Shown here: in pieces, positions 1 through 64,000 of the stretch
Position numbering within the stretch: position 1 is the first letter of the stretch
Layout of the letters: the number at the start of each line of letters is the position of its first letter
Origin: Lysobacter changpingensis
GTDB lineage: Bacteria; Pseudomonadota; Gammaproteobacteria; Xanthomonadales; Xanthomonadaceae
DNA: 64,000 bases
Direction of reading: 5' to 3'
Assembly (NCBI RefSeq): GCF_017308985.1
Contig: NZ_JADWPE010000002.1
Span: 372,001 to 436,000, forward strand
Position numbers and translations under genes: made by a program
The notes under the pieces: model-generated
Databases searched by the model: none
What the model saw: only the letters and a program-made list of their open reading frames with translations
Told to the model about the DNA's origin: nothing

Positions 1-49
1 GGGCGCTGATCCGACGTCCTCTTCACGCCTCGCCGAGGGGACGGAAGCG

Positions 50-76
50 AAAAGGCCCCGCGGTGCGGGGCCTTTT
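50..76 (-). terminator. Rho-independent terminator of purA
   Basis: A perfect 12-bp stem (arms 50-61 and 65-76, 3-nt loop) has an A/T-rich base, so on the minus strand it ends in a short T run. It lies 22 bp past the purA stop codon and would end the miaA-to-purA transcription unit. Confidence 0.85.
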
Positions 77-98
77 CCTTAGACGTTGAAACTGCGTA

Positions 99-1565
<1,467 letters not shown>

Positions 1566-1631
1566 TCACCCTGGCCGGCCCAGGCCGCGATCAACGTCCA
1601 ATGGCCTCGATCGGCACGCTCCGGGCGTGAC

Positions 1632-1820
1632 TCAACCGCGAACCAGCCACAGCGAGAGCAGTCCGATCCCGACCACCACCCCGCCGACCACGCGCAGCTG
1701 CCGGTCCGGCAGGGCGTGGAGCTGCTCGGCGGCGCGCTTCCAGCCGCGCGGCGCGGCGAAGAGGAACAGGCCCTCCAGCACCGCGACCAGGCACAGGGCC
1801 GACACCAGTTGTTCCAGCAT
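1632..1820 (-). CDS. YjeT/DUF2065 family small membrane protein
   Basis: This 62-residue protein has two hydrophobic segments (about residues 5-23 and 44-60) flanking a short basic loop with WKRAAEQL. That fits the DUF2065/YjeT family, which sits between hflC and purA in E. coli and relatives. It begins 8 bp after the hflC stop codon, so it is co-transcribed and probably translationally linked to hflC. The biochemical role of the family is unknown. The call rests on length, two-helix topology and exact gene position; no catalytic motif is visible. Confidence 0.8.
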   Translation of the reverse strand: MLEQLVSALCLVAVLEGLFLFAAPRGWKRAAEQLHALPDRQLRVVGGVVVGIGLLSLWLVRG

Positions 1821-1828
1821 GCGGGCGG

Positions 1829-2692
1829 TCAGCGATCCGAACGCAGGTACTGCAGGAACGGGTCGTCCTTGCTCAGCACGATCACGCCGTCGCCATTGGC
1901 GAACGACTTGCGGTACGCATCCAGGCTGCGCTGGAACGCGAAGAAGCCCGGATCCTTGTTCGCCGCCTCGGCGAACAGGCGCGTGGCCTCGGCATCGCCT
2001 TCGCCACGCAGCTTCTGCGCGTCGCGCTCGGCCTCGGCGACGATCACCGCCTTGTCGCGATCGGCCTTGGCGCGGATCGCCTGCGCCTGCTCCAGGCCTT
2101 CGGCGCGCAGCTGGCTGGCGACCTGCAGGCGCTGGCTGCGCATCTGGTTGTAGACCGAGCCGACGACGTTGCTGTCCTGCGGCAGGTCGATACGCTTGAT
2201 GCGGATGTCGACGATCTTCACGCCCAGCGTCTGCGCGCCCTGGTTGATCGCGTCGAGCTGGCGGCCGATCACCGACGTGCGGTCGCCCGACACCACCTGC
2301 TGCAGCGTGCGCGAGTTGATCTCGTTGCGCAGCGAGTCGCGGATGATCGGCGCCAGACGCTCGACCGCGGTGGTCTCGTCGCCGCCGGTGGCTCGGTAGA
2401 ACGTGCGCATGTCCTGGATGCGGCCCAGCGCGAAGAAGTCGACGCTGACGTTCTGCTTGTCGTAGGTGAGGTAGCGCTCCGGTTCGGCGTCGAGCACCTG
2501 CAGGCGGCGGTCGAACACGCGCGCGCTTTCGACCAGCGGCCACTTGAAGTGCAGGCCCGGGCCGATGTCGGTGCGCACCACGCGGCCGAGGTTGAGCACG
2601 ATCGCGCTGTGCCCTTCCCTCACCACGAACACCGAACCGAGCAGCGCGAACAGGGCCGCGACGACGGCGGCGATCCACAGGGAGAATTTCAT
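1829..2692 (-). CDS. hflC: HflC, subunit of the HflKC regulator of FtsH
   Basis: HflC is an SPFH/band-7 inner-membrane protein that forms a large periplasmic cage with HflK around the FtsH protease and modulates degradation of membrane proteins. The 287-residue product has one N-terminal membrane anchor (about residues 5-24), then the SPFH domain beginning VVREGHSAIV. A long Ala/Glu/Lys/Arg-rich coiled coil with RAKADRDKAVIVAEAERDAQ follows (about residues 180-225). The start ATG overlaps the hflK stop by 4 bp (ATGA, 2689-2692), indicating translational coupling and equal subunit production. The target protease gene ftsH is at 8.7-10.6 kb. Confidence 0.95.
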   Translation of the reverse strand: MKFSLWIAAVVAALFALLGSVFVVREGHSAIVLNLGRVVRTDIGPGLHFKWPLVESARVFDRRLQVLDAEPERYLTYDKQNVSVDFFALGRIQDMRTFYRATGGDETTAVERLAPIIRDSLRNEINSRTLQQVVSGDRTSVIGRQLDAINQGAQTLGVKIVDIRIKRIDLPQDSNVVGSVYNQMRSQRLQVASQLRAEGLEQAQAIRAKADRDKAVIVAEAERDAQKLRGEGDAEATRLFAEAANKDPGFFAFQRSLDAYRKSFANGDGVIVLSKDDPFLQYLRSDR

Positions 2693-3801
2693 CGCGTCAC
2701 CTCCTCACGGCCGGACGGCCGGGGCGAACGAGCGGGTCGGGGCGTCTCGACGGGTTCCGTGCTGGCCGGAGGCGCGAGCAGGTCGGGCGTGAGCAGCGGC
2801 GAATTCGGTGCCGGCGCCGGCGTGCGGCGCTCGCCGATCGGCACGTACAGGATCTGGCGGGAATCGGCACCGACGATCGTGCGGTTGTCGGACAGCACGT
2901 CCTGCACCGTGTCCAGCCACAGGCGCTTGCGCGTGACGTCCGGCGCGGCCTTGTACTGGTCGACCATCAGCGAGAAGCGGGCGGCATCGCCCTGCGCGCG
3001 CGCGACCGTCGCGGTCTTGTAACCCTCGGCGCCGGCGCGCACGCGCGCGGCCTCGCCTCGGGCTTCCGGCACGATCTGCTTCGCGTAGGCCTGGGCCTGG
3101 TTGATCTGCGTGGTCTTGTCGGACGCGGCGCGCTGCACTTCGTCGAACGCGTCCTTCACCTCGTCCGGCGGACGCGCGTTGGGCAGGTTCAGTTCGGTGA
3201 CCACCAGGCCGGTGCGATAGGCCTGCAGCGAGGACTGCAGCCGCTCGCGCACGGTGGTGGTGAGTTCGGCGCGCGCGTTGAGCACGGTGTCGAGATCGGA
3301 ACGGCCGACCTGCTCGCGCACGGCGCTCTGCGCGGCTTCCTTCAGCACGCGGTCGGCATCGCGCGAACCGAACAGGTACATCTGCGGATCGCCGATGCGG
3401 TACTGCACGTTGATGTCGACGTTCACGATGTTCGCATCGCGCGTGAACACCGGCACGGTGTCGCTGTAGGCGTTGCTCTGGGTCGCGTTGACCTTGGTCA
3501 CGCGCTCGATCGGCCAGGGCATCTTGAAATGCGGGCCCGGCTGCAGCACGCGCGAGAACTGGCCGAAGCGCAGGACCACGCCGCGTTCCTGTTCGGTCAC
3601 CAGCACGAAGCAGTTGAAGGCCAGCCACAGCGCGAAGACGATGCCGACCCAGCGCAGGATGCCGCCGCTGCCGCCACCGCCGCCGAAGATGCCGCGCAGC
3701 GGATCGAGCAGCGCGTCGAGGCCGCGCCCGCCGGGCCTGCGGCGGGGGTTTCGTCCGTTCGAACCGCCGGAATTGTCACTGCCAGGGGTGTTCCAGGCCA
3801 T
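2689..3801 (-). CDS. hflK: HflK, subunit of the HflKC regulator of FtsH
   Basis: HflK pairs with HflC to form the membrane-anchored SPFH cage that controls FtsH. The 370-residue protein starts with a Gly/Asn/Arg-rich cytoplasmic region (GGSNGRNPRRR, then a poly-Gly run), followed by one membrane helix (about residues 48-65). The SPFH domain begins EQERGVVLRFGQF. The C-terminal coiled coil is followed by a Pro-rich tail ending in basic residues. The Gly-rich head is typical of HflK and absent from HflC, which separates the two. It begins about 100 bp after hflX ends and overlaps hflC by 4 bp. Confidence 0.95.
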   Translation of the reverse strand: MAWNTPGSDNSGGSNGRNPRRRPGGRGLDALLDPLRGIFGGGGGSGGILRWVGIVFALWLAFNCFVLVTEQERGVVLRFGQFSRVLQPGPHFKMPWPIERVTKVNATQSNAYSDTVPVFTRDANIVNVDINVQYRIGDPQMYLFGSRDADRVLKEAAQSAVREQVGRSDLDTVLNARAELTTTVRERLQSSLQAYRTGLVVTELNLPNARPPDEVKDAFDEVQRAASDKTTQINQAQAYAKQIVPEARGEAARVRAGAEGYKTATVARAQGDAARFSLMVDQYKAAPDVTRKRLWLDTVQDVLSDNRTIVGADSRQILYVPIGERRTPAPAPNSPLLTPDLLAPPASTEPVETPRPARSPRPSGREEVTR

Positions 3802-3902
3802 GCCTGCTCCAAAGGAAGGATCCGCGTCCGCATTCAGCCGCGCGGACGTGCGTCGATTCTAGGTGGGGGTGCGATGTGCCTCAAGCAAGGCGGCCGAAGC
3901 GC

Positions 3903-5228
3903 CTAACTCGCCCAGGCCGCGTCCTCGTCTTCCTGCTCGGGCAACAGCGGACGCAGCGCCTCGCCGTGCGCCTGCACGAACAGGCGTTGCGCGTCGGCCA
4001 GCGGCAGGTCGACGCGGATGCGCCAGCCGTGTTCGTCGTGCTCCTCGCCACGCACCGCGCCCAGGTCGTGCAGGCGCGCGCGCAGCTTCGCCGCCTGCGG
4101 CGGCAGGCGCACTTCGCCGACGACGTGGCGCAGCTCCAGCGCTTCGGCGAGCGCCTGACGCAGCAGGTCCAGGCCCGAGCCGTCGCGCGCCGACAGCCAT
4201 ACGCGCAAGCGCCCTTCGGCCGGGCGGTCGATGCGCGGCGCGACCGCCTCGCCGTCGTTGCCGAGCCGGTCGATCTTGTTGAACACCAGCACCTGCGGCA
4301 GATCGCCCGCGCCGATGTCCTTGAGCACTTCGTCGACCTGCGCGATGCGTTCGTCGCGCAGCGGATCGGCGGCATCGACGACATGCAGCAGCAGGTCGGC
4401 CTCGCGCGCCTCGGCCAGGGTCGAACGGAACGCGGCGACCAGTTCGTGCGGAAGATCGCGCACGAAACCGACGGTGTCGGCCAGCACCACGCCGCCGCCG
4501 GACAGCTCGATGCGCCGCACCGTCGGGTCCAGCGTCGCGAACAGCTGGTCCGCGGCATAGGCTTCCGCGCCGGTCAGCGCGTTGAACAGGGTCGACTTGC
4601 CGGCGTTGGTGTAGCCCACCAGCGCCACGCGCGGCAGTTCGCTGCGCACGCGCGCGCGACGCATCTGGGTGCGCTGGACTTCGACCTTCTCCAGCCGCTT
4701 CTGCAGCTGCTCCAGGCGCTTCTGCAGCAGGCGGCGGTCGGTTTCCAGCTGGGTTTCGCCGGGACCGCGCAAGCCGATGGAACCGCCGCGCTGGCGCTCA
4801 AGGTGGGTCCAGCCGCGCACCAGTCGCGTGGCCATGTGCTTGAGCTGGGCCAGTTCGACCTGCAGCTTGCCGTCATGGCTGTGGGCGCGCTGGGCGAAGA
4901 TGTCCAGGATCAGACCGGTGCGGTCGACCACGCGGCGCTGAAGCGCGCGTTCGAGGTTGCGTTCCTGGCCGGGCGACAGCGGATGGTTGACGAGGATGAG
5001 GTCGGCGCCGGTCGCATCGGCCGCGGCCTTCACCTCTTCCAGCTTGCCGCTGCCGATGAGCATGGCGGCGTTGGGGCGGTCGATGCGCGCGGTGAGCACC
5101 GCGGCGACCGTCGCGCCCGCGGAACGGGCGAGATCGGCGAACTCCTCCAGCAATCCCTCGTCCGGCGGACCGCCGGCATGGGGTTGGATCAGGAGGGCGT
5201 GCTCGCCTTTGCGGGATCGTTCGAACAA
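3903..5228 (-). CDS. hflX: Ribosome-rescue GTPase HflX
   Basis: HflX is a ribosome-associated GTPase that splits stalled 70S ribosomes. The protein has the N-terminal HflX domain (FERSRKGEHALLIQPH), a coiled linker rich in Gln/Arg/Leu, and a G domain with P-loop GYTNAGKS, DTVGFV and NKID motifs. Homologues begin immediately before FERSRKG, and here that position is a TTG codon at 5228, giving 441 residues. An ATG at 5288 would add 20 unrelated residues and start just downstream of a strong hairpin, so TTG is preferred though not proven. The gene follows hfq. Confidence 0.9.
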   Translation of the reverse strand: MFERSRKGEHALLIQPHAGGPPDEGLLEEFADLARSAGATVAAVLTARIDRPNAAMLIGSGKLEEVKAAADATGADLILVNHPLSPGQERNLERALQRRVVDRTGLILDIFAQRAHSHDGKLQVELAQLKHMATRLVRGWTHLERQRGGSIGLRGPGETQLETDRRLLQKRLEQLQKRLEKVEVQRTQMRRARVRSELPRVALVGYTNAGKSTLFNALTGAEAYAADQLFATLDPTVRRIELSGGGVVLADTVGFVRDLPHELVAAFRSTLAEAREADLLLHVVDAADPLRDERIAQVDEVLKDIGAGDLPQVLVFNKIDRLGNDGEAVAPRIDRPAEGRLRVWLSARDGSGLDLLRQALAEALELRHVVGEVRLPPQAAKLRARLHDLGAVRGEEHDEHGWRIRVDLPLADAQRLFVQAHGEALRPLLPEQEDEDAAWAS

Positions 5229-5309
5229 ACCAGGTCGACCTGTACGGGGGCAGGAAGACAAGATGGGCGCCGACCCGCGGCGGCACAAGGGCCGCAGGTC
5301 ATCGCGCCG

Positions 5310-5332
5310 CCGGCCGGGTGCGACCCGGCCGG
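5310..5332 (-). other. Perfect inverted repeat between hfq and hflX
   Basis: A 10-bp G/C-only-plus-one-AT perfect stem (5310-5319 and 5323-5332) encloses a 3-nt loop, located 10 bp past the hfq stop. There is no T run, so it looks more like an RNA-processing or 3'-stabilising hairpin, or a partial attenuator, than a classical terminator. It would protect hfq mRNA or reduce read-through into hflX. Confidence 0.6.
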
Positions 5333-5342
5333 TCGCGGGGCC

Positions 5343-5618
5343 TTACTCGGCATCGTCGGCACCCTCGGCGCCGGATTCGGACGACTGGACGTAGCCGCCG
5401 CCCGGCCCCACGCGCACGTTGCGCGCCGGCACCACGGTGGAAATCGCGTGCTTGTAGACCATCTGGCTGACGGTGTTGCGCAGGAGGACGACGAACTGGT
5501 CGAAGGACTCGATCGTGCCCTGCAGCTTGATGCCGTTGACCAGGTAGACCGACACCGGCACGCGTTCGCGCCTGAGCGCGTTCAGGAAAGGATCCTGCAA
5601 AGACTGTCCTTTGGACAT
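5343..5618 (-). CDS. hfq: RNA chaperone Hfq
   Basis: Hfq is the hexameric Sm-like RNA chaperone that helps small RNAs pair with mRNAs. The 91-residue protein begins [20 protein letters not shown], with Sm1 ([21 protein letters not shown]) and Sm2 ([10 protein letters not shown]) motifs, including the YKHAIST uridine-binding and interface residues. The acidic C-terminal tail (GAEGADDAE) is short, as in Xanthomonadaceae. The start at 5618 is preceded by GGGG at suitable distance; an in-frame ATG four codons upstream is less likely. It lies between miaA and hflX, its usual place. Confidence 0.97.
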
Positions 5619-5752
5619 GTTGTTCCCCAACTCGTTCTAGTTATCAGTGGTGTTGCAGCCCGGCGTCAGACGGGGGCGCATCGCCGGTCCGTCCCCACAG
5701 CGGCGACCGCCCGATGGTAGCGCAAACCCGCCACGGTGCACGCGCACCGGAT

Positions 5753-6727
5753 TCAACGCCCGGCCGGTCCGCCGGGCGGTCGCATGAAGGCCGACAGCAC
5801 CGCCTCCAGCGCGTCGCGCTGGACCAGTGGGTCGAACCAGAGCGCGTCGAGTTCCCCGCGCAGCCAGGTGAGCTGGCGCTTGGCGAGCTGCCGGGTGGCG
5901 TACACGCCGCGATCGCGGAACTCCGCGGCCTCGGTATCGCCCTCCAGGTGCTCCCACGCCTGCCGGTACCCCACCGCGCGCAGGGCCGGCAGGTCGAGCG
6001 GCGCCGGATGGTCGCGCAGCTGCGGAATCGCCCGCAGCGCACGGACTTCGTCCAGGAAGCCATCCGCCAGCATCAGGTCGAACCGCCGCGCGATGCGCTC
6101 GTGCAGCGTCGCGCGATCGGCCGGCGCCAGGATCAGCCTGAGCACCCGCACCGGCAGGCGCGGCGGTGGCGGCTCGCGGCGCCAGTCGCTGATGGTGCGG
6201 CCGGAGAGGCGGAACACCTCCAGCGCCCGCTGGATGCGCTGCGCGTCGGTGGCGTGGATGCGCGCGGCGGCCTCCGGGTCGATGCCGGCCAGTTCGGCAT
6301 GCAGCGCCGTCCAGCCGTGGCGTTGCGCCTCGGCTTCCAGCTGCGCCCGCACGCGGGCGTCGGCCTCGGGCATCGGCGAGAGGCCGCGCAGCAGCGCATG
6401 GAAATACAGGCCGGTGCCGCCGGCGAGGATCGGCAGGCGCCCGCGCGTGAGGATGTCGTCCACCGCACGGCGCGCGTCCTGCGCGAACTCCGCCGCCGAG
6501 TACGGCTGCCACGGCTCGCGCAGGTCGATCAGGTGGTGCGGCACGCGCGCCTGCTCCGCCAGCGTCGGCTTGGCCGAACCGATGTCGAGCCGCTTGTACA
6601 CGAGCGCGGAATCGACGCTGACGATCTCGCCGCCGAAGCGTTCGGCCCAGTCGAGCGCGAGCGCGGTCTTGCCCGAGGCGGTCGGGCCCATCAGGGCAAT
6701 CGCGATGGGGCGCGTGTCGGCGGGCAT
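5753..6727 (-). CDS. miaA: tRNA dimethylallyltransferase MiaA
   Basis: MiaA transfers a dimethylallyl group to N6 of A37 in tRNAs that read codons starting with U. The 324-residue protein has the P-loop GPTASGKT (residues 14-21), the [16 protein letters not shown] region that binds tRNA/DMAPP, and the conserved QRI and RRFDLM segments near the C terminus. The ATG at 6727 fits the family N terminus; the frame remains open upstream into the repeat array, but that 77-codon extension resembles no MiaA. The Shine-Dalgarno is weak. The gene lies directly downstream of the unusual repeat block, which may contain its promoter. Confidence 0.95.
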
Positions 6728-6788
6728 GTCGGAGGCGGCAACTCGGGGGCGTAGCCTCGCACAGCGGCACCGCGCGCGAAACTCGCCG

Positions 6789-6902
6789 CTTTCCACACAA
6801 GGTGTGGAGAACCACTGGGGCAAGGCTGTTGATAAGACGCCGCAGCCCAGACGTCGCAAGCGTTCCCGGGTGAATGGCGAAATTTTGGCCAGCCCGCCGC
6901 GG
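6789..6902. repeat. Array unit 1 (most diverged)
   Basis: The unit starts CTTTCCACA (6789-6797) and TGTGGAGAA (6803-6811). It then parallels unit 4 through GACGCCGCAG, CGCAAGCGTT, CCGGG and an AAATTTTGGCC core. It is shorter than the rest and lacks the TTCGGCATC tail. Confidence 0.65.
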
Positions 6903-7085
6903 CTATCCACACCGCCTGTGGACAAGCCTGCGGACAGCGGTGTGGAGAGTCCCCGCATCGCTCGCAGTCACGGGGCTTGCCGCAGGTTTGGACAAAAAAT
7001 CACCACACATTCTTCTTGACGACGGCGTCCGTTTCGGCATCACCGCCCCATGCTCCGGGAACAGGTCCCGACGCCACAATCGCAA
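6903..7085. repeat. Array unit 2
   Basis: Box-like motifs are CTATCCACA (6903-6911) and TGTGGACAA (6917-6925). TCCACACCGC (6906-6915) is perfectly complementary to GCGGTGTGGA (6937-6946). The A-rich core TTTGGACAAAAAATCACC lies near 6987, and the tail ends TTTCGGCATC near 7040. Confidence 0.8.
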
Positions 7086-7257
7086 CTATCCACATCGCCT
7101 GTGGACAAGCCTGCGGACATCGATGTGGAGACGTGGCTGCACCCCTTGCGGTGCAAGCACCGCAAGGGGTTTGGCGAAAAACTGACCGCAGGAAACGTTT
7201 GACTTGCGCGTCCATTTCGGCATCGCGCCGCATCGCATTCGCGCACGATGCATTTCG
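7086..7257. repeat. Array unit 3
   Basis: CTATCCACA (7086-7094) and TGTGGACAA (7100-7108) are followed by the outer arm CGATGTGGA, which pairs with TCCACATCG. A perfect 13-bp hairpin (7141-7153 with 7158-7170, 4-nt loop) precedes the core TTTGGCGAAAAACTGACC. The tail carries TTTCGGCATC near 7224. Confidence 0.8.
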
Positions 7258-7405
7258 ATATCCACACCGCTTGTGGACAAGCATGCGGACATCGTTGTGG
7301 AGACGATGCCGCAAGCCTTGCAGCGCAAGCGTTTCCGGGATCTGGCTAGAAATTGACCACTCGAATCGCTTGACGGGGAGGGCGATTCGGGCATCGAAAC
7401 GCGCG
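7258..7405. repeat. Array unit 4
   Basis: ATATCCACA (7258-7266) and TGTGGACAA (7272-7280) are followed by CGTTGTGGAG, a CTTGCAGCGCAAG hairpin, the core TCTGGCTAGAAATTGACC and the tail TTCGGGCATC near 7395. Confidence 0.75.
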
Positions 7406-7526
7406 GTATCCACACAAGCTGTGGACAAGCATGCGGACAGCGGTGTGCGTATCGCGTCGCAGCCCTTGCGCCACAAGGCGCGCGGCATGTTTGATCAAAA
7501 AATCGCCACGCGGCGATGTCGCGATG
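7406..7526. repeat. Array unit 5, abutting folP
   Basis: GTATCCACA (7406-7414) and TGTGGACAA (7420-7428) are followed by a CCTTGCGCCACAAGG stem-loop and the core TTTGATCAAAAAATCGCC. The unit runs up to the folP stop codon at 7527; the tail motif TTCGGCATC seen in other units continues inside folP at 7546. Confidence 0.7.
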
Positions 7527-8426
7527 TCAATCGTCGTCGGGCCACTTCGGCATCGACGGCGCCGGCTTCGCGCGCGGCATCGCCTGCGAGGCGATCGCGT
7601 TCCACACCTTCAGCGCGTCGACGGTGGCGGCCACGTCGTGCACGCGCAGCAGCTTCGCGCCGCGTTGCGCGGCGATCAGGTGCGCGGCGACGGAACCGGT
7701 CGCGCGGTCGCGCGGCTCGTTGCGTCCGGTGATCTCGCCGATCGTGCGCTTGCGCGAAAGTCCCGCGAGCACCGGAACGCCGAGTTCGGCAAAACGCTCC
7801 AGCTGCGCGAGCAAGGCGAGGTTGTGCTGCGTGTTCTTGCCGAAGCCGAAACCCGGATCGACGACGATCTTCTTCTTCGCGATGCCGGCCATTTCCGCGG
7901 CGAAGATGCGCTCGGCGAGGAAGCGGTGCACGTCGGCGACGACATCGTCGTAGTGCGGCGCCTCCTGCATCGATCGCGGTTCGCCCTGCATGTGCATCAG
8001 CACGACCGGCACGCCGAGCGCGGCGGCCGTGTCGAGCGCGCCTTCGCGGCGCAATGCGTAGACGTCGTTGACCAGGCCCGCGCCGGCCTGCACGGCGGCG
8101 CGCATCACTTCGGGTTTCGAGGTGTCGATGCTGATCGGCAGCGAGGTTTCCTTCGCCAGACGTTCGATCACCGGAATCGTGCGACGCAGTTCTTCCTCGA
8201 CCGGTACGTCGGCCGCCCCGGGCCGCGTGGATTCGCCGCCGATGTCGAGGATGTCCGCGCCCTCCTCGGCCAGCTTCAGGCCGTGCGCCACCGCGGCCTC
8301 GAACGTGTCGTGCGCGCCGCCGTCGGAGAACGAGTCCGGCGTGACGTTGACGATGCCCATGACGCGCGCGCGATCCAGCGCGAGGGGACGGCCGTTGCAG
8401 TCGAGGATGGGCGTGGTGTCGAACAT
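7527..8426 (-). CDS. folP: Dihydropteroate synthase FolP
   Basis: FolP condenses p-aminobenzoate with hydroxymethyl-dihydropterin pyrophosphate in folate synthesis and is the sulfonamide target. The 299-residue TIM-barrel protein shows all signature strands: GIVNVTPDSFSDGG near residue 24, ILDIGGESTRPGA near 60, ISIDTSKP, LVNDVYAL, LMHMQG, VVDPGFGFGK and VLAGLSRK. The C terminus is Pro-rich and ends WPDDD. Downstream, the repeat array begins immediately at its stop codon, so the 3' end of the mRNA would run into it. ftsH lies upstream, in the order often seen (ftsH-folP), but here separated by 232 bp containing a terminator and REP elements. Confidence 0.97.
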   Translation of the reverse strand: MFDTTPILDCNGRPLALDRARVMGIVNVTPDSFSDGGAHDTFEAAVAHGLKLAEEGADILDIGGESTRPGAADVPVEEELRRTIPVIERLAKETSLPISIDTSKPEVMRAAVQAGAGLVNDVYALRREGALDTAAALGVPVVLMHMQGEPRSMQEAPHYDDVVADVHRFLAERIFAAEMAGIAKKKIVVDPGFGFGKNTQHNLALLAQLERFAELGVPVLAGLSRKRTIGEITGRNEPRDRATGSVAAHLIAAQRGAKLLRVHDVAATVDALKVWNAIASQAMPRAKPAPSMPKWPDDD

Positions 8427-8510
8427 GGCGGGCTGTCGTCGCGGGGAAGGTGTGATCTTACGGCTCCGCGCGATGCGAGGTCGGCGGCGCCGGTCTCGCG
8501 CCTTGTTGTT

Positions 8511-8582
8511 GTAGCGCGGGTAAGCGCGGCACGCCCGGGTGAATGACCAGGTCCCCGGGTGCGCTGCGCTTACCCGGGCTGC
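8511..8582. repeat. Diverged pair of GTAG-type REP elements (REPIN-like)
   Basis: Two convergent copies of a GTAG-headed palindromic element face each other between ftsH and folP. The left copy (8511-8539) starts GTAGCGCGGGTAAGCG; the right copy (8554-8582) ends GCTTACCCGGGCTGC, with CTGC replacing the usual CTAC. Similar elements occur near 35.47, 42.82, 49.17 and 62.8 kb. They resemble REPs mobilised in trans by RAYT-type transposases; no such gene is in the window. Confidence 0.75.
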
Positions 8583-8608
8583 AAGAGCCGCGTCGTCCCG
8601 ACCAAGAA

Positions 8609-8633
8609 AAGAGCCGGCGCAAGGCCGGCTCTT
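8609..8633 (-). terminator. Rho-independent terminator of ftsH
   Basis: A perfect 10-bp stem (8609-8618 and 8624-8633, 5-nt loop) is followed on the minus strand by TTTTCTT. It lies 26 bp past the ftsH stop and separates ftsH from folP transcription. Confidence 0.85.
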
Positions 8634-8658
8634 CGAACGACTTCGCGATGGCTGCGGA

Positions 8659-10560
<1,902 letters not shown>

Positions 10561-10646
10561 TCAGTTCCTACCTGGCGCCCTTGGCGCATTGCAGCGGGGG
10601 TGGCGCGCACCCGTCCCGGGCGCGTCGCCGTACAACCTTTCGAACC

Positions 10647-11294
10647 TTACTTCATTACCGCGCGCTTGCCCTGTGCCAGCGCGTAGACCTCGGGCGACCG
10701 CTTGCGCGAGGCCTCGGGCTTGCGGATCACGACCCGGTCGTAACGCCGGCGCAGCTCCTTCACGTACTCGTCGAAGCCGACCCCCTGGAACAACTTGATC
10801 AGGAAGTTGCCCCCGGTGCGCAGGTGCCGGTCGGCGAAGTCCATCGCCAGCTCCGAGAGGTACATCGCCCGGGGCATGTCGACCGCGTCCACGCCACTCT
10901 TATTGGGGGCCATGTCCGACAGGACAAGGTCCACCTGCTGTCCGTTCAGCGCCGCTACCAGGCGGGATAGGACCTCATCTTCCCTGAAATCCCCATGAAG
11001 GAATTCGACGCCGGCGAGCGACGGCATGTCGAGGATGTCCAGGGCGATGACCCGGCCCGGACGCGCCGGATCGAGGCGATCGAGCTCCTGCCGGACCCAC
11101 TGGGACCAGCCGCCCGGGGCGGCGCCCAGGTCCACCACGACCATGCCCGGCTTGAGCAGGCGGTCGCGTTCGACCAGTTCCTCCAGCTTGTAGGCCGCGC
11201 GCGAACGCAGGCCCTCGGCCTTGGCCTTCTTCACGAAGGGGTCGGAAAAGTGTTCCTTGAGCCAGCGTTGGCTGGATTTGCTGCGGCTCGCCAT
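10647..11294 (-). CDS. rlmE: 23S rRNA 2'-O-ribose methyltransferase RlmE (FtsJ/RrmJ)
   Basis: RlmE methylates the 2'-OH of U2552 in the A-loop of 23S rRNA late in 50S assembly. The 215-residue protein has the catalytic K-D-K-E set of the RrmJ fold: Lys in [12 protein letters not shown]-binding [14 protein letters not shown], Asp in [11 protein letters not shown], Lys in FLIKLFQG and a C-terminal Glu in SPEVYALA. It sits immediately upstream of ftsH and is probably co-transcribed with it. The divergent yhbY gene starts 72 bp upstream, so the two share a short promoter region. Confidence 0.96.
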
Positions 11295-11366
11295 CGGCCG
11301 GCGTCGAGGTGGGCGTGGGGGTGGTCATGATACCCTGCGCGCCCCCCAGAGGTTTTCCGTACCCCG

Positions 11367-11672
11367 ATGCAGACCGTCCTGACCGCCGCCCAGACCCGCT
11401 TCCTGCGCGGCCAGGCCCACGACCTGAAGGCGATGCTGCAGGTGGGCGGCAAGGGCATCACCGACGCGCTGGTGGCGGAGATCGACCTGGCGCTGGAACA
11501 CCATGAGCTGATCAAGGTGAAGGTCGGCGCCGAGGACCGCGACGCCCGCGACGCGATGATCGGCGAGATCGCCCAGCGCACGGGCGCCGCGCTGGTGCAG
11601 CGCATCGGCCACACGGCCGTGCTGTACCGCCCGAGCCGGGACAAGCGCCAGATCGTGCTGCCGCGGGCCTGA
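11367..11672 (+). CDS. yhbY: CRM-domain RNA-binding protein YhbY
   Basis: YhbY is a small single-domain CRM/KH-like protein that associates with pre-50S ribosomal particles. The 101-residue product shows the signature GGKG loop (VGGKGITDALV) and the GHTAVLYR strand near the C terminus, typical of the family. It is divergent from rlmE, as in many gammaproteobacteria, so two 50S-maturation genes share one intergenic region of about 70 bp. Nothing about the length or sequence is unusual. Confidence 0.93.
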   Translation: MQTVLTAAQTRFLRGQAHDLKAMLQVGGKGITDALVAEIDLALEHHELIKVKVGAEDRDARDAMIGEIAQRTGAALVQRIGHTAVLYRPSRDKRQIVLPRA

Positions 11673-11767
11673 GCGCTTCCGGGATTCGGGATTCTTAACG
11701 GCCATCTCCCGCGACGCTCGCGGCGCTTCTGCGAATCTCCAGTCCCGCATCCCCGATCCCGCCGCTC

Positions 11768-12142
11768 ATGCAGCTCAACCTCGAACACCCCGACCACGAA
11801 TTCTTCCTGCGCGCCGCCGACGGCGAATCCGCGCTGGTGAACGAACGTCGCCTGTCCGCGAGTTTCGTGCTCGCGCCGAGCCAACTGGTCGAACACTGGC
11901 CGGTGCGCGAGGTGAAGTCGATGACGCCGCAGGATCTCGACGCGGTGCTCGCGCTGGAACCGGAAGTCGTGCTGCTAGGCAGCGGCGCCACGCAGGTGTT
12001 CCCGCCGGCGGCGGTGCTCGCGCACTGCCTGCGTGCCGGGGTCGGGCTGGAAACGATGACCAACGCCGCCGCCGCGCGCACGTTCAACGTGCTGGCCGGC
12101 GAAGGCCGCCGCGTGGTCGCCGCGTTCGTGCTGCCGGGCTAG
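11768..12142 (+). CDS. Mth938-like domain protein (DUF498/NDUFAF3 family)
   Basis: The 124-residue protein matches the Mth938-like fold. It has an early VNERRLSASFVLAP segment, central VVLLGSGATQVFPP (the characteristic LLGTG-type glycine loop) and GLETMTNAAAARTFNVLAGEGRRVVAAFV at the end. Mitochondrial relatives (NDUFAF3) help assemble complex I; the bacterial role is not settled. It follows yhbY by 95 bp on the same strand. Its stop codon overlaps by 4 bp the stop end of the convergent nuclease-like lipoprotein gene. The family call is firm, the function open. Confidence 0.85.
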   Translation: MQLNLEHPDHEFFLRAADGESALVNERRLSASFVLAPSQLVEHWPVREVKSMTPQDLDAVLALEPEVVLLGSGATQVFPPAAVLAHCLRAGVGLETMTNAAAARTFNVLAGEGRRVVAAFVLPG

Positions 12143-13032
12143 TCGCCTTCGCGCGGCAGGAACGGAAGCCGCGCCCACACGCCGTAATGATCCGATGCCC
12201 AGCGGCCGTCCGCGTCGGGCGCGGCGAGGATGCGCGTGGATTCCGGTGTCGCGAAGGCGCCCTTTCCGACATGGATGCGGTCGATCCGCGCCGGCGGATT
12301 GAAGCGCGGGTTCAGCGTGGCGTGCGCGAGGGTGTCGACCGGCTCGCCCGCATGCGCCGCCGCGTACGCATCGACGAACGCCGCGCGTAGCGGCGCCATC
12401 TCCGGTGCATCCGCCACGACGTTGAAGTCGCCGGCGATCACCACCGGCGCATCGCCGCGCGTGGCTTCGACGAACGAAAGCAGATCCGCGATCTGCCGCC
12501 CACGCGTCACGCCGCTGCGATCCTCGAAATCCAGATGCACGACATAAAGGTTCACTTCGCGGCCGTGCACCGTCGCGCGCACCCAGCCGGCAATGCGGTA
12601 CGCCTCGTGCGGCTGCAACCTGCGGAAGCCGCGCTGCGTCGCCGGTTCGCGCGTGAGAATGGCATTGCCGTAACGGCGCGTGCGGTCGGTCGCATCGACC
12701 GACACGAAGAACGCGTGATAGCCCAGCCGCTCCGCCAGCGTTCGCGCCTGGTTCGGAAGGCCGTCGTCCTGCAGTACTTCCTGCAGCACGATCGCGTCCG
12801 GCGAAAGGCGGCGCAGTTCGGCTTCGATCATTGACTGGCGATGCGGCCAGTCCTCGCGGTCGTGCCAGAGGTTCAACGTGACGATCTCCAGCGCGGGCGT
12901 CGCTTCGCGCGGCGCATGCGTGGCGCAACCGGCAAGCATCGCCGCCGACACCAGCAGCATCCACCGCCACGCGTGCCGCGCCGGATCCGCGCCACGTCCA
13001 GCACGTCCGCATCGCGCGGACGTCGCGCTCAT
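12139..13032 (-). CDS. Endonuclease/exonuclease/phosphatase-family lipoprotein
   Basis: The 297-residue product has a signal peptide with a lipobox (MLAGC, about residues 31-35), then an EEP-fold domain. Visible active-site motifs are TLNLWHD, VLQEVLQ (metal-binding Glu), VVHLDFEDRSG, VIAGDFNVV (Asp and Asn of the catalytic GDxN) and a C-terminal SDHYGV (Asp-His pair). The full set suggests an active phosphodiesterase acting on DNA, a nucleotide or a lipid in the periplasm; the substrate cannot be told. It shares a 4-bp ATGA overlap with the upstream nlpD-like gene, so the two are coupled. Confidence 0.85.
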   Translation of the reverse strand: MSATSARCGRAGRGADPARHAWRWMLLVSAAMLAGCATHAPREATPALEIVTLNLWHDREDWPHRQSMIEAELRRLSPDAIVLQEVLQDDGLPNQARTLAERLGYHAFFVSVDATDRTRRYGNAILTREPATQRGFRRLQPHEAYRIAGWVRATVHGREVNLYVVHLDFEDRSGVTRGRQIADLLSFVEATRGDAPVVIAGDFNVVADAPEMAPLRAAFVDAYAAAHAGEPVDTLAHATLNPRFNPPARIDRIHVGKGAFATPESTRILAAPDADGRWASDHYGVWARLPFLPREGD

Positions 13033-13838
13033 CGCTTCGGCAGGTACGTCAGCGGATCGACCGGCTTGCCGTTGTAGCGCACCTCGAAGTGCAGCATCTC
13101 GCGCGGCGCGCCGCTGCGGCCCATTTCCGCGATCTGCTGGCCCGAGCGCACCAGCTGGCCTTCGTTGACCAGGCGGTTGCGGTTATGCCCGTAGGCGGAA
13201 AGCCACTGCTCGTTGTGCTTGATGATGATCAGCTCACCGTAGCCGACCAGGCCCGAGCCGGAATACACGACGACGCCGTCCGCCGCCGCGCGCACCGGCG
13301 CGCCGCTGGCGCCGGCGATGTCGATGCCCTGCTTGGTCGGTTCGCCCGCGACGTAGCGGCCGATCAGCTCACCGTCCGCTGGCCAGCGCCACTTGATGTC
13401 GCTCGCGGCAGGCGCGGCGGGTTTCGGCGCGGGGGCGGCGGGCGTCGCGGGTTTGCCCGGACTGCTTGCGGGACGCGTGGACGCCGTGCTGCCGCCCTTC
13501 CCCGCCGGGTACAGGCGCAGCTTCTGGCCGGGGTAGATCGTGTACGGCGGATCGATGCCGTTCCATGCCGCGAGGTCCTGCAGCCGGACGTTGTTGCGCG
13601 AGGCGATCGCGAACAGCGTGTCGCCGCGGCGGACCGTGGTGCTGGCGCCCGGACGGACCTTCGAAGGTGCCTGCGACGAAGCGCCCGGCTCGCGGTAGAC
13701 CTTGGTGCTCCAGCAGCCGCCCAGCAGGAGGACGGAGGCCGCGATGGCGGCAGCGGCAGCGAATCGCGCGGCCCTTCGGCCGGCATCCGGTCGCGCCGCA
13801 TCGAGTCGCGCCCCATCAAATCGCCATGTTCCGGTCAT
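13029..13838 (-). CDS. nlpD: NlpD-like murein-hydrolase activator lipoprotein (LysM + LytM)
   Basis: NlpD-type proteins activate the division amidase AmiC at the septum. The 269-residue protein has a signal peptide and lipobox (LLGGC), a LysM domain (VRRGDTLFAIASRN to PGQKLRLYP), an Ala/Pro/Lys-rich linker and a C-terminal M23/LytM domain. The LytM zinc ligands are degenerate: the usual HxH strand reads MLHFEV and the first His region reads QGIDIAG. It should therefore be a non-catalytic activator rather than a hydrolase. The start at 13838 is preceded by GAGAGG. It follows yqaA, pcm and surE in the conserved surE-pcm-nlpD neighbourhood. Confidence 0.9.
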   Translation of the reverse strand: MTGTWRFDGARLDAARPDAGRRAARFAAAAAIAASVLLLGGCWSTKVYREPGASSQAPSKVRPGASTTVRRGDTLFAIASRNNVRLQDLAAWNGIDPPYTIYPGQKLRLYPAGKGGSTASTRPASSPGKPATPAAPAPKPAAPAASDIKWRWPADGELIGRYVAGEPTKQGIDIAGASGAPVRAAADGVVVYSGSGLVGYGELIIIKHNEQWLSAYGHNRNRLVNEGQLVRSGQQIAEMGRSGAPREMLHFEVRYNGKPVDPLTYLPKR

Positions 13839-13861
13839 GCGTCCTCTCATCCGACCCGCTC

Positions 13862-14476
13862 TCATCCAAATTGGGCCTTCCATACCAGCCAGCCGATCGC
13901 CGCCACGAGGAGCACCGAGGCGATCCAGCCGATCGGCTCGATGTAGCGTCGCAGCGCCGCCTCGGCGCGCACGCCACCCAGGCGGATGGCCAGCGCGACC
14001 AGGTACACGCGCTTGCCGCGGCCGATGAACATGCTGGCCAGGAACGGTACCAACGGCACGCCGACGATGCCCGACGCCCAGGTGAATATCTTCAGCGGAA
14101 TCGGCGTGAACCCTGCGAGAACCAGCAGCCAGAACGCCTGCCACGGCGAATGGGCGGCGATCTCGCGCAACTGCTGCACCTGCGCGTCGATGCGCTCCAT
14201 CCAGCCCAGCGCGGCGAGCAGCGGCTTGACCAGTTCGTAGGCGAAGTGGCCCAGCGCGTAGCCCACCACCGCGCCGGCGAGGGAGCCCAGGAGGCTCAGC
14301 GTCGCGAACCAGAACCCGCGCTTGGGCTGCGCCAGGCACATGGGCGCCAGCATCACTTCCGGCGGAACCGGAAACACGACCGCTTCGGCAAAGCTCAACC
14401 CGGTGAGGAAGGCGGGCGCGCGGCGGTGACGCGCCCAGCCGATGGTGCGCTCGTACAACGGTCCGAAGATCTTCAA
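13862..14476 (-). CDS. YqaA/DedA-like inner-membrane protein
   Basis: This 204-residue protein has four or five hydrophobic segments and the VTT/SNARE-associated pattern of YqaA: FAEAVVFPVPPEVMLAPM near the N terminus and GFTPIPLKIFTWASG in the middle. The Glu and the FTPIPxK motif match the DedA superfamily, some members of which flip undecaprenyl-phosphate or other lipids; no activity is shown for YqaA itself. It lies between pcm and nlpD on the same strand, an arrangement common in Xanthomonadaceae, and is likely co-transcribed with them. Confidence 0.88.
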   Translation of the reverse strand: MKIFGPLYERTIGWARHRRAPAFLTGLSFAEAVVFPVPPEVMLAPMCLAQPKRGFWFATLSLLGSLAGAVVGYALGHFAYELVKPLLAALGWMERIDAQVQQLREIAAHSPWQAFWLLVLAGFTPIPLKIFTWASGIVGVPLVPFLASMFIGRGKRVYLVALAIRLGGVRAEAALRRYIEPIGWIASVLLVAAIGWLVWKAQFG

Positions 14477-14524
14477 CGCGGGCCTCTGTCCTTCAGGTTG
14501 TGCGGTGTGGGCGCTGCGCGGCGG

Positions 14525-15202
14525 TCAATCGACCATGCCCGACAGCAGCGGCACGAAGACTACCGGCGCGAGCGTCTGCTGCGTGACATTTCCGTCCGCG
14601 TCCTTGTGCAGCTTCAGCAGCGATTGCGATCCGGCGCCGCCGACGGGGGCGATCAGCGTGCCGTTCGGCGCGAGCTGGTCGGTCAGCGCATCGACCAGCG
14701 CGGGTGCGGCGGCGGTGACGATGATCGCGTCGAAGGGACCGTTCTCCGGCCAGCCGATGCGGCCGTCGTCGTGCTTGCTGCGAACATTCATGCCGAGCTG
14801 GCGGAAGCGCTTGCGCGCGGTGCGCAGCAGTTCGCCGATGCGTTCGACCGTGTGCACTTCCAGGCCGAGTGCCGCCAGCACCGCGGCCTGGTAGCCCGAG
14901 CCGGTGCCGATTTCCAGCACTTTCTTCGGTTCGGATTCGAGCAGCGCCTCGGTCATCTTCGCCACCACCCACGGTTGCGAGATGGTCTGGCCGTGGCCGA
15001 TCGGCAACGCGGTGTCCTCGTAGGCGCGCGTGGCGAGCGCCTCGTCGACGAACAGGTGGCGCGGCACGGTACGGATCGCGTTGAGCACGCGTTCGTCGCG
15101 GATGCCGTTGTCGCGCAGGCGATCGACCAGGCGGTCGCGCACGCGCTGCGAGGTCATGCCCGAGCCGATCGCCTCGGGTTGCAGGCGCATGCGCAGGGTC
15201 AT
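14525..15202 (-). CDS. pcm: Protein-L-isoaspartate O-methyltransferase Pcm
   Basis: Pcm methylates isoaspartyl residues to start repair of aged proteins. The 225-residue protein contains the family motifs: [20 protein letters not shown]-binding motif [35 protein letters not shown] and LIAPVGG. The ATG at 15202 overlaps the surE stop codon by 4 bp (ATGA), which both selects this start over upstream alternatives and implies coupled translation. The surE-pcm pair is a stationary-phase survival module in proteobacteria. Confidence 0.96.
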
Positions 15203-16002
15203 GCCGCCTGCTCCGGCTTGCGCGACGCGCGATGGCCGAGCGACGTCGCCAGCCCGTCGACCCAGCTGGCGACCTGGTCGAGCGCGTGGTAGCGCGTGAG
15301 GTCCACCTGGATCGGCGTGATCGAAATATGCCCGGTGCGCAGCGCGTGGAAATCGGTGCCGGGACCGGCATCCTGTTCGGCGCCGGCGGGACCGATCCAC
15401 CACCACTGCCGCCCGCGCGGATCCTGCTGCGGGATGCAGGCCTCGGCGCGATGGCGGTTGCCCAGGCGGGTGACCTCGAAGCCGCGCACTTCATCCCACG
15501 GGATGTCGGGCACGTTCACGTTGAGGATGGTGTCGGCCGGCAGCGGATCTACGCGCAGGCGGGCGATGATCTCCGCCGCCGCGCGCGCCGCGGTCTCGTA
15601 GTGCCGGCCGGTGTGATCGACCGTCTGCAGCGACATCGCCACCGCCGGCAGGCCGAGGAAGCGGCCTTCCATCGCCGCGGCGACGGTGCCGGAATAGATC
15701 ACGTCGTCGCCGAGATTGGCGGTGTTGTTGATGCCGGAGACGACGATGTCCGGTTCGACCTCGAGCATCCCCGTGATGGCCACGTGCACGCAGTCGGTCG
15801 GCGTGCCGAACACGCGCCAGGTCGAGTCGTCGAGCTGCTGCACGCGCACCGGCGCGTCCAGGGTGAGCGAATTGCTGGCGCCGGAACGGTCGCGGTCGGG
15901 CGCCACCACCAGGACTTCGTGCCCCGCCGCGCGCAGGCCATCGGCCAGGACGCGGATGCCGGGCGCGTCGACGCCGTCGTCGTTGCTCACCAGTACTCGC
16001 AT
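15199..16002 (-). CDS. surE: 5'/3'-nucleotidase SurE
   Basis: SurE is a metal-dependent phosphatase that hydrolyses nucleoside 5'- and 3'-monophosphates and short polyphosphate. The 267-residue protein begins [15 protein letters not shown] with the metal-binding DD pair. It has [19 protein letters not shown] and the [10 protein letters not shown] helix typical of the family. The start at 16002 is preceded by AAGGGAG at ideal spacing; the longer open frame upstream is not family-like. Four-base overlap with pcm follows. The Smr-domain gene diverges from its promoter region. Confidence 0.96.
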
Positions 16003-16181
16003 GGACTCCCTTGTGAATGCCTTTGGTGCTTGCCGGAACACGGCGCCGGCGCGGGTCGGGCCCGCGCCGCGCGAAGGCCCATGATAGCCGATGCCGCCCG
16101 CGCGCCCGGGGACGGCGTGCACGGCTTGCGAACGTGGCGTTACCCGGTTGCGGAACGGACTCGCGACGCTAGGCTTGTCGC

Positions 16182-16751
16182 ATGTCCGAACGACGCGACG
16201 ATGACGAAGACGACGCCGAGCTGTTCCGCTCCGCGATCGGACCGGTGCGGCCCATGCGCGACACCGCGGCGCCGCCGCCATCCGCGCCGAAGCCGCGCCC
16301 GCGCGCGCGCATGGCCGAACGCGACGAGGCGCACGCGCGCGAGCAGTTCCGCCATGCGCTGGAGGACAGCCTGCTGGAAGCCGGCGATGCGCTGAGCTAC
16401 CGGCGCGACGAAGTGACGCCGCGCCTGCTGCAGAAGCTCAAGCGCGGCGAAATCGCGGTGCAGGAGGAACTCGACCTGCACGGCGCGGACACGCGCGAGG
16501 CCGAACAACTGGTGCGCGCCTTCCTGCACGATGCCCGCCAGCACGGCGTGGGCTGCGTGCGGATCGTGCACGGAAAGGGCCTGCACGGCGCCGCCTCGAT
16601 CGCATCGGGCGGGCAGCCGGTGCTGAAGAACCTGGTGGACCGCATGCTGCGGCATCGCGCGGACGTGCTGGCGTTCCACTCCGCGCCGCCGGCGCAGGGC
16701 GGCACCGGTGCGGTGCTGGTGCTGCTCGCGCCCCGTCGCCTGCGCTCCTGA
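16182..16751 (+). CDS. Smr/MutS2-domain protein
   Basis: The 189-residue protein has an acidic, then Pro/Arg-rich N-terminal half without clear structure, then a C-terminal Smr domain (about residues 92-180). The domain carries [15 protein letters not shown] and [11 protein letters not shown], the LDLHG and HGKG motifs of Smr endonucleases. Small Smr proteins (YdaL/SmrA/SmrB types) cleave DNA or collided-ribosome mRNA; the DLHG and GKG motifs needed for cleavage are intact. It is transcribed divergently from surE. A short 8-bp stem-loop (16759-16777) lies just after its stop. Confidence 0.88.
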
Positions 16752-16782
16752 GCGGAGCGCCGACGCAGGGCGTCGGCAGGGT

Positions 16783-17025
16783 TTACTTGGGCTCTCCGGC
16801 GGTCTGCTCGACCTGTTCAGCCGACACGCGCGGCACGTTCACCCAGACCACTTCCAGTCCACGACGACGCGCGACGCGTTCGACGTACGCGATGTATTCC
16901 TCGTCGGCGTCCATGATGGTCGGCGAGCGCGGTTCCGGGCTGTAGGTGGACCTGGCCTCCATGCCTGCGCAGGCCGACAGGCCCACGACGGACAGCAACA
17001 CAATCATGCGAAGCGATGCGTTCAT
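16783..17025 (-). CDS. Small predicted lipoprotein, function unknown
   Basis: This 80-residue protein has a basic start, a hydrophobic stretch and a lipobox ending LSAC (Cys19), so it should be a lipoprotein. The mature part contains Arg/Pro-rich and acidic patches followed by VVWVNVPRVSAEQVEQ. I recognise no family. It is isolated between the convergent Smr gene and the end of truD. The clean signal peptide and the hairpin separating it from Smr support a real gene. Confidence 0.65.
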   Translation of the reverse strand: MNASLRMIVLLSVVGLSACAGMEARSTYSPEPRSPTIMDADEEYIAYVERVARRRGLEVVWVNVPRVSAEQVEQTAGEPK

Positions 17026-17177
17026 GACGACATCTCCATGACGTTTTCCGCGACGCCATGCGGCGTGGCGGCAGCGCGTTGCGACGCTGCAATTCCGGCT
17101 TATACGCCGGCGCCCACAAGGGGCCAGTGCCGGCCGATCCTTTCCGACGAACGGTCGTGAGTCGCCTGCGAGCGTGC

Positions 17178-18230
17178 TCAGCCGACGCGACCGACCGCAC
17201 GCACGTCGCCCAGTTCGGCGAGCACGACCGTCGCGTACGCTCCCGGCGGCAGCGCGAACGCGAGTTCGAGGACATCGCTTTCACGCCACGACCACGCAAG
17301 GTCGACAGGCTTCAGGCGCAACGCGCGGCGCTCCTGCCGCAAGCCTTCCGACTCCAGTCCCGCGCGCAACGCGAGTGCTTCCCCGTCGGACAGCACGTCG
17401 CTTTCCAGCTGCGCCGCCTCGCCTGTCGTGCGCGGTTCGCCGCGTCCCCACAGCGGGCCGGTGGGATGGATGTCAAACGACGCGAGCCGCTGCGCGAGTG
17501 CCTCGTCGAACGGCTCCGGCCCGAACACGCTGCGGCTGCCGTCGAGCATCCACACCTCGCCTTCGAGCGGCGAATCCCAGCAACCGCGACGCACGCGCGC
17601 GTCGAGCACGCGGTTGAACAGTTCCGAGCGCGCGGCCGACACCAGCAACGTGCGCTGCTCGCGCCGCACGCGGCGGCCGGCGAACATCGCGCGCGCGTTG
17701 GCGACGTTGTCGCCGTCGCGGCCGAAGCGCTGTTCGCCGAAATAGTTGGGAACGCCGCGTTCGCAGATCGCCTGCAGGCGCTGTTCGATCGCGCCCCGAT
17801 CGCCGTTCACGGCGCGCAGCGTCAGCACGAAGCGGTTGCCGGCGAGCGCGCCGCGCGGCAGCTTCTTCGCGTGCCAGGCGTGTTCGACGACGGTGAGGCG
17901 CTCCTCGCCTTCGGCGAAATCCAGCGTGGACAGGTCCGGCGCAACCTTCTTCGGCAGGTGCACGCTGAAGCGCTGACGCGTGACCGCATGGCGGTCCTTC
18001 AAACCCGCGTAGCCGATCGCGACCTCGCCCACGCCCGCCCACTGCGCGATGCGCTTCGCGGCGAACGCGGTGTTCATGCCGCGCTTCTCGACGGTGAGCA
18101 GCAGGTGCTCGCCGGCGCCGGAGGCTTCGAAGCCCGGCAGTTCCTCGACGGCGAAATCCTCCGGCGTGGCGCGCATGTTCGCCGACAGCACGGCGTCGCC
18201 ATGCGCGCGGGCCAGGGCGGGCTCGTTCAC
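17178..18230 (-). CDS. truD: tRNA pseudouridine(13) synthase TruD
   Basis: TruD makes pseudouridine 13 in tRNA-Glu. The protein contains the catalytic motif [12 protein letters not shown], with nucleophilic Asp79 in the GTG-start numbering, plus NYFGEQRFG and NRF segments diagnostic of the TruD family. The GTG at 18230 overlaps the ispF stop as GTGA and is preceded by GGTGA, so it is preferred over an ATG at 18248 that would overlap ispF by 22 bp. That gives 350 residues. It is the last gene of the ftsB-ispD-ispF-truD chain. Confidence 0.95.
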
Positions 18231-18706
18231 GGCTTCACCAGCAGGCACACCGCCATCGCCGCAATGCCTTCGCCGCGCCCGGTGAAACCGAGCTGCTCGC
18301 TGGTCGTCGCCTTGACGCTGATCGCGTCCACGTCCACGCCCAGTTCCTGCGCGATCGCCTCGCGCATCGCCGTCGCATGCGGACCGACTTTTGGACGCTC
18401 ACACACCACGGTCACGTCCGCATTGCCGAGTTGCCAGCCGCGTTCGCGTGCGAGCGCATCGCAATGACGCAGGAAGGCGCGGCTGTCGGCGCCCTTCCAC
18501 TGCGGATCGCTGGGCGGGAAGTGCTTGCCGATGTCGCCCAGCGCGAGCGCGCCGAGGATCGCATCGCACAGTGCGTGGATCACGACGTCGCCGTCGGAAT
18601 GCGCGAGCACGCCGCGATCGTGCGGCACGCGCACGCCGCCAAGCACGACGTGGTCGCCGTCGCCGAACGCGTGCACGTCGTAGCCCTGGCCGATGCGGAT
18701 GTTCAT
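18227..18706 (-). CDS. ispF: 2-C-methyl-D-erythritol 2,4-cyclodiphosphate synthase IspF
   Basis: IspF cyclises CDP-ME-2-phosphate in the MEP isoprenoid pathway. The 159-residue protein has the usual length. Zinc ligands sit in GYDVHAF (Asp10, His12), the substrate loop is [15 protein letters not shown], and [15 protein letters not shown] lies near the C terminus. The start is preceded by AAAGG. It follows ispD by 83 bp, and its stop overlaps the truD GTG start by 4 bp. With ispD it encodes two of the three central MEP steps. Confidence 0.97.
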
Positions 18707-18789
18707 GAAGTTGCCTTTCGAACGTTCGCGCGCAGGGCGCGCATGAGAAAAATCGGGCGAAGACGATGCGTCCGCGAAGGACGAACGCG

Positions 18790-19491
18790 TCAGCCCGCAC
18801 TGCCTCGCGCGAGAAGATACTCCGCCAGCGCGAGATCCGCCGGCGTGGTCACCTTCAGGTTGTCCTCGCGGCCTTCGACCAGCGCCGGATGCACGCCCAT
18901 GCGCTCCATCGCCATCGCTTCGTCGGTGACGACGATGCCGGCGGCGCGGGCGCGTTCCAGCGCGGCGGTAAGCGCGCCGCGGCGGAACGCCTGCGGCGTG
19001 AACGCGCGCCACAGCGCCGAACGCGGTTCGGTCGCGACGATGCGCGCGTCCGCGTCGGCGCGCTTGAGGGTGTCGCGCACCGGCGCGCCGAGGATCGCGC
19101 CGTCGGCGTGCGCGCTGGCGATGTCGATGAGACGGTCGAGATCGGCGCCACGCAGGTTCGGACGCGCGGCATCGTGCACGAGGATCAAGGCATCGTCGCC
19201 AACATCGGTCGGCAACGCGTGCAGCGCGGCGAGCACCGAATCGGCGCGTTCGCCGCCGCCGGTGCAGCGCAGCAGCGGCTTGCCCTGGCGCGAAGTCCAA
19301 CCCGGCCAGCGCGGATCGTCGGCCGCCAGCGCGACCATCGCGCCGTCGATGCGCGGATGGGAGAGCAGCGCGTCGAGCGCGTGCGCGATCAGCGGCTTGC
19401 CGGCCGCTTCGAGGTATTGCTTGGGAACCTCGCCGCCGAATCGTGTGCCGCGGCCGGCGGCGGGCAACACCGCCCAGATGCGCGGTGTCAC
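18790..19491 (-). CDS. ispD: 2-C-methyl-D-erythritol 4-phosphate cytidylyltransferase IspD
   Basis: IspD makes CDP-methylerythritol from MEP and CTP. The 233-residue protein starts with the nucleotidyltransferase signature [18 protein letters not shown] and contains [19 protein letters not shown] and the later [10 protein letters not shown] and DEAMAMER motifs. Its start is the GTG at 19491, which overlaps the ftsB stop as GTGA (19488-19491). No upstream ATG gives a family-like N terminus, so GTG initiation and coupling to ftsB are well supported. Confidence 0.96.
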
Positions 19492-19832
19492 GGCGCGGGG
19501 GCCTGCGCGTCTTCGGCAGGCGGCGTGTCGGTGGCCGGCGCGGTCGAACCTTCCGGCTCGACCACGCGGTAGAACGTCTCGCCGGGCTTGATCATGCCCA
19601 GCTCGCTGCGCGCGCGTTCCTCGACGGCCGCTTCGCCGGACTTGAGGTCCTCGACCTCGGCCGCGAGTGCGTCGTTGCGCTGCTGCAGGCCGGCGTTTTC
19701 GCGCGTCTGCTGCTGCACCTGCCGGTCCAGGCGGGCGACGGAGCGGCTGCCGCCCTCGCCTACCCAGAGGCGGTACTGCAGGAACGCCAGCAATCCGGCG
19801 AGCAGCACCAGCAGCAGTCGCAACCAGCGCAT
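19488..19832 (-). CDS. ftsB: Cell division protein FtsB
   Basis: FtsB is a bitopic inner-membrane protein that forms the FtsQLB complex activating septal peptidoglycan synthesis. The 114-residue product has one N-terminal helix (about residues 4-20), then a leucine/glutamine-rich coiled coil ([22 protein letters not shown]) and the conserved [21 protein letters not shown] Pro/Ala/Thr-rich tail of about 22 residues extends beyond the E. coli protein. It lies 18 bp after eno and overlaps ispD, the classic eno-ftsB-ispD order. Confidence 0.95.
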
Positions 19833-19850
19833 GCGCGCGTGCCCCGTGCC

Positions 19851-21320
<1,470 letters not shown>

Positions 21321-22154
21321 TCAGACGCTCGATTCGAGGAAGCCGTTCTTCTTGGTGATGCGGTCCAGCTCCATCAGCGTCTCCAGCAGCGCGCGCATCT
21401 TCGGCAGCGGCCAGGCGTTGGGGCCGTCGGACAACGCTTCGTCCGGCACCGGATGGGTTTCCATGAAGATGCCGTCGATACCGACCGCGATTGCCGCGCG
21501 CGCCAGCACCGGCACGAACTCGCGCTGGCCGCCGCTCTTGCCGCCGGCGCCGCCGGGCAGCTGCACCGAATGCGTGGCGTCGAACACCACCGGACAGCCG
21601 GTGTCGCGCATCACGCTCAGCGAGCGCATGTCGCTCACCAGGTTGTTGTAGCCGAACGACACGCCGCGCTCGCAGGCCATGATCTGCGTGTTGCCGGTGG
21701 CTTTGGCCTTGTCGGTGACGTGCTTCATCTCCCACGGGGAGAGGAACTGGCCCTTCTTGATGTTCACCGGCTTGCCGGCGCGGGCCACGTTCTGGATGAA
21801 ATCGGTCTGTCGGCACAGGAAGGCCGGCGTCTGCAGCACGTCGACGACGGAGGCGACCTCCTGCATCGGCGTGTACTCGTGCACGTCGGTCAGCACCGGC
21901 ACGCCGATCTGGCGCTTCACTTCGGCCAGCACCTTCAGGCCTTCCTCCAGGCCCGGGCCGCGGAAACTCGTGCCCGAGGTGCGGTTGGCCTTGTCGAAGC
22001 TCGACTTGAAGATGAAGTTGATGCCGAGCTCGGAGGTGATTTCCTTCAGCTTGCCGGCGGTGTCGAGCTGCAGCTGCATCGACTCGATCACGCACGGACC
22101 GGCGATCAGGAAGAAGGGTTGGTCGAGGCCGACTTCGAATCCGCAGAGGTTCAT
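21321..22154 (-). CDS. kdsA: 3-deoxy-8-phosphooctulonate synthase KdsA
   Basis: KdsA condenses phosphoenolpyruvate and arabinose-5-phosphate to KDO-8-phosphate for LPS inner core. The 277-residue TIM barrel contains [56 protein letters not shown] and [23 protein letters not shown] holds the family's conserved loop; the cysteine preceding it and AGPC suggest attention to metal-dependent versus independent class, which I cannot settle. It lies between pyrG and eno, flanked on both sides by C-rich repeats, so these three genes may be uncoupled despite conserved order. Confidence 0.97.
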
Positions 22155-22170
22155 TCGCTTCTTCGCTCTT

Positions 22171-22281
22171 GGCCCTCCCCTTCAAGGGGAGGGTTGGGTG
22201 GAGAGGGTGTTGCTTGTCGCGTTTCCGGCGGGGAGGGAAGCACCCTCCCCTCCCCCCGCCCTCCCCTTGAAGGGGAAGGAG
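22171..22281. repeat. CCCTCCCCTT-type palindromic repeat pair between kdsA and pyrG
   Basis: CCCTCCCCTTCAAGGGGAGGG (centre near 22183) and CCCTCCCCTTGAAGGGG (centre near 22269) are each near-perfect hairpins, about 85 bp apart in convergent arrangement. They could act as RNA terminators or 3' stabilisers of pyrG mRNA. The motif is of a type often dispersed in GC-rich genomes. Confidence 0.65.
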
Positions 22282-22288
22282 AAAAACA

Positions 22289-24019
<1,731 letters not shown>

Positions 24020-24094
24020 TCACGATGGCCGGCCGGCGGCACGATGGCGCCGCGAAAAGCGTATCCGTCGTCGCGTCGCGGAGCCGCCAACGAA

Positions 24095-24119
24095 AACGCC
24101 CCGCACGAGGCGGGGCGTT
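24095..24119 (-). terminator. Rho-independent terminator
   Basis: A 10-bp stem (24095-24104 and 24110-24119, 5-nt loop) is followed on the minus strand by TTTTCG. It lies 40 bp past the stop of the small secreted protein gene and so also insulates pyrG. Confidence 0.8.
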
Positions 24120-24158
24120 GTTCTTCCTGCAAACGGACGCGAACGGCTCGCGATCTTC

Positions 24159-24389
24159 TCAGCGATCGTCCTCTTCCTCCGGCTCGCGGGTCGGATCGGG
24201 CTTGCGGTCCTTGCCGGACTTGCCGGTGTCGGACTTGGGCGCGTCGGCCTTCTGCCCGGCCTTGCCGCGCGGCTCCTGCGACTGCGCGCTCTTCGCCTTG
24301 TCGGCCTGCGGCGGCTGTTGCTGGGCGAAGGCGGGCGTCGCCAGCGCGGCGGCGATCACGGCGGGAAGGACGAGCTTGCGGATGTTCAT
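24159..24389 (-). CDS. Small secreted low-complexity protein, unknown function
   Basis: This 76-residue protein has a Sec signal peptide cleaved probably after AFA (MNIRKLVLPAVIAAALATPAFA). The mature part is hydrophilic: Gln/Pro/Lys-rich, then alternating Lys and Asp/Ser (KSDTGKSGKDRKPD), ending in the acidic EEEDDR. Likely disordered in the periplasm or outside. I recognise no family. The clear signal peptide and a terminator 40 bp downstream support expression. Divergent from parE across 285 bp. Confidence 0.65.
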   Translation of the reverse strand: MNIRKLVLPAVIAAALATPAFAQQQPPQADKAKSAQSQEPRGKAGQKADAPKSDTGKSGKDRKPDPTREPEEEDDR

Positions 24390-24674
24390 CGGTACGACCT
24401 CCAGGGGGAGAGAAACGGCGCAGCGGGCGGGCCCGCGACGCTGGCGGGCACCCTACCCTCGCGGCGCCGAGCCTGCACTGAACGGGGGCGCCGGACCCGA
24501 TGTGGGGTGGCCGCCGCGCCAACACAAGGGGCGCCCAGGCGCGTCTCACCCGGCGTGACGGACGCCGGCGATGCTGACCGACCCTGCCGGCATTACACGC
24601 CGTGTTGAATTTCCGGCCCGGGCCACCGACCATCCCCGCTCCGCCTTGCACGTCGTCGAAGAAGTCGTCGAAGA

Positions 24675-26582
24675 ATGAGTTCCCGTTACAACGCCGCAGA
24701 CATCGAAGTCCTTTCCGGCCTTGACCCCGTCAAGCGCCGCCCCGGCATGTACACCGACACCGCGCGCCCGAACCACCTGGCGCAGGAAGTCATCGACAAC
24801 GCCGTCGACGAGGCGCTGGCCGGCCACGCGCGCACCATCGAGGTGACGCTGCACAGCGACGGCAGCTGCTCGGTGTCCGACGACGGCCGCGGCATGCCGG
24901 TGGACATCCACCCGGAGGAGAAGATCCCCGGCGTCGAGCTGATCCTCACCCGCCTGCACGCGGGCGGCAAGTTCAGCAACAAGAACTACACCTTCTCCGG
25001 CGGCCTGCACGGCGTCGGCGTGAGCGTGGTCAACGCGCTGTCGAAGCACGTGGAAGTGCGCATCAAGCGCGACGGCAACGAATACCGCATGACGTTCAAG
25101 GATGGCGACCGCGCCACGCCCCTGGAAGTCGTCGGCAGCGTCGGCAAGAAGAACACCGGCACGCGCGTGCATTTCTGGCCGGACGCGAAGTACTTCGACA
25201 CGCCCAGGTTCAACGCGCGCGCGCTGCGCCACCTGCTGCGCGCCAAGGCCGTGCTGTGCCCGGGCCTCACGGTGAAGCTGTTCGACGAAGCGACCGACGA
25301 GCGCAACGAGTGGTACTACGAGGACGGCCTGCGCGATTACCTGCGGGGCGAACTCGCCGAACGCGAACTGCTCCCGCCCGAACTCTTCGTCGGCAAGCTG
25401 ACCAAGGACACCGAGACCGCGGATTGGGCGGTGGCGTGGGTCGTGGAAGGCGAGCTGGTGCAGGAAAGCTACGTCAACCTCATCCCGACCGCGCAGCACG
25501 GCACGCACGTCAACGGCCTGCGCACCGGCTTCACCGATGCGCTGCGCGAGTTCTGCGACTTCCGCAACCTGCTGCCGCGCGGGGTGAAGCTCGCGCCGGA
25601 AGACGTGTGGGACCGCGTCGCCTTCGTGCTCAGCATCAAGATGACCGACCCGCAGTTCAGCGGGCAGACCAAGGAACGCCTGTCGTCGCGCCAGGCCGCC
25701 GCGTTCGTCGAAGGCGCCGCGCACGATGCGTTCTCGCTGTGGCTCAACCAGCACGTCGAACTGGGCGAGAAGATCGCGCAGCTGGCGATCGAGCGCGCCG
25801 CAGCGCGTTTGAAGACCGAAAAGCAGGTCGTCCGCAAGAAGATCACGCAGGGCCCCGCGCTGCCGGGCAAGCTGGCCGACTGCTCCAGCCAGGACCTCTC
25901 GCGCACCGAGTTGTTCCTGGTCGAAGGCGACTCGGCGGGCGGCAGCGCGCGCCAGGCCCGCGACAAGGATTTCCAGGCCATTCTTCCGTTGCGCGGCAAG
26001 ATCCTGAACACCTGGGAAGTCGCCTCCGGCAGCGTGCTCGCCTCGCAGGAAGTGCACGACCTCGCCGTCGCGATCGGTTGCGATCCGGGCAAGGACGATT
26101 TGTCGGGCCTGCGCTACGGCAAGGTGATCATCCTGGCCGACGCGGACTCCGACGGCCTGCACATCGCCACGCTGCTCAGCGCGTTGTTCCTCAAGCATTT
26201 CCCGTCGCTGGTCGCGGCCGGGCACGTGTTCGTCGCGATGCCGCCGCTGTTCCGCGTCGACGTGGGCAAGCACGTGTTCTACGCGCTGGACGAAGAGGAA
26301 AAGCGCATCCTGCTGGAGAAGATCGAGCGCGAGAAGGGCGACCGCAAGAAGGGCATGAGCGGCCAGGTCAACGTCACCCGCTTCAAGGGCCTGGGCGAGA
26401 TGAACCCCTCGCAGCTGCGCGAATCGACGATCCATCCGGACACGCGCCGGCTGGTGCAGCTCACTGTCGACGACGACACGCAGACGCATTCGCTGATGGA
26501 CATGCTGCTCGCCAAGAAGCGCGCGGGCGATCGCAAGCAGTGGCTCGAAACCAAGGGCGACCTGGCGACGCTGGAAGTCTGA
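24675..26582 (+). CDS. parE: DNA topoisomerase IV subunit B ParE
   Basis: ParE is the ATPase subunit of topoisomerase IV, which decatenates daughter chromosomes with ParC. The 635-residue protein has GHKL ATP-binding motifs (DNAVDEALAGH, SDDGRGMPV, SGGLHGVGVSVVNALS) and the TOPRIM motifs LVEGDSAGGSA and DADSDGLHI. Its length and the DTARPNHLAQEVIDN start favour ParE over the longer GyrB, which would carry a 170-residue insertion in gammaproteobacteria. parC is not adjacent. The 285 bp upstream are gene-free and should hold its promoter. Confidence 0.95.
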   Translation: MSSRYNAADIEVLSGLDPVKRRPGMYTDTARPNHLAQEVIDNAVDEALAGHARTIEVTLHSDGSCSVSDDGRGMPVDIHPEEKIPGVELILTRLHAGGKFSNKNYTFSGGLHGVGVSVVNALSKHVEVRIKRDGNEYRMTFKDGDRATPLEVVGSVGKKNTGTRVHFWPDAKYFDTPRFNARALRHLLRAKAVLCPGLTVKLFDEATDERNEWYYEDGLRDYLRGELAERELLPPELFVGKLTKDTETADWAVAWVVEGELVQESYVNLIPTAQHGTHVNGLRTGFTDALREFCDFRNLLPRGVKLAPEDVWDRVAFVLSIKMTDPQFSGQTKERLSSRQAAAFVEGAAHDAFSLWLNQHVELGEKIAQLAIERAAARLKTEKQVVRKKITQGPALPGKLADCSSQDLSRTELFLVEGDSAGGSARQARDKDFQAILPLRGKILNTWEVASGSVLASQEVHDLAVAIGCDPGKDDLSGLRYGKVIILADADSDGLHIATLLSALFLKHFPSLVAAGHVFVAMPPLFRVDVGKHVFYALDEEEKRILLEKIEREKGDRKKGMSGQVNVTRFKGLGEMNPSQLRESTIHPDTRRLVQLTVDDDTQTHSLMDMLLAKKRAGDRKQWLETKGDLATLEV

Positions 26583-26667
26583 TGCGGTAGACGGGGCTGG
26601 GGAGCCCCGGGCAACAACGCGCCGAGCACGACGCCGGCGCGAAAACTCATGGACACAAGGGGGAGTC

Positions 26668-28311
26668 GTGGCTTCGAGACACGCAGGGATTCTGGCCGCG
26701 GTACTGGTCGGCTTCGCGCTGGCCGGCTGTGGTGGCGGGGGTGGCAGCGACAGCGGAGACGACGGAGGCTCGTCGACCCCGCCGCCGGCGCCGGGCCCGA
26801 GCGGCACGGTGACGATCACGCCCAGGGGGCCGGTCACCGCGACCGCCACCGTCGGGGAAACGGCGACGGCGATCCTGGAAGGCACGTGGAAGGCGAGCGA
26901 CGGCGCCGCCGGCGCGCCGGTGCACCTGAAGGTGGTCGACCTCGGTGACGCCTTCAACGCGCCCGGCGTGAAACCGGCGCCAACGAACGGCACCTTCCGC
27001 TACGAGCTCGCGATCCGGAACGACCTGATCGCGGGAATGCACGCCGACCGGCTGCAGATCACCGCGTGCGCCGACACAGCCTGCTCGCAGACGTATGGCA
27101 CGCCGGTCCAGGTCGATTACCGCATCGAGATCACATCGCTCGGCGAGTGGGAAACGCTGATGCGCGATGCCTCGCACACCAGTTACGTGCCCACCCGGAT
27201 CGATCCGGCGCGATTGAAGCTGGCGTGGGAATGGACGGCGCCGATGGCGCCCTCGGCCGTTGAGAGCTACATCGCTCGTCCGACCACCACGAGCGGCTCG
27301 CTGCTGGTCATCAGCGGCAACACCATGAGCGATGGCAGCCAGCGCGGCTCCACGGTCGTCCAGTTCGATGAAGCCGATGGCACCTCGCGCTGGAACCGTC
27401 CGATTTCGGACGAATTGCACGGGGTCGCGCCCGGCAGCAACGGGAAACTGGTCTACCTCGCCAAGGTGGGCGGCAACGAGCTGATCACCGCACTCGACGG
27501 CAAAACGGGCGCAGTGGCCTTCACCTACGCCGAGACGACGCAGCCGCTCGCGACCACGCTGGCTCCCTCGCGTCGCGACGGCACCATGTACTTCTTCGCG
27601 GGCTACAACGGCGACGAACTCCACGCCGCCAACGCCGAAACCGGCGTGCGCGACTGGGCGATGCCGCGCGTGGGCCTGCTGTCGGCCACCCCGACGATCG
27701 ACGATACGTACGTGTATTACCCGGCCGGGCAGACGATCGAGATGCTGGATCGCAGGACTGGCGCCCACGTCGCCAGCATCTTCGACCCGTCGGCAGACGG
27801 AACGCCGCTTCCGGGATCGGGTGCGGTGGTGCTCGGTGGGCGGGGCAATCTGATCGCGCGCTCGTACCGCGACGGTTACGGTGCACGCCTGTCGAGCTTC
27901 AGCATCGCCGACCGCAGTTGGGAATGGACCACCACCTCCAACTACAACCAGTTCTTCGCCGTCGCGGACGGCGTGATCTACGCGCTTCGCGGAGGCTATT
28001 CGCTGACGCTCGATGCGATCGACGAACGCAACGGACAGGTGCTGTGGTCGTGGAGCCCGCCGGCGGAGTACGCCACCCAGAAGAACACCCTCGGGAACGT
28101 CGTGGCGACGCAAGGCATGGTGTTCTTCGGCACACAGGACAACACGGGCGGCACGAGTTGGGTGTGGGCGGTCGACACCGCGCAGCGCAAGGACGTCTGG
28201 CGCACGCCCGGCGCCGGCTACATCGTGATCTCCGGCAGCCGCACGGTGTACCTGTGCTCCGGCCCGCCGGGCGGCCTCATGAACCGCGTGCGCGCGTTGC
28301 GGATGCGGTGA
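26668..28311 (+). CDS. PQQ-like beta-propeller lipoprotein
   Basis: The 547-residue product has a signal peptide, lipobox (LAGC) and a Gly/Ser/Asp-rich tether. An Ig-like N-terminal domain (about residues 45-150) is followed by repeated beta-propeller blades with DGKTGAVAFTY, ANAETGVRDW, IDERNGQVLWSW and DTAQRKDVW. The blades resemble BamB/PQQ-dehydrogenase repeats, but I see no PQQ-binding residues, so it is probably a binding or structural protein. GTG at 26668 is the likely start, preceded by AAGGGGGAG. It is monocistronic, ending in a strong terminator. Confidence 0.75.
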   Translation: MASRHAGILAAVLVGFALAGCGGGGGSDSGDDGGSSTPPPAPGPSGTVTITPRGPVTATATVGETATAILEGTWKASDGAAGAPVHLKVVDLGDAFNAPGVKPAPTNGTFRYELAIRNDLIAGMHADRLQITACADTACSQTYGTPVQVDYRIEITSLGEWETLMRDASHTSYVPTRIDPARLKLAWEWTAPMAPSAVESYIARPTTTSGSLLVISGNTMSDGSQRGSTVVQFDEADGTSRWNRPISDELHGVAPGSNGKLVYLAKVGGNELITALDGKTGAVAFTYAETTQPLATTLAPSRRDGTMYFFAGYNGDELHAANAETGVRDWAMPRVGLLSATPTIDDTYVYYPAGQTIEMLDRRTGAHVASIFDPSADGTPLPGSGAVVLGGRGNLIARSYRDGYGARLSSFSIADRSWEWTTTSNYNQFFAVADGVIYALRGGYSLTLDAIDERNGQVLWSWSPPAEYATQKNTLGNVVATQGMVFFGTQDNTGGTSWVWAVDTAQRKDVWRTPGAGYIVISGSRTVYLCSGPPGGLMNRVRALRMR

Positions 28312-28316
28312 GCCCA

Positions 28317-28346
28317 AACGCCCCGCCGCGCAGGCGGCGGGGCGTT
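28317..28346 (+). terminator. Terminator after the beta-propeller lipoprotein
   Basis: A perfect 13-bp stem (28317-28329 and 28334-28346, 4-nt loop) begins with AA and ends with TT. It lies 6 bp after the stop codon and serves the plus-strand gene. Confidence 0.8.
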
Positions 28347-28422
28347 CCGGATGGATGCCTGGCTGCGCGGTGACGTCACGAGATCAGGCGCCAGGGAACC
28401 CGGCCGAGCGGCATCTCCCCAC

Positions 28423-28441
28423 GCGACGCAGCATGCGTCGC
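28423..28441 (-). terminator. Terminator-like hairpin after hutG
   Basis: An 8-bp perfect stem (28423-28430 and 28434-28441) has a 3-nt loop, 26 bp past the hutG stop. There is no T run, so it may end transcription only with help. Confidence 0.4.
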
Positions 28442-28466
28442 CCGTTCCAAGTCCGCGGCGTCTGCC

Positions 28467-29267
28467 TCAGCGCGAAAGCGTCGCCAGCAGCAGGTTGCGG
28501 ATCACCGCCTGCAATACCGCCGCCTTGCCGGCGTCGTACGCGAAGCTGTCCTCGTCCATGTAGTTGCGCTGGCTGACTTCCAGTTGCACCGCTTCAATGC
28601 CGCGCGCCACATCAGCGTAATGGCGCGTGATGTAGCCGCCCTTGAAGCGGCCGTTCACGACATGGTCGAAGTCGATCTGCCCCGCCAGCACGGCTTCAAG
28701 TCGCTGCTGCAGAGCGGGCGAACAGCTCGCGCCGCCGGACGTGCCGAGGTTGAGGTCCGGCAGGCGGCCTTCGAACAGGAACGGCAGGTCGCTGCCGCGG
28801 ATCGAATGACCTTCCCACAGCACGACGCGACCGTGCAGGGCGCGGATGCGTTCGATCTCGCCGGCCAGCGCCTCGTGGTACGGGCGCCAGTAACGTTCGA
28901 CGCGCTGCGCCACTTCCGCCTCGTCCGGGGCCTGCCCGTCCAGGTAGACCGGTTCGCCGGTGAACTGCACCGCCGGGCACAGGCCGGTGGTGTTCTGGCC
29001 AGGATAGAGCGAGGTGTCGTCCGGCGGGCGGTTCAGGTCGACCACGTAGCGCGAGTGGCGCGGCACGATGATCGACGCGCCCAGTTCGCGCGCGAAGTCG
29101 TACAGCACCGAGACGTGCCAGTCGGTGTCGGGCGCGCGACGTGCCGCCGGCACCATGCGCGCGGCCAGTTCCTCGGGAATGTGGCTGCCGTCGTGCGGCA
29201 GGCTCACCAGCAGCGGCGCGGTGCCGCGATGCAGGGTGAAGACGTCGGTGTCGTGCGAAACGTTCAT
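28467..29267 (-). CDS. hutG: N-formylglutamate deformylase HutG
   Basis: HutG hydrolyses N-formylglutamate to glutamate and formate, the last step of the HutF-HutG branch of histidine degradation. The 266-residue protein has the N-formylglutamate amidohydrolase fold: LVSLPHDGSHIPEEL (metal-binding His-Asp), RYVVDLNRPPDD, LWEGHSIRG and NGRFKGGYITRHY, ending in VQLEVSQRNYMDED. It is the last gene of an apparent operon DUF418-dehydrogenase-glutathione reductase-hutG (22-24 bp gaps). Other hut genes lie 24 kb (hutU) and 34 kb (hutF) away. Confidence 0.92.
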   Translation of the reverse strand: MNVSHDTDVFTLHRGTAPLLVSLPHDGSHIPEELAARMVPAARRAPDTDWHVSVLYDFARELGASIIVPRHSRYVVDLNRPPDDTSLYPGQNTTGLCPAVQFTGEPVYLDGQAPDEAEVAQRVERYWRPYHEALAGEIERIRALHGRVVLWEGHSIRGSDLPFLFEGRLPDLNLGTSGGASCSPALQQRLEAVLAGQIDFDHVVNGRFKGGYITRHYADVARGIEAVQLEVSQRNYMDEDSFAYDAGKAAVLQAVIRNLLLATLSR

Positions 29268-29289
29268 CGTAGGGTCTCGGTGCGCGCGC

Positions 29290-30639
29290 TCAGCGCATCA
29301 GCACCACTTCCTCGGCGCTGGTCGGATGGATGGCGACGGTGTCGCGCAGGTGGTCCAGGGTGATGCCGCGCTTGAGCGCGACGGCGAAGCCCTGGAGGAT
29401 CTCGTCGGCCGCTTCGCCGAGCAGGTGGATGCCGACGACGCGGCGCTCGTCGCCCACGCACACCAGCTTGAACAGGCTGCGCTGCGGAATGTCGGCGAGC
29501 GCGGCGAGCATCGGGCGGAATCCCGCGCGATAGACCTGCACCGCATCGCCATGCACTTCGCGCGCCTCGCGTTCGGTCAGCCCGACCTGCCCGATCGGCG
29601 GGTGCGAGAACACCACGGTCGGGATGTCGCGCGGATCCAGCAACGCGGTCGCGCCGCCGTACAGGCGGTCCATCAGCCGGCGCGCGGCGGCGATGGCGAC
29701 GGGCGTGAGCGGCGGATCGGGCGTGATGTCGCCCACCGCGAAGATGCCCTCGACGTTGGTCGCGTGCCGCACGTCCACGGCGACGTGGCCACCGACGTCG
29801 GTGGCCACGCCCGCGCGGTCGAGTTGGAGGCGCTCGCTGTTGGGCTTGCGGCCGGTGGCGAACAGCACCGCGTCGAACGGCCCGCTGAGCGATCCGTCGT
29901 CGCAGCGTACGCGCTTGCCGTCGTCTTCCAGCGCCGCGACGGAATGACCGAAATGCAGGTGGATGCCCGACTGCCGGTAGTCCTCGCCCAGTTGCAGTGC
30001 CAGTTCGTGATCGAAGCCGTTGAGCAGGCGATCACCGCGCACGAACAGCTCGACGCGACTGCCCAGCGCCTGCAGCAGGCCGGCCAGTTCGACCGCGACG
30101 TAGCCACCGCCGACGATCGCCACGCGTCCGGGCGCGGCGCGCCACTGGAAGAAATCGTCCGACACCGCGCCCCATTCGGCCCCCGGGATGGCGGGACGAT
30201 GCGGCCGACCGCCCGTGGCGATCAGGATGCGGGGTGCGCGCAACCGCGTGCCGTTCTCGCATTCGACCGTCTGCGCGTCGACGAAGTGGGCGAAGCTCGG
30301 CACGACCATGATGCCGGCCTCGTCGAGCCGACGACGGTAGCTGGCGTGGATGTTGGCGATGTAGCGCTCGCGATGGACGATGAACTCCGGCCAGTCGAGG
30401 GTCGCCGGCGGGATGTCGAAGCCGAGCGTCTGCGCCAGCCGGAGCCGGCCGGCGACGTCCGCCGCGAGCCACATCGCCTTCTTCGGCACGCAGCCCACGT
30501 TCACGCAGGTGCCGCCCAGCAGGTGCGGTTCCAGCAGCGCGACGCGCGCGCCATGCCCGGCCGCGCGGAACGCACCGGCGAGGCCGCCGGAGCCGCCGCC
30601 GATGACGATCAGGTCGAAACCGGTCGCGTCGATGTTCAT
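29290..30639 (-). CDS. gor: Glutathione-disulfide reductase
   Basis: This NADPH-dependent flavoenzyme regenerates reduced glutathione. The 449-residue protein has the FAD motif IGGGSGG (13-19), redox-active CVNVGC (Cys45/Cys50), the NADPH-binding GGGYVAVELAG with following basic residues (FVRGDRLL), a second FAD motif GIFAVGD and the C-terminal HPTSAEE with the catalytic His typical of glutathione rather than dihydrolipoamide enzymes. It sits between the FAD-dependent dehydrogenase and hutG with short gaps, so it is in their operon. Confidence 0.93.
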   Translation of the reverse strand: MNIDATGFDLIVIGGGSGGLAGAFRAAGHGARVALLEPHLLGGTCVNVGCVPKKAMWLAADVAGRLRLAQTLGFDIPPATLDWPEFIVHRERYIANIHASYRRRLDEAGIMVVPSFAHFVDAQTVECENGTRLRAPRILIATGGRPHRPAIPGAEWGAVSDDFFQWRAAPGRVAIVGGGYVAVELAGLLQALGSRVELFVRGDRLLNGFDHELALQLGEDYRQSGIHLHFGHSVAALEDDGKRVRCDDGSLSGPFDAVLFATGRKPNSERLQLDRAGVATDVGGHVAVDVRHATNVEGIFAVGDITPDPPLTPVAIAAARRLMDRLYGGATALLDPRDIPTVVFSHPPIGQVGLTEREAREVHGDAVQVYRAGFRPMLAALADIPQRSLFKLVCVGDERRVVGIHLLGEAADEILQGFAVALKRGITLDHLRDTVAIHPTSAEEVVLMR

Positions 30640-30663
30640 GTGCGAAGGCTCATGCGTGCGCGC

Positions 30664-31926
30664 TCACGAAAAGCGCTCGAGCGCGTAAGGCGCCGGATCG
30701 ATGTCCGGCCGGCGCCCGATGACGAGGTCGGCGACGAGCTGGCCGGTCGCCGCGCTCATGCTCACGCCCATCATGCCGTGACCGGTGGCGACGACGATGC
30801 GGTCGTTGCCGGGCACGCGGCCGATGATCGGCACGTCGTCGCAGCTCATCGGCCGCCAGCCGAACCATTGCTCCTGCTTCTGCGCGCCGTAGGGCTCGTG
30901 CAGGTATTCGCTCGCGCCGCGCTCCAGCGCGGCCAGGCGGCGCGGATTGAGCGTGTCGTCGTAGCCGCTGAATTCCATGGTGCTGCCCAGCCGGTAGCCA
31001 CTTTCCCACGCGGTCACGCAGACCTGGCGCTCGCGCAGCACCAGCGGCCGGCGCGGCACGCGCGAGGGCGTGGAGTACGTGATCGAGTAGCCCTTGCCGG
31101 GCTGGATCGCGCCTTTCAACGCCGGTGCGCCGATCGCATCGGCGAGCTTCGGCGACCACGCGCCCAGCGCCATCACCATCTCGCGGGCCGCCAGCTCGCC
31201 CTGCGAGGTGGACACGCGCACGCCGTCGCCGTCCTCGCGCACGCCGGTGAACGCGCAGTGTTCGACGATGGTGCCGCCGCGCGCCCGCACCACGCGCGCG
31301 AGTTCGCCGACGTAGCGGTCGGGTCGCAGCACCGCATCGCCATCGAAGCGGATCGCGCCGGCGACGCCGGGCTTCAGCGCCGGCTCCATCAGTTCGTATG
31401 TCGGGCCGTCCACCACGTCCACGCGCACGCCCAGCTCGCGCAGGAATCCGACTTCGTCCTGGAAATGCTCGAACTCGTGCGGATCGCGGAAGACGTAATC
31501 CTCGCCGGAATGGGCGAATTCGCAGGCCAGGCCGTAATCGCGTACCCAGTCGGCCAGGCGATCGCGCGAGTCGTTGAGGATGGCGGACTTGGCACGCGCA
31601 CTGCTGCGCCAGTCGCGGTCGTTGCAGCGGACCGCGAAGCGCAGCAGCCACGACCAGAGCGCGGGATCGAAACGCGGTGCGACGTACAGCGGCGCGTCGG
31701 GCGTGAGCATCCAGCGCAGCGCGCGCAGGACGACGCCGGGCGCGGCCAGCGGCGGTGCGTGGCTGGGCGTGATGGTGCCGCAATTGCCGTGCGAACTGCC
31801 GCCGCCGACGCGGCCGGCGTCGATCACGCGGACGCTTCGTCCGCTCTCCAGAAGAGCCAGGGCGCTGGCCAGACCGATCACGCCGGCGCCGACGATCACC
31901 ACATCTTCGCGCTGTTCCATGGGCAT
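30664..31926 (-). CDS. DadA-like FAD-dependent D-amino-acid dehydrogenase
   Basis: The 420-residue protein has the DAAO/DadA fold: N-terminal FAD-binding VGAGVIGLASALAL with DAGRVGGGSSHGNCG, central AREMVMALGAWSP, and C-terminal GWRPMSCDDVPIIG and GHGMMGVSMS. These fit D-amino-acid dehydrogenase family enzymes, which pass electrons to quinones; relatives in Xanthomonadaceae oxidise D-hydroxyproline, so the substrate remains open. The ATG at 31926 (MPMEQ) has GGAG at fair spacing. It begins 4 bp after the DUF418 gene ends and precedes the glutathione reductase gene. Confidence 0.82.
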   Translation of the reverse strand: MPMEQREDVVIVGAGVIGLASALALLESGRSVRVIDAGRVGGGSSHGNCGTITPSHAPPLAAPGVVLRALRWMLTPDAPLYVAPRFDPALWSWLLRFAVRCNDRDWRSSARAKSAILNDSRDRLADWVRDYGLACEFAHSGEDYVFRDPHEFEHFQDEVGFLRELGVRVDVVDGPTYELMEPALKPGVAGAIRFDGDAVLRPDRYVGELARVVRARGGTIVEHCAFTGVREDGDGVRVSTSQGELAAREMVMALGAWSPKLADAIGAPALKGAIQPGKGYSITYSTPSRVPRRPLVLRERQVCVTAWESGYRLGSTMEFSGYDDTLNPRRLAALERGASEYLHEPYGAQKQEQWFGWRPMSCDDVPIIGRVPGNDRIVVATGHGMMGVSMSAATGQLVADLVIGRRPDIDPAPYALERFS

Positions 31927-31930
31927 GAGT

Positions 31931-33208
31931 TTAGGGGCTCCGGGCCGTCGCGGTCCGCATGGGCGGAAGATGCCCATACGTGCAAGCCCGCCAGAGCCAT
32001 TCCACCGGACCGAAGCGGAACCGGGCCAGCCAGGCCCGGCTCGCGACGACCTGCACGAGAAACAGCGCCACCATGCCCAGCAACTGCCAGCGACGCGGCA
32101 CCTGCCCCCACCGCCCCAGGCCGTAGCCGTAGAACACCCATGTGCCGACCAGCGACTGCAGCAGGTAGTTCGTCAGCGCCATGCGGCCGGCCGGCGCGAG
32201 CGCTCCCAGCAGGCGCGCCCCCGTGCGCGTGTGCAGCGCGCGCAGCGTCCACGACAGATAGCCCAGGCTCATGAGCGGCGAGGCGACCAGCATCAGCGAC
32301 ATCGCGAGCAGCGCGCGGCCGGCATTGGCCTCCAGGTCGAACTGGACCGCGACCGACGCGCTCGCCAACGCGAGCGCCACGCCGGCCGGCAACGCGACGA
32401 ACCGCAGTGCGCGATGCAGACCGGCGTGCGCGGCGGGCTCGGCGATCGCCCCGCTGCGCAGCAGCCATGCGCCCAGCAGGAACACGCCGATGGCGAAGAC
32501 CTCGAACACGAGCGTCTCGTCCAGGTTGCCGACCAGGAAACGCGCACGCTCCCGCACGGCGTCCGGCCAAGAGCCGGTCGTATACGCGGCGATCTCTCCG
32601 GCGCGACGGGATTCCTCCAGCGCACGCCGCGCCGTATCGGTGACGTTGCCGGTATCCGCGACCGACGCCGGATCGACCCACATCCACAACGCGCCCATCA
32701 GGACCATCGCCAGCGCGGGCAGTCCGTAGAGCGCCGCGCCCCAGGCCCCCTGCCGTTCGGGCGCGGCATCGCGGAACCACAGCAGCACGAACGCACCCAG
32801 CGCGTACGGGACGAGGATGTCGCCCGCCCAGACCAGCAGCGCGTGCGCGAGCCCGATCACCAGCAGCCCCGTCGCCCGGCGCAGGTGCAGCGTCCGGAAG
32901 TCGGTGTCGGCGGCCCGCGCGCGTTCGTCCATCAGCGCGAACCCCATGCCGAACAGCAGCGAGAACAGTATCCAGAACTTGCCCTGCACGAACACGTACA
33001 CCAGCCACGAAAGCGCGTGGTCGAACGGCGCCTGCCCCGGTTCGAGTCCCTGCCCCATGTCGCGCAACGGGCGGCCGAAGTACTCCACGTTCATCAGGCC
33101 GATGCCCAGCAGCGCGAGTCCGCGCAACACGTCCAGCGACACCAGACGCTCGCCGGCGGCGACCGGCACGGCCGGTCGCGCGTCTTCGCCGGATCGCATG
33201 GTCAGCAT
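31931..33208 (-). CDS. DUF418 family multi-pass membrane protein
   Basis: The 425-residue protein has about ten predicted membrane helices. It shows the DUF418 pattern: SLDVLRGLALLGIGLMNVEYFG near the start, GMGFALMDERARAAD, LLWAGDILVPYALGAF-like segment, and in the C-terminal half GRMALTNYLLQSLVGTWVFYGYGLG. The family is related to acyltransferase-3-like proteins, with unknown activity. ATG at 33208 is preceded by GGGGAAGGA. It is the first gene of the four-gene unit ending in hutG. Confidence 0.85.
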   Translation of the reverse strand: MLTMRSGEDARPAVPVAAGERLVSLDVLRGLALLGIGLMNVEYFGRPLRDMGQGLEPGQAPFDHALSWLVYVFVQGKFWILFSLLFGMGFALMDERARAADTDFRTLHLRRATGLLVIGLAHALLVWAGDILVPYALGAFVLLWFRDAAPERQGAWGAALYGLPALAMVLMGALWMWVDPASVADTGNVTDTARRALEESRRAGEIAAYTTGSWPDAVRERARFLVGNLDETLVFEVFAIGVFLLGAWLLRSGAIAEPAAHAGLHRALRFVALPAGVALALASASVAVQFDLEANAGRALLAMSLMLVASPLMSLGYLSWTLRALHTRTGARLLGALAPAGRMALTNYLLQSLVGTWVFYGYGLGRWGQVPRRWQLLGMVALFLVQVVASRAWLARFRFGPVEWLWRACTYGHLPPMRTATARSP

Positions 33209-33372
33209 CCGTCCTTCCCCTGCATCGGTCTCCCCCGTTTGCCGCTGAACGATTAGAGCATGCGGTGCGTCGGCGATCCTGCGAAAGACGGCAAGCACGC
33301 GGTCGGAGAACGCCGCACGCGTGGATCGGAACCGGCCGCGTCCGCCGGTGCGTCACCTTCGTCCGAAAAAGA

Positions 33373-33394
33373 AAGGCCCGCTTGCGCGGGCCTT
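33373..33394 (-). terminator. Rho-independent terminator of slyD
   Basis: A 9-bp stem (33373-33381 and 33386-33394, 4-nt loop) is followed on the minus strand by TCTTTTTC. It lies 21 bp after the slyD stop. Confidence 0.85.
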
Positions 33395-33415
33395 CCGGAT
33401 CGATCGAAGCGCGGA

Positions 33416-33895
33416 TCAGTGGTGGTGACCGCCGTCGCCGTGCACGTGGCCGTGCTCGATTTCTTCCGGCGTGGCTTCACGCACGTCGACGAGCTCGATG
33501 GCGAAGTGCAGGTCCTTGCCGGCCATCGGGTGGTTCAGGTCGACGTCGACCACGCTCATGCCGACCTTCTGGATGGTGACGGCGCGCGGACCGAAGTTGG
33601 TCGGCAGCACGGCCTGCATGCCCGGCTCCAGGCGGGCGCCCTTGAAGTGCTTCTTCGGCACGCGCTGGGTCAGGCCTTCGCGACGCTCGCCGTAGGCTTC
33701 GGCGGCGGGGACGTCCACTTCGAACTTTTCGCCGGCCTCGCGCCCATCCATCGCTTTCTCCAGGCCCGGGATGATGTTGCCGTGGCCGATCAGGATCGCC
33801 AGCGGATCGCGGCCCTCGGAGGTTTCCAGCGGCTCCTGGCCGACTTCGGAGACGGTGTAATGGAAACGGACGACGCGGTCTTTCTCGATCTTCAT
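33416..33895 (-). CDS. slyD: FKBP-type peptidyl-prolyl isomerase SlyD
   Basis: SlyD combines proline isomerase and chaperone activity and binds nickel through a His-rich tail. The 159-residue protein has the FKBP half-domains (VVRFHYTV, GHGNIIPGLEKAM) flanking the IF chaperone insert (VPAAEAYGERRE to DLNHPMAGKDLHF). It ends in a shorter His-rich tail, HGHVHGDGGHHH, than E. coli SlyD, still suited to metal binding. The start follows an AG-rich upstream. It is divergent from an NlpC/P60 lipoprotein across about 90 bp and ends in a strong terminator. Confidence 0.95.
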   Translation of the reverse strand: MKIEKDRVVRFHYTVSEVGQEPLETSEGRDPLAILIGHGNIIPGLEKAMDGREAGEKFEVDVPAAEAYGERREGLTQRVPKKHFKGARLEPGMQAVLPTNFGPRAVTIQKVGMSVVDVDLNHPMAGKDLHFAIELVDVREATPEEIEHGHVHGDGGHHH

Positions 33896-33987
33896 AGGAC
33901 TGGAACTCGGCTGGTGGCCGCGACGGCGGCGGCGCGGATGCGGCGGCAGGCTTGCCGTCGGCGACATGAACGGCCAAAGTACCGGCC

Positions 33988-34542
33988 GTGACGAAAGCTC
34001 GGCATTATCCCGGCAAGCTCATTCCCGCGCCAGCGCGCGGCCTCCGCCTCTTTCTCGCGATCGGCCTCGCGGCGGCGCTCGCCGGCTGCGGCGGCGGTCG
34101 CGAAACCGTGCGCCAGGCACCGCCGAAGCAGCGCGCCTGGCCGGTGGTCGAGCCGGCCGATCCGGCGGCGGCGAACGCCGTGCTGATGCGGGCGATCAGC
34201 CTGGTCGGCACGCCCTATCGCTACGGCGGCAACACCCCCGAGGGCGGCTTCGACTGCAGCGGGCTGGTCAATTACGTCTACCGCGACATGCTGTCGCTGA
34301 GCCTGCCCCGGACCTCGCGCGACCTCGCCGCGTACCAGGGTCCCAGGATCGTGCCCGAGCGCCTCGCCGCGGGCGACCTGGTGTTCTTCGGCCAGAGCGG
34401 AACCGTGACCCACGTGGGCATCTACGTCGGCGAAGGCCGCTTCGTGCATGCCCCGAGCACCGGCGGGACGGTGCGCCTGGATCACCTCGACGGCAGCTAC
34501 TGGCGCGACCACTACACCGGGGCCAAACGGATCCTGCGGTGA
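33988..34542 (+). CDS. NlpC/P60 (C40) cell-wall hydrolase lipoprotein
   Basis: The 184-residue protein has a signal peptide with lipobox (LAGC), a short linker and a C40 peptidase domain. The catalytic Cys lies in GGFDCSGLVNYVY, the His in THVGIYVGEGRFVHAPS and a polar third residue follows; GTPYRYGG precedes the Cys as usual. It should cleave peptidoglycan peptide stems in the periplasm. The GTG at 33988 is the most likely start. A close paralogue follows 133 bp downstream, lacking the lipobox. Divergent from slyD. Confidence 0.88.
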   Translation: MTKARHYPGKLIPAPARGLRLFLAIGLAAALAGCGGGRETVRQAPPKQRAWPVVEPADPAAANAVLMRAISLVGTPYRYGGNTPEGGFDCSGLVNYVYRDMLSLSLPRTSRDLAAYQGPRIVPERLAAGDLVFFGQSGTVTHVGIYVGEGRFVHAPSTGGTVRLDHLDGSYWRDHYTGAKRILR

Positions 34543-34675
34543 AGGTCGGGTGAACCCGTTGGCACGATTTGTGACAGGCGGCGAGTTCAGATAACGAAAA
34601 ACTTACGAAATTCGAACGACATTCGTCGCTCACGCAGGCATCATCCCCGCGATTCTTTTGCGTGATGACTGCGTG

Positions 34676-35356
34676 ATGTCCCTTCCGACCATTGGCGCCA
34701 CCGCCGCCCCGACCTGCCGACACCGGACCTCGATCCGGTTCGCGATCGCCGCCGCGCTGGCCCTGATGGCCGCTCCCGCCTTCGCGCAGCAGATGCCGTC
34801 GTCCTCGCTGGCCGGCGATTCCGCCGACGCCCCGGCCCCGGTCGCACGCCACACGCTGACGGAGGCGATGAGCCTGTCCGACCGCGCGCTGCTGCTCGCC
34901 ACCGACATGAACCGCGTGGTCGCACCGGCCGCCGCTGCCGCCGATCCGGTGGCGCACCTGCCGGCCGAGGAGCAGAGCAAGATCAAGACCGTCCTGCAGC
35001 GCGCGATGGCCCTGCTGGGCACGCCGTATCGCTGGGGCGGCAGCGATCCGAACAAGGGCTTCGACTGCAGCGGCCTGGTCGGTTACGTGTTCCGCAACGC
35101 CCTGGGCATCGAACTGCCGCGCGTCTCGCGCGAGATGGCCAAGACCGGCGAACTGGTCTCCGATCGCGCCAAGCTCAGCGCCGGCGACCTGGTGTTCTTC
35201 GGCCGCCGTGGCCGCGTCGACCACGTCGGCATCTACGTCGGCGAAGGCCGCTTCGTCCACGCGCCCAGCCGTGGCAAGGACGTGCAGGTGTCCAGCCTGG
35301 AGACGGGCTACTGGAGCCAGAAGTTCATGGAAGCGCGCCGTATCGACGGGATCTGA
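34676..35356 (+). CDS. NlpC/P60 (C40) cell-wall hydrolase, secreted
   Basis: This 226-residue paralogue of the preceding gene has a Sec signal peptide ending near AFAQ instead of a lipobox. A linker of about 100 residues is followed by a C40 domain with GTPYRWGG, catalytic Cys in GFDCSGLVGYVF and His in DHVGIYVGEGRFVHAPSRG. The catalytic strands match the upstream gene closely, indicating tandem duplication with different cell-envelope targeting. The ATG at 34676 is the best start; TTG and GTG codons just upstream are in frame. A Rho-independent terminator follows. Confidence 0.87.
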   Translation: MSLPTIGATAAPTCRHRTSIRFAIAAALALMAAPAFAQQMPSSSLAGDSADAPAPVARHTLTEAMSLSDRALLLATDMNRVVAPAAAAADPVAHLPAEEQSKIKTVLQRAMALLGTPYRWGGSDPNKGFDCSGLVGYVFRNALGIELPRVSREMAKTGELVSDRAKLSAGDLVFFGRRGRVDHVGIYVGEGRFVHAPSRGKDVQVSSLETGYWSQKFMEARRIDGI

Positions 35357-35379
35357 TCCGTCGGCAAGCGCGTGAAGGA

Positions 35380-35404
35380 AAGGCCGCCGTTGGCGGCCTT
35401 TTTT
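35380..35404 (+). terminator. Rho-independent terminator of the NlpC/P60 pair
   Basis: A 9-bp stem (35380-35388 and 35392-35400, loop GTT) is followed by a run of T to 35404. It lies 23 bp after the stop codon. Confidence 0.9.
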
Positions 35405-35466
35405 GTTTGGAGGTGGACCTCGTCCTGGATGGACCGGTGCGGGTTCAAGCGCGGCTGAAGGTCAAT

Positions 35467-35495
35467 CCCCGGTGCGCTTCGCTTGCCCGGGCTAC
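35467..35495 (-). repeat. GTAG-type REP element (single)
   Basis: CCCCGGTGCGCTTCGCTTGC through CTAC reads on the minus strand as GTAGCCCGGGCAAGCG, a member of the GTAG-headed REP family. It lies between the NlpC/P60 terminator and the thioesterase gene end. Confidence 0.75.
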
Positions 35496-35506
35496 GACAG
35501 CGGGGC

Positions 35507-36007
35507 TCAGGCGCCTTCGTTCACCGCGGCGAGGCGTTCGACGGTCTGCTCGATGCCCTTGCTCAGGTCCATCACCTTGAGCGCGTACTCGGCCAGGCGC
35601 TTGTCGTCCTCGTTCACCGGCGTCCACGGCGGTACCGGCGTGGGCTTGCCCTCCACCGCGTCCAGCGCGACGAAGACGATGATGCAGTGCGTGCACAGCC
35701 GCTCCTGCTCGGGGCCTTCCATCGGATCACGCGCCTTCACGTCGACGGCGAAGTGCATGCTCGTGGTGCCGGTGTGGACCAGCTTGGTGTGCACGGTCAC
35801 CAGGTCGGAGATGCGGATCGGCGCGACGAAGCGGATGCCGCCAACGGCGACCGTCACGCTGTAGGTGCCGCTCCAGCCGACCGCCGCCGCGTAGCCGGCC
35901 TGGTCGATCCACTTCATCACCATGCCGCCGTGGACCTTGCCGCCGTAGTTCACGTCGGTCGGTTCGGCGAGGAACCGCAGGTTGAGTTCGCGCTGACGTC
36001 CGCTCAT
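35507..36007 (-). CDS. Hotdog-fold acyl-CoA thioesterase (YciA/BFIT-like)
   Basis: The 166-residue protein has the hotdog thioesterase features: NYGGKVHGGMVMKWIDQAGYAAA with the conserved Asn/His-Gly-Gly and helix Asp, then VRISDLVTVHTKLVHTGTTSM. The C-terminal part is longer than minimal hotdog enzymes. It probably hydrolyses acyl-CoA in the cytoplasm; chain length cannot be read. Its ATG at 36007 overlaps the stop of the upstream FMN reductase gene by 4 bp (ATGA), so the two are translationally coupled. Confidence 0.88.
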   Translation of the reverse strand: MSGRQRELNLRFLAEPTDVNYGGKVHGGMVMKWIDQAGYAAAVGWSGTYSVTVAVGGIRFVAPIRISDLVTVHTKLVHTGTTSMHFAVDVKARDPMEGPEQERLCTHCIIVFVALDAVEGKPTPVPPWTPVNEDDKRLAEYALKVMDLSKGIEQTVERLAAVNEGA

Positions 36008-36615
36008 GCCGTCGCTCCTTTCCGATCGTCCATCCGGTTCATCACGCCCAGGTGGCGCACCACCGCCGCGCCCACGCCGTGCACGCCCGTGCGCAGGCGG
36101 TCGTCGTTGAGGACGCCGTAGTCGGTCAGCTTGTCGGCCGCCTGCCCCACCGCGACCTGCTGCGGCACGACCAGCAGGCCGAGTTTCGCAAGCGCGTCGC
36201 GCAGCACCAGCAGCGAACGCAATCCGCCCAGCGGGCCGGGCGAGGCGGACACGATGCCCGCCACCTTGTCCTGGAACAGCGTCACGCCGGAACGGCCGGA
36301 CTCGAGCGGTCGCGAGATCCAGTCCAGCGTGTTCTTCACCAGCGCCGGCATCGAGCCGTTGTACTCGGGCGTGCTGATGAGCAGGCCGTCGTGGTTCGCC
36401 ATCAGCGCCTGCAGTTCGCGCACGGGCGCGGGCATGCCGTCGGCTTCGATGTCGCCGTCGTAGACCGGCAGCGGGTAATCGCGCAGTTCGATCAGCGTGA
36501 CCTGCGCACCCGCGGAGCGCGCGCCTTCGGCCAGCACGTGGACCAGGCGCCGGTTGTAGGAGCCCTGGCGCAGGCTGCCGGCGAAAGCGAGCAGGCGGGG
36601 CGGTGAATCGGTCAT
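36004..36615 (-). CDS. NADPH-dependent FMN reductase
   Basis: The 203-residue flavodoxin-fold protein has the NADPH-FMN reductase signature: LAFAGSLRQGSYNRRLVH (FMN phosphate loop), STPEYNGSMPALVKNTLDW (PEYN loop) and SPGPLGGLRSLL. Such enzymes reduce FMN, quinones or azo compounds in the cytoplasm. ATG at 36615 is the only reasonable start. The stop overlaps the thioesterase start; why a flavin reductase and thioesterase are coupled is not evident. Confidence 0.9.
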   Translation of the reverse strand: MTDSPPRLLAFAGSLRQGSYNRRLVHVLAEGARSAGAQVTLIELRDYPLPVYDGDIEADGMPAPVRELQALMANHDGLLISTPEYNGSMPALVKNTLDWISRPLESGRSGVTLFQDKVAGIVSASPGPLGGLRSLLVLRDALAKLGLLVVPQQVAVGQAADKLTDYGVLNDDRLRTGVHGVGAAVVRHLGVMNRMDDRKGATA

Positions 36616-36749
36616 CGCGGGCTCCGTGTGGCATCGATACCAAGGCGTTCGATTATGCGCGGCCGGCGCGCGCTTGCGGCGGCAACGCGCGCGCGCGATC
36701 CTCGCCGCACCGCCGGCGCCCGCGCGCCGGCTTCGAGGGAGGCAGCGCG

Positions 36750-38132
<1,383 letters not shown>

Positions 38133-38133
<1 letters not shown>

Positions 38134-38621
38134 TGCCGTACACGCCCATCGTCGCCACGCTCGGCTACGTGCTCTCGCCCGACGGCCGCCAAGTGCTGAT
38201 GGTCCATCGCAACGCGCGGCCCGACGACCACCAGCTCGGCAAATACAACGGGTTGGGCGGCAAGCTCGAAGCCGACGAGGACGTCGTCGCCGGCATGCGG
38301 CGCGAGATCCTGGAGGAAGCCGGCATCGAATGCGAGGCGATGCAGCTGCGCGGCACGATCAGCTGGCCGGGCTTCGGCAAGCACGGCGAGGACTGGCTCG
38401 GCTTCGTCTTCGTGGTCACGCGTTATCGGGGCACGCCGCATTCGAGCAATCCGGAAGGCACGCTGGAATGGGTGCCGATCGAAAAGCTCGACGAACTGCC
38501 GATGTGGGAAGGCGACCGCAACTTCCTGCCGCTGGTGTTCGACGACGACCCGCGCGCGTTCCACGGCGTGATGCCGTACCGCGACGGGCGCATGGTGTCG
38601 TGGTCGTACTCGCGGGTGTGA
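38133..38621 (+). CDS. Nudix hydrolase (MutT-like)
   Basis: The 162-residue protein has an intact Nudix box starting GGKLEADEDVV and ending REILEEAGI. The pattern ATLGYVLSPDGRQVLMVHRN and HQLGKYNGLGGK resembles 8-oxo-dGTP/MTH1-type hydrolases, so sanitation of oxidised nucleotides is a reasonable inference. The start overlaps the beta-lactamase stop as TGATG (one shared base), which couples its translation to that gene. It converges with a lipoprotein gene 3 bp away. Confidence 0.9.
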
Positions 38622-38624
38622 TCG

Positions 38625-39170
38625 CTACTTCGCCATCCGCACGCTGCCGCGCCCGTCCTTCTGCTCGAACATGAAGCGGTAGGTGAGCGTCACCGCCTCG
38701 CGGATCTCCGTGTAACCGCCGCAGCTGCCCACGGTGTCGTCCTTCGTCTTCGCATCGGGGAACACGCAGCGCAGCGCGGGATCGTAGCGCCAGCCGGCCA
38801 CCGCGCCGCGCACCGCCTCGAAGAACGCCGGGTCCGCGGGTTCCGGGCAATTCGGCGGCGCGATGGCCGGCGCGGACGACAGCACGCCGCCGTCGCGATC
38901 CACGCCGACGCGCACGCACACCGCCTGCAGCGGCAGGCGCCGCGCGAGCAACGTTTCGGGATACGCCGGCATCGGGTTCGCGTCGTCCTCGATCGGCATC
39001 AGGAAGGATTCGTTGTCCGCCAGCTCCATGCGCGAGGGCTGGGGAATCAGCGCGCTGATCTCGTTCATGCCGACCTGGCCGGAACGCGTGGCCCCGTCGT
39101 TCGCGATGGGCGCCTGCGTCGCGCATCCGGCGAGCAGCAGGGTGGACAGGATCCAGCAGCGGTGACGCAT
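38625..39170 (-). CDS. Lipoprotein with TonB-C-like domain, function unknown
   Basis: The 181-residue product has a signal peptide and lipobox (LLAGC, Cys16). After a low-complexity stretch, PAYPETLLARRLPLQAVCVRVGVDRDGGV followed by FFEAVRGAVAGWRYDPA looks like the C-terminal fold of TonB, here on a lipoprotein rather than a membrane-spanning TonB. Conserved Cys residues (AVCV, NCPE, RCVF, SCGG) may form disulfides. Role unknown. It ends 3 bp from the convergent Nudix gene and follows the acetyltransferase gene by 28 bp. Confidence 0.72.
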   Translation of the reverse strand: MRHRCWILSTLLLAGCATQAPIANDGATRSGQVGMNEISALIPQPSRMELADNESFLMPIEDDANPMPAYPETLLARRLPLQAVCVRVGVDRDGGVLSSAPAIAPPNCPEPADPAFFEAVRGAVAGWRYDPALRCVFPDAKTKDDTVGSCGGYTEIREAVTLTYRFMFEQKDGRGSVRMAK

Positions 39171-39198
39171 GGGCTTCCTCCGTGAAGGCGCGGCCGGG

Positions 39199-39624
39199 CT
39201 ATCCGGCCTGGTACTCCATGTTTACCGAAAACGGGGTGGTTTCGACAAAGCCGAATCTGGCGTAAAGGTGCTTCGCGTCGCCATCGGCCACCAGCGAGAC
39301 CACCGCCGAGGGCGGCGCGTTGGCGCGGAGCCAGCCATCGAGCGCGGTCATGATCCGCTTGCCCAGGCCCTGCCCCTGCAGCGCCGGCGTCACCGCGATG
39401 TCGACCACGATGAAGAAGCAGCCGTCGTCGCCGATCACGCGGCCCATGCCGACCACCTGCCCGTCGAGCAGCAGGCTCACGCCGTACAGCGTGTTCGGCA
39501 GCCCGCGTCGCGCCGCTTCGAGCGTGCGCGGCGCCATGCCGGCCTCCGCGCGCAGGCGGCAGTAGTCCGCAGCGCCCGGGAAACGTTCGACCAGTTCGAC
39601 CAGTTCGACCCGGGCGGCGTCCAT
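39199..39624 (-). CDS. GNAT family N-acetyltransferase
   Basis: The 141-residue protein shows the GNAT core: GMGRVIGDDGCFFIVVDIAVTPALQGQGLGKRIM with the Q/RxxGxG acetyl-CoA loop, then VSLVADGDAKHLYARFGFVE. The substrate cannot be told. The start codon shares one base with the stop of the upstream symporter gene (TGATG), so it is coupled to it. A triple GTTCGACCA nonamer repeat near the N terminus encodes VELVELVE and is an ordinary codon-level repeat. Confidence 0.88.
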   Translation of the reverse strand: MDAARVELVELVERFPGAADYCRLRAEAGMAPRTLEAARRGLPNTLYGVSLLLDGQVVGMGRVIGDDGCFFIVVDIAVTPALQGQGLGKRIMTALDGWLRANAPPSAVVSLVADGDAKHLYARFGFVETTPFSVNMEYQAG

Positions 39625-40922
39625 CAGGCGGTGTCCCGCGTCGCGTGGACCTCGGCCTTCTCGCCCGCGGCCACGCCGAGGTTGCTGGATGCGGCTTCGT
39701 ACACGTCGCGGTCGAGCAGGCCGGATTCCTTCGCCACGATCACCGGCACGACCATCTGGCCCGTCACGTTCGTCATCGTGCGCATCATGTCGAGCACGCG
39801 GTCGATCGCGACGAGATAACCGATGCCTTCCAGCGGCAATCCCGCGGCGGAGAGCACCAGCGTCACCATCACGATCGCCGTGCCCGGCACGCCCGCCGTG
39901 CCGAAACTGCCGAGCACCGAGGCGATGAGGATCGTCGCGTATTGCCCCGGCTCCAGGTGCAGGCCGAAGTACTGCGCGACGAACATCGACGTCAGCGCGG
40001 GATAGATCGCGCCGCAGCCGTCCATCTTGATGCTCGCGCCCAGCGGCACGGCGAACGCCGCGTAGTCCTTGTCGACGCCGAGGTTGTGCGTGACCGAGCG
40101 GATCGCCGCCGGCATCGCCGCGAAACTCGACGAGGCGACGAACGCCACCTGCATGCCCGGCGCCGCGCCGCGGAAGAACTTCAGCGGATTGAGCCCGTGC
40201 AGCGCGATCAGGCTGCCGTAGACGAACACGATGTGGATCGCGCACGCCAGGTACAGCGCGAACACGAACGTGCCCAGCGGCAGCAGCTTCTCGAATCCGT
40301 ACGCGCCCACCAGCGAGGCGATCAGGCCGAAGGTGCCCAGCGGCGTCATTTCCAGCACGAAGCGCGTGACCTGCACCATCGTGTCGCTGGCTTCGCCGAC
40401 CAGCTTGCGCAGGCCGGAGACGCGTTCGCCCAGCTTCACCAGCGCGAAACCGACCAGCCCGGCGAACACGATCACCTGCAGGATCTTGCCTTCGCTCAAC
40501 GCCTTGAACGGGTTGGTCGGAATGACGTCGAGCAGCACGTCCTTCGGCGACGGCACCACGCGCACGGTGTAATCGGCGGCCATGGTCAGGCCGCTCACGC
40601 CGTGCCCGGGCTGCAGCAGCCAGCCGATGAGCAGGCCGACGCCGACCGCCAGCGCGGCGGTGATCGCGAACCACACGAACGTGCGTCCGCCGAGCGCCGC
40701 GACCGATTTCTGCCCGTGCAGGCTGCCGATGGCGTTCATCACCGCGAAGAAGACCAGCGGCACGGCGATCATCTTGATGAGCGTGACGTAGATCGTGCCC
40801 AGCGGCCCGAACCAGGTTTCGGCGGAGTGGCCGAAGGCCCAGCCCGCCAGCGCGCCCAATACGAAGCCCGCCAGCACGCGCTGCCAGAACGGGATTCGCA
40901 ACCAGGCGGTGACCAGCTTCAT
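39624..40922 (-). CDS. Dicarboxylate/amino-acid:cation symporter (DAACS family) with altered cation-site residues
   Basis: The 432-residue membrane protein has the GltPh/DctA topology, with the Ser-rich HP1 tip SSSFAAMPAA, HP2 GTAGVPGTA and the TM8 Arg (MMRTMTNV) that binds the substrate side-chain carboxylate. The TM7 signature NMDGT is here KMDGC, and the TM8 GD motif is GQ: Asn310 to Lys and Asp405 to Gln in GltPh numbering. Both residues help bind sodium in the family, so coupling may differ. The ATG at 40922 follows AGAGG. It precedes and overlaps a GNAT gene, and is divergent from the alkaline phosphatase across 142 bp. Confidence 0.9.
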   Translation of the reverse strand: MKLVTAWLRIPFWQRVLAGFVLGALAGWAFGHSAETWFGPLGTIYVTLIKMIAVPLVFFAVMNAIGSLHGQKSVAALGGRTFVWFAITAALAVGVGLLIGWLLQPGHGVSGLTMAADYTVRVVPSPKDVLLDVIPTNPFKALSEGKILQVIVFAGLVGFALVKLGERVSGLRKLVGEASDTMVQVTRFVLEMTPLGTFGLIASLVGAYGFEKLLPLGTFVFALYLACAIHIVFVYGSLIALHGLNPLKFFRGAAPGMQVAFVASSSFAAMPAAIRSVTHNLGVDKDYAAFAVPLGASIKMDGCGAIYPALTSMFVAQYFGLHLEPGQYATILIASVLGSFGTAGVPGTAIVMVTLVLSAAGLPLEGIGYLVAIDRVLDMMRTMTNVTGQMVVPVIVAKESGLLDRDVYEAASSNLGVAAGEKAEVHATRDTA

Positions 40923-41064
40923 CCGGACCTCTTTACCCAAACTGTCGGCTTGGCACGATAGCGGACCCCGAAGGGGGTGACGACCCCGCGAATGCAACGC
41001 CGGTGTCCCGTGGCTGCAATAACGCGGCCCATAATTGCGGTTCGCCTTTCCACGACGCCCCTCG

Positions 41065-42780
41065 ATGCACCGACTGTCCCAGATCCGCTTGAAGCACGCC
41101 GCCCTCGCCTTCGCCACCACCCTGCTCGCCACCGCCTGCGCCACCGGCGGCACGACGACCGATCCGGCAAAGCCCAACGCAGTGGACGTCGACGTCCCGT
41201 CGATCCGCCATCCGGCCGACGAGACCCCGCAGTGGTGGTTCCGCGACGGCGCCGCGCAGGCCGCCCGGCGCGGCGCGATGGGCGGACGCGCGAAGAACGT
41301 GATCCTGTTTGTCGGCGACGGCATGAGCCTGACGACCGTCGCCGCCGCGCGCATCCTCGACGGCCAGCGCAAGGGCGGCCCGGGCGAGGAGAATCGCCTG
41401 AGCTGGGAAAATTTCCCGGCCACGGCGTTGAGCCGGACCTACAACACCGATTCGCAGACGCCCGACTCGGCCGGCACGATGAGTGCGATGGCCACCGGCG
41501 TGAAGACGCGCGCGGGCGTTCTCAGCGTCGCCCAGCAGCCGCGGCGCGGCGACTGCGCCGGCGCGCAGGCCGCGCCGACGCTCACGCTGTGGGAGATCGC
41601 GGCCAGCCGCGGCTTCGCCACCGGCGTGGTCACCACCACGCGCGTGACCCACGCGACGCCGGGCGCGACGTTCACCCATTCCTCCGAGCGCAACTGGGAA
41701 AACGACACCGAACTGAGCGACCAGGCGCGTGCCGCCGGCTGCGTCGACATTGCGCGCCAGTTGGTGGAAACGCCGTTCGGCCACGGTCCCGACGTGTTGA
41801 TGGGCGGCGGTCGCAAGAACTTCATGCCGGTGTCCGAACGCGATCCCGAGTACGACGACAAGGTCGGCGAACGCCTCGACGGCCGCGACCTCATCGCGCA
41901 GTGGAAACAGCGCCATCCCGGCGGCACCTATGTGTGGAACGCGCAGCAGCTGATCGATGCGCCGTCCAGCGGCCCGCTGCTGGGCCTGTTCGAACCCGAC
42001 CACATGCAGTTCTCCGCCGATCGTCCGCGCGATGGCGCGGGCGAGCCGACGCTGGCCGAGATGACGCGCGCCGCCATCGCCCGCCTGCGGCAGAACGACA
42101 AGGGCTTCGTGCTGCTGGTCGAAGGCGGTCGCATCGACCATGCCCACCACTACGGCAACGCCTACCGCGCGCTCACCGACACCATCGCGCTGAGCGAAGC
42201 GGTGCAGGCCGCGGTGGATGCGACCTCGGCGCAGGACACGCTGATCCTGGTCACCGCCGACCACTCGCACACGCTGAGCTTCGTCGGCTATCCCACGCGC
42301 GGCAATCCGATCCTGGACAAGGTGCGCGGCAGCAGCGGCGAGGACGGCGGCTTCGGCGAGTACGCACTCGACCAGCTCGGCCTGCCGTACACCACGCTCA
42401 GCTACAGCAATGGCCCCGGTTACGTCGGCGGCGGCGCGCAGCAGCCGGAAGGCCCGAAGCGTTTCCTGCACTCGCCCAGCGGTGTGCAGATCCCGAAGCA
42501 CGGCCGCCCGGACCTCCGCAACGTCGACACCCAGGACCCCGATTACCTGCAGGAAGCACTGGTGCCCACCGGGAGCGAAACGCACGGCGGCGACGACGTC
42601 GGCATCTGGGCGCGCGGTCCGGGCAGCGAAGCGGTGCGCGGCAGCGTCGAACAGAACACGATCTTCCACTTCCTCCTGCAGTCGATGCCTGCGTTGCGCG
42701 AGGAGCTGTGCAAGGTCGGCGACTGCGACGACCACGGCGTGCCGGTGGGCTTGCCGGAGCCCGGGAAGTTCCGGGGGTGA
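41065..42780 (+). CDS. Alkaline phosphatase family lipoprotein
   Basis: The 571-residue protein has a signal peptide with a probable lipobox (LLATAC), then an alkaline phosphatase domain: metal motifs ILFVGDGMS, catalytic Ser in QTPDSAGTMSAMATG, EGGRIDHAHH, LVTADHSHTL and ETHGGDDVGIWARG. All zinc/magnesium ligands appear present, so an active periplasmic phosphomonoesterase for phosphate scavenging is likely. It is longer than E. coli PhoA. ATG at 41065 is chosen for the signal peptide; a TTG ten codons earlier is in frame. Divergent from the symporter. Confidence 0.88.
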   Translation: MHRLSQIRLKHAALAFATTLLATACATGGTTTDPAKPNAVDVDVPSIRHPADETPQWWFRDGAAQAARRGAMGGRAKNVILFVGDGMSLTTVAAARILDGQRKGGPGEENRLSWENFPATALSRTYNTDSQTPDSAGTMSAMATGVKTRAGVLSVAQQPRRGDCAGAQAAPTLTLWEIAASRGFATGVVTTTRVTHATPGATFTHSSERNWENDTELSDQARAAGCVDIARQLVETPFGHGPDVLMGGGRKNFMPVSERDPEYDDKVGERLDGRDLIAQWKQRHPGGTYVWNAQQLIDAPSSGPLLGLFEPDHMQFSADRPRDGAGEPTLAEMTRAAIARLRQNDKGFVLLVEGGRIDHAHHYGNAYRALTDTIALSEAVQAAVDATSAQDTLILVTADHSHTLSFVGYPTRGNPILDKVRGSSGEDGGFGEYALDQLGLPYTTLSYSNGPGYVGGGAQQPEGPKRFLHSPSGVQIPKHGRPDLRNVDTQDPDYLQEALVPTGSETHGGDDVGIWARGPGSEAVRGSVEQNTIFHFLLQSMPALREELCKVGDCDDHGVPVGLPEPGKFRG

Positions 42781-42822
42781 TGTTGTTGTCGTTGTAGTCC
42801 GGTGGCGGGCTCGACTCTCAAA

Positions 42823-42851
42823 CCCGGGTGCGCTTGGCTTACCCGGGCTAC
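42823..42851 (-). repeat. GTAG-type REP element
   Basis: CCCGGGTGCGCTTGGCTTAC continues to CTAC at 42848-42851. A GTAG at 42794 starts a degenerate partner arm to its left. The pair sits between convergent alkaline phosphatase and ClpP-like genes. Confidence 0.7.
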
Positions 42852-42894
42852 GAAGAACATCGCCGTCCGAGAACACCGTCGTCCCGACGGGATC

Positions 42895-42919
42895 GTCATC
42901 CCGGCGAAAGCCGGGATCC
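42895..42919. repeat. GTCATCCCGGCGAAAGCCGGGATCC dispersed hairpin element
   Basis: A 10-bp hairpin (ATCCCGGC / GCCGGGAT around GAAA) belongs to the same family as the inverted pair at 55.7-55.8 kb. It is a widely dispersed intergenic type and could end transcription of the alkaline phosphatase gene. Confidence 0.7.
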
Positions 42920-42991
42920 AGGCCCGCAACGCACGGGCACTCCGCTGACAGATAAGCCACCGGCGAGGAAGTGACCGCGCCGCAACACCCC

Positions 42992-44155
42992 TCAGCTATC
43001 CCCGTCCCGCTTCCCCTCGCCCGCCTTCGACACGCTCCGCGCAGCGCCCTTCGGCGGTTCCAGTGCCGCGGTATCCCGGTCGAATTCCGATAGCGGGCTT
43101 TCCGCCGGGCACGCCTTGTCGGGGAAGCCGTAATCCGTGCGCAGCTTCAATCCGCAGTCGTTCAGCGCATCCAGATCGGTGTCCGGCGTCTTGCAGCGCT
43201 TGTCGAACGCGCGCACGAACGAATCGCGGCGGCTGACGAAATCCTCGCCGCACTTGCGCATCAGGCGCAGCCGGTCGAGGTCGTCCTGCGCCGGGTTCAC
43301 GCCGTCCAGGCCGTAGAGCTCCAGTTCCTCGGTCGTGAGCAGGCGCAGGCTGCGGTTCGGCACCGCCATCATCAGGTCGGCCACGGCGGTCGCCGCGCCG
43401 TTGCGCTCCAGGTACTCGCGCACGCGGTCGTAGACCACGCGCAGTTCGGCGTTGAGCTGCGCGCGCGTGGTCGCCGTGGAACTCATGCGGATGATGCGGT
43501 GGATGCCCACCTGCCCCGCGATCATCCGCGTGTCGCCCGCGCCGAGGATGAACACGCAGGCGCTGTGGCAGATCGCGCCTTCGCGCACCCAGATCGTCCA
43601 GCGCGATTCGGCGATGAAATCGCCCACCTGGATCGCGTCCTCGACCTGGCCGCCGGCCGAGTCGATGTCGAGCACGCGCTTGTGGATGTCCAGTTCGTCG
43701 GCGACGTCGGTGACGCGCTCCACCAGGGTGCCGAATTCGCCGGTGATCTTGCCCTTGTAGCGAAGGCGCGCCACGCCGGCGTCCTCGCACGGCTTCAGCG
43801 CGGCCTCCAGGCCCTCGCGGTCGAACTTCGCCAGCACCTCGCCATCGCCCTGCTGCGCGTAATCGAGCTCGCAACTGATCGACGCCGCGCCGGCGGTCAG
43901 CTCGAGCGGCCCATCCCAGCGCTTGCGCGGCTCGGCCACGGGTTCAGGGCGCGCCGCCGCACGCGGTCGCAGGATCCGCTGGCGGGTTTCCGGCTCGACC
44001 GGCACCACCTTCACCGGCGCGGTGCTGATCGCGCCGCCGTCCTGCGGGCCGACGTTCTCCTCGATCACCATGCCGTGCGTCACCGGTTCGGACGGACGCT
44101 GGCAGGCGATGGTGGCGAGGCAGAGCGACAGCAGGGCGACGGCACGGAGGGACAT
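42992..44155 (-). CDS. ClpP-class (COG3904-type) periplasmic lipoprotein
   Basis: The 387-residue product has a signal peptide with lipobox (LATIAC) and a Pro/Arg-rich linker. The domain that follows has a ClpP/crotonase-like fold: LDIDSAGGQVEDAIQVGDFI, then ICHSACVFILGAGDTR with a Ser in the ClpP nucleophile position, and QVGIHRIIR. Such proteins are annotated as predicted periplasmic proteases or regulators; activity is unproven. The C-terminal third is Cys-containing (KCGED, KRCKT, DCGL) and basic/acidic. The ATG at 44155 starts the signal peptide. Gaps of about 200 bp separate it from both neighbours. Confidence 0.75.
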   Translation of the reverse strand: MSLRAVALLSLCLATIACQRPSEPVTHGMVIEENVGPQDGGAISTAPVKVVPVEPETRQRILRPRAAARPEPVAEPRKRWDGPLELTAGAASISCELDYAQQGDGEVLAKFDREGLEAALKPCEDAGVARLRYKGKITGEFGTLVERVTDVADELDIHKRVLDIDSAGGQVEDAIQVGDFIAESRWTIWVREGAICHSACVFILGAGDTRMIAGQVGIHRIIRMSSTATTRAQLNAELRVVYDRVREYLERNGAATAVADLMMAVPNRSLRLLTTEELELYGLDGVNPAQDDLDRLRLMRKCGEDFVSRRDSFVRAFDKRCKTPDTDLDALNDCGLKLRTDYGFPDKACPAESPLSEFDRDTAALEPPKGAARSVSKAGEGKRDGDS

Positions 44156-44378
44156 GCGGGAAAAGACTCGAAGCTGGGGCGGCGTGCGCCTGAACGGGCG
44201 TACCGCGAAAGACGAAACCACAGCTTACGGCGTGCGTGCTGACTCTGCGCGGACCGCGCGCGGCGCGGGCCCACGATGCCCGACGAAGCGGGCTCATCGC
44301 GCGCATTCATCAATGCCGCACGCGATTCTCTCCGGCGTCGGCAGATCGGCGAAGCGGTTCCGCACCGGCGCGTGCAGC

Positions 44379-44408
44379 GCGGGAGCGCCGTTCCCTCAAC
44401 GCTCCCGC
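44379..44408 (-). terminator. Terminator-like hairpin after the DUF885 gene
   Basis: A perfect 9-bp stem (44379-44387 and 44400-44408) with a 12-nt loop lies 16 bp past the DUF885 stop. There is no T run. The remaining 260 bp to the ClpP-like gene hold nothing else I can identify. Confidence 0.4.
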
Positions 44409-44423
44409 ATCCTCGTCACGACG

Positions 44424-46178
44424 TCACTTCCCGCTCGATGCGGCCTCGCGTTCCGCGATCCACGCCTGCACGCGCTCGCGCAGGAACGCCAGCGGCACCA
44501 CGCCGTCGCCGAGCACGCGCTCGTGGAACTGCCTGAGGTCGAAGCGATCGCCCAGCGCCGCTTCCGCTTCCCTGCGCAGCGCGACGATCTCCAGCCCGCC
44601 CGAATCGTAGGCCGTGAGCTGTCCCGGCATCGCGGCGATGCGATCGACCATGTCCGCGGAGGTTTCCGGCGGGAACCGGCCGCTCTCGGCCATGAACTTC
44701 ACCGCCTGCTCGCGCGTCCAGCCGAACACGTGGATGCCCGGATCCACCACCATGCCGCGCGCCGGCCACAGGCGACGGGTGATCCGCGCGTAGGGCGTGG
44801 TGTAGATGCCGGCTTCCTCGCTCAGCGCCTCGGAATAGCGCGCCCAGCCCTCGGCATAGGCCGAATTGAACGCCAGCGCCGACAGCGGATGGCGCTTGCC
44901 CAGGCCGCGCGCCAGCGCGAGTTGCAGGTGATGCCCCGGCCAGGTTTCGTGCACGAGGGTGATTTCCGCCGCGCCGCGACGATCCGCGTCCGGATGATCC
45001 AGGTTGATGCGATACACGCCCGGCTTGCGGTCGTCCGGATCGGGCTCGTAATGCGAGCTCACGCCGGTGCCGCGCTGCTCGGGTTTGAGCGGTTCGACGA
45101 CGGCCGGCTGCACGGGCATCGTCGCGAAATACTTCGCGCTCTTCGCGCGCGCCGATTCGAGCAGGCCGCGCGAGAATCGCAGCTGATCGTCCGCCGAGGC
45201 GAAGCGGTTGTCCGGCGCTTCGTCCACGCGCCTGACGATGGCGTCCAGTTCCGTGGTGCCGAACATCTCCCGGCTCAGCGTCTGCACGTAGGCGAGATTG
45301 TCGGCAACGGTGCGCTGCCCCAGTTCGTACACGGCGCGCGGCGAACGGTCGAGCGTCGTGTACGACCGCAGCATCGCCTGGTAGCACTGCGCTCCATCGG
45401 GCAACGCGGACAGGGCGATCGTCTCGCGCGCCGCGCCCTGGTATTCGTTCACCAGGAAATCGCGATAGCGACGCAGCGCGGGCTGGACCTGCTGCGCGAC
45501 GACCACCTCGAACGCCTTCGCGAACGCCTCGTCCTTCGCCTTTTCGCCCGGCGCGAAATACGGCGACTTGCGCGGTTCCAGATCCACCATGCCGTCGAGC
45601 TGCTTCACCACGCGCGCCACCACCGCCTTGGGCGCGGTGTAGCCGCCCTTGATGCCGGCGCGCAGGTTGGCGATCTCGTGATCGACGTACGCCGGCAGCG
45701 TGCGCCAGCGCGCCAGCGCCTGCTGGCGTTCGTCGGCGGTGGCGACGGGCTGGCGGTCGGCCAGATCGGTGAACGCGGTGTGCCAGCCGAACATGTGGTT
45801 CACGTTCCACTGCTCGGCCCGACAGATGCGCAGCGCGCGGTTGGTTTCGAGGATCTCGCGCAGCTGCGCGTAGGCGAGCTGCGCGCCGCGATCGTCGAGT
45901 TCATCGCGATCCACCGCCTGCAACCGCGTCCACAACGCGTCCTCGCGTTCGTCCAGCCGCGCGTGGTCGGCGGCCGAATTGCGCGGCAGGTAGTCGTGGC
46001 GCTTGAGCGGGAGGATCTCGTAATACGCCGGCGTGGGATCGTACTGGAGCGACAGCGCGACCATTTCGTCGGCCATCGCCATGACCTCGTCGTTCGCCAT
46101 TCCTTCCGCCGCGATGGCGGGCATCGCCACCGCCAGCCCCAACACCGCCGCACTGCCCCAACCGCCTGCCATCCGCAT
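44424..46178 (-). CDS. DUF885 family secreted metallohydrolase
   Basis: The 584-residue protein has a signal peptide (cleavage near AIAA) and the all-alpha DUF885 fold. The putative zinc motif HETWPGHH lies near residue 400, and downstream ALAFNSAYAEGWARYSE carries the conserved Glu. That HExxxGHH-plus-Glu arrangement fits a peptidase of the M3/M32-like superfamily acting in the periplasm; no substrate is known. ATG at 46178 follows AGGAGG. It is monocistronic, with a hairpin downstream. Confidence 0.85.
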   Translation of the reverse strand: MRMAGGWGSAAVLGLAVAMPAIAAEGMANDEVMAMADEMVALSLQYDPTPAYYEILPLKRHDYLPRNSAADHARLDEREDALWTRLQAVDRDELDDRGAQLAYAQLREILETNRALRICRAEQWNVNHMFGWHTAFTDLADRQPVATADERQQALARWRTLPAYVDHEIANLRAGIKGGYTAPKAVVARVVKQLDGMVDLEPRKSPYFAPGEKAKDEAFAKAFEVVVAQQVQPALRRYRDFLVNEYQGAARETIALSALPDGAQCYQAMLRSYTTLDRSPRAVYELGQRTVADNLAYVQTLSREMFGTTELDAIVRRVDEAPDNRFASADDQLRFSRGLLESARAKSAKYFATMPVQPAVVEPLKPEQRGTGVSSHYEPDPDDRKPGVYRINLDHPDADRRGAAEITLVHETWPGHHLQLALARGLGKRHPLSALAFNSAYAEGWARYSEALSEEAGIYTTPYARITRRLWPARGMVVDPGIHVFGWTREQAVKFMAESGRFPPETSADMVDRIAAMPGQLTAYDSGGLEIVALRREAEAALGDRFDLRQFHERVLGDGVVPLAFLRERVQAWIAEREAASSGK

Positions 46179-46311
46179 GACCTGCCTCCTGCCGTGGTAA
46201 GTCACGCGATGGTAGTGGGTGGCGGGCGCGGGCGGATGTGCCGCACGGTCAGGTCTCTTCGACACGACGTTGCGGGCCTGCCCGCTCGCGAGGGGCGCAA
46301 TCGTGACCCTG

Positions 46312-47976
46312 TCAGCGCCGTCGCAGGCTTTCGAGCAGCGCCTCGCGCGCGCGGCGCACCATCTGCTCGCGCGACATCGCGGGCTCCGGTTGCGACGTCG
46401 CCGCCGGTGCCGGTTGCGATACCGACAACACGCCGCCCGTGCCCGGCACTGGTTCGATCACGAAGATCTCGCCGTCGAAATCGACGATGTACACGTTGTT
46501 CGCCGAGTCCGTGCCGAAGGCGACGACGTTGTCGATCACGCCCGCGTCCGGCGCGAAATCCGCGTTGCGCAGCTGGAAGCGCGAGGACGGAATCGTCGTG
46601 CCCTGCTGGATCACGCCGGTCTGGATCGACCACAGGTTCGGCTGCACGAAATCGCCGAACAGGTACTCGCCGCGCAGCGATTCCAGCGGCCCGCGATACA
46701 CCACGCCGCCGGTGACCGAGTCGCCCTCGCGCGGACCGCTGCCGTGCAGGTATTCGGCGATCGGCGCGGTGAGCCCGGTGGTGGAACCGCCGCGGAACGG
46801 CTGCGTGCCTTCCATGATCGGCCAGCCGAAATTGACCCCGGCTTCGCCCGAGCGCGCCAGGTCGATCTCCTCCACCGCGCCCTGCCCCACGTCGCCGATG
46901 TACAGGTGGCCGGTGAGCGGATCGAAACTGTTGCGGAACGGATTGCGCAATCCGTACGCCCACACTTCCGGCGCATCCGGCGCGGTGAAGGGATTGCCGT
47001 CGGGAATCGCGTAATCGCGCGCGGGATCGCTCGGGAAGTCATCGGTCGCCGGGTCGATGCGCAGCATCTTGCCGAGCAGCGACGCGCGGTCCTGTGCGTT
47101 GTTGTCGGGATCGCCTTCGCCGCCGCCATCGCCCACGCCGACGTAGAGCATCCCGTCCGGACCGTAGCCGATCCAGCCGCCGTTGTGGTTGCTGCGCGGG
47201 TGCGCGATGCGAAGGATCGTGTCGCCGCTGGCGGCGTCGGCCTGGTCGCGATTGTTCGACAGCGTGTCGTAGCGGCGCAGTTCGATCGTGCCATCGAGCA
47301 CCGTCAGGTAAACGTAGAAGCGTCCGCTGGTGGCGAAGTCCGGCGCCGTCGCGAAGCCGAGCAGGCCGCGCTCGCCATCGGTGGACACCTGCCCGGTCAG
47401 GTCGAGGAAGGGCGTCGCCGCGATCGCACCCGTGGCCGGCGTGAGGATGCGGATGCGCCCGGCGCGTTCGACCACGAACACGCGGCCGGTCGCGTCCGGC
47501 ACGGGGGCGAGGAAGGTCGGGAAGTCCATGCCCGACACCACGCGCCGCACGCGCAGCTGCGCGCCGGTGACGTCGGTGACGGTGACGCTCAACGGAAGCG
47601 TGGCCGTCCTGGCGCCGTCGCTCGCGGTGATCGAGACGAGGTAGACGTTGTCGGCATTGGCGTCGGTGGGCGCCTCGAAATCCGGCGGCGAGAGGAACTG
47701 CAGCGCGCCGGCCGCGCTGAGGATGAAGCGCGCCTGGTCCGCGCCGCCGCCCAGCGAATACGACACGGGCCTGCCTTCGGGGTCGTTCGCCGTCGCCGTG
47801 TAGAAGACGCCCGCGGTGCCTTCCGGCACGGTCGCCGCGGCGGCCGAGGTGAAGGTCGGCGGATCGTCCGTCGGCGCGCCGGGAATCTGTTCGTTGTCGT
47901 CGGATCCCCCACCGCCGCCGCAGGCCGCGAGCATCGCGGCCAGGACGCCGGTCACTGCCAGTCGTGCGAGCTCCAT
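46312..47976 (-). CDS. PQQ-dependent sugar-dehydrogenase-like lipoprotein with cadherin-like N domain
   Basis: The 554-residue protein has a lipobox (LAAC) and Gly/Ser/Asp tether. A cadherin-like domain (about residues 40-130, with ANDPEG and SDGART) precedes a six-bladed glucose/sorbosone dehydrogenase propeller. HPRSNHNGG contains the catalytic His, and LYVGVGDGGGEGDPDNNAQ the calcium/PQQ-site loop; GRNP-like RNPFRNSF also fits. It should oxidise sugars in the periplasm with PQQ. The C-terminal tail is Ala/Pro/Gln-rich, ending basic. A dihaem cytochrome c gene lies divergently 277 bp away and could accept its electrons. Confidence 0.85.
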   Translation of the reverse strand: MELARLAVTGVLAAMLAACGGGGGSDDNEQIPGAPTDDPPTFTSAAAATVPEGTAGVFYTATANDPEGRPVSYSLGGGADQARFILSAAGALQFLSPPDFEAPTDANADNVYLVSITASDGARTATLPLSVTVTDVTGAQLRVRRVVSGMDFPTFLAPVPDATGRVFVVERAGRIRILTPATGAIAATPFLDLTGQVSTDGERGLLGFATAPDFATSGRFYVYLTVLDGTIELRRYDTLSNNRDQADAASGDTILRIAHPRSNHNGGWIGYGPDGMLYVGVGDGGGEGDPDNNAQDRASLLGKMLRIDPATDDFPSDPARDYAIPDGNPFTAPDAPEVWAYGLRNPFRNSFDPLTGHLYIGDVGQGAVEEIDLARSGEAGVNFGWPIMEGTQPFRGGSTTGLTAPIAEYLHGSGPREGDSVTGGVVYRGPLESLRGEYLFGDFVQPNLWSIQTGVIQQGTTIPSSRFQLRNADFAPDAGVIDNVVAFGTDSANNVYIVDFDGEIFVIEPVPGTGGVLSVSQPAPAATSQPEPAMSREQMVRRAREALLESLRRR

Positions 47977-48252
47977 GCGTACGCTCCCGGACCTTCGCGA
48001 CACGCCGGAGCGGCGCGCCTGCGGGCGGCCGACAGCGTGTCAGAGGCCGGCGTGGCGGTCCGTGAAGGGCTGCGGGATTCACGATTCGGTGATCGGCGGG
48101 GCGGCTCCGTTCGTCGGTGCGGCCGTGGTCGGGGCGGATGTCGTTCCGCTTGCGCCCCGGAAACACGCATTCACCCGGTCTGCCCGGCCCGCGATGTCCT
48201 CCCCCGCGTCCGCTTCCCGTATCCGGTGTTCACATCACCGGAGTGCAGGGCA

Positions 48253-49146
48253 ATGCGGCGTGTCGCGAAATGGCTGGGGTGGAGCGTGGTAGTGATTGCG
48301 GTGCTGGTGGGCGGCGTGTTCGCCACCGCCTGGGCGCTGAGCGAACGCGCGTTGTCGCGCACCTGGGCCGTGCAGGACCCGCCGATCGCCGACGCGATGG
48401 GGTCCGCCTCGCTCGAACACGGCCGCCATCTCTACGCGACGCGTGGCTGCGCCGACTGCCACGGTGCCGACGGCGCGGGAAAGCTGCTGGTCGATGCGCC
48501 GCACGTGGTGCGCATCGTGCCGAGCAACCTCACGCGCAGCGTTCGCGACGAAGCCTGGACCGACGACCGCCTCGCCGCGGCGATCCGCCATGGCGTGCGT
48601 CCCGACGGCACGCCGCTGATGATCATGCCCACCGGCGACTACACCGACATGGACGACCACGACATCGCGTCGATCCTCGCCTACCTGCGCACGCTGCCGG
48701 CGGTGGACGCGGATCCGGGGCTCACGCAGGTGCGTCCGCTCGGGCGCGTGCTCTACATGTTCGGGAAATTCCCGCTGGTGCCGGCCGAACGCGTCGACCA
48801 CACGCCGCGCGAACGCCGCGCGCCACCGGCGATGGTGAGCGTCGCTTACGGAAAGTACGTGGCGCAGGTGTGCACCGGCTGCCACGGCAACGACTTCGCG
48901 GGCGGTTTCGTGCTCGAACCCGGCACGCCACCGTCGGCCAACCTCACCCCGCATGCGAACGGATTGCAGGCGTGGAACGAAGCCGATTTCATGCGCCTGA
49001 TGCGCACCGGCCAGCGCCCCGATGGTCGCCATCTGCACCGCATGATGCCGTGGAAGTCCTACAGTGCGATGCAGGAGGTGGAGCTGCGCGCGGTGTGGAC
49101 GTATCTGCAGTCGTTGCCGCCAGCGGAAGGGAAAACCCGCTCGTGA
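48253..49146 (+). CDS. Membrane-anchored dihaem cytochrome c
   Basis: The 297-residue protein has one N-terminal membrane helix (about residues 9-29) and two class-I cytochrome c domains with CADCH (66-70) and CTGCH (207-211). Axial Met candidates are LMIMPTGDYTDM and HRMMPWKSY. Its layout matches the dihaem c-type subunits that carry electrons from periplasmic dehydrogenases. It is divergent from the PQQ-type sugar dehydrogenase, a plausible partner by inference. A REP element follows 20 bp after its stop. Confidence 0.88.
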   Translation: MRRVAKWLGWSVVVIAVLVGGVFATAWALSERALSRTWAVQDPPIADAMGSASLEHGRHLYATRGCADCHGADGAGKLLVDAPHVVRIVPSNLTRSVRDEAWTDDRLAAAIRHGVRPDGTPLMIMPTGDYTDMDDHDIASILAYLRTLPAVDADPGLTQVRPLGRVLYMFGKFPLVPAERVDHTPRERRAPPAMVSVAYGKYVAQVCTGCHGNDFAGGFVLEPGTPPSANLTPHANGLQAWNEADFMRLMRTGQRPDGRHLHRMMPWKSYSAMQEVELRAVWTYLQSLPPAEGKTRS

Positions 49147-49165
49147 GGCTCACTGCCGGAACGCG

Positions 49166-49197
49166 CCCCGGGTGCGGCTTCGCCTTACCCGGGCTAC
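49166..49197 (-). repeat. GTAG-type REP element
   Basis: CCCCGGGTGCGGCTTCGCCT continues through TACCCGGGCTAC to 49197. Together with the following ACAAAGGCGTG it is nearly identical to the right-hand copy at 62812-62840 and its flank. It lies between convergent genes. Confidence 0.75.
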
Positions 49198-49225
49198 AAA
49201 GGCGTGTGTTTCAGGTACCCATGCA

Positions 49226-49744
49226 TCAATCGATGCGATACACCCGCGCCTTCGGCAACTCCTCGACCACCTGGAGGAACCAGCGCCCGGCGATGCCCGG
49301 CACGACGACGATCTCGGGCGACTCCAGCGTCGCGGACAGTTTCAGCGCGCCCTTGAGCACCTTCCAGCGCTGCCCGTTTTCCAGTTCGAACACGGTGCCG
49401 GGTTCCCATCCGCTCACGGAACCCTTCAGCCGGCTCTCGATGGGCTTGTCGCTGAAGCCGATGAGCGTGGTCTCGTCGCGGCCGTCATCGTCGCGACGCG
49501 AGGCGCCGGCGTCGTTCGCCACCGAAGGCACCGACGCATTCGCAACCGCCGAAGCCCCCTGCCGCTCGTGCGCCTTGCGCAGCATGCGATCGAGCTGTTC
49601 GATCTGCTCGCTGGTGAGCCCCACCGACCGCAGCTGCTCCGGCGTCAATCGCTCCTCGATGCCGACGTAGGACGACTGCGCGAACGCGCCCGGCGACAGC
49701 GTCGCGAAGGCCAGCGCCAGGGCGGACAGGAGCGTGAACTTCAT
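49226..49744 (-). CDS. Secreted protein of unknown function
   Basis: The 172-residue product has a clear Sec signal peptide (cleavage after AFA). A predicted helical region with RLTPEQLRSVGLTSEQIEQLDRML follows, then a beta-rich C-terminal half (TVFELENGQRWKVLKGALKLSATLESPEIVVVPG). I recognise no family; the C-terminal half resembles small periplasmic beta proteins. It follows the acetyltransferase gene by 74 bp on the same strand and may be in the MATE-GNAT unit. Confidence 0.7.
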   Translation of the reverse strand: MKFTLLSALALAFATLSPGAFAQSSYVGIEERLTPEQLRSVGLTSEQIEQLDRMLRKAHERQGASAVANASVPSVANDAGASRRDDDGRDETTLIGFSDKPIESRLKGSVSGWEPGTVFELENGQRWKVLKGALKLSATLESPEIVVVPGIAGRWFLQVVEELPKARVYRID

Positions 49745-49818
49745 CGGCGGATCCCGGGCTTCGATCGCGCCACGATGCTGCAATTTCGTGACAGACGCGT
49801 GACACCGTCCGCGATGCG

Positions 49819-50502
49819 TCAATCCCCGCGCCGCAGCGAGAAGAACGCGATGTCGCGCCGCAACGTGTAACCGCAACGCAGGTACAACTCCTTCGCGCGC
49901 GAGTTCTCGTGCGCGACGTGCAGGAAAGGCGTTCGCCCGCGCGCGAGGTTGTCGTTGCCCAGCATCGCCAGCAGCTGGCGCGCGTAACCGCGGCCGAGGA
50001 AATCCGGATGCGTGCACACCGCGCTGATTTCCTGCCAGCCATCCATGCCCATGCGTTCGCCGATGATCGCGGCCAGTCGTCCTTCCTGGTAGATGCCGAA
50101 GTACCGTCCCAGCCGCATCGTGTACGGGCGGAAGTAATGCGGGTACACGAGCGCGGTCAGCGCCAGCACGTCCTGCCGGTGCGATTCGTCGAGCTCGACG
50201 ATCTCCGGCCCATCGACACGTTCCACCGGCTGCGTGCACACCATCTGCGCCAGCATCGCAAGCTTCTTCGCCTCGAAGCCCGGCGGCACCCGCGGCATCC
50301 GGTCGAGCACGAGCGTCGTCTCGCCCGGCTCGATCAGCGCCGCCAGCGCATCGGACACGTCCAGGCCTTCGCGCGGCACGCCGAGGAACGGCGCGACCTG
50401 CGCGGGGTAACGCGCCACTTCGCCGCGCGCGAGCGCGAGATCGCGATGCCGGCTGCGCAGCGCTTCCCAGATCGGGTTGTCGAGCACGTCGTCGCTCGTC
50501 AT
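49819..50502 (-). CDS. GNAT family N-acetyltransferase (FR47-like)
   Basis: The 227-residue protein has a C-terminal GNAT domain: GRLAAIIGERMGMDGWQEISAVCTHPDFLGRGYARQLL with the GRGYA acetyl-CoA loop and VAHENSRAKELYLRCGYTLRRD. The N-terminal half resembles the FR47-type acetyltransferases, with a Glu-Tyr rich linker. Substrate unknown. It begins 4 bp after the MATE transporter gene ends, suggesting one transcript, perhaps for resistance to a common compound. Confidence 0.85.
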   Translation of the reverse strand: MTSDDVLDNPIWEALRSRHRDLALARGEVARYPAQVAPFLGVPREGLDVSDALAALIEPGETTLVLDRMPRVPPGFEAKKLAMLAQMVCTQPVERVDGPEIVELDESHRQDVLALTALVYPHYFRPYTMRLGRYFGIYQEGRLAAIIGERMGMDGWQEISAVCTHPDFLGRGYARQLLAMLGNDNLARGRTPFLHVAHENSRAKELYLRCGYTLRRDIAFFSLRRGD

Positions 50503-50506
50503 GCCG

Positions 50507-51952
50507 TTACACCTTGACCGTCTTCCACGTTCCGCGCGAGAACAGCCACAGCGTGAACAGGCCCACCGAGGTTTCGGACACGAATACCGCCCAGAACACG
50601 CCCAGTTCCTGCCAGCCCATCGACACCGCCAGCGCGTACGCCAGGGGGATCTGGATCAGCCAGAAGAACACCACGTTGATCTTGGTCGGCGTCACCGTAT
50701 CGCCCGCGCCGTTGAACGCCTGCACCGACACCATCCACCAGCCGTAGACGAAGTACGAGTACGACAGGATCTGCAGCCATTCGCCGCCGACATCGATCAC
50801 TTTGGCGTCGCTGGTGAACAGCGCGATGAGATCGTGGTGGAAGAAGAAGAACACCACCGAGATCGCCATCGTGAAGGCCATGTTGTACCAGCCGATGCGC
50901 CACACCGCCGCTTCCGCGCGTTCGGGCTGCTGCGCGCCGAGGTTCTGGCCGACCAGCGTCGCCGCCGCGTTCGACATGCCCCACGCCGGCATCAGCGTGA
51001 ACATCATGATGCGGATGGCGATGGTCGCGCCGGCCACCGCCTCGCTGCCCATGCTCGACAGGATGCGCATCAGGAAGATCCACGAGGTCATCGACACGAT
51101 CATCTGGCCGATGCCGCCCAGCGAGGTGCGCACGATGTTCCAAAGCACCGCGCCCTGTACCGCGATCTGCGACCACGCCACGCGGATGTGCTTGCCGCCA
51201 TGGAACAGCACGTACAGCTGCAGCGCGACGCCGGCGCCGCGGCCGATGTTGGTCGCGATCGCCGCGCCTTCGATGCCCAGCGCCGGCACCGGCCCGAAGC
51301 CGAAGATCAGCAGCGGGCACAGCACGATGTTCAATCCGTTCGCCAGCCACAGCACGCGCATCGCGATCGCCGCATCGCCGGCGCCGCGAAAGATCGCGTT
51401 GATCACGAACAGCAGCATGATGATCGCGTTGCCGCCGAGCATCCACTGCGTGTAGCGATACCCGTGCTCGATGCTCCACGCATCGGCGCCCATCAGGCGC
51501 AGCAGGTCCTTCGCCCACACGATGCCGACCACCGCGAACGGCACCGACACCAGCAACGCGATGAGGATCGCCTGCACCGCGCTGATCGCCGCGTCCTCGC
51601 GCCGGTTCTCGCCGATGCGCCGCGCGACGATCGCCGTGACCGACATCGCCAGGCCCATCGCGATGGAATACAGCAAGAAGAGGTAGGTTTCGGTCAGACC
51701 GACCGTCGCCACCGCCGAAGGCCCGAGTTTCGCGACGAACCAGATGTCGACGACCGCGAAGGTCGATTCGAGCACCAGCTCCAGCACCATCGGCACCGCG
51801 AGCAGGAACACCGCGCGGCGCAGCGGGATCTTCGTGTAGTCGGCGTTGGTGCCGCGGATCGCGTCGCGGAGTTCGGACCAGAGGGAATGCGTGGCATCGG
51901 CCGGCATCGCGGCCGTGGGGGACTGCGGTTCGGTGCTCATCGGGGCGTCCAT
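50507..51952 (-). CDS. MATE family multidrug/toxic-compound efflux transporter
   Basis: The 481-residue protein has twelve predicted membrane helices in two related halves, typical of MATE transporters (NorM/DinF type). PMVLELVLESTFAVVDIWFVAKLG is the family's first-half signature, and the second half begins with a similar PMAWG/MSNAAATLVGQNLGA segment. It exports cationic drugs using a sodium or proton gradient; which one cannot be told. ATG at 51952 or 51940 may start. The GNAT gene follows after 4 bp. Confidence 0.9.
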   Translation of the reverse strand: MDAPMSTEPQSPTAAMPADATHSLWSELRDAIRGTNADYTKIPLRRAVFLLAVPMVLELVLESTFAVVDIWFVAKLGPSAVATVGLTETYLFLLYSIAMGLAMSVTAIVARRIGENRREDAAISAVQAILIALLVSVPFAVVGIVWAKDLLRLMGADAWSIEHGYRYTQWMLGGNAIIMLLFVINAIFRGAGDAAIAMRVLWLANGLNIVLCPLLIFGFGPVPALGIEGAAIATNIGRGAGVALQLYVLFHGGKHIRVAWSQIAVQGAVLWNIVRTSLGGIGQMIVSMTSWIFLMRILSSMGSEAVAGATIAIRIMMFTLMPAWGMSNAAATLVGQNLGAQQPERAEAAVWRIGWYNMAFTMAISVVFFFFHHDLIALFTSDAKVIDVGGEWLQILSYSYFVYGWWMVSVQAFNGAGDTVTPTKINVVFFWLIQIPLAYALAVSMGWQELGVFWAVFVSETSVGLFTLWLFSRGTWKTVKV

Positions 51953-52037
51953 TCTCGTGTGCGGAGATGTTAAACGACGAACGGGGCCGCTCCCGATCGA
52001 CATCCGCATGAATCTTCGTGATGCGCACTGCGGCACA

Positions 52038-53102
52038 TCACGCCCGTTTCCGCACGCCGATGGCGAAGGCACGCGCCGGATTGCGGACCAGCAGGGTCGC
52101 GATCGCGTCCTCGTCGAATCCGGCGCCGCGCAGTGCCGGCACCAGCACGGTGAACAGCGGATCGTAAGGCTTGAACTCGCCGCCGCCCGGCTGGCCCGCG
52201 TTGTACCAGCCGGCGTCCTGCGAAATCAGTACGTGTTCGAGCAGCCCGGCCTCGCGCATGCGCCCGAGCATTGAGAGGTATTGGCTTTCCTGACCGGGGC
52301 GGAAGCCGTCGAACGATACCCACGCCCCGCGCCTCGCCGCCTGCACGTGGTGCTCCCCCATGACCTCGTTCTGCGCATGCACCCAGATCCAGGCCGACGG
52401 AGCGAGCCCGGCGGCGTCCAGCGTTTCAAGCTGGGCGAAGGCGCATCGCGCGTTGCGACCGGGCTCCACCTCGCCCCACGGACCGGTGTGGGCGGCAATC
52501 ACCAGCCCGGTTTCCAGGTGCGTGCGTGCCGCTGCGCGCAGGACCTTGCGATCGAGTTCGGCGAGCGGGTCGTTCTCGATGCCTAGTTTGATCAGTCCTG
52601 GACGCACGCCGGTGCCGTCGATGCCCTCGCGCCATTCGCGGGTCCAGCGCGAGGCGAGTTGCGCATCGGTTTCGCGCATCGCATAGGGCGGAATGAAACG
52701 ACCGCCGGCGGCGAGATAGGCGCCGGTGACGGTCAGCATGTGCAATCCGCTCGCTTCGGAAAGACGCCGGATCAAGGCGGCATCGCGACCCAGCGTGGTC
52801 GCCGTGCAATCGACCAGCGTGCGACAGCCCGCCTCGCGCAGTGCGCGAAGGTGCGGCAGCAACGTCGCGACGACGGCATTCGCGTCAGGCGGCAAAGGCG
52901 TTGCGGCCTGTTCGGCATGGGGGCGCAGGTCGGCGTAGAGGTGTTCGTGCGCGAGCGTCACGCCCATCGCATCGGCGTCGATCGGTCCGCGCACCGTCAT
53001 CACCGTGGCGCCGCCACCCGCTGCACCGCGACCGCTGCACGCCGGCAATGCCATCGCGAACGCCGATGCCGCCACGGTGCCGAGGAATTCCCTGCGATGC
53101 AT
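52038..53102 (-). CDS. Phosphotriesterase-like amidohydrolase, exported lipoprotein
   Basis: The 354-residue protein starts with a twin-arginine-like signal (RREFLGT) and a lipobox ending LPAC. The phosphotriesterase fold follows: metal-binding His pair in TLAHEHLYADLR, a Lys in LIKLGIEND that is normally carboxylated, His in AAHTGPWG and VHAQNE, and Asp in LISQDAGWY. These are all PTE/lactonase ligands, so a zinc lactonase or phosphotriesterase acting in the periplasm is likely, perhaps on acyl-lactones. It lies between hutU and the MATE gene on the same strand. Confidence 0.85.
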   Translation of the reverse strand: MHRREFLGTVAASAFAMALPACSGRGAAGGGATVMTVRGPIDADAMGVTLAHEHLYADLRPHAEQAATPLPPDANAVVATLLPHLRALREAGCRTLVDCTATTLGRDAALIRRLSEASGLHMLTVTGAYLAAGGRFIPPYAMRETDAQLASRWTREWREGIDGTGVRPGLIKLGIENDPLAELDRKVLRAAARTHLETGLVIAAHTGPWGEVEPGRNARCAFAQLETLDAAGLAPSAWIWVHAQNEVMGEHHVQAARRGAWVSFDGFRPGQESQYLSMLGRMREAGLLEHVLISQDAGWYNAGQPGGGEFKPYDPLFTVLVPALRGAGFDEDAIATLLVRNPARAFAIGVRKRA

Positions 53103-53153
53103 GGCGCGGACCTCCGTACCGATGGACGCCCGATGTTAGCGCCCTCAAGAACG

Positions 53154-53181
53154 CGAACGGCCCGGTTTCCCGGGCCGTTCG
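53154..53181 (-). terminator. Terminator of hutU
   Basis: A perfect 12-bp stem (53154-53165 and 53170-53181, loop TTTC) is followed on the minus strand by CGTTCTT. It lies 28 bp past the hutU stop and separates hutU from the phosphotriesterase-like gene. Confidence 0.7.
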
Positions 53182-53209
53182 TCGCATCAGGGCCACAGCT
53201 CGCCGACGA

Positions 53210-54874
<1,665 letters not shown>

Positions 54875-55016
54875 CGGACAACTCCGTCGGCTGGGCGTCG
54901 CGATCGCGACGCGCGGAACAGGCTCCGGAATTATCGCGCCGCGCCTTGCGGCCGGAAGCGCCGTCGGGCCTGCGGGGCGGCGATCCGGGGCGAATTCCCG
55001 TCTGCCGCGACCGTTT

Positions 55017-55031
55017 TGTATACGCTGTACA
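55017..55031. promoter_or_regulatory. Operator-like dyad TGTATACGCTGTACA
   Basis: A 15-bp imperfect dyad (5 of 7 base pairs symmetric, centre 55024) ends one base before the TetR start codon. TetR regulators often bind such TGTA/TACA dyads to repress themselves. It overlaps the ribosome-binding region of the TetR gene and lies in the 158 bp separating it from hutU. Confidence 0.5.
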
Positions 55032-55032
55032 C

Positions 55033-55629
55033 ATGAGCCGTCGCCGCACCCCGTCCGAGCACACCGCCGATCGCATCCTGCGCGCCGCGCGCACGCTGTT
55101 CGAACGCGAGGGCGCGGCGGGCGTGAGCATGCGGCGGGTGGCGACGGCGGTCGGCGTGACGCCGATGGCGATCTATCGGCATTTTCCCAATCGCGAGGCG
55201 CTGCTCAAGCGCATCGGCGACGACAGCTTCGATGCGATCGCCCGGCACTGGCATGCGCGTGCGCGCGGCGGCGACGTGCTCGAACGCCTGCTCGCGGTGC
55301 AGCGGATCTATCTGGATTACGCACTCGCGCATCCGCACCTGTTCGATCACGCGTTCTCCACCGCGCGCACGGATGCACGGCGTTTTCCCGAGGATTTCCA
55401 CGCGCGCCGTTCGCCCACGCTGAACGTGGTCGCCGATGCGGTGGAGGACGCGATGCGCGCGGGCGTGCTGCGCGAGGACGACGTGTGGGACGTGGCGGTG
55501 ACGCTGTGGGCGCACACGCACGGACTGATCGCGCTGTATCGCGCGGGGCGGTTCAACTTCGACGAGGTTGCGTTTCGCCGGTATTACGAGGCGTCGTTGC
55601 AGCGGTTGTTGCGGGGGTTGGTGGGGTGA
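55033..55629 (+). CDS. TetR/AcrR family transcriptional regulator
   Basis: The 198-residue protein has an N-terminal TetR helix-turn-helix ([23 protein letters not shown], about residues 31-53) and an alpha-helical ligand domain with many His/Arg/Asp residues. The ligand domain resembles TetR_C_11-type proteins. It is divergent from hutU, so it may control hutU, itself, or an unrelated target; hut genes are classically controlled by the GntR protein HutC, which is not visible here. Coding G/C content and codons match neighbours. Confidence 0.88.
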
Positions 55630-55674
55630 GTGACGTGTGCGGCGGCGATGCAGGGACGCCCGATCGTTGTCGTG

Positions 55675-55814
55675 GCATCCGTCATTCCGGCGAAGGCCGG
55701 GATCCAGGCTGACACGCGGTCCCCAAAGCTGGAACGACGGTGAGGTGATTTGCCCCAGCGGGAGTGCCCGGGGGTTACGGGCCGGATCCCGGCCTTCGCC
55801 GGGATGACGGATGC
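55675..55814. repeat. Inverted pair of dispersed hairpin elements
   Basis: GCATCCGTCATTCCGGCGAA... (55675-55704) and its near-perfect reverse complement (55784-55814) flank about 80 bp. Each copy is itself a hairpin around GAAG/CTTC. The single copy at 42895 is the same family. The pair lies between convergent TetR and secreted-protein genes and may act as a bidirectional terminator. No transposase lies inside. Confidence 0.75.
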
Positions 55815-55848
55815 CCCACCTTCCGCCCCTCCACTCGCACGCGGGAAC

Positions 55849-56337
55849 TCAACGCCGCGGCTCGATCGCCGGCTTCAGCTCGTTCACCGGCGGCGGAGGC
55901 GGGATCTCGATCGTTTCCAGCCGCTGTGCCTGCGCTTCCTTGCCCGCGCGCCAGGCTTCGTGCGTGGCGCGGCGGGCCTGGTAATCCTGCAGGATGCGCG
56001 CCGAGTCGGCGGGCGTCGCCGCGGCGGCGCGGCGGGCGTCGGTCTGCGCGCGGTCGGCTTCCATCAGGCGGTCCTGGCGGTCGATCTGGCTGCGCAGTGT
56101 GTCTACCTGCACGCGGCGGCTCGACGCATCGAGCTGGCGGTTCAAGGTCTGCAACGAGGTGTCGCGCGAGCTGTCCACCCCGCGCGGCAAACGCGGCTGC
56201 GAGGACGGCGAGATCGGCGCCATGCGCGGCGGCGGTTGCAGCGTGTTGACCGGCGGCTGCTGCGCCAGCGCCGGCACGACGGCCAGCGCCAGCGCGAGCG
56301 CCGGCACGGATCGCCATGCGCGCATCGAACGCTTCAT
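55849..56337 (-). CDS. Secreted coiled-coil protein, unknown function
   Basis: The 162-residue product has a signal peptide (cleavage after ALA) and a Pro-rich start of the mature part. An Arg/Gln/Asp/Ala-rich helical region (QTLNRQLDASSRRVQVDTLRS to KEAQAQRLE) predicted as coiled coil follows, then a PPPPP tail. I recognise no family. It lies 4 bp after the next upstream small secreted gene and is probably co-transcribed with it. Confidence 0.65.
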   Translation of the reverse strand: MKRSMRAWRSVPALALALAVVPALAQQPPVNTLQPPPRMAPISPSSQPRLPRGVDSSRDTSLQTLNRQLDASSRRVQVDTLRSQIDRQDRLMEADRAQTDARRAAAATPADSARILQDYQARRATHEAWRAGKEAQAQRLETIEIPPPPPVNELKPAIEPRR

Positions 56338-56341
56338 GCGA

Positions 56342-56716
56342 TCAGCGCACCGACGGGTCGAGTCGGCGCAGCGCGTCGGCCAGGTCGGTCTCGCCGGTGC
56401 GGTCGATCTGCTCGCGGCTGTAGCTGCGGCCCGGGCCGATGCACAACGCCTTGCCGGTCTTCGGATCGCGCGGGCGGATGTTGGTGCCGGTGTTCTTGAC
56501 GCAGCCGACGTTGGAGTTGCGCTCCTTCGCGGGCGGGTCGGATGCGGCCTGCGCGTCGGCCGACACGGCCGCGTCGACCTGCGTGGGGGCCGCCTGCACC
56601 TGGGCCTGGGCCTGGGCGTCGACCGCCGTCTGCGCGGTCGCACCGAAGGCGCACATGCCGAGCACGACCGCGAGCGCGGCGATCGCCGGGCTGCGATTGC
56701 GGTTGCTGGAGTTCAT
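56342..56716 (-). CDS. Secreted Ala/Gln-rich protein, unknown function
   Basis: The 124-residue product has a signal peptide (GMCAFGATAQ), an Ala/Gln/Val-rich stretch (VDAQAQAQVQAA) and a conserved-looking C-terminal half with two cysteines (NVGCVKNTGT and ALCIGPGRSYSREQIDRTGETD). That half could fold as a small periplasmic domain. The ATG at 56716 is preceded by AGGTGACG; an ATG five codons upstream is less favoured. It precedes another small secreted gene. Not recognised. Confidence 0.65.
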   Translation of the reverse strand: MNSSNRNRSPAIAALAVVLGMCAFGATAQTAVDAQAQAQVQAAPTQVDAAVSADAQAASDPPAKERNSNVGCVKNTGTNIRPRDPKTGKALCIGPGRSYSREQIDRTGETDLADALRRLDPSVR

Positions 56717-56815
56717 GACGTCACCTGGCATGGAACGGCGTCATCGCCGTACCTCCACCATACGCCCACCATCCCAAGCGGAAAGTGAGCGGAAACGACC
56801 GGATTTAGGCCATCG

Positions 56816-57382
56816 TCAGGCTTGTGGGCACGCGACCTGGCGGCCCTCGCGGAAAGCCGTCGCCTCGGCCTCCGTGGCCGGACGCGGGTCGATGCCGTCG
56901 TCGAACAGCACGCGCCAGACGCCGTCGGCACCCCGGTGCCAGACCGAATGGAAGGCGCCGATGCGGAAACGCTGCGTCGTCTTCGGGTCCAGGTCCTCGA
57001 ACAGCGACGGGCCGCTCGACCAGGCCACGTTCGCGACGCCGTCCCCGCCGGCCGCGCCGATCGTGGTCCGGGTCGGATACCACGACAGCCTGAACCGCTT
57101 GCCTTCGACGATGCCGGCCCAGCGCCTGGCGATCGCCTCGCGCCCGCGCGTGGGCTGCGCCTGGCTCGCGCCGAACGCGGCGTTGGCGTCGATGTGCGAA
57201 GCGAACGCCGCCGCGTCGTGATCGGCGACCGATTGCGCGAAGCTCAGCTCGCGCGCCCAGACCTCGCATTCGGCGGAACTCATGCGCGCCGGCTCGGGCT
57301 TCGGCGCGGTCTGCGCGAATGCCGCGGCGGACACGGCGAGCGACACGGCGGCGGACAGGCGGATCACGGCAGGCTGGCGCAT
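56816..57382 (-). CDS. Secreted SnoaL/NTF2-like (DUF4440-type) protein
   Basis: The 188-residue product has a signal peptide (cleavage after AFA) and an NTF2-like fold: ECEVWARELSFAQSVADHDAAAFASHIDANAAF, then GREAIARRWAGIVEGKRFRLSW and VWHRGADGVWRVLFDDG. This is the pattern of DUF4440 proteins with a hydrophobic cavity; no function is known. ATG at 57382 is preceded by GGAGCC. It is the first gene of a minus-strand run of three small secreted genes and diverges from the phosphodiesterase gene. Confidence 0.75.
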   Translation of the reverse strand: MRQPAVIRLSAAVSLAVSAAAFAQTAPKPEPARMSSAECEVWARELSFAQSVADHDAAAFASHIDANAAFGASQAQPTRGREAIARRWAGIVEGKRFRLSWYPTRTTIGAAGGDGVANVAWSSGPSLFEDLDPKTTQRFRIGAFHSVWHRGADGVWRVLFDDGIDPRPATEAEATAFREGRQVACPQA

Positions 57383-57509
57383 GGCGGGCTCCGGTGCCGG
57401 CGGACGTCGCCGGCTTGCGGCCACTGGATTGCGGCCACTATTGGCAAGGCGGCGCGGCGGCGCCAGCGACTAAAGTCATGCCGCAACACACGCTCGCTAT
57501 CATCGGCGG

Positions 57510-58745
57510 ATGCCTTTCCTTCGTGCCGCGGCCGTCGCCGCCTGTTTCGTCCTGTCCGCCTGCAGCGCCCACGCTCCGCGCCCCGCTCAAGCGGCGCCGC
57601 GCACCGTGGTGCTGGTTTCCATCGACGCGTTCCGCGCCGATTACCTGTCGAAGGACGCCACGCCGAATCTCGTGCGCCTCGCCGACGAAGGCGTGCGGGC
57701 GGAGTGGATGAACCCGTCGTACCCCTCGCTCACCTTCCCGAACCACTACACGCTGGCGACCGGCCTGCGCCCCGACCGGCATGGCGTGATCCACAACCGC
57801 ATGAGCGATGCGGACATCGGCGATTTCGCGGTGGCCGACCGCAGCGCCGTGGACGACAGCCGCTGGTGGGGCGGCGAACCGATCTGGGTCACCGCCGAGA
57901 AACAGGGCGTGCGCAGCGCGAGCTGGGCGTGGCCGGGCAGCAGCGCGCCGATCGGCGGCATCCGTCCGAGCCAGTGGGTCGCCTACAACGACACGGTGTC
58001 GCCGGCGCGCCGCATCGACGACGTACTCGTCTGGCTCGACGCGCCGCCCGCGCAGCGCCCGCGCCTGGTCACGGTGTATTTCGAACAGCTCGACAAGGCC
58101 GGCCACGACCACGGCCCCGACTCGCCGCAGGTGCGCCGCACGCTCGGCGAACTCGATGCGGTGATCGGCCGGCTGCGCGACGGGCTGGACGCACGCGGGC
58201 TGCTGGACTGGACGGACCTGGTCGTCGTTTCCGACCACGGCATGGCGAAGGTCGGTCCGGGTCGCGCGATCGGCGTGGAGCAGATGATCGCGCCGTCGAT
58301 CGCGACGGTGGTGTCGGATGGCCAGTCGATCGGCGTGCAACCGCTGCCCGGCCGCGAGCGCGAGGCCGAAGCACGGCTGCTTGGCGCTCACGCGCACTAC
58401 GATTGCTACAGGCGCGAGGAATTGCCGGCGCGCTGGCATTACGGGACGAACCCGCGCATACCGCCGATCGTGTGCCAGATGCACGAAGGCTGGGACGCGC
58501 TGTATCCGCAGAAACTCGCCAGGCGTTCGCCGGAGGCGACGCGCGGTTCGCACGGCTACGATCCGGCGCTGCCGTCGATGCGTGCGCTGTTCGTCGCACG
58601 CGGGCCGTCGTTCGTGCCGGGCACGCGGCTGCCGGCGTTCGACAACGTGGACGTGTACCCGCTGCTGGCGCGACTGCTCGATATCGAAGCCGCGCCGAAC
58701 GACGGCGACGTCGCGCCGCTGCTGCCCGCGTTGCGCGGGCGCTGA
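57510..58745 (+). CDS. NPP-type phosphodiesterase/nucleotide pyrophosphatase lipoprotein
   Basis: The 411-residue protein has a lipobox (VLSAC) and an alkaline-phosphatase-superfamily NPP domain: metal-binding VSIDAFRADYL, nucleophile Thr in PSLTFPNHYTLATG, KAGHDHGPDS, VVVSDHGMAKVG and HGYDPALPSM. These are the signature residues of ectonucleotide pyrophosphatase/phosphodiesterases, which cleave nucleotide or lysophospholipid phosphodiesters in the periplasm. It ends in a bidirectional terminator and is convergent with the methyltransferase gene. Confidence 0.88.
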   Translation: MPFLRAAAVAACFVLSACSAHAPRPAQAAPRTVVLVSIDAFRADYLSKDATPNLVRLADEGVRAEWMNPSYPSLTFPNHYTLATGLRPDRHGVIHNRMSDADIGDFAVADRSAVDDSRWWGGEPIWVTAEKQGVRSASWAWPGSSAPIGGIRPSQWVAYNDTVSPARRIDDVLVWLDAPPAQRPRLVTVYFEQLDKAGHDHGPDSPQVRRTLGELDAVIGRLRDGLDARGLLDWTDLVVVSDHGMAKVGPGRAIGVEQMIAPSIATVVSDGQSIGVQPLPGREREAEARLLGAHAHYDCYRREELPARWHYGTNPRIPPIVCQMHEGWDALYPQKLARRSPEATRGSHGYDPALPSMRALFVARGPSFVPGTRLPAFDNVDVYPLLARLLDIEAAPNDGDVAPLLPALRGR

Positions 58746-58750
58746 GTGCG

Positions 58751-58779
58751 CGTCCACGCGGCGATGGGCCGCGTGGACG
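58751..58779. terminator. Bidirectional terminator hairpin
   Basis: A perfect 12-bp stem (58751-58762 and 58768-58779, 5-nt loop) lies 6 bp after the NPP gene and 12 bp before the end of the methyltransferase gene. No T run is present, so efficiency is uncertain. Confidence 0.65.
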
Positions 58780-58790
58780 TCGCCAGTGGT

Positions 58791-60506
58791 TTACTTACCG
58801 CGCGGCTTCGCCGGCTTTTCGGCCGAGGCTTCGGCCTTCGGCGGCTTGGCCTTCGCCGCCGGTTTGGCGGGCTTCGCCGCTTCCTTCTCGACGCTCTTCG
58901 CGGCCGGTTTCGTCGCGGCCTTCGCGGCCGGCTTCGCGACCTCGGCCGCCTGCGCCGGCGGCGTCGCCAGCATGGCGTTGAGCTTCAGCGACTCCAGCGC
59001 CGCATCCACCTGCCTGCGCACCGACGCGGCGACTTCATCGGCATCCTCCAGCGGCTGGCCATCGCGCATGACGGCGAGCCCGTCCTGCGCCACCGCCTGC
59101 AGCACGGCGCCCACCATCGCCTCGACGTCGACGTTGCCGTCCAGCAGCGGCAACACGAAGCGTTCGAGCGGGCCCGGTTGCACCGACTGGTGCCATTCGT
59201 TGAACAGCGCCATCGGCTGCGCACCGGCCGCGGCCAGCGCACGGAGCGGCGCACGCGCGAACGGGCGCCCGGACAACGCGCCCGCCACCACCGGTTCGCT
59301 GCGGAAACGCACGGCATTGCCGATGAGAAGGTTGGTGACCAGGTCGAGCGCGCGGGCGGCGTCTTCCATCGTGAAATCGGCCAGCAGTTCGGCCACCGGC
59401 ACGGTCGCCGGCCATGCGGCGTTGAGGCGTTCGATCACCGCGCGCGTCACCGGCGAAGACGTGGTGACGGTGGCGCCGCCGATGTAGGTCCAGCGGTCGG
59501 CGCCGTTGGCGTCGGCCTCGTCGCGCACGTAGCGGCCGGCGACGTGCAGGCGGACGGTGCGTTCGGGATCGAGCTGGTAGCGGATCCGCGCGGCGCGGTC
59601 GGCATGCACCAGCAGGGTCTGGCGGAACGTGCGGTTCTGCAGGAAATCCATCAGCTGTTCCAGCACGACCTGGTCGCCGCCGCATTCGGCCAGCAGCGCC
59701 GGTGCCGCGGAGACGCCGTAGTTGCTGGCGAACATCGAGGCGATCGTCGCATCGCCGAGGTATTCCAGCCCCTGCGCGCGCGCACCGGCCACGAAATCGC
59801 GGAAATAGCAGGGCGCGTTGCACAGCTCCAGGTACTCGTGGCTGAGGTAGAAGTCCTCGCCGCCCCGGATCATGTCGATGTGTTCCTTCATGACGGTGGA
59901 CAGCACGCTGCCCTGCGCCGCCTGCTCGTGCAGGAACTCGATCATCCCGCGCGCGTAGGCCAGCTGTTCCTGCGCGCTGGCGCGATCGCCGCCGCGCAGC
60001 AGCATCGCGTCGCGCACGATCTCCTTCGCCTTCCAGCCCGGATACGTGTTGTAGCTGACGTACGCGATGCCGTCAGGCGCGAGGAACTCGTTGCACACGC
60101 GCAGGATCGCCGCGCGCACGTCGTCCGGCACCCAGCTGTAGACGCCGTGGCAGACGATGTAGTCGAACCTGCCCAGCGCCGGATCGAGGTCGGCGAGGCT
60201 CCCCTGGATCAGGCGGACGTTCGACAGGCCCATCGCTTCGACGATGTGGCGACCGGCGTCGATCTGCACCGGCGAGAGGTCGATGCCGACCACGTCGGCC
60301 TCCGGGTGACGCACCGCGAACGGGATCAGGTTGCCGCCGGCCGCGCAGCCCAGTTCGAGCACGCGCGCGCGACCGGGCACGGGCGCCTCCAGTCCGAACA
60401 GGTGCGCCACCGCGCGCAGGTGCTCCGGCGCGCTGCCGGCGAAGGCGGCGGAGGTGTATGGCACTTCATCGTAGGTTTTACCGATGCGGTCAATCAGAGC
60501 TGTCAT
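58791..60506 (-). CDS. SAM-dependent methyltransferase with regulatory domain and Lys/Ala/Pro tail
   Basis: The 571-residue protein starts with a class-I methyltransferase domain (motif I VLELGCAAGGNLIPF, DVVGIDLS, YSWVPDDVR). A central MethyTransf_Reg-type region (about residues 220-340) includes HEYLELCNAPCYFRDF. Residues 330-510 form a third region of unknown fold. The last 52 residues (520-571) are almost entirely Lys, Ala and Pro, like histone-H1-type tails, suggesting nucleic-acid or granule binding. Substrate unknown. It diverges from the ada-alkA gene across 164 bp that contain a perfect palindrome. Confidence 0.8.
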   Translation of the reverse strand: MTALIDRIGKTYDEVPYTSAAFAGSAPEHLRAVAHLFGLEAPVPGRARVLELGCAAGGNLIPFAVRHPEADVVGIDLSPVQIDAGRHIVEAMGLSNVRLIQGSLADLDPALGRFDYIVCHGVYSWVPDDVRAAILRVCNEFLAPDGIAYVSYNTYPGWKAKEIVRDAMLLRGGDRASAQEQLAYARGMIEFLHEQAAQGSVLSTVMKEHIDMIRGGEDFYLSHEYLELCNAPCYFRDFVAGARAQGLEYLGDATIASMFASNYGVSAAPALLAECGGDQVVLEQLMDFLQNRTFRQTLLVHADRAARIRYQLDPERTVRLHVAGRYVRDEADANGADRWTYIGGATVTTSSPVTRAVIERLNAAWPATVPVAELLADFTMEDAARALDLVTNLLIGNAVRFRSEPVVAGALSGRPFARAPLRALAAAGAQPMALFNEWHQSVQPGPLERFVLPLLDGNVDVEAMVGAVLQAVAQDGLAVMRDGQPLEDADEVAASVRRQVDAALESLKLNAMLATPPAQAAEVAKPAAKAATKPAAKSVEKEAAKPAKPAAKAKPPKAEASAEKPAKPRGK

Positions 60507-60563
60507 GGTTATGGCCTGTTCGAAGAGGCCCGCATTCTGGGTAGCGCGACCGGCGCGCCGGAA

Positions 60564-60577
60564 TCAGATGCATCTGA
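60564..60577. promoter_or_regulatory. Perfect 14-bp palindrome in a divergent promoter region
   Basis: TCAGATGCATCTGA lies in the 164 bp between the methyltransferase gene (minus) and ada-alkA (plus), 58 bp from one start and 94 bp from the other. It is a plausible operator for either gene. It does not match the E. coli Ada box. Confidence 0.45.
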
Positions 60578-60670
60578 ATTTGGGCGGGCCGGATTTGCGG
60601 GGCCGGAGCCGTCCACGTGCATGTCCGAATCCGGCCAGTTCGCCCCGCCCGACGGTGCTAGCCTGACCCC

Positions 60671-62227
60671 ATGCCCGCCTCCGACCACATCCACGCCGAC
60701 GCCCTGCCCGCCTTCCAGGTGTGCGAACAGGCCCGCCGCACGCGCGATCCGCGCTTCGACGGGCTGTTCTTCACCGCCGTGCTCAGCACGCGCATCTACT
60801 GCCGTCCGGTCTGCCCGGCGACGACCGCCAAGCGCGTGGTGTATTTCCGCCACGCCGCGGCGGCCGAAGCCGCCGGATATCGCCCGTGCCTGCGCTGCCG
60901 GCCGGAGCTTTCGCCCGACGACGGCAGCTGGCGGCGCGGCGACGCGGCCCTGGCGCGCGCGTTGAAGCTAATCGACGACGGCGCGCTGGCCGAACAGCCG
61001 CTGGCGGCGCTGGCGCAGCGCGTGGGCGTCGGCGAGCGCCAGCTGCGCCGCCTGTTCGTCGAACGCGTCGGCGTCGCGCCGATGGGCGTGCATGGCACGC
61101 GCCGGTTGCTGTTCGCCAAGCAGTTGCTGACCGAAACCGACCTGCCGATCACGCAGGTCGCGCTCGCGTCCGGCTTCGCCAGCCTGCGCCGCTTCAACGA
61201 CGCATTCCGCACCGCCTACCGGATGGCGCCGCGCGATCTGCGCAAGAGCCGGCGCGAGGCGAGCGACGCCGGCGACGTGCTCACGCTGCGGCTCGGTTAC
61301 CGGCCGCCGTACGACTTCGCCGCGATGCTGGATTTCCTGCGCGGCCGTGCGCTGCCCGGCGTGGAGGTCGTGGACGATCGCAGCTACGCGCGCGTGATCG
61401 GTCCGATCGAACGCCCCGGCTGGCTGCGCGTGAGCGCATGGCCGGGCGGCGAGCACGCCCTGAAACTCGAACTGCACGGGCCCGCATCGTCGCGATTGCT
61501 GGAGATCGTCCAGCGCCTGCGCCGCATGTTCGACCTGGACGCCGATCCGCAGGCGATCGCCGAGACGCTCTCGGGCGATGCGAGACTGGCGCCGCTGCTG
61601 GCGCAGCGTCCCGGATTGCGCCTGCCCAGCGGCTGGGACGGCTTCGAGATCGCCGTGCGCGCGATCATCGGCCAGCAGGTCAGCGTCGCCGCGGCGCGCA
61701 CGCTCGCCTCGCGCCTCGCGCAGAAATACGGACAGGCGTTGCCGCAACCGTTCGCGGAGGGCCTCGCGCACCTGTTCCCGACGCCCGAGGCGCTGGTCGA
61801 TGCCGAGCTGGAATCCATCGGCCTGATCCGTTCGCGCGCGCAGACCGTGCGCGGCGTGGCGCGGGCGCTGCTCGAAGGCCGCGTGGATTTCCGCGCCGAG
61901 CGCACACTGGAGGATTTCGTGTCGCGATGGGTCTCGCTGCCCGGCATCGGGCCGTGGACGGCGCAGTACATCGCGCTGCGTGCGCTGGGGCATCCGGACG
62001 CGTTCCCCGTCGAGGACCTGGTGCTGCAGAAGGCCTTGCCCGCAGATGGCACGCGCATGACCGCGAAGGCGCTGGCGGCGCGTGCGGAACAGTGGCGGCC
62101 GTGGCGCGGTTATGCGGTGATCCATCTCTGGCGCGATTCGGTGCCTGCGCCCGCGATGCGTGCGGAGAAACCCGCACGGGCGAAGCGCGGCGCCGTGCGC
62201 GGCGGCGTCGTGGATGCGACCGCATGA
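60671..62227 (+). CDS. Bifunctional Ada regulator / AlkA 3-methyladenine DNA glycosylase fusion
   Basis: The 518-residue fusion has an Ada zinc domain (Cys44, Cys48, Cys73, Cys76, with IYCRPVC and PCLRC). An AraC-type HTH (about residues 95-190) and AlkA N-terminal and HhH-GPD glycosylase domains (LPGIGPWTAQYI and catalytic Asp in FPVEDLVLQ) follow. Methyl phosphotriester transfer to the first Cys would activate it as a transcription factor, and the glycosylase removes 3-methyladenine. The Ada C-terminal O6-methyltransferase domain is absent, and ogt next door supplies that activity. Overlap with ogt is 4 bp. Confidence 0.93.
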   Translation: MPASDHIHADALPAFQVCEQARRTRDPRFDGLFFTAVLSTRIYCRPVCPATTAKRVVYFRHAAAAEAAGYRPCLRCRPELSPDDGSWRRGDAALARALKLIDDGALAEQPLAALAQRVGVGERQLRRLFVERVGVAPMGVHGTRRLLFAKQLLTETDLPITQVALASGFASLRRFNDAFRTAYRMAPRDLRKSRREASDAGDVLTLRLGYRPPYDFAAMLDFLRGRALPGVEVVDDRSYARVIGPIERPGWLRVSAWPGGEHALKLELHGPASSRLLEIVQRLRRMFDLDADPQAIAETLSGDARLAPLLAQRPGLRLPSGWDGFEIAVRAIIGQQVSVAAARTLASRLAQKYGQALPQPFAEGLAHLFPTPEALVDAELESIGLIRSRAQTVRGVARALLEGRVDFRAERTLEDFVSRWVSLPGIGPWTAQYIALRALGHPDAFPVEDLVLQKALPADGTRMTAKALAARAEQWRPWRGYAVIHLWRDSVPAPAMRAEKPARAKRGAVRGGVVDATA

Positions 62228-62724
62228 TCCGCTACGCGCATATGCCCAGCCCGGTCGGCCCGCTGCTGCTCGCCGCCAGCGACGATGGCCTGCACCAGAT
62301 CGAATTCCAGAACCCGCGCCATCCGATGTCGCATTGCGACTCGTGGGAGCCGCGCGAATGCGAGGTCATCCGCGAAACGGCCGCGCAGCTGCACGAGTAT
62401 TTCGAAGGCGGACGGCGCGACTTCGAACTGCCGCTCGCGCCACGCGGGACGACGTTCCAGTTGGACGTGTGGCGCACGCTCGCGACGATTCCGTACGGCG
62501 AGACGATCAGCTACGCGCAACTCGCGCAGCGCGTCGGCAAGCCGTCGGCGATGCGCGCGGTGGGTGCGGCGAACGGCCGCAATCCGTTGCCGCTGGTGCT
62601 GCCCTGCCATCGCGTGATCGGCAGCGACGGCAGCCTGACCGGTTTCGGCGGTGGATTGCCGACGAAGGTGTTCCTGTTGCGGATGGAAGGCGCGTTGCCG
62701 GCGACGGTGGATCTGTTCGGCTGA
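62224..62724 (+). CDS. ogt: Methylated-DNA--protein-cysteine methyltransferase Ogt
   Basis: Ogt repairs O6-methylguanine by irreversible transfer to its own cysteine. The 166-residue protein has the active site PCHRV (Cys128), the DNA-binding helix-turn-helix QLAQRVGKPSAMRAVGAANGRNP and YGETISY. Its ATG overlaps the ada-alkA stop (ATGA, 62224-62227), so it is translated with it as an alkylation-repair pair. A REPIN pair follows its stop. Confidence 0.96.
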   Translation: MIRYAHMPSPVGPLLLAASDDGLHQIEFQNPRHPMSHCDSWEPRECEVIRETAAQLHEYFEGGRRDFELPLAPRGTTFQLDVWRTLATIPYGETISYAQLAQRVGKPSAMRAVGAANGRNPLPLVLPCHRVIGSDGSLTGFGGGLPTKVFLLRMEGALPATVDLFG

Positions 62725-62755
62725 ATCTCGCTGCGAACGGGCTCCTGTAGCTCCT

Positions 62756-62840
62756 GTAGCCCGGGTAAGCGAAGCGCACCCGGGGACACGTAATCATCGC
62801 GGATGCGTCAACCCGGGTGCGCTTCGCTTACCCGGGCTAC
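62756..62840. repeat. Convergent pair of GTAG-type REP elements (REPIN)
   Basis: GTAGCCCGGGTAAGCGAAGC... (62756-62785) and the reverse-oriented ...GCTTCGCTTACCCGGGCTAC (62812-62840) are near-perfect inverted copies separated by 26 bp. Both keep the GTAG head. This is the best-preserved example of the family in the window. It lies between ogt and hutF, which converge on it. Confidence 0.85.
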
Positions 62841-62861
62841 AAAGGCGTGGATGCCATCGCG

Positions 62862-64000
62862 TCAGTCGCGCATCAACTCCGCCATCGCCGCGCGATACCG
62901 CAGCGCGATCTCACCACGCTGCCGGTGCTGCCCGCCTTCCGCCACGCGCCGCCCGCCCACGTACACGTCGCGCACCAGCGGACGATTCCCGCTGAAGATC
63001 CAGCGATCGATCGCATCCTCCGGCGCCAGGCCGAACAGCGCCGGCGCATCCGTGTCCAGCACCACCGCATCGGCGTATTCGTCCGGCGCGAATGCGCCGA
63101 TCGCATGGCCGCTGGAATGCCGCGCACTGCGCGCGACATCGCGCAGCAGCGTCTCGCCGACGCTCGGCGAATCCGCGCGCACGGCGATGTTGCGATGGCG
63201 CGTGGCCAGGCGCTGGCCGTATTCGAGCCAACGCAACTCCTCCACGGGCGAGACGGAGATGTGCGAATCCGAACCGATGCCCCAGCGTCCGCCCGCATCG
63301 AGGTAATCGCGCAGCGGGAACAGGCCGTCGCCGAGGTTGGCTTCCGTCGTCGGGCAGATCGCCACCGTGGCGCCGCTGCGTGCGATGCCCTGCGTTTCCG
63401 CGGGCGTGAGGTGGGTCGCGTGCACCAGCGTCCAGCGCGCATCGACGTCCGCGTTCGCGAGCAGCCATTCGACCGGCCGCGCATTGCGCAGCGCCAGGCA
63501 GTCCTGCACCTCGCCGACCTGCTCGGCGATGTGGATGTGCACCGGCATCGACGGCGGCAACGCGTCGAGCACCGCGCGCATCGCATCCGGCGGAACGGCG
63601 CGCAGGCTGTGCAGCGCGCAGCCGACGTGCAGCATCGGACCGGCGTCCTCGCACAGCGTGTCGATCAGGCGCAGGTAGGCGTCGAGGTCGTGGCCGAAGC
63701 GGCGCTGGCGTTCGCCCAGAGCGCGGCCGTCGAAACCGCCGGTCATGTAAAGCACGGGCAACAGCGTCAGGCGGATGCCGGCCTCGCGCGCGGCGGCGAT
63801 CAAGGCACGCGACATCGCGGCCGGATCGTCGTAGGCGCGGCCGTCCGGCGCGTGGTGCAGGTAGTGGAATTCGCACACCGTGGTGTAGCCGGCTTCCAGC
63901 ATCTCCGCGTAGAGCTGCGTCGCCACCGCCTGCAGCAGCTCCGGCGTGAAGCGCGCGGCGAAGCGGTACATGGTCTCGCGCCAGGTCCAGAACGAATCGG
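62862..64000 (-). CDS. hutF: Formimidoylglutamate deiminase HutF (5'-truncated by window edge)
   Basis: HutF converts N-formimino-glutamate to N-formylglutamate and ammonia, feeding HutG. The visible 379 residues lack the N-terminal metal site, which lies beyond the window. They carry HYLHHAPDG, HIHIAEQVGEVQDCL, LVHATHLTP, VAICPTTEANLGDGLFPL and GSDSHISVSPVEELRWLEYGQR, the amidohydrolase motifs of the family, and end with the beta-sandwich tail. An ATG at 63971 is internal: conserved WTWRETMYRF reads through it to the edge. hutU and hutG elsewhere in the window support the assignment. Confidence 0.93.
   Translation of the reverse strand, partial: DSFWTWRETMYRFAARFTPELLQAVATQLYAEMLEAGYTTVCEFHYLHHAPDGRAYDDPAAMSRALIAAAREAGIRLTLLPVLYMTGGFDGRALGERQRRFGHDLDAYLRLIDTLCEDAGPMLHVGCALHSLRAVPPDAMRAVLDALPPSMPVHIHIAEQVGEVQDCLALRNARPVEWLLANADVDARWTLVHATHLTPAETQGIARSGATVAICPTTEANLGDGLFPLRDYLDAGGRWGIGSDSHISVSPVEELRWLEYGQRLATRHRNIAVRADSPSVGETLLRDVARSARHSSGHAIGAFAPDEYADAVVLDTDAPALFGLAPEDAIDRWIFSGNRPLVRDVYVGGRRVAEGGQHRQRGEIALRYRAAMAELMRD

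Follow-up and report, generated by a model that had tools for sequence, protein, structure and literature searches.

Located between miaA and folP in the window, the 64 kb stretch of DNA that was analyzed, is a tandem array of five units extending from 6789 to 7452. The steps from one unit start to the next are 114, 183, 172, and 148 bp, and over 72 nt the other four share 61-85% identity with the reference copy. The array is thus real, and these measurements confirm the sequence-only reading, which had described five diverged tandem units, 114-183 bp apart, with paired 9-mers separated by 5 bp. Every unit contains an inverted pair of DnaA-box-like 9-mers with a gap of exactly 5 bp. The unit opening is TATCCACA-n5-TGTGGACAA in four of the five units and TTTCCACA-n5-TGTGGAGAA in the first, and both members of the pair differ from the DnaA box TTATCCACA by a single base in four units, as had also been stated. 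Eleven 9-mers with one mismatch or less to TTATCCACA occur in the window, ten of which lie within 6803-7428. Relevant coordinates are provided in Table 1.

Table 1. Features of the miaA-folP region (window coordinates)
Feature	Position	Strand	Sequence or remark
miaA	5753..6727	-	flank, outside the element
Unit 1, miaA-proximal	6789..6835	-	box I inverted, 6789-6797; 114 bp to unit 2
Unit 1, box II	6803-6811		TTCTCCACA
Unit 1, position -12	6815-6823		TTGCCCCAG, weak
Unit 1, position -24	6827-6835		TTATCAACA
AT-rich dyad, units 1/2 spacer	6875..6891	.	TGGCGAAATTTTGGCCA; Fis-consensus-like with a mismatch
Unit 2	6903..6949	-	box I 6903-6911
Unit 2, box II	6917-6925		TTGTCCACA
Unit 2, box III	6929-6937		CTGTCCGCA
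Unit 2, -24 box	6941-6949		CTCTCCACA
AT-rich element, units 2/3 spacer	6987..7005	.	TTTGGACAAAAAATCACCA
Unit 3	7086..7132	-	box I 7086-7094; box II 7100-7108
Unit 3, box III	7112-7120		ATGTCCGCA
Unit 3, -24 box	7124-7132		GTCTCCACA
AT-rich element, units 3/4 spacer	7170..7187	.	TTTGGCGAAAAACTGACC
Unit 4	7258..7304	-	box I 7258-7266; box II 7272-7280
Unit 4, box III	7284-7292		ATGTCCGCA
Unit 4, -24 box	7296-7304		GTCTCCACA
AT-rich element, units 4/5 spacer	7343..7359	.	TGGCTAGAAATTGACCA; exact Fis consensus 7344-7358
Unit 5	7406..7452	-	box I 7406-7414; box II 7420-7428
Unit 5, box III	7432-7440		CTGTCCGCA
Unit 5, -24 box	7444-7452		ATACGCACA
AT-rich element, 3' of unit 5 in window numbering	7490..7508	.	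TTTGATCAAAAAATCGCCA
folP	7527..8426	-	flank, outside the element

When read on the miaA-sense strand, which is the minus strand of the window, each unit consists of a 9-mer at -24, 3 bp, a 9-mer at -12, 3 bp, and box II at position 0, followed by 5 bp and the inverted box I at +14. The 9-mers at -24, -12, and 0 share one orientation, head-to-tail, in each of the five units, and the array as a whole contains twenty in-register 9-mers in 664 bp. Box III, at -12, is degenerate, with CTGTCCGCA or ATGTCCGCA in four of the five units and the weak TTGCCCCAG in unit 1. The earlier description covered half of each unit. Its claim that most of the remaining bases vary between units holds only in part, given the further 9-mers in register with box II at distances of 12 and 24 bp; blocks of the spacers are conserved as well.

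The registers were scored with 90 distinct units from 26 loci, a set in which near relatives are not independent and which includes four single-site loci (L080, L097, L117, and L177, with the site away from miaA in L080 and L117). Out of 9 possible matches to TTATCCACA in direct orientation, the units average 7.98 at position 0, 5.38 at -12, and 5.03 at -24, whereas the average across all offsets is 2.02. In inverted orientation the highest average, 7.57, falls at +14. The selection pattern prescribed six bases in boxes II and I and so partly accounts for the maxima at 0 and +14, but not for those at -12 and -24.

The four orthologous five-unit arrays that were aligned (window, L049, L050, and L053) are 71-77% identical, and 150 of 180 columns are invariant in the boxes versus 267 of 550 elsewhere. 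Some spacer blocks are also invariant between species, and thus the boxes are not the sole conserved part. The spacing within the pair was addressed in 12 chosen genomes by a search for TCCACA followed by TGTGGA with gaps of 0-20 bp allowed. In 65 of the 75 listed pairs (77 in total), counted by hand, the gap is exactly 5 bp. A reversed control gave 64 hits versus 77, so the gap alone discriminates; the total number of pairs does not. The same test in the genome from which the window derives yielded seven pairs, six of them with a 5-bp gap (the five array units plus a site upstream of priA) and the seventh with a gap of 3 bp. Within this genome the exact-arm n5 pairs are confined to the array and priA, and a dispersed repeat was rejected on these data.

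That the array might be a decaying repeat or a cluster of structured RNAs with no role for DnaA is highly improbable. The copies do vary in length and number, and some arrays appear to have been recently amplified, as judged from 206-bp steps in L128, but the boxes have been kept while other sequence changes, and the exact-arm pairs of this genome occur only at the two places just named. An Rfam-type RNA was rejected, as no family matched above its gathering score in the window. The palindrome has one variable mirror position, and there, on the miaA-sense strand, the 90 units comprise 37 Watson-Crick, 38 G-U, and 15 unpaired combinations. A hairpin RNA was rejected on the 15 units that break a stem pair; this counter-evidence is weak. 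The suggestion in the sequence-only reading that the block carries structured RNAs accordingly finds no support.

The distribution of the array was surveyed in 80 miaA loci, the best 80 of 353 confirmed relatives, in which some contigs or flanks end early. The locus contains at least two n5 pairs in 14, one pair in three, and none in 63; because the last group has no such pair in the sequence examined, the array is dispensable at miaA. The copy number ranges from two (Lysobacter maris and Pseudoxanthomonas helianthi) to ten (L. antibioticus HS124), and the boxes change less than the remainder of the sequence. At least three array sites within 1 kb are found in all 11 other same-genus genomes searched, and folP and miaA flank the array in ten of these 11 (G078 fell outside the flank comparison). 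The two miaA-proximal units are separated by 114 bp in nine of the 14 loci and by 147, 183, 217, 307, or 428 bp in the others. Of 16 pairs picked at 112-117 bp, which include two genera with the pair near folP and away from miaA, 15 are 114 bp apart and one is 115 bp apart. In many array-less relatives folP and miaA lie within 270 bp of each other or are separated by a long ORF. By eye, the long ORF in the folP-miaA gap of L102, L103, L113, L114, L117, L124, L129, and L131 resembles a sodium/solute symporter, and the relatives with this ORF are without a multi-unit array.

With the array immediately upstream of miaA and single-core sites 120-380 bp upstream of priA, one might suppose that DnaA controls miaA transcription from the array, as had been suggested, or that of the folP-miaA operon. 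We regard this as improbable. No sigma-70-like promoter is present in 6500-7700, and the same interval contains two terminator-like sites, close to the shuffled mean of 1.1. Moreover, in two other genera (L168, L169, and L174), the paired element is positioned 0.1-0.2 kb from the end of folP and 1.2-1.6 kb before miaA. The paired element of L167 is likewise near folP, with miaA beyond the sequence examined. Finally, the folP and miaA matches are only 1-2 bp apart in some relatives. A miaA promoter was rejected on the absence of a sigma-70-like site and on the distance of the element from miaA in the other genera.

As the sequence-only reading had noted, the locus is far from dnaA, which in this genome resides on a separate contig (C6). 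The distances between the miaA-side array and dnaA, obtained by hand arithmetic from one-contig genomes, are 1.20 Mb in G105, 1.28 in G129, 1.39 in G223, 1.33 in G235, 1.42 in G229, and 1.71 in G173. Assuming equal replichores, the array in these six genomes is situated at 0.57-0.67 of the half-chromosome from dnaA. It is thus intergenic and at a conserved place with respect to both its flanking genes and dnaA. Dense DnaA boxes are also expected of a replication origin, but it is exceedingly improbable that the array is one. It has a GC content of 0.60, with no AT-rich unwinding element beside dnaA and dnaN, whereas the dnaA-dnaN gap of the same genome (dnaN assigned by eye) is AT-rich, with GC values of 0.46-0.51 in 100-bp windows. 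That gap also contains ATGGTGGTGATGGTG, which resembles GTGGTGGTGGTGAT, the oriC motif given for Xanthomonadaceae in PMC7174414. The array was rejected as a replication origin in favor of this oriC-like sequence. Twenty samples of G105 gave only a weak GC-skew signal.

DARS function is known mainly from Escherichia coli, in which two cores recharge DnaA; the first DARS paper is said to be that of Fujimitsu in 2009. A 9-3-9-5-9 frame is observed in the E. coli bioD-uvrB gap, which we take to be the place of DARS1, as TAATACACA-tgg-TTATCCACA-ggaat-AGTGGATAA, and in the rppH-mutH gap, the DARS2 region, as TTCTTCACA-act-CTATCCACA-gaaaa-GGTGAATAA. Because the same III-3-II-5-I frame is present in E. 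coli, each unit of the array can be described as having the layout of a DARS with an additional 9-mer in line. Indeed, II-5-I occurs in all five units, and the -12 9-mer is recognizable in four. As in the array units, the DARS1 core is intergenic and has box I inverted, and by our own arithmetic, with an assumed position for oriC, it is found at ∼0.66 of the replichore from oriC, which is similar to the place of the array. DARS1, however, is a single core, whereas the array consists of five in tandem, each with a weaker box III and with an additional -24 9-mer for which no clear counterpart was seen in DARS1.

The 35-mer of the rppH-mutH frame is exactly the DNA between the homology arms listed for replacing DARS2 boxes I-III in PMC4585315, and a cluster beginning with TCTTACACC was on this basis rejected as the DARS2 core. 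Its spacing is that of the array units. According to PMC5742627, boxes I-III are spaced identically in DARS1 and DARS2, with box I opposite to II and III. DARS2 additionally has an accessory region with Fis and IHF sites and with in-line low-affinity boxes at 2-3 bp intervals, an arrangement that favors head-to-tail assembly (PMC8682772). It differs from the array in that it has one core of boxes I-III and proven IHF and Fis sites, which in the array are only suggested. The DARS2 core is conserved among E. coli-related species according to PMC4245941, and the Lysobacter-type sites are not orthologous to it by place.

The AT-rich dyad between units 1 and 2 can be aligned across 16 loci, two of which have the exact Fis consensus as quoted in PMC4245941. 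In the array that consensus gives two strand hits at one palindromic place versus 1.13 expected, which is near chance. Two IHF-site matches were found versus 0.14 expected, but these are weak, each with two mismatches. The genes for IHF-alpha and Fis are present in the genome, with scores above the curated cut-offs. The AT-rich stretches are perhaps bound by Fis or IHF.

A DnaA-box cluster outside oriC with possible bending sites also brings to mind datA, which stimulates the hydrolysis of DnaA-bound ATP, and the E. coli datA stretch is, on our understanding of its place, ∼6-7 kb from miaA. The gene order differs, and this closeness is treated as a coincidence. The inverted pair in that stretch, TTATTCACA-agc-TGTGGATGA, has a 3-bp gap rather than the 5-bp gap of the array. 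Moreover, datA has one IHF site, on which it depends (PMC4585315), and its biochemical effect is the opposite of that of a DARS. It is thus improbable that the array is a datA-like element.

The genome contains one further core, located upstream of priA (G000:C8 74417-74439, or about 4418-4440 of locus L039), which is DARS-like. Among the matches listed, TATCCACA-n5-TGTGGATAA recurs across the family. The perfect form, TTATCCACA-n5-TGTGGATAA, is represented by 24 distinct copies in the fetched loci (those of L042 and L043 being near-identical), and all 24 lie upstream of priA by 120-380 bp. The patterns used to find these sites did not include box III. Nevertheless, on the priA-sense side 23 of the 24 have TNCACA at -12, the remaining one ending in CACC, whereas none of the 24 has it on the opposite side. 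Across the class, CACA-n3-TTATCCACA-n5-TGTGGATAA with two mismatches or less is found in 295 of 369 genomes; the reversed control had no match among the genomes listed. In nine of 30 fetched class loci, priA is within the locus, and those nine come from seven other gammaproteobacterial families. None of the 30 gave a match to dnaA, a dnaN ORF, uvrB, mutH, or rppH. The E. coli priA-rpmE gap is without such a core. As a candidate for oriC the single site was rejected, given that priA adjoins it and that the oriC-like region is at dnaA-dnaN.

In L005, L042, and L051, the stretch from the core to priA contains, as seen by eye, a palindromic or nearly palindromic GTGA-N6-TCAC that resembles a CRP/Clp site. 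Two genomes have two near-palindromic inverted pairs ∼360-370 bp apart (G150:C1 1718083/1718444 and G212:C1 1985549/1985920), and these doublets are perhaps a doubled priA site. Genomes G336, G476, and G543, from other gammaproteobacterial families, contain six or seven inverted pairs with one mismatch or less, mostly dispersed, and in G476 two identical pairs are 401 bp apart (G476:C1 2379301 and 2379702).

The C-terminal stretch of the DnaA from this genome, which we take to be domain IV, shares 65 of 90 aligned residues with its E. coli counterpart and retains GRDHTTVLHACR, and on this account DnaA very probably binds the array boxes. The evidence supports the general type of explanation proposed earlier, namely that the block titrates or binds DnaA, and the layout points more specifically to the E. 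coli DARS core. The chief rival is a titration reservoir, in which the boxes would soak up DnaA and leave its bound nucleotide unaffected, in the manner of the six clusters outside oriC in Bacillus subtilis. The likeness to those clusters is at the level of clustering only, and both DARS1 and DARS2 are absent from that organism (PMC13220808). Twenty in-register 9-mers in 664 bp would suit a reservoir, as would the free variation in copy number between species if the total number of boxes is what matters. Fixed spacings of 3 and 5 bp, however, are needless for titration. What has been kept nonetheless is the 5-bp gap, the registers at -12 and -24, and the opposition of boxes I and II, and the priA site is usually one core with box III. 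Titration is therefore disfavored and, in our judgment, unlikely. From the box layout we infer ADP-DnaA reactivation rather than plain titration. On balance, we lean toward the view that the five units are DARS-like cores arrayed in tandem, with full DARS function, and of a type belonging to the Lysobacter-type Xanthomonadaceae.

If the array does function as a DARS, DnaA would bind the boxes of each unit, and the opposed II/I pair would hold two ADP-DnaA molecules head to head, leading to faster release of ADP as in E. coli, where boxes I and II support such dimers (PMC8682772). The in-line boxes and the AT-rich stretches, possibly with Fis or IHF bound, would assist assembly. The resulting apo-DnaA would reload with ATP and thereby favor initiation at oriC. 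Several cores may raise the reactivation capacity or make reactivation cooperative, and recharging would take place at a locus about 0.57-0.67 of the replichore from dnaA.

No report of a DARS in Xanthomonadaceae or beside priA, and none of a tandem multi-core array or of a family-wide priA-linked core, was found in searches of an open-licence library. The copy variation among close relatives suggests a multiplied switch for replication timing. Tentatively, and with somewhat less confidence than not, we propose that Lysobacter-type bacteria multiplied the DARS core, reaching ten units at a single locus and, in the genome G173, a total of 13 n5 pairs, tuning ADP-DnaA recharging by copy number, and that the priA core is the ancestral gammaproteobacterial DARS, which is absent from the priA-rpmE gap of E. 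coli. Core number that varies between close relatives provides a natural dosage series for relating DARS copy to initiation timing. The presence of the priA core in this family and in seven others suggests that DARS-like sites predate the E. coli loci and are more widespread, and the core offers a testable site in other bacteria.

Additional n5 pairs were observed away from miaA. A second five-unit array is present in the 5.9 Mb genome of G173 (L163 3271-4044, or G173:C1 5589770-5590544), ∼57 kb from its miaA array. As judged by eye, three tandem copies in L165 (2914-3210) lie near a response-regulator-like ORF, a pair in L172 (2486) lies near a transporter/kinase-like ORF, and a pair in L173 (2516) lies near ORFs of both types. 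In L166 (2633-2814), two pairs 161 bp apart are positioned upstream of LolA-like and RarA-like ORFs, likewise assigned by eye.
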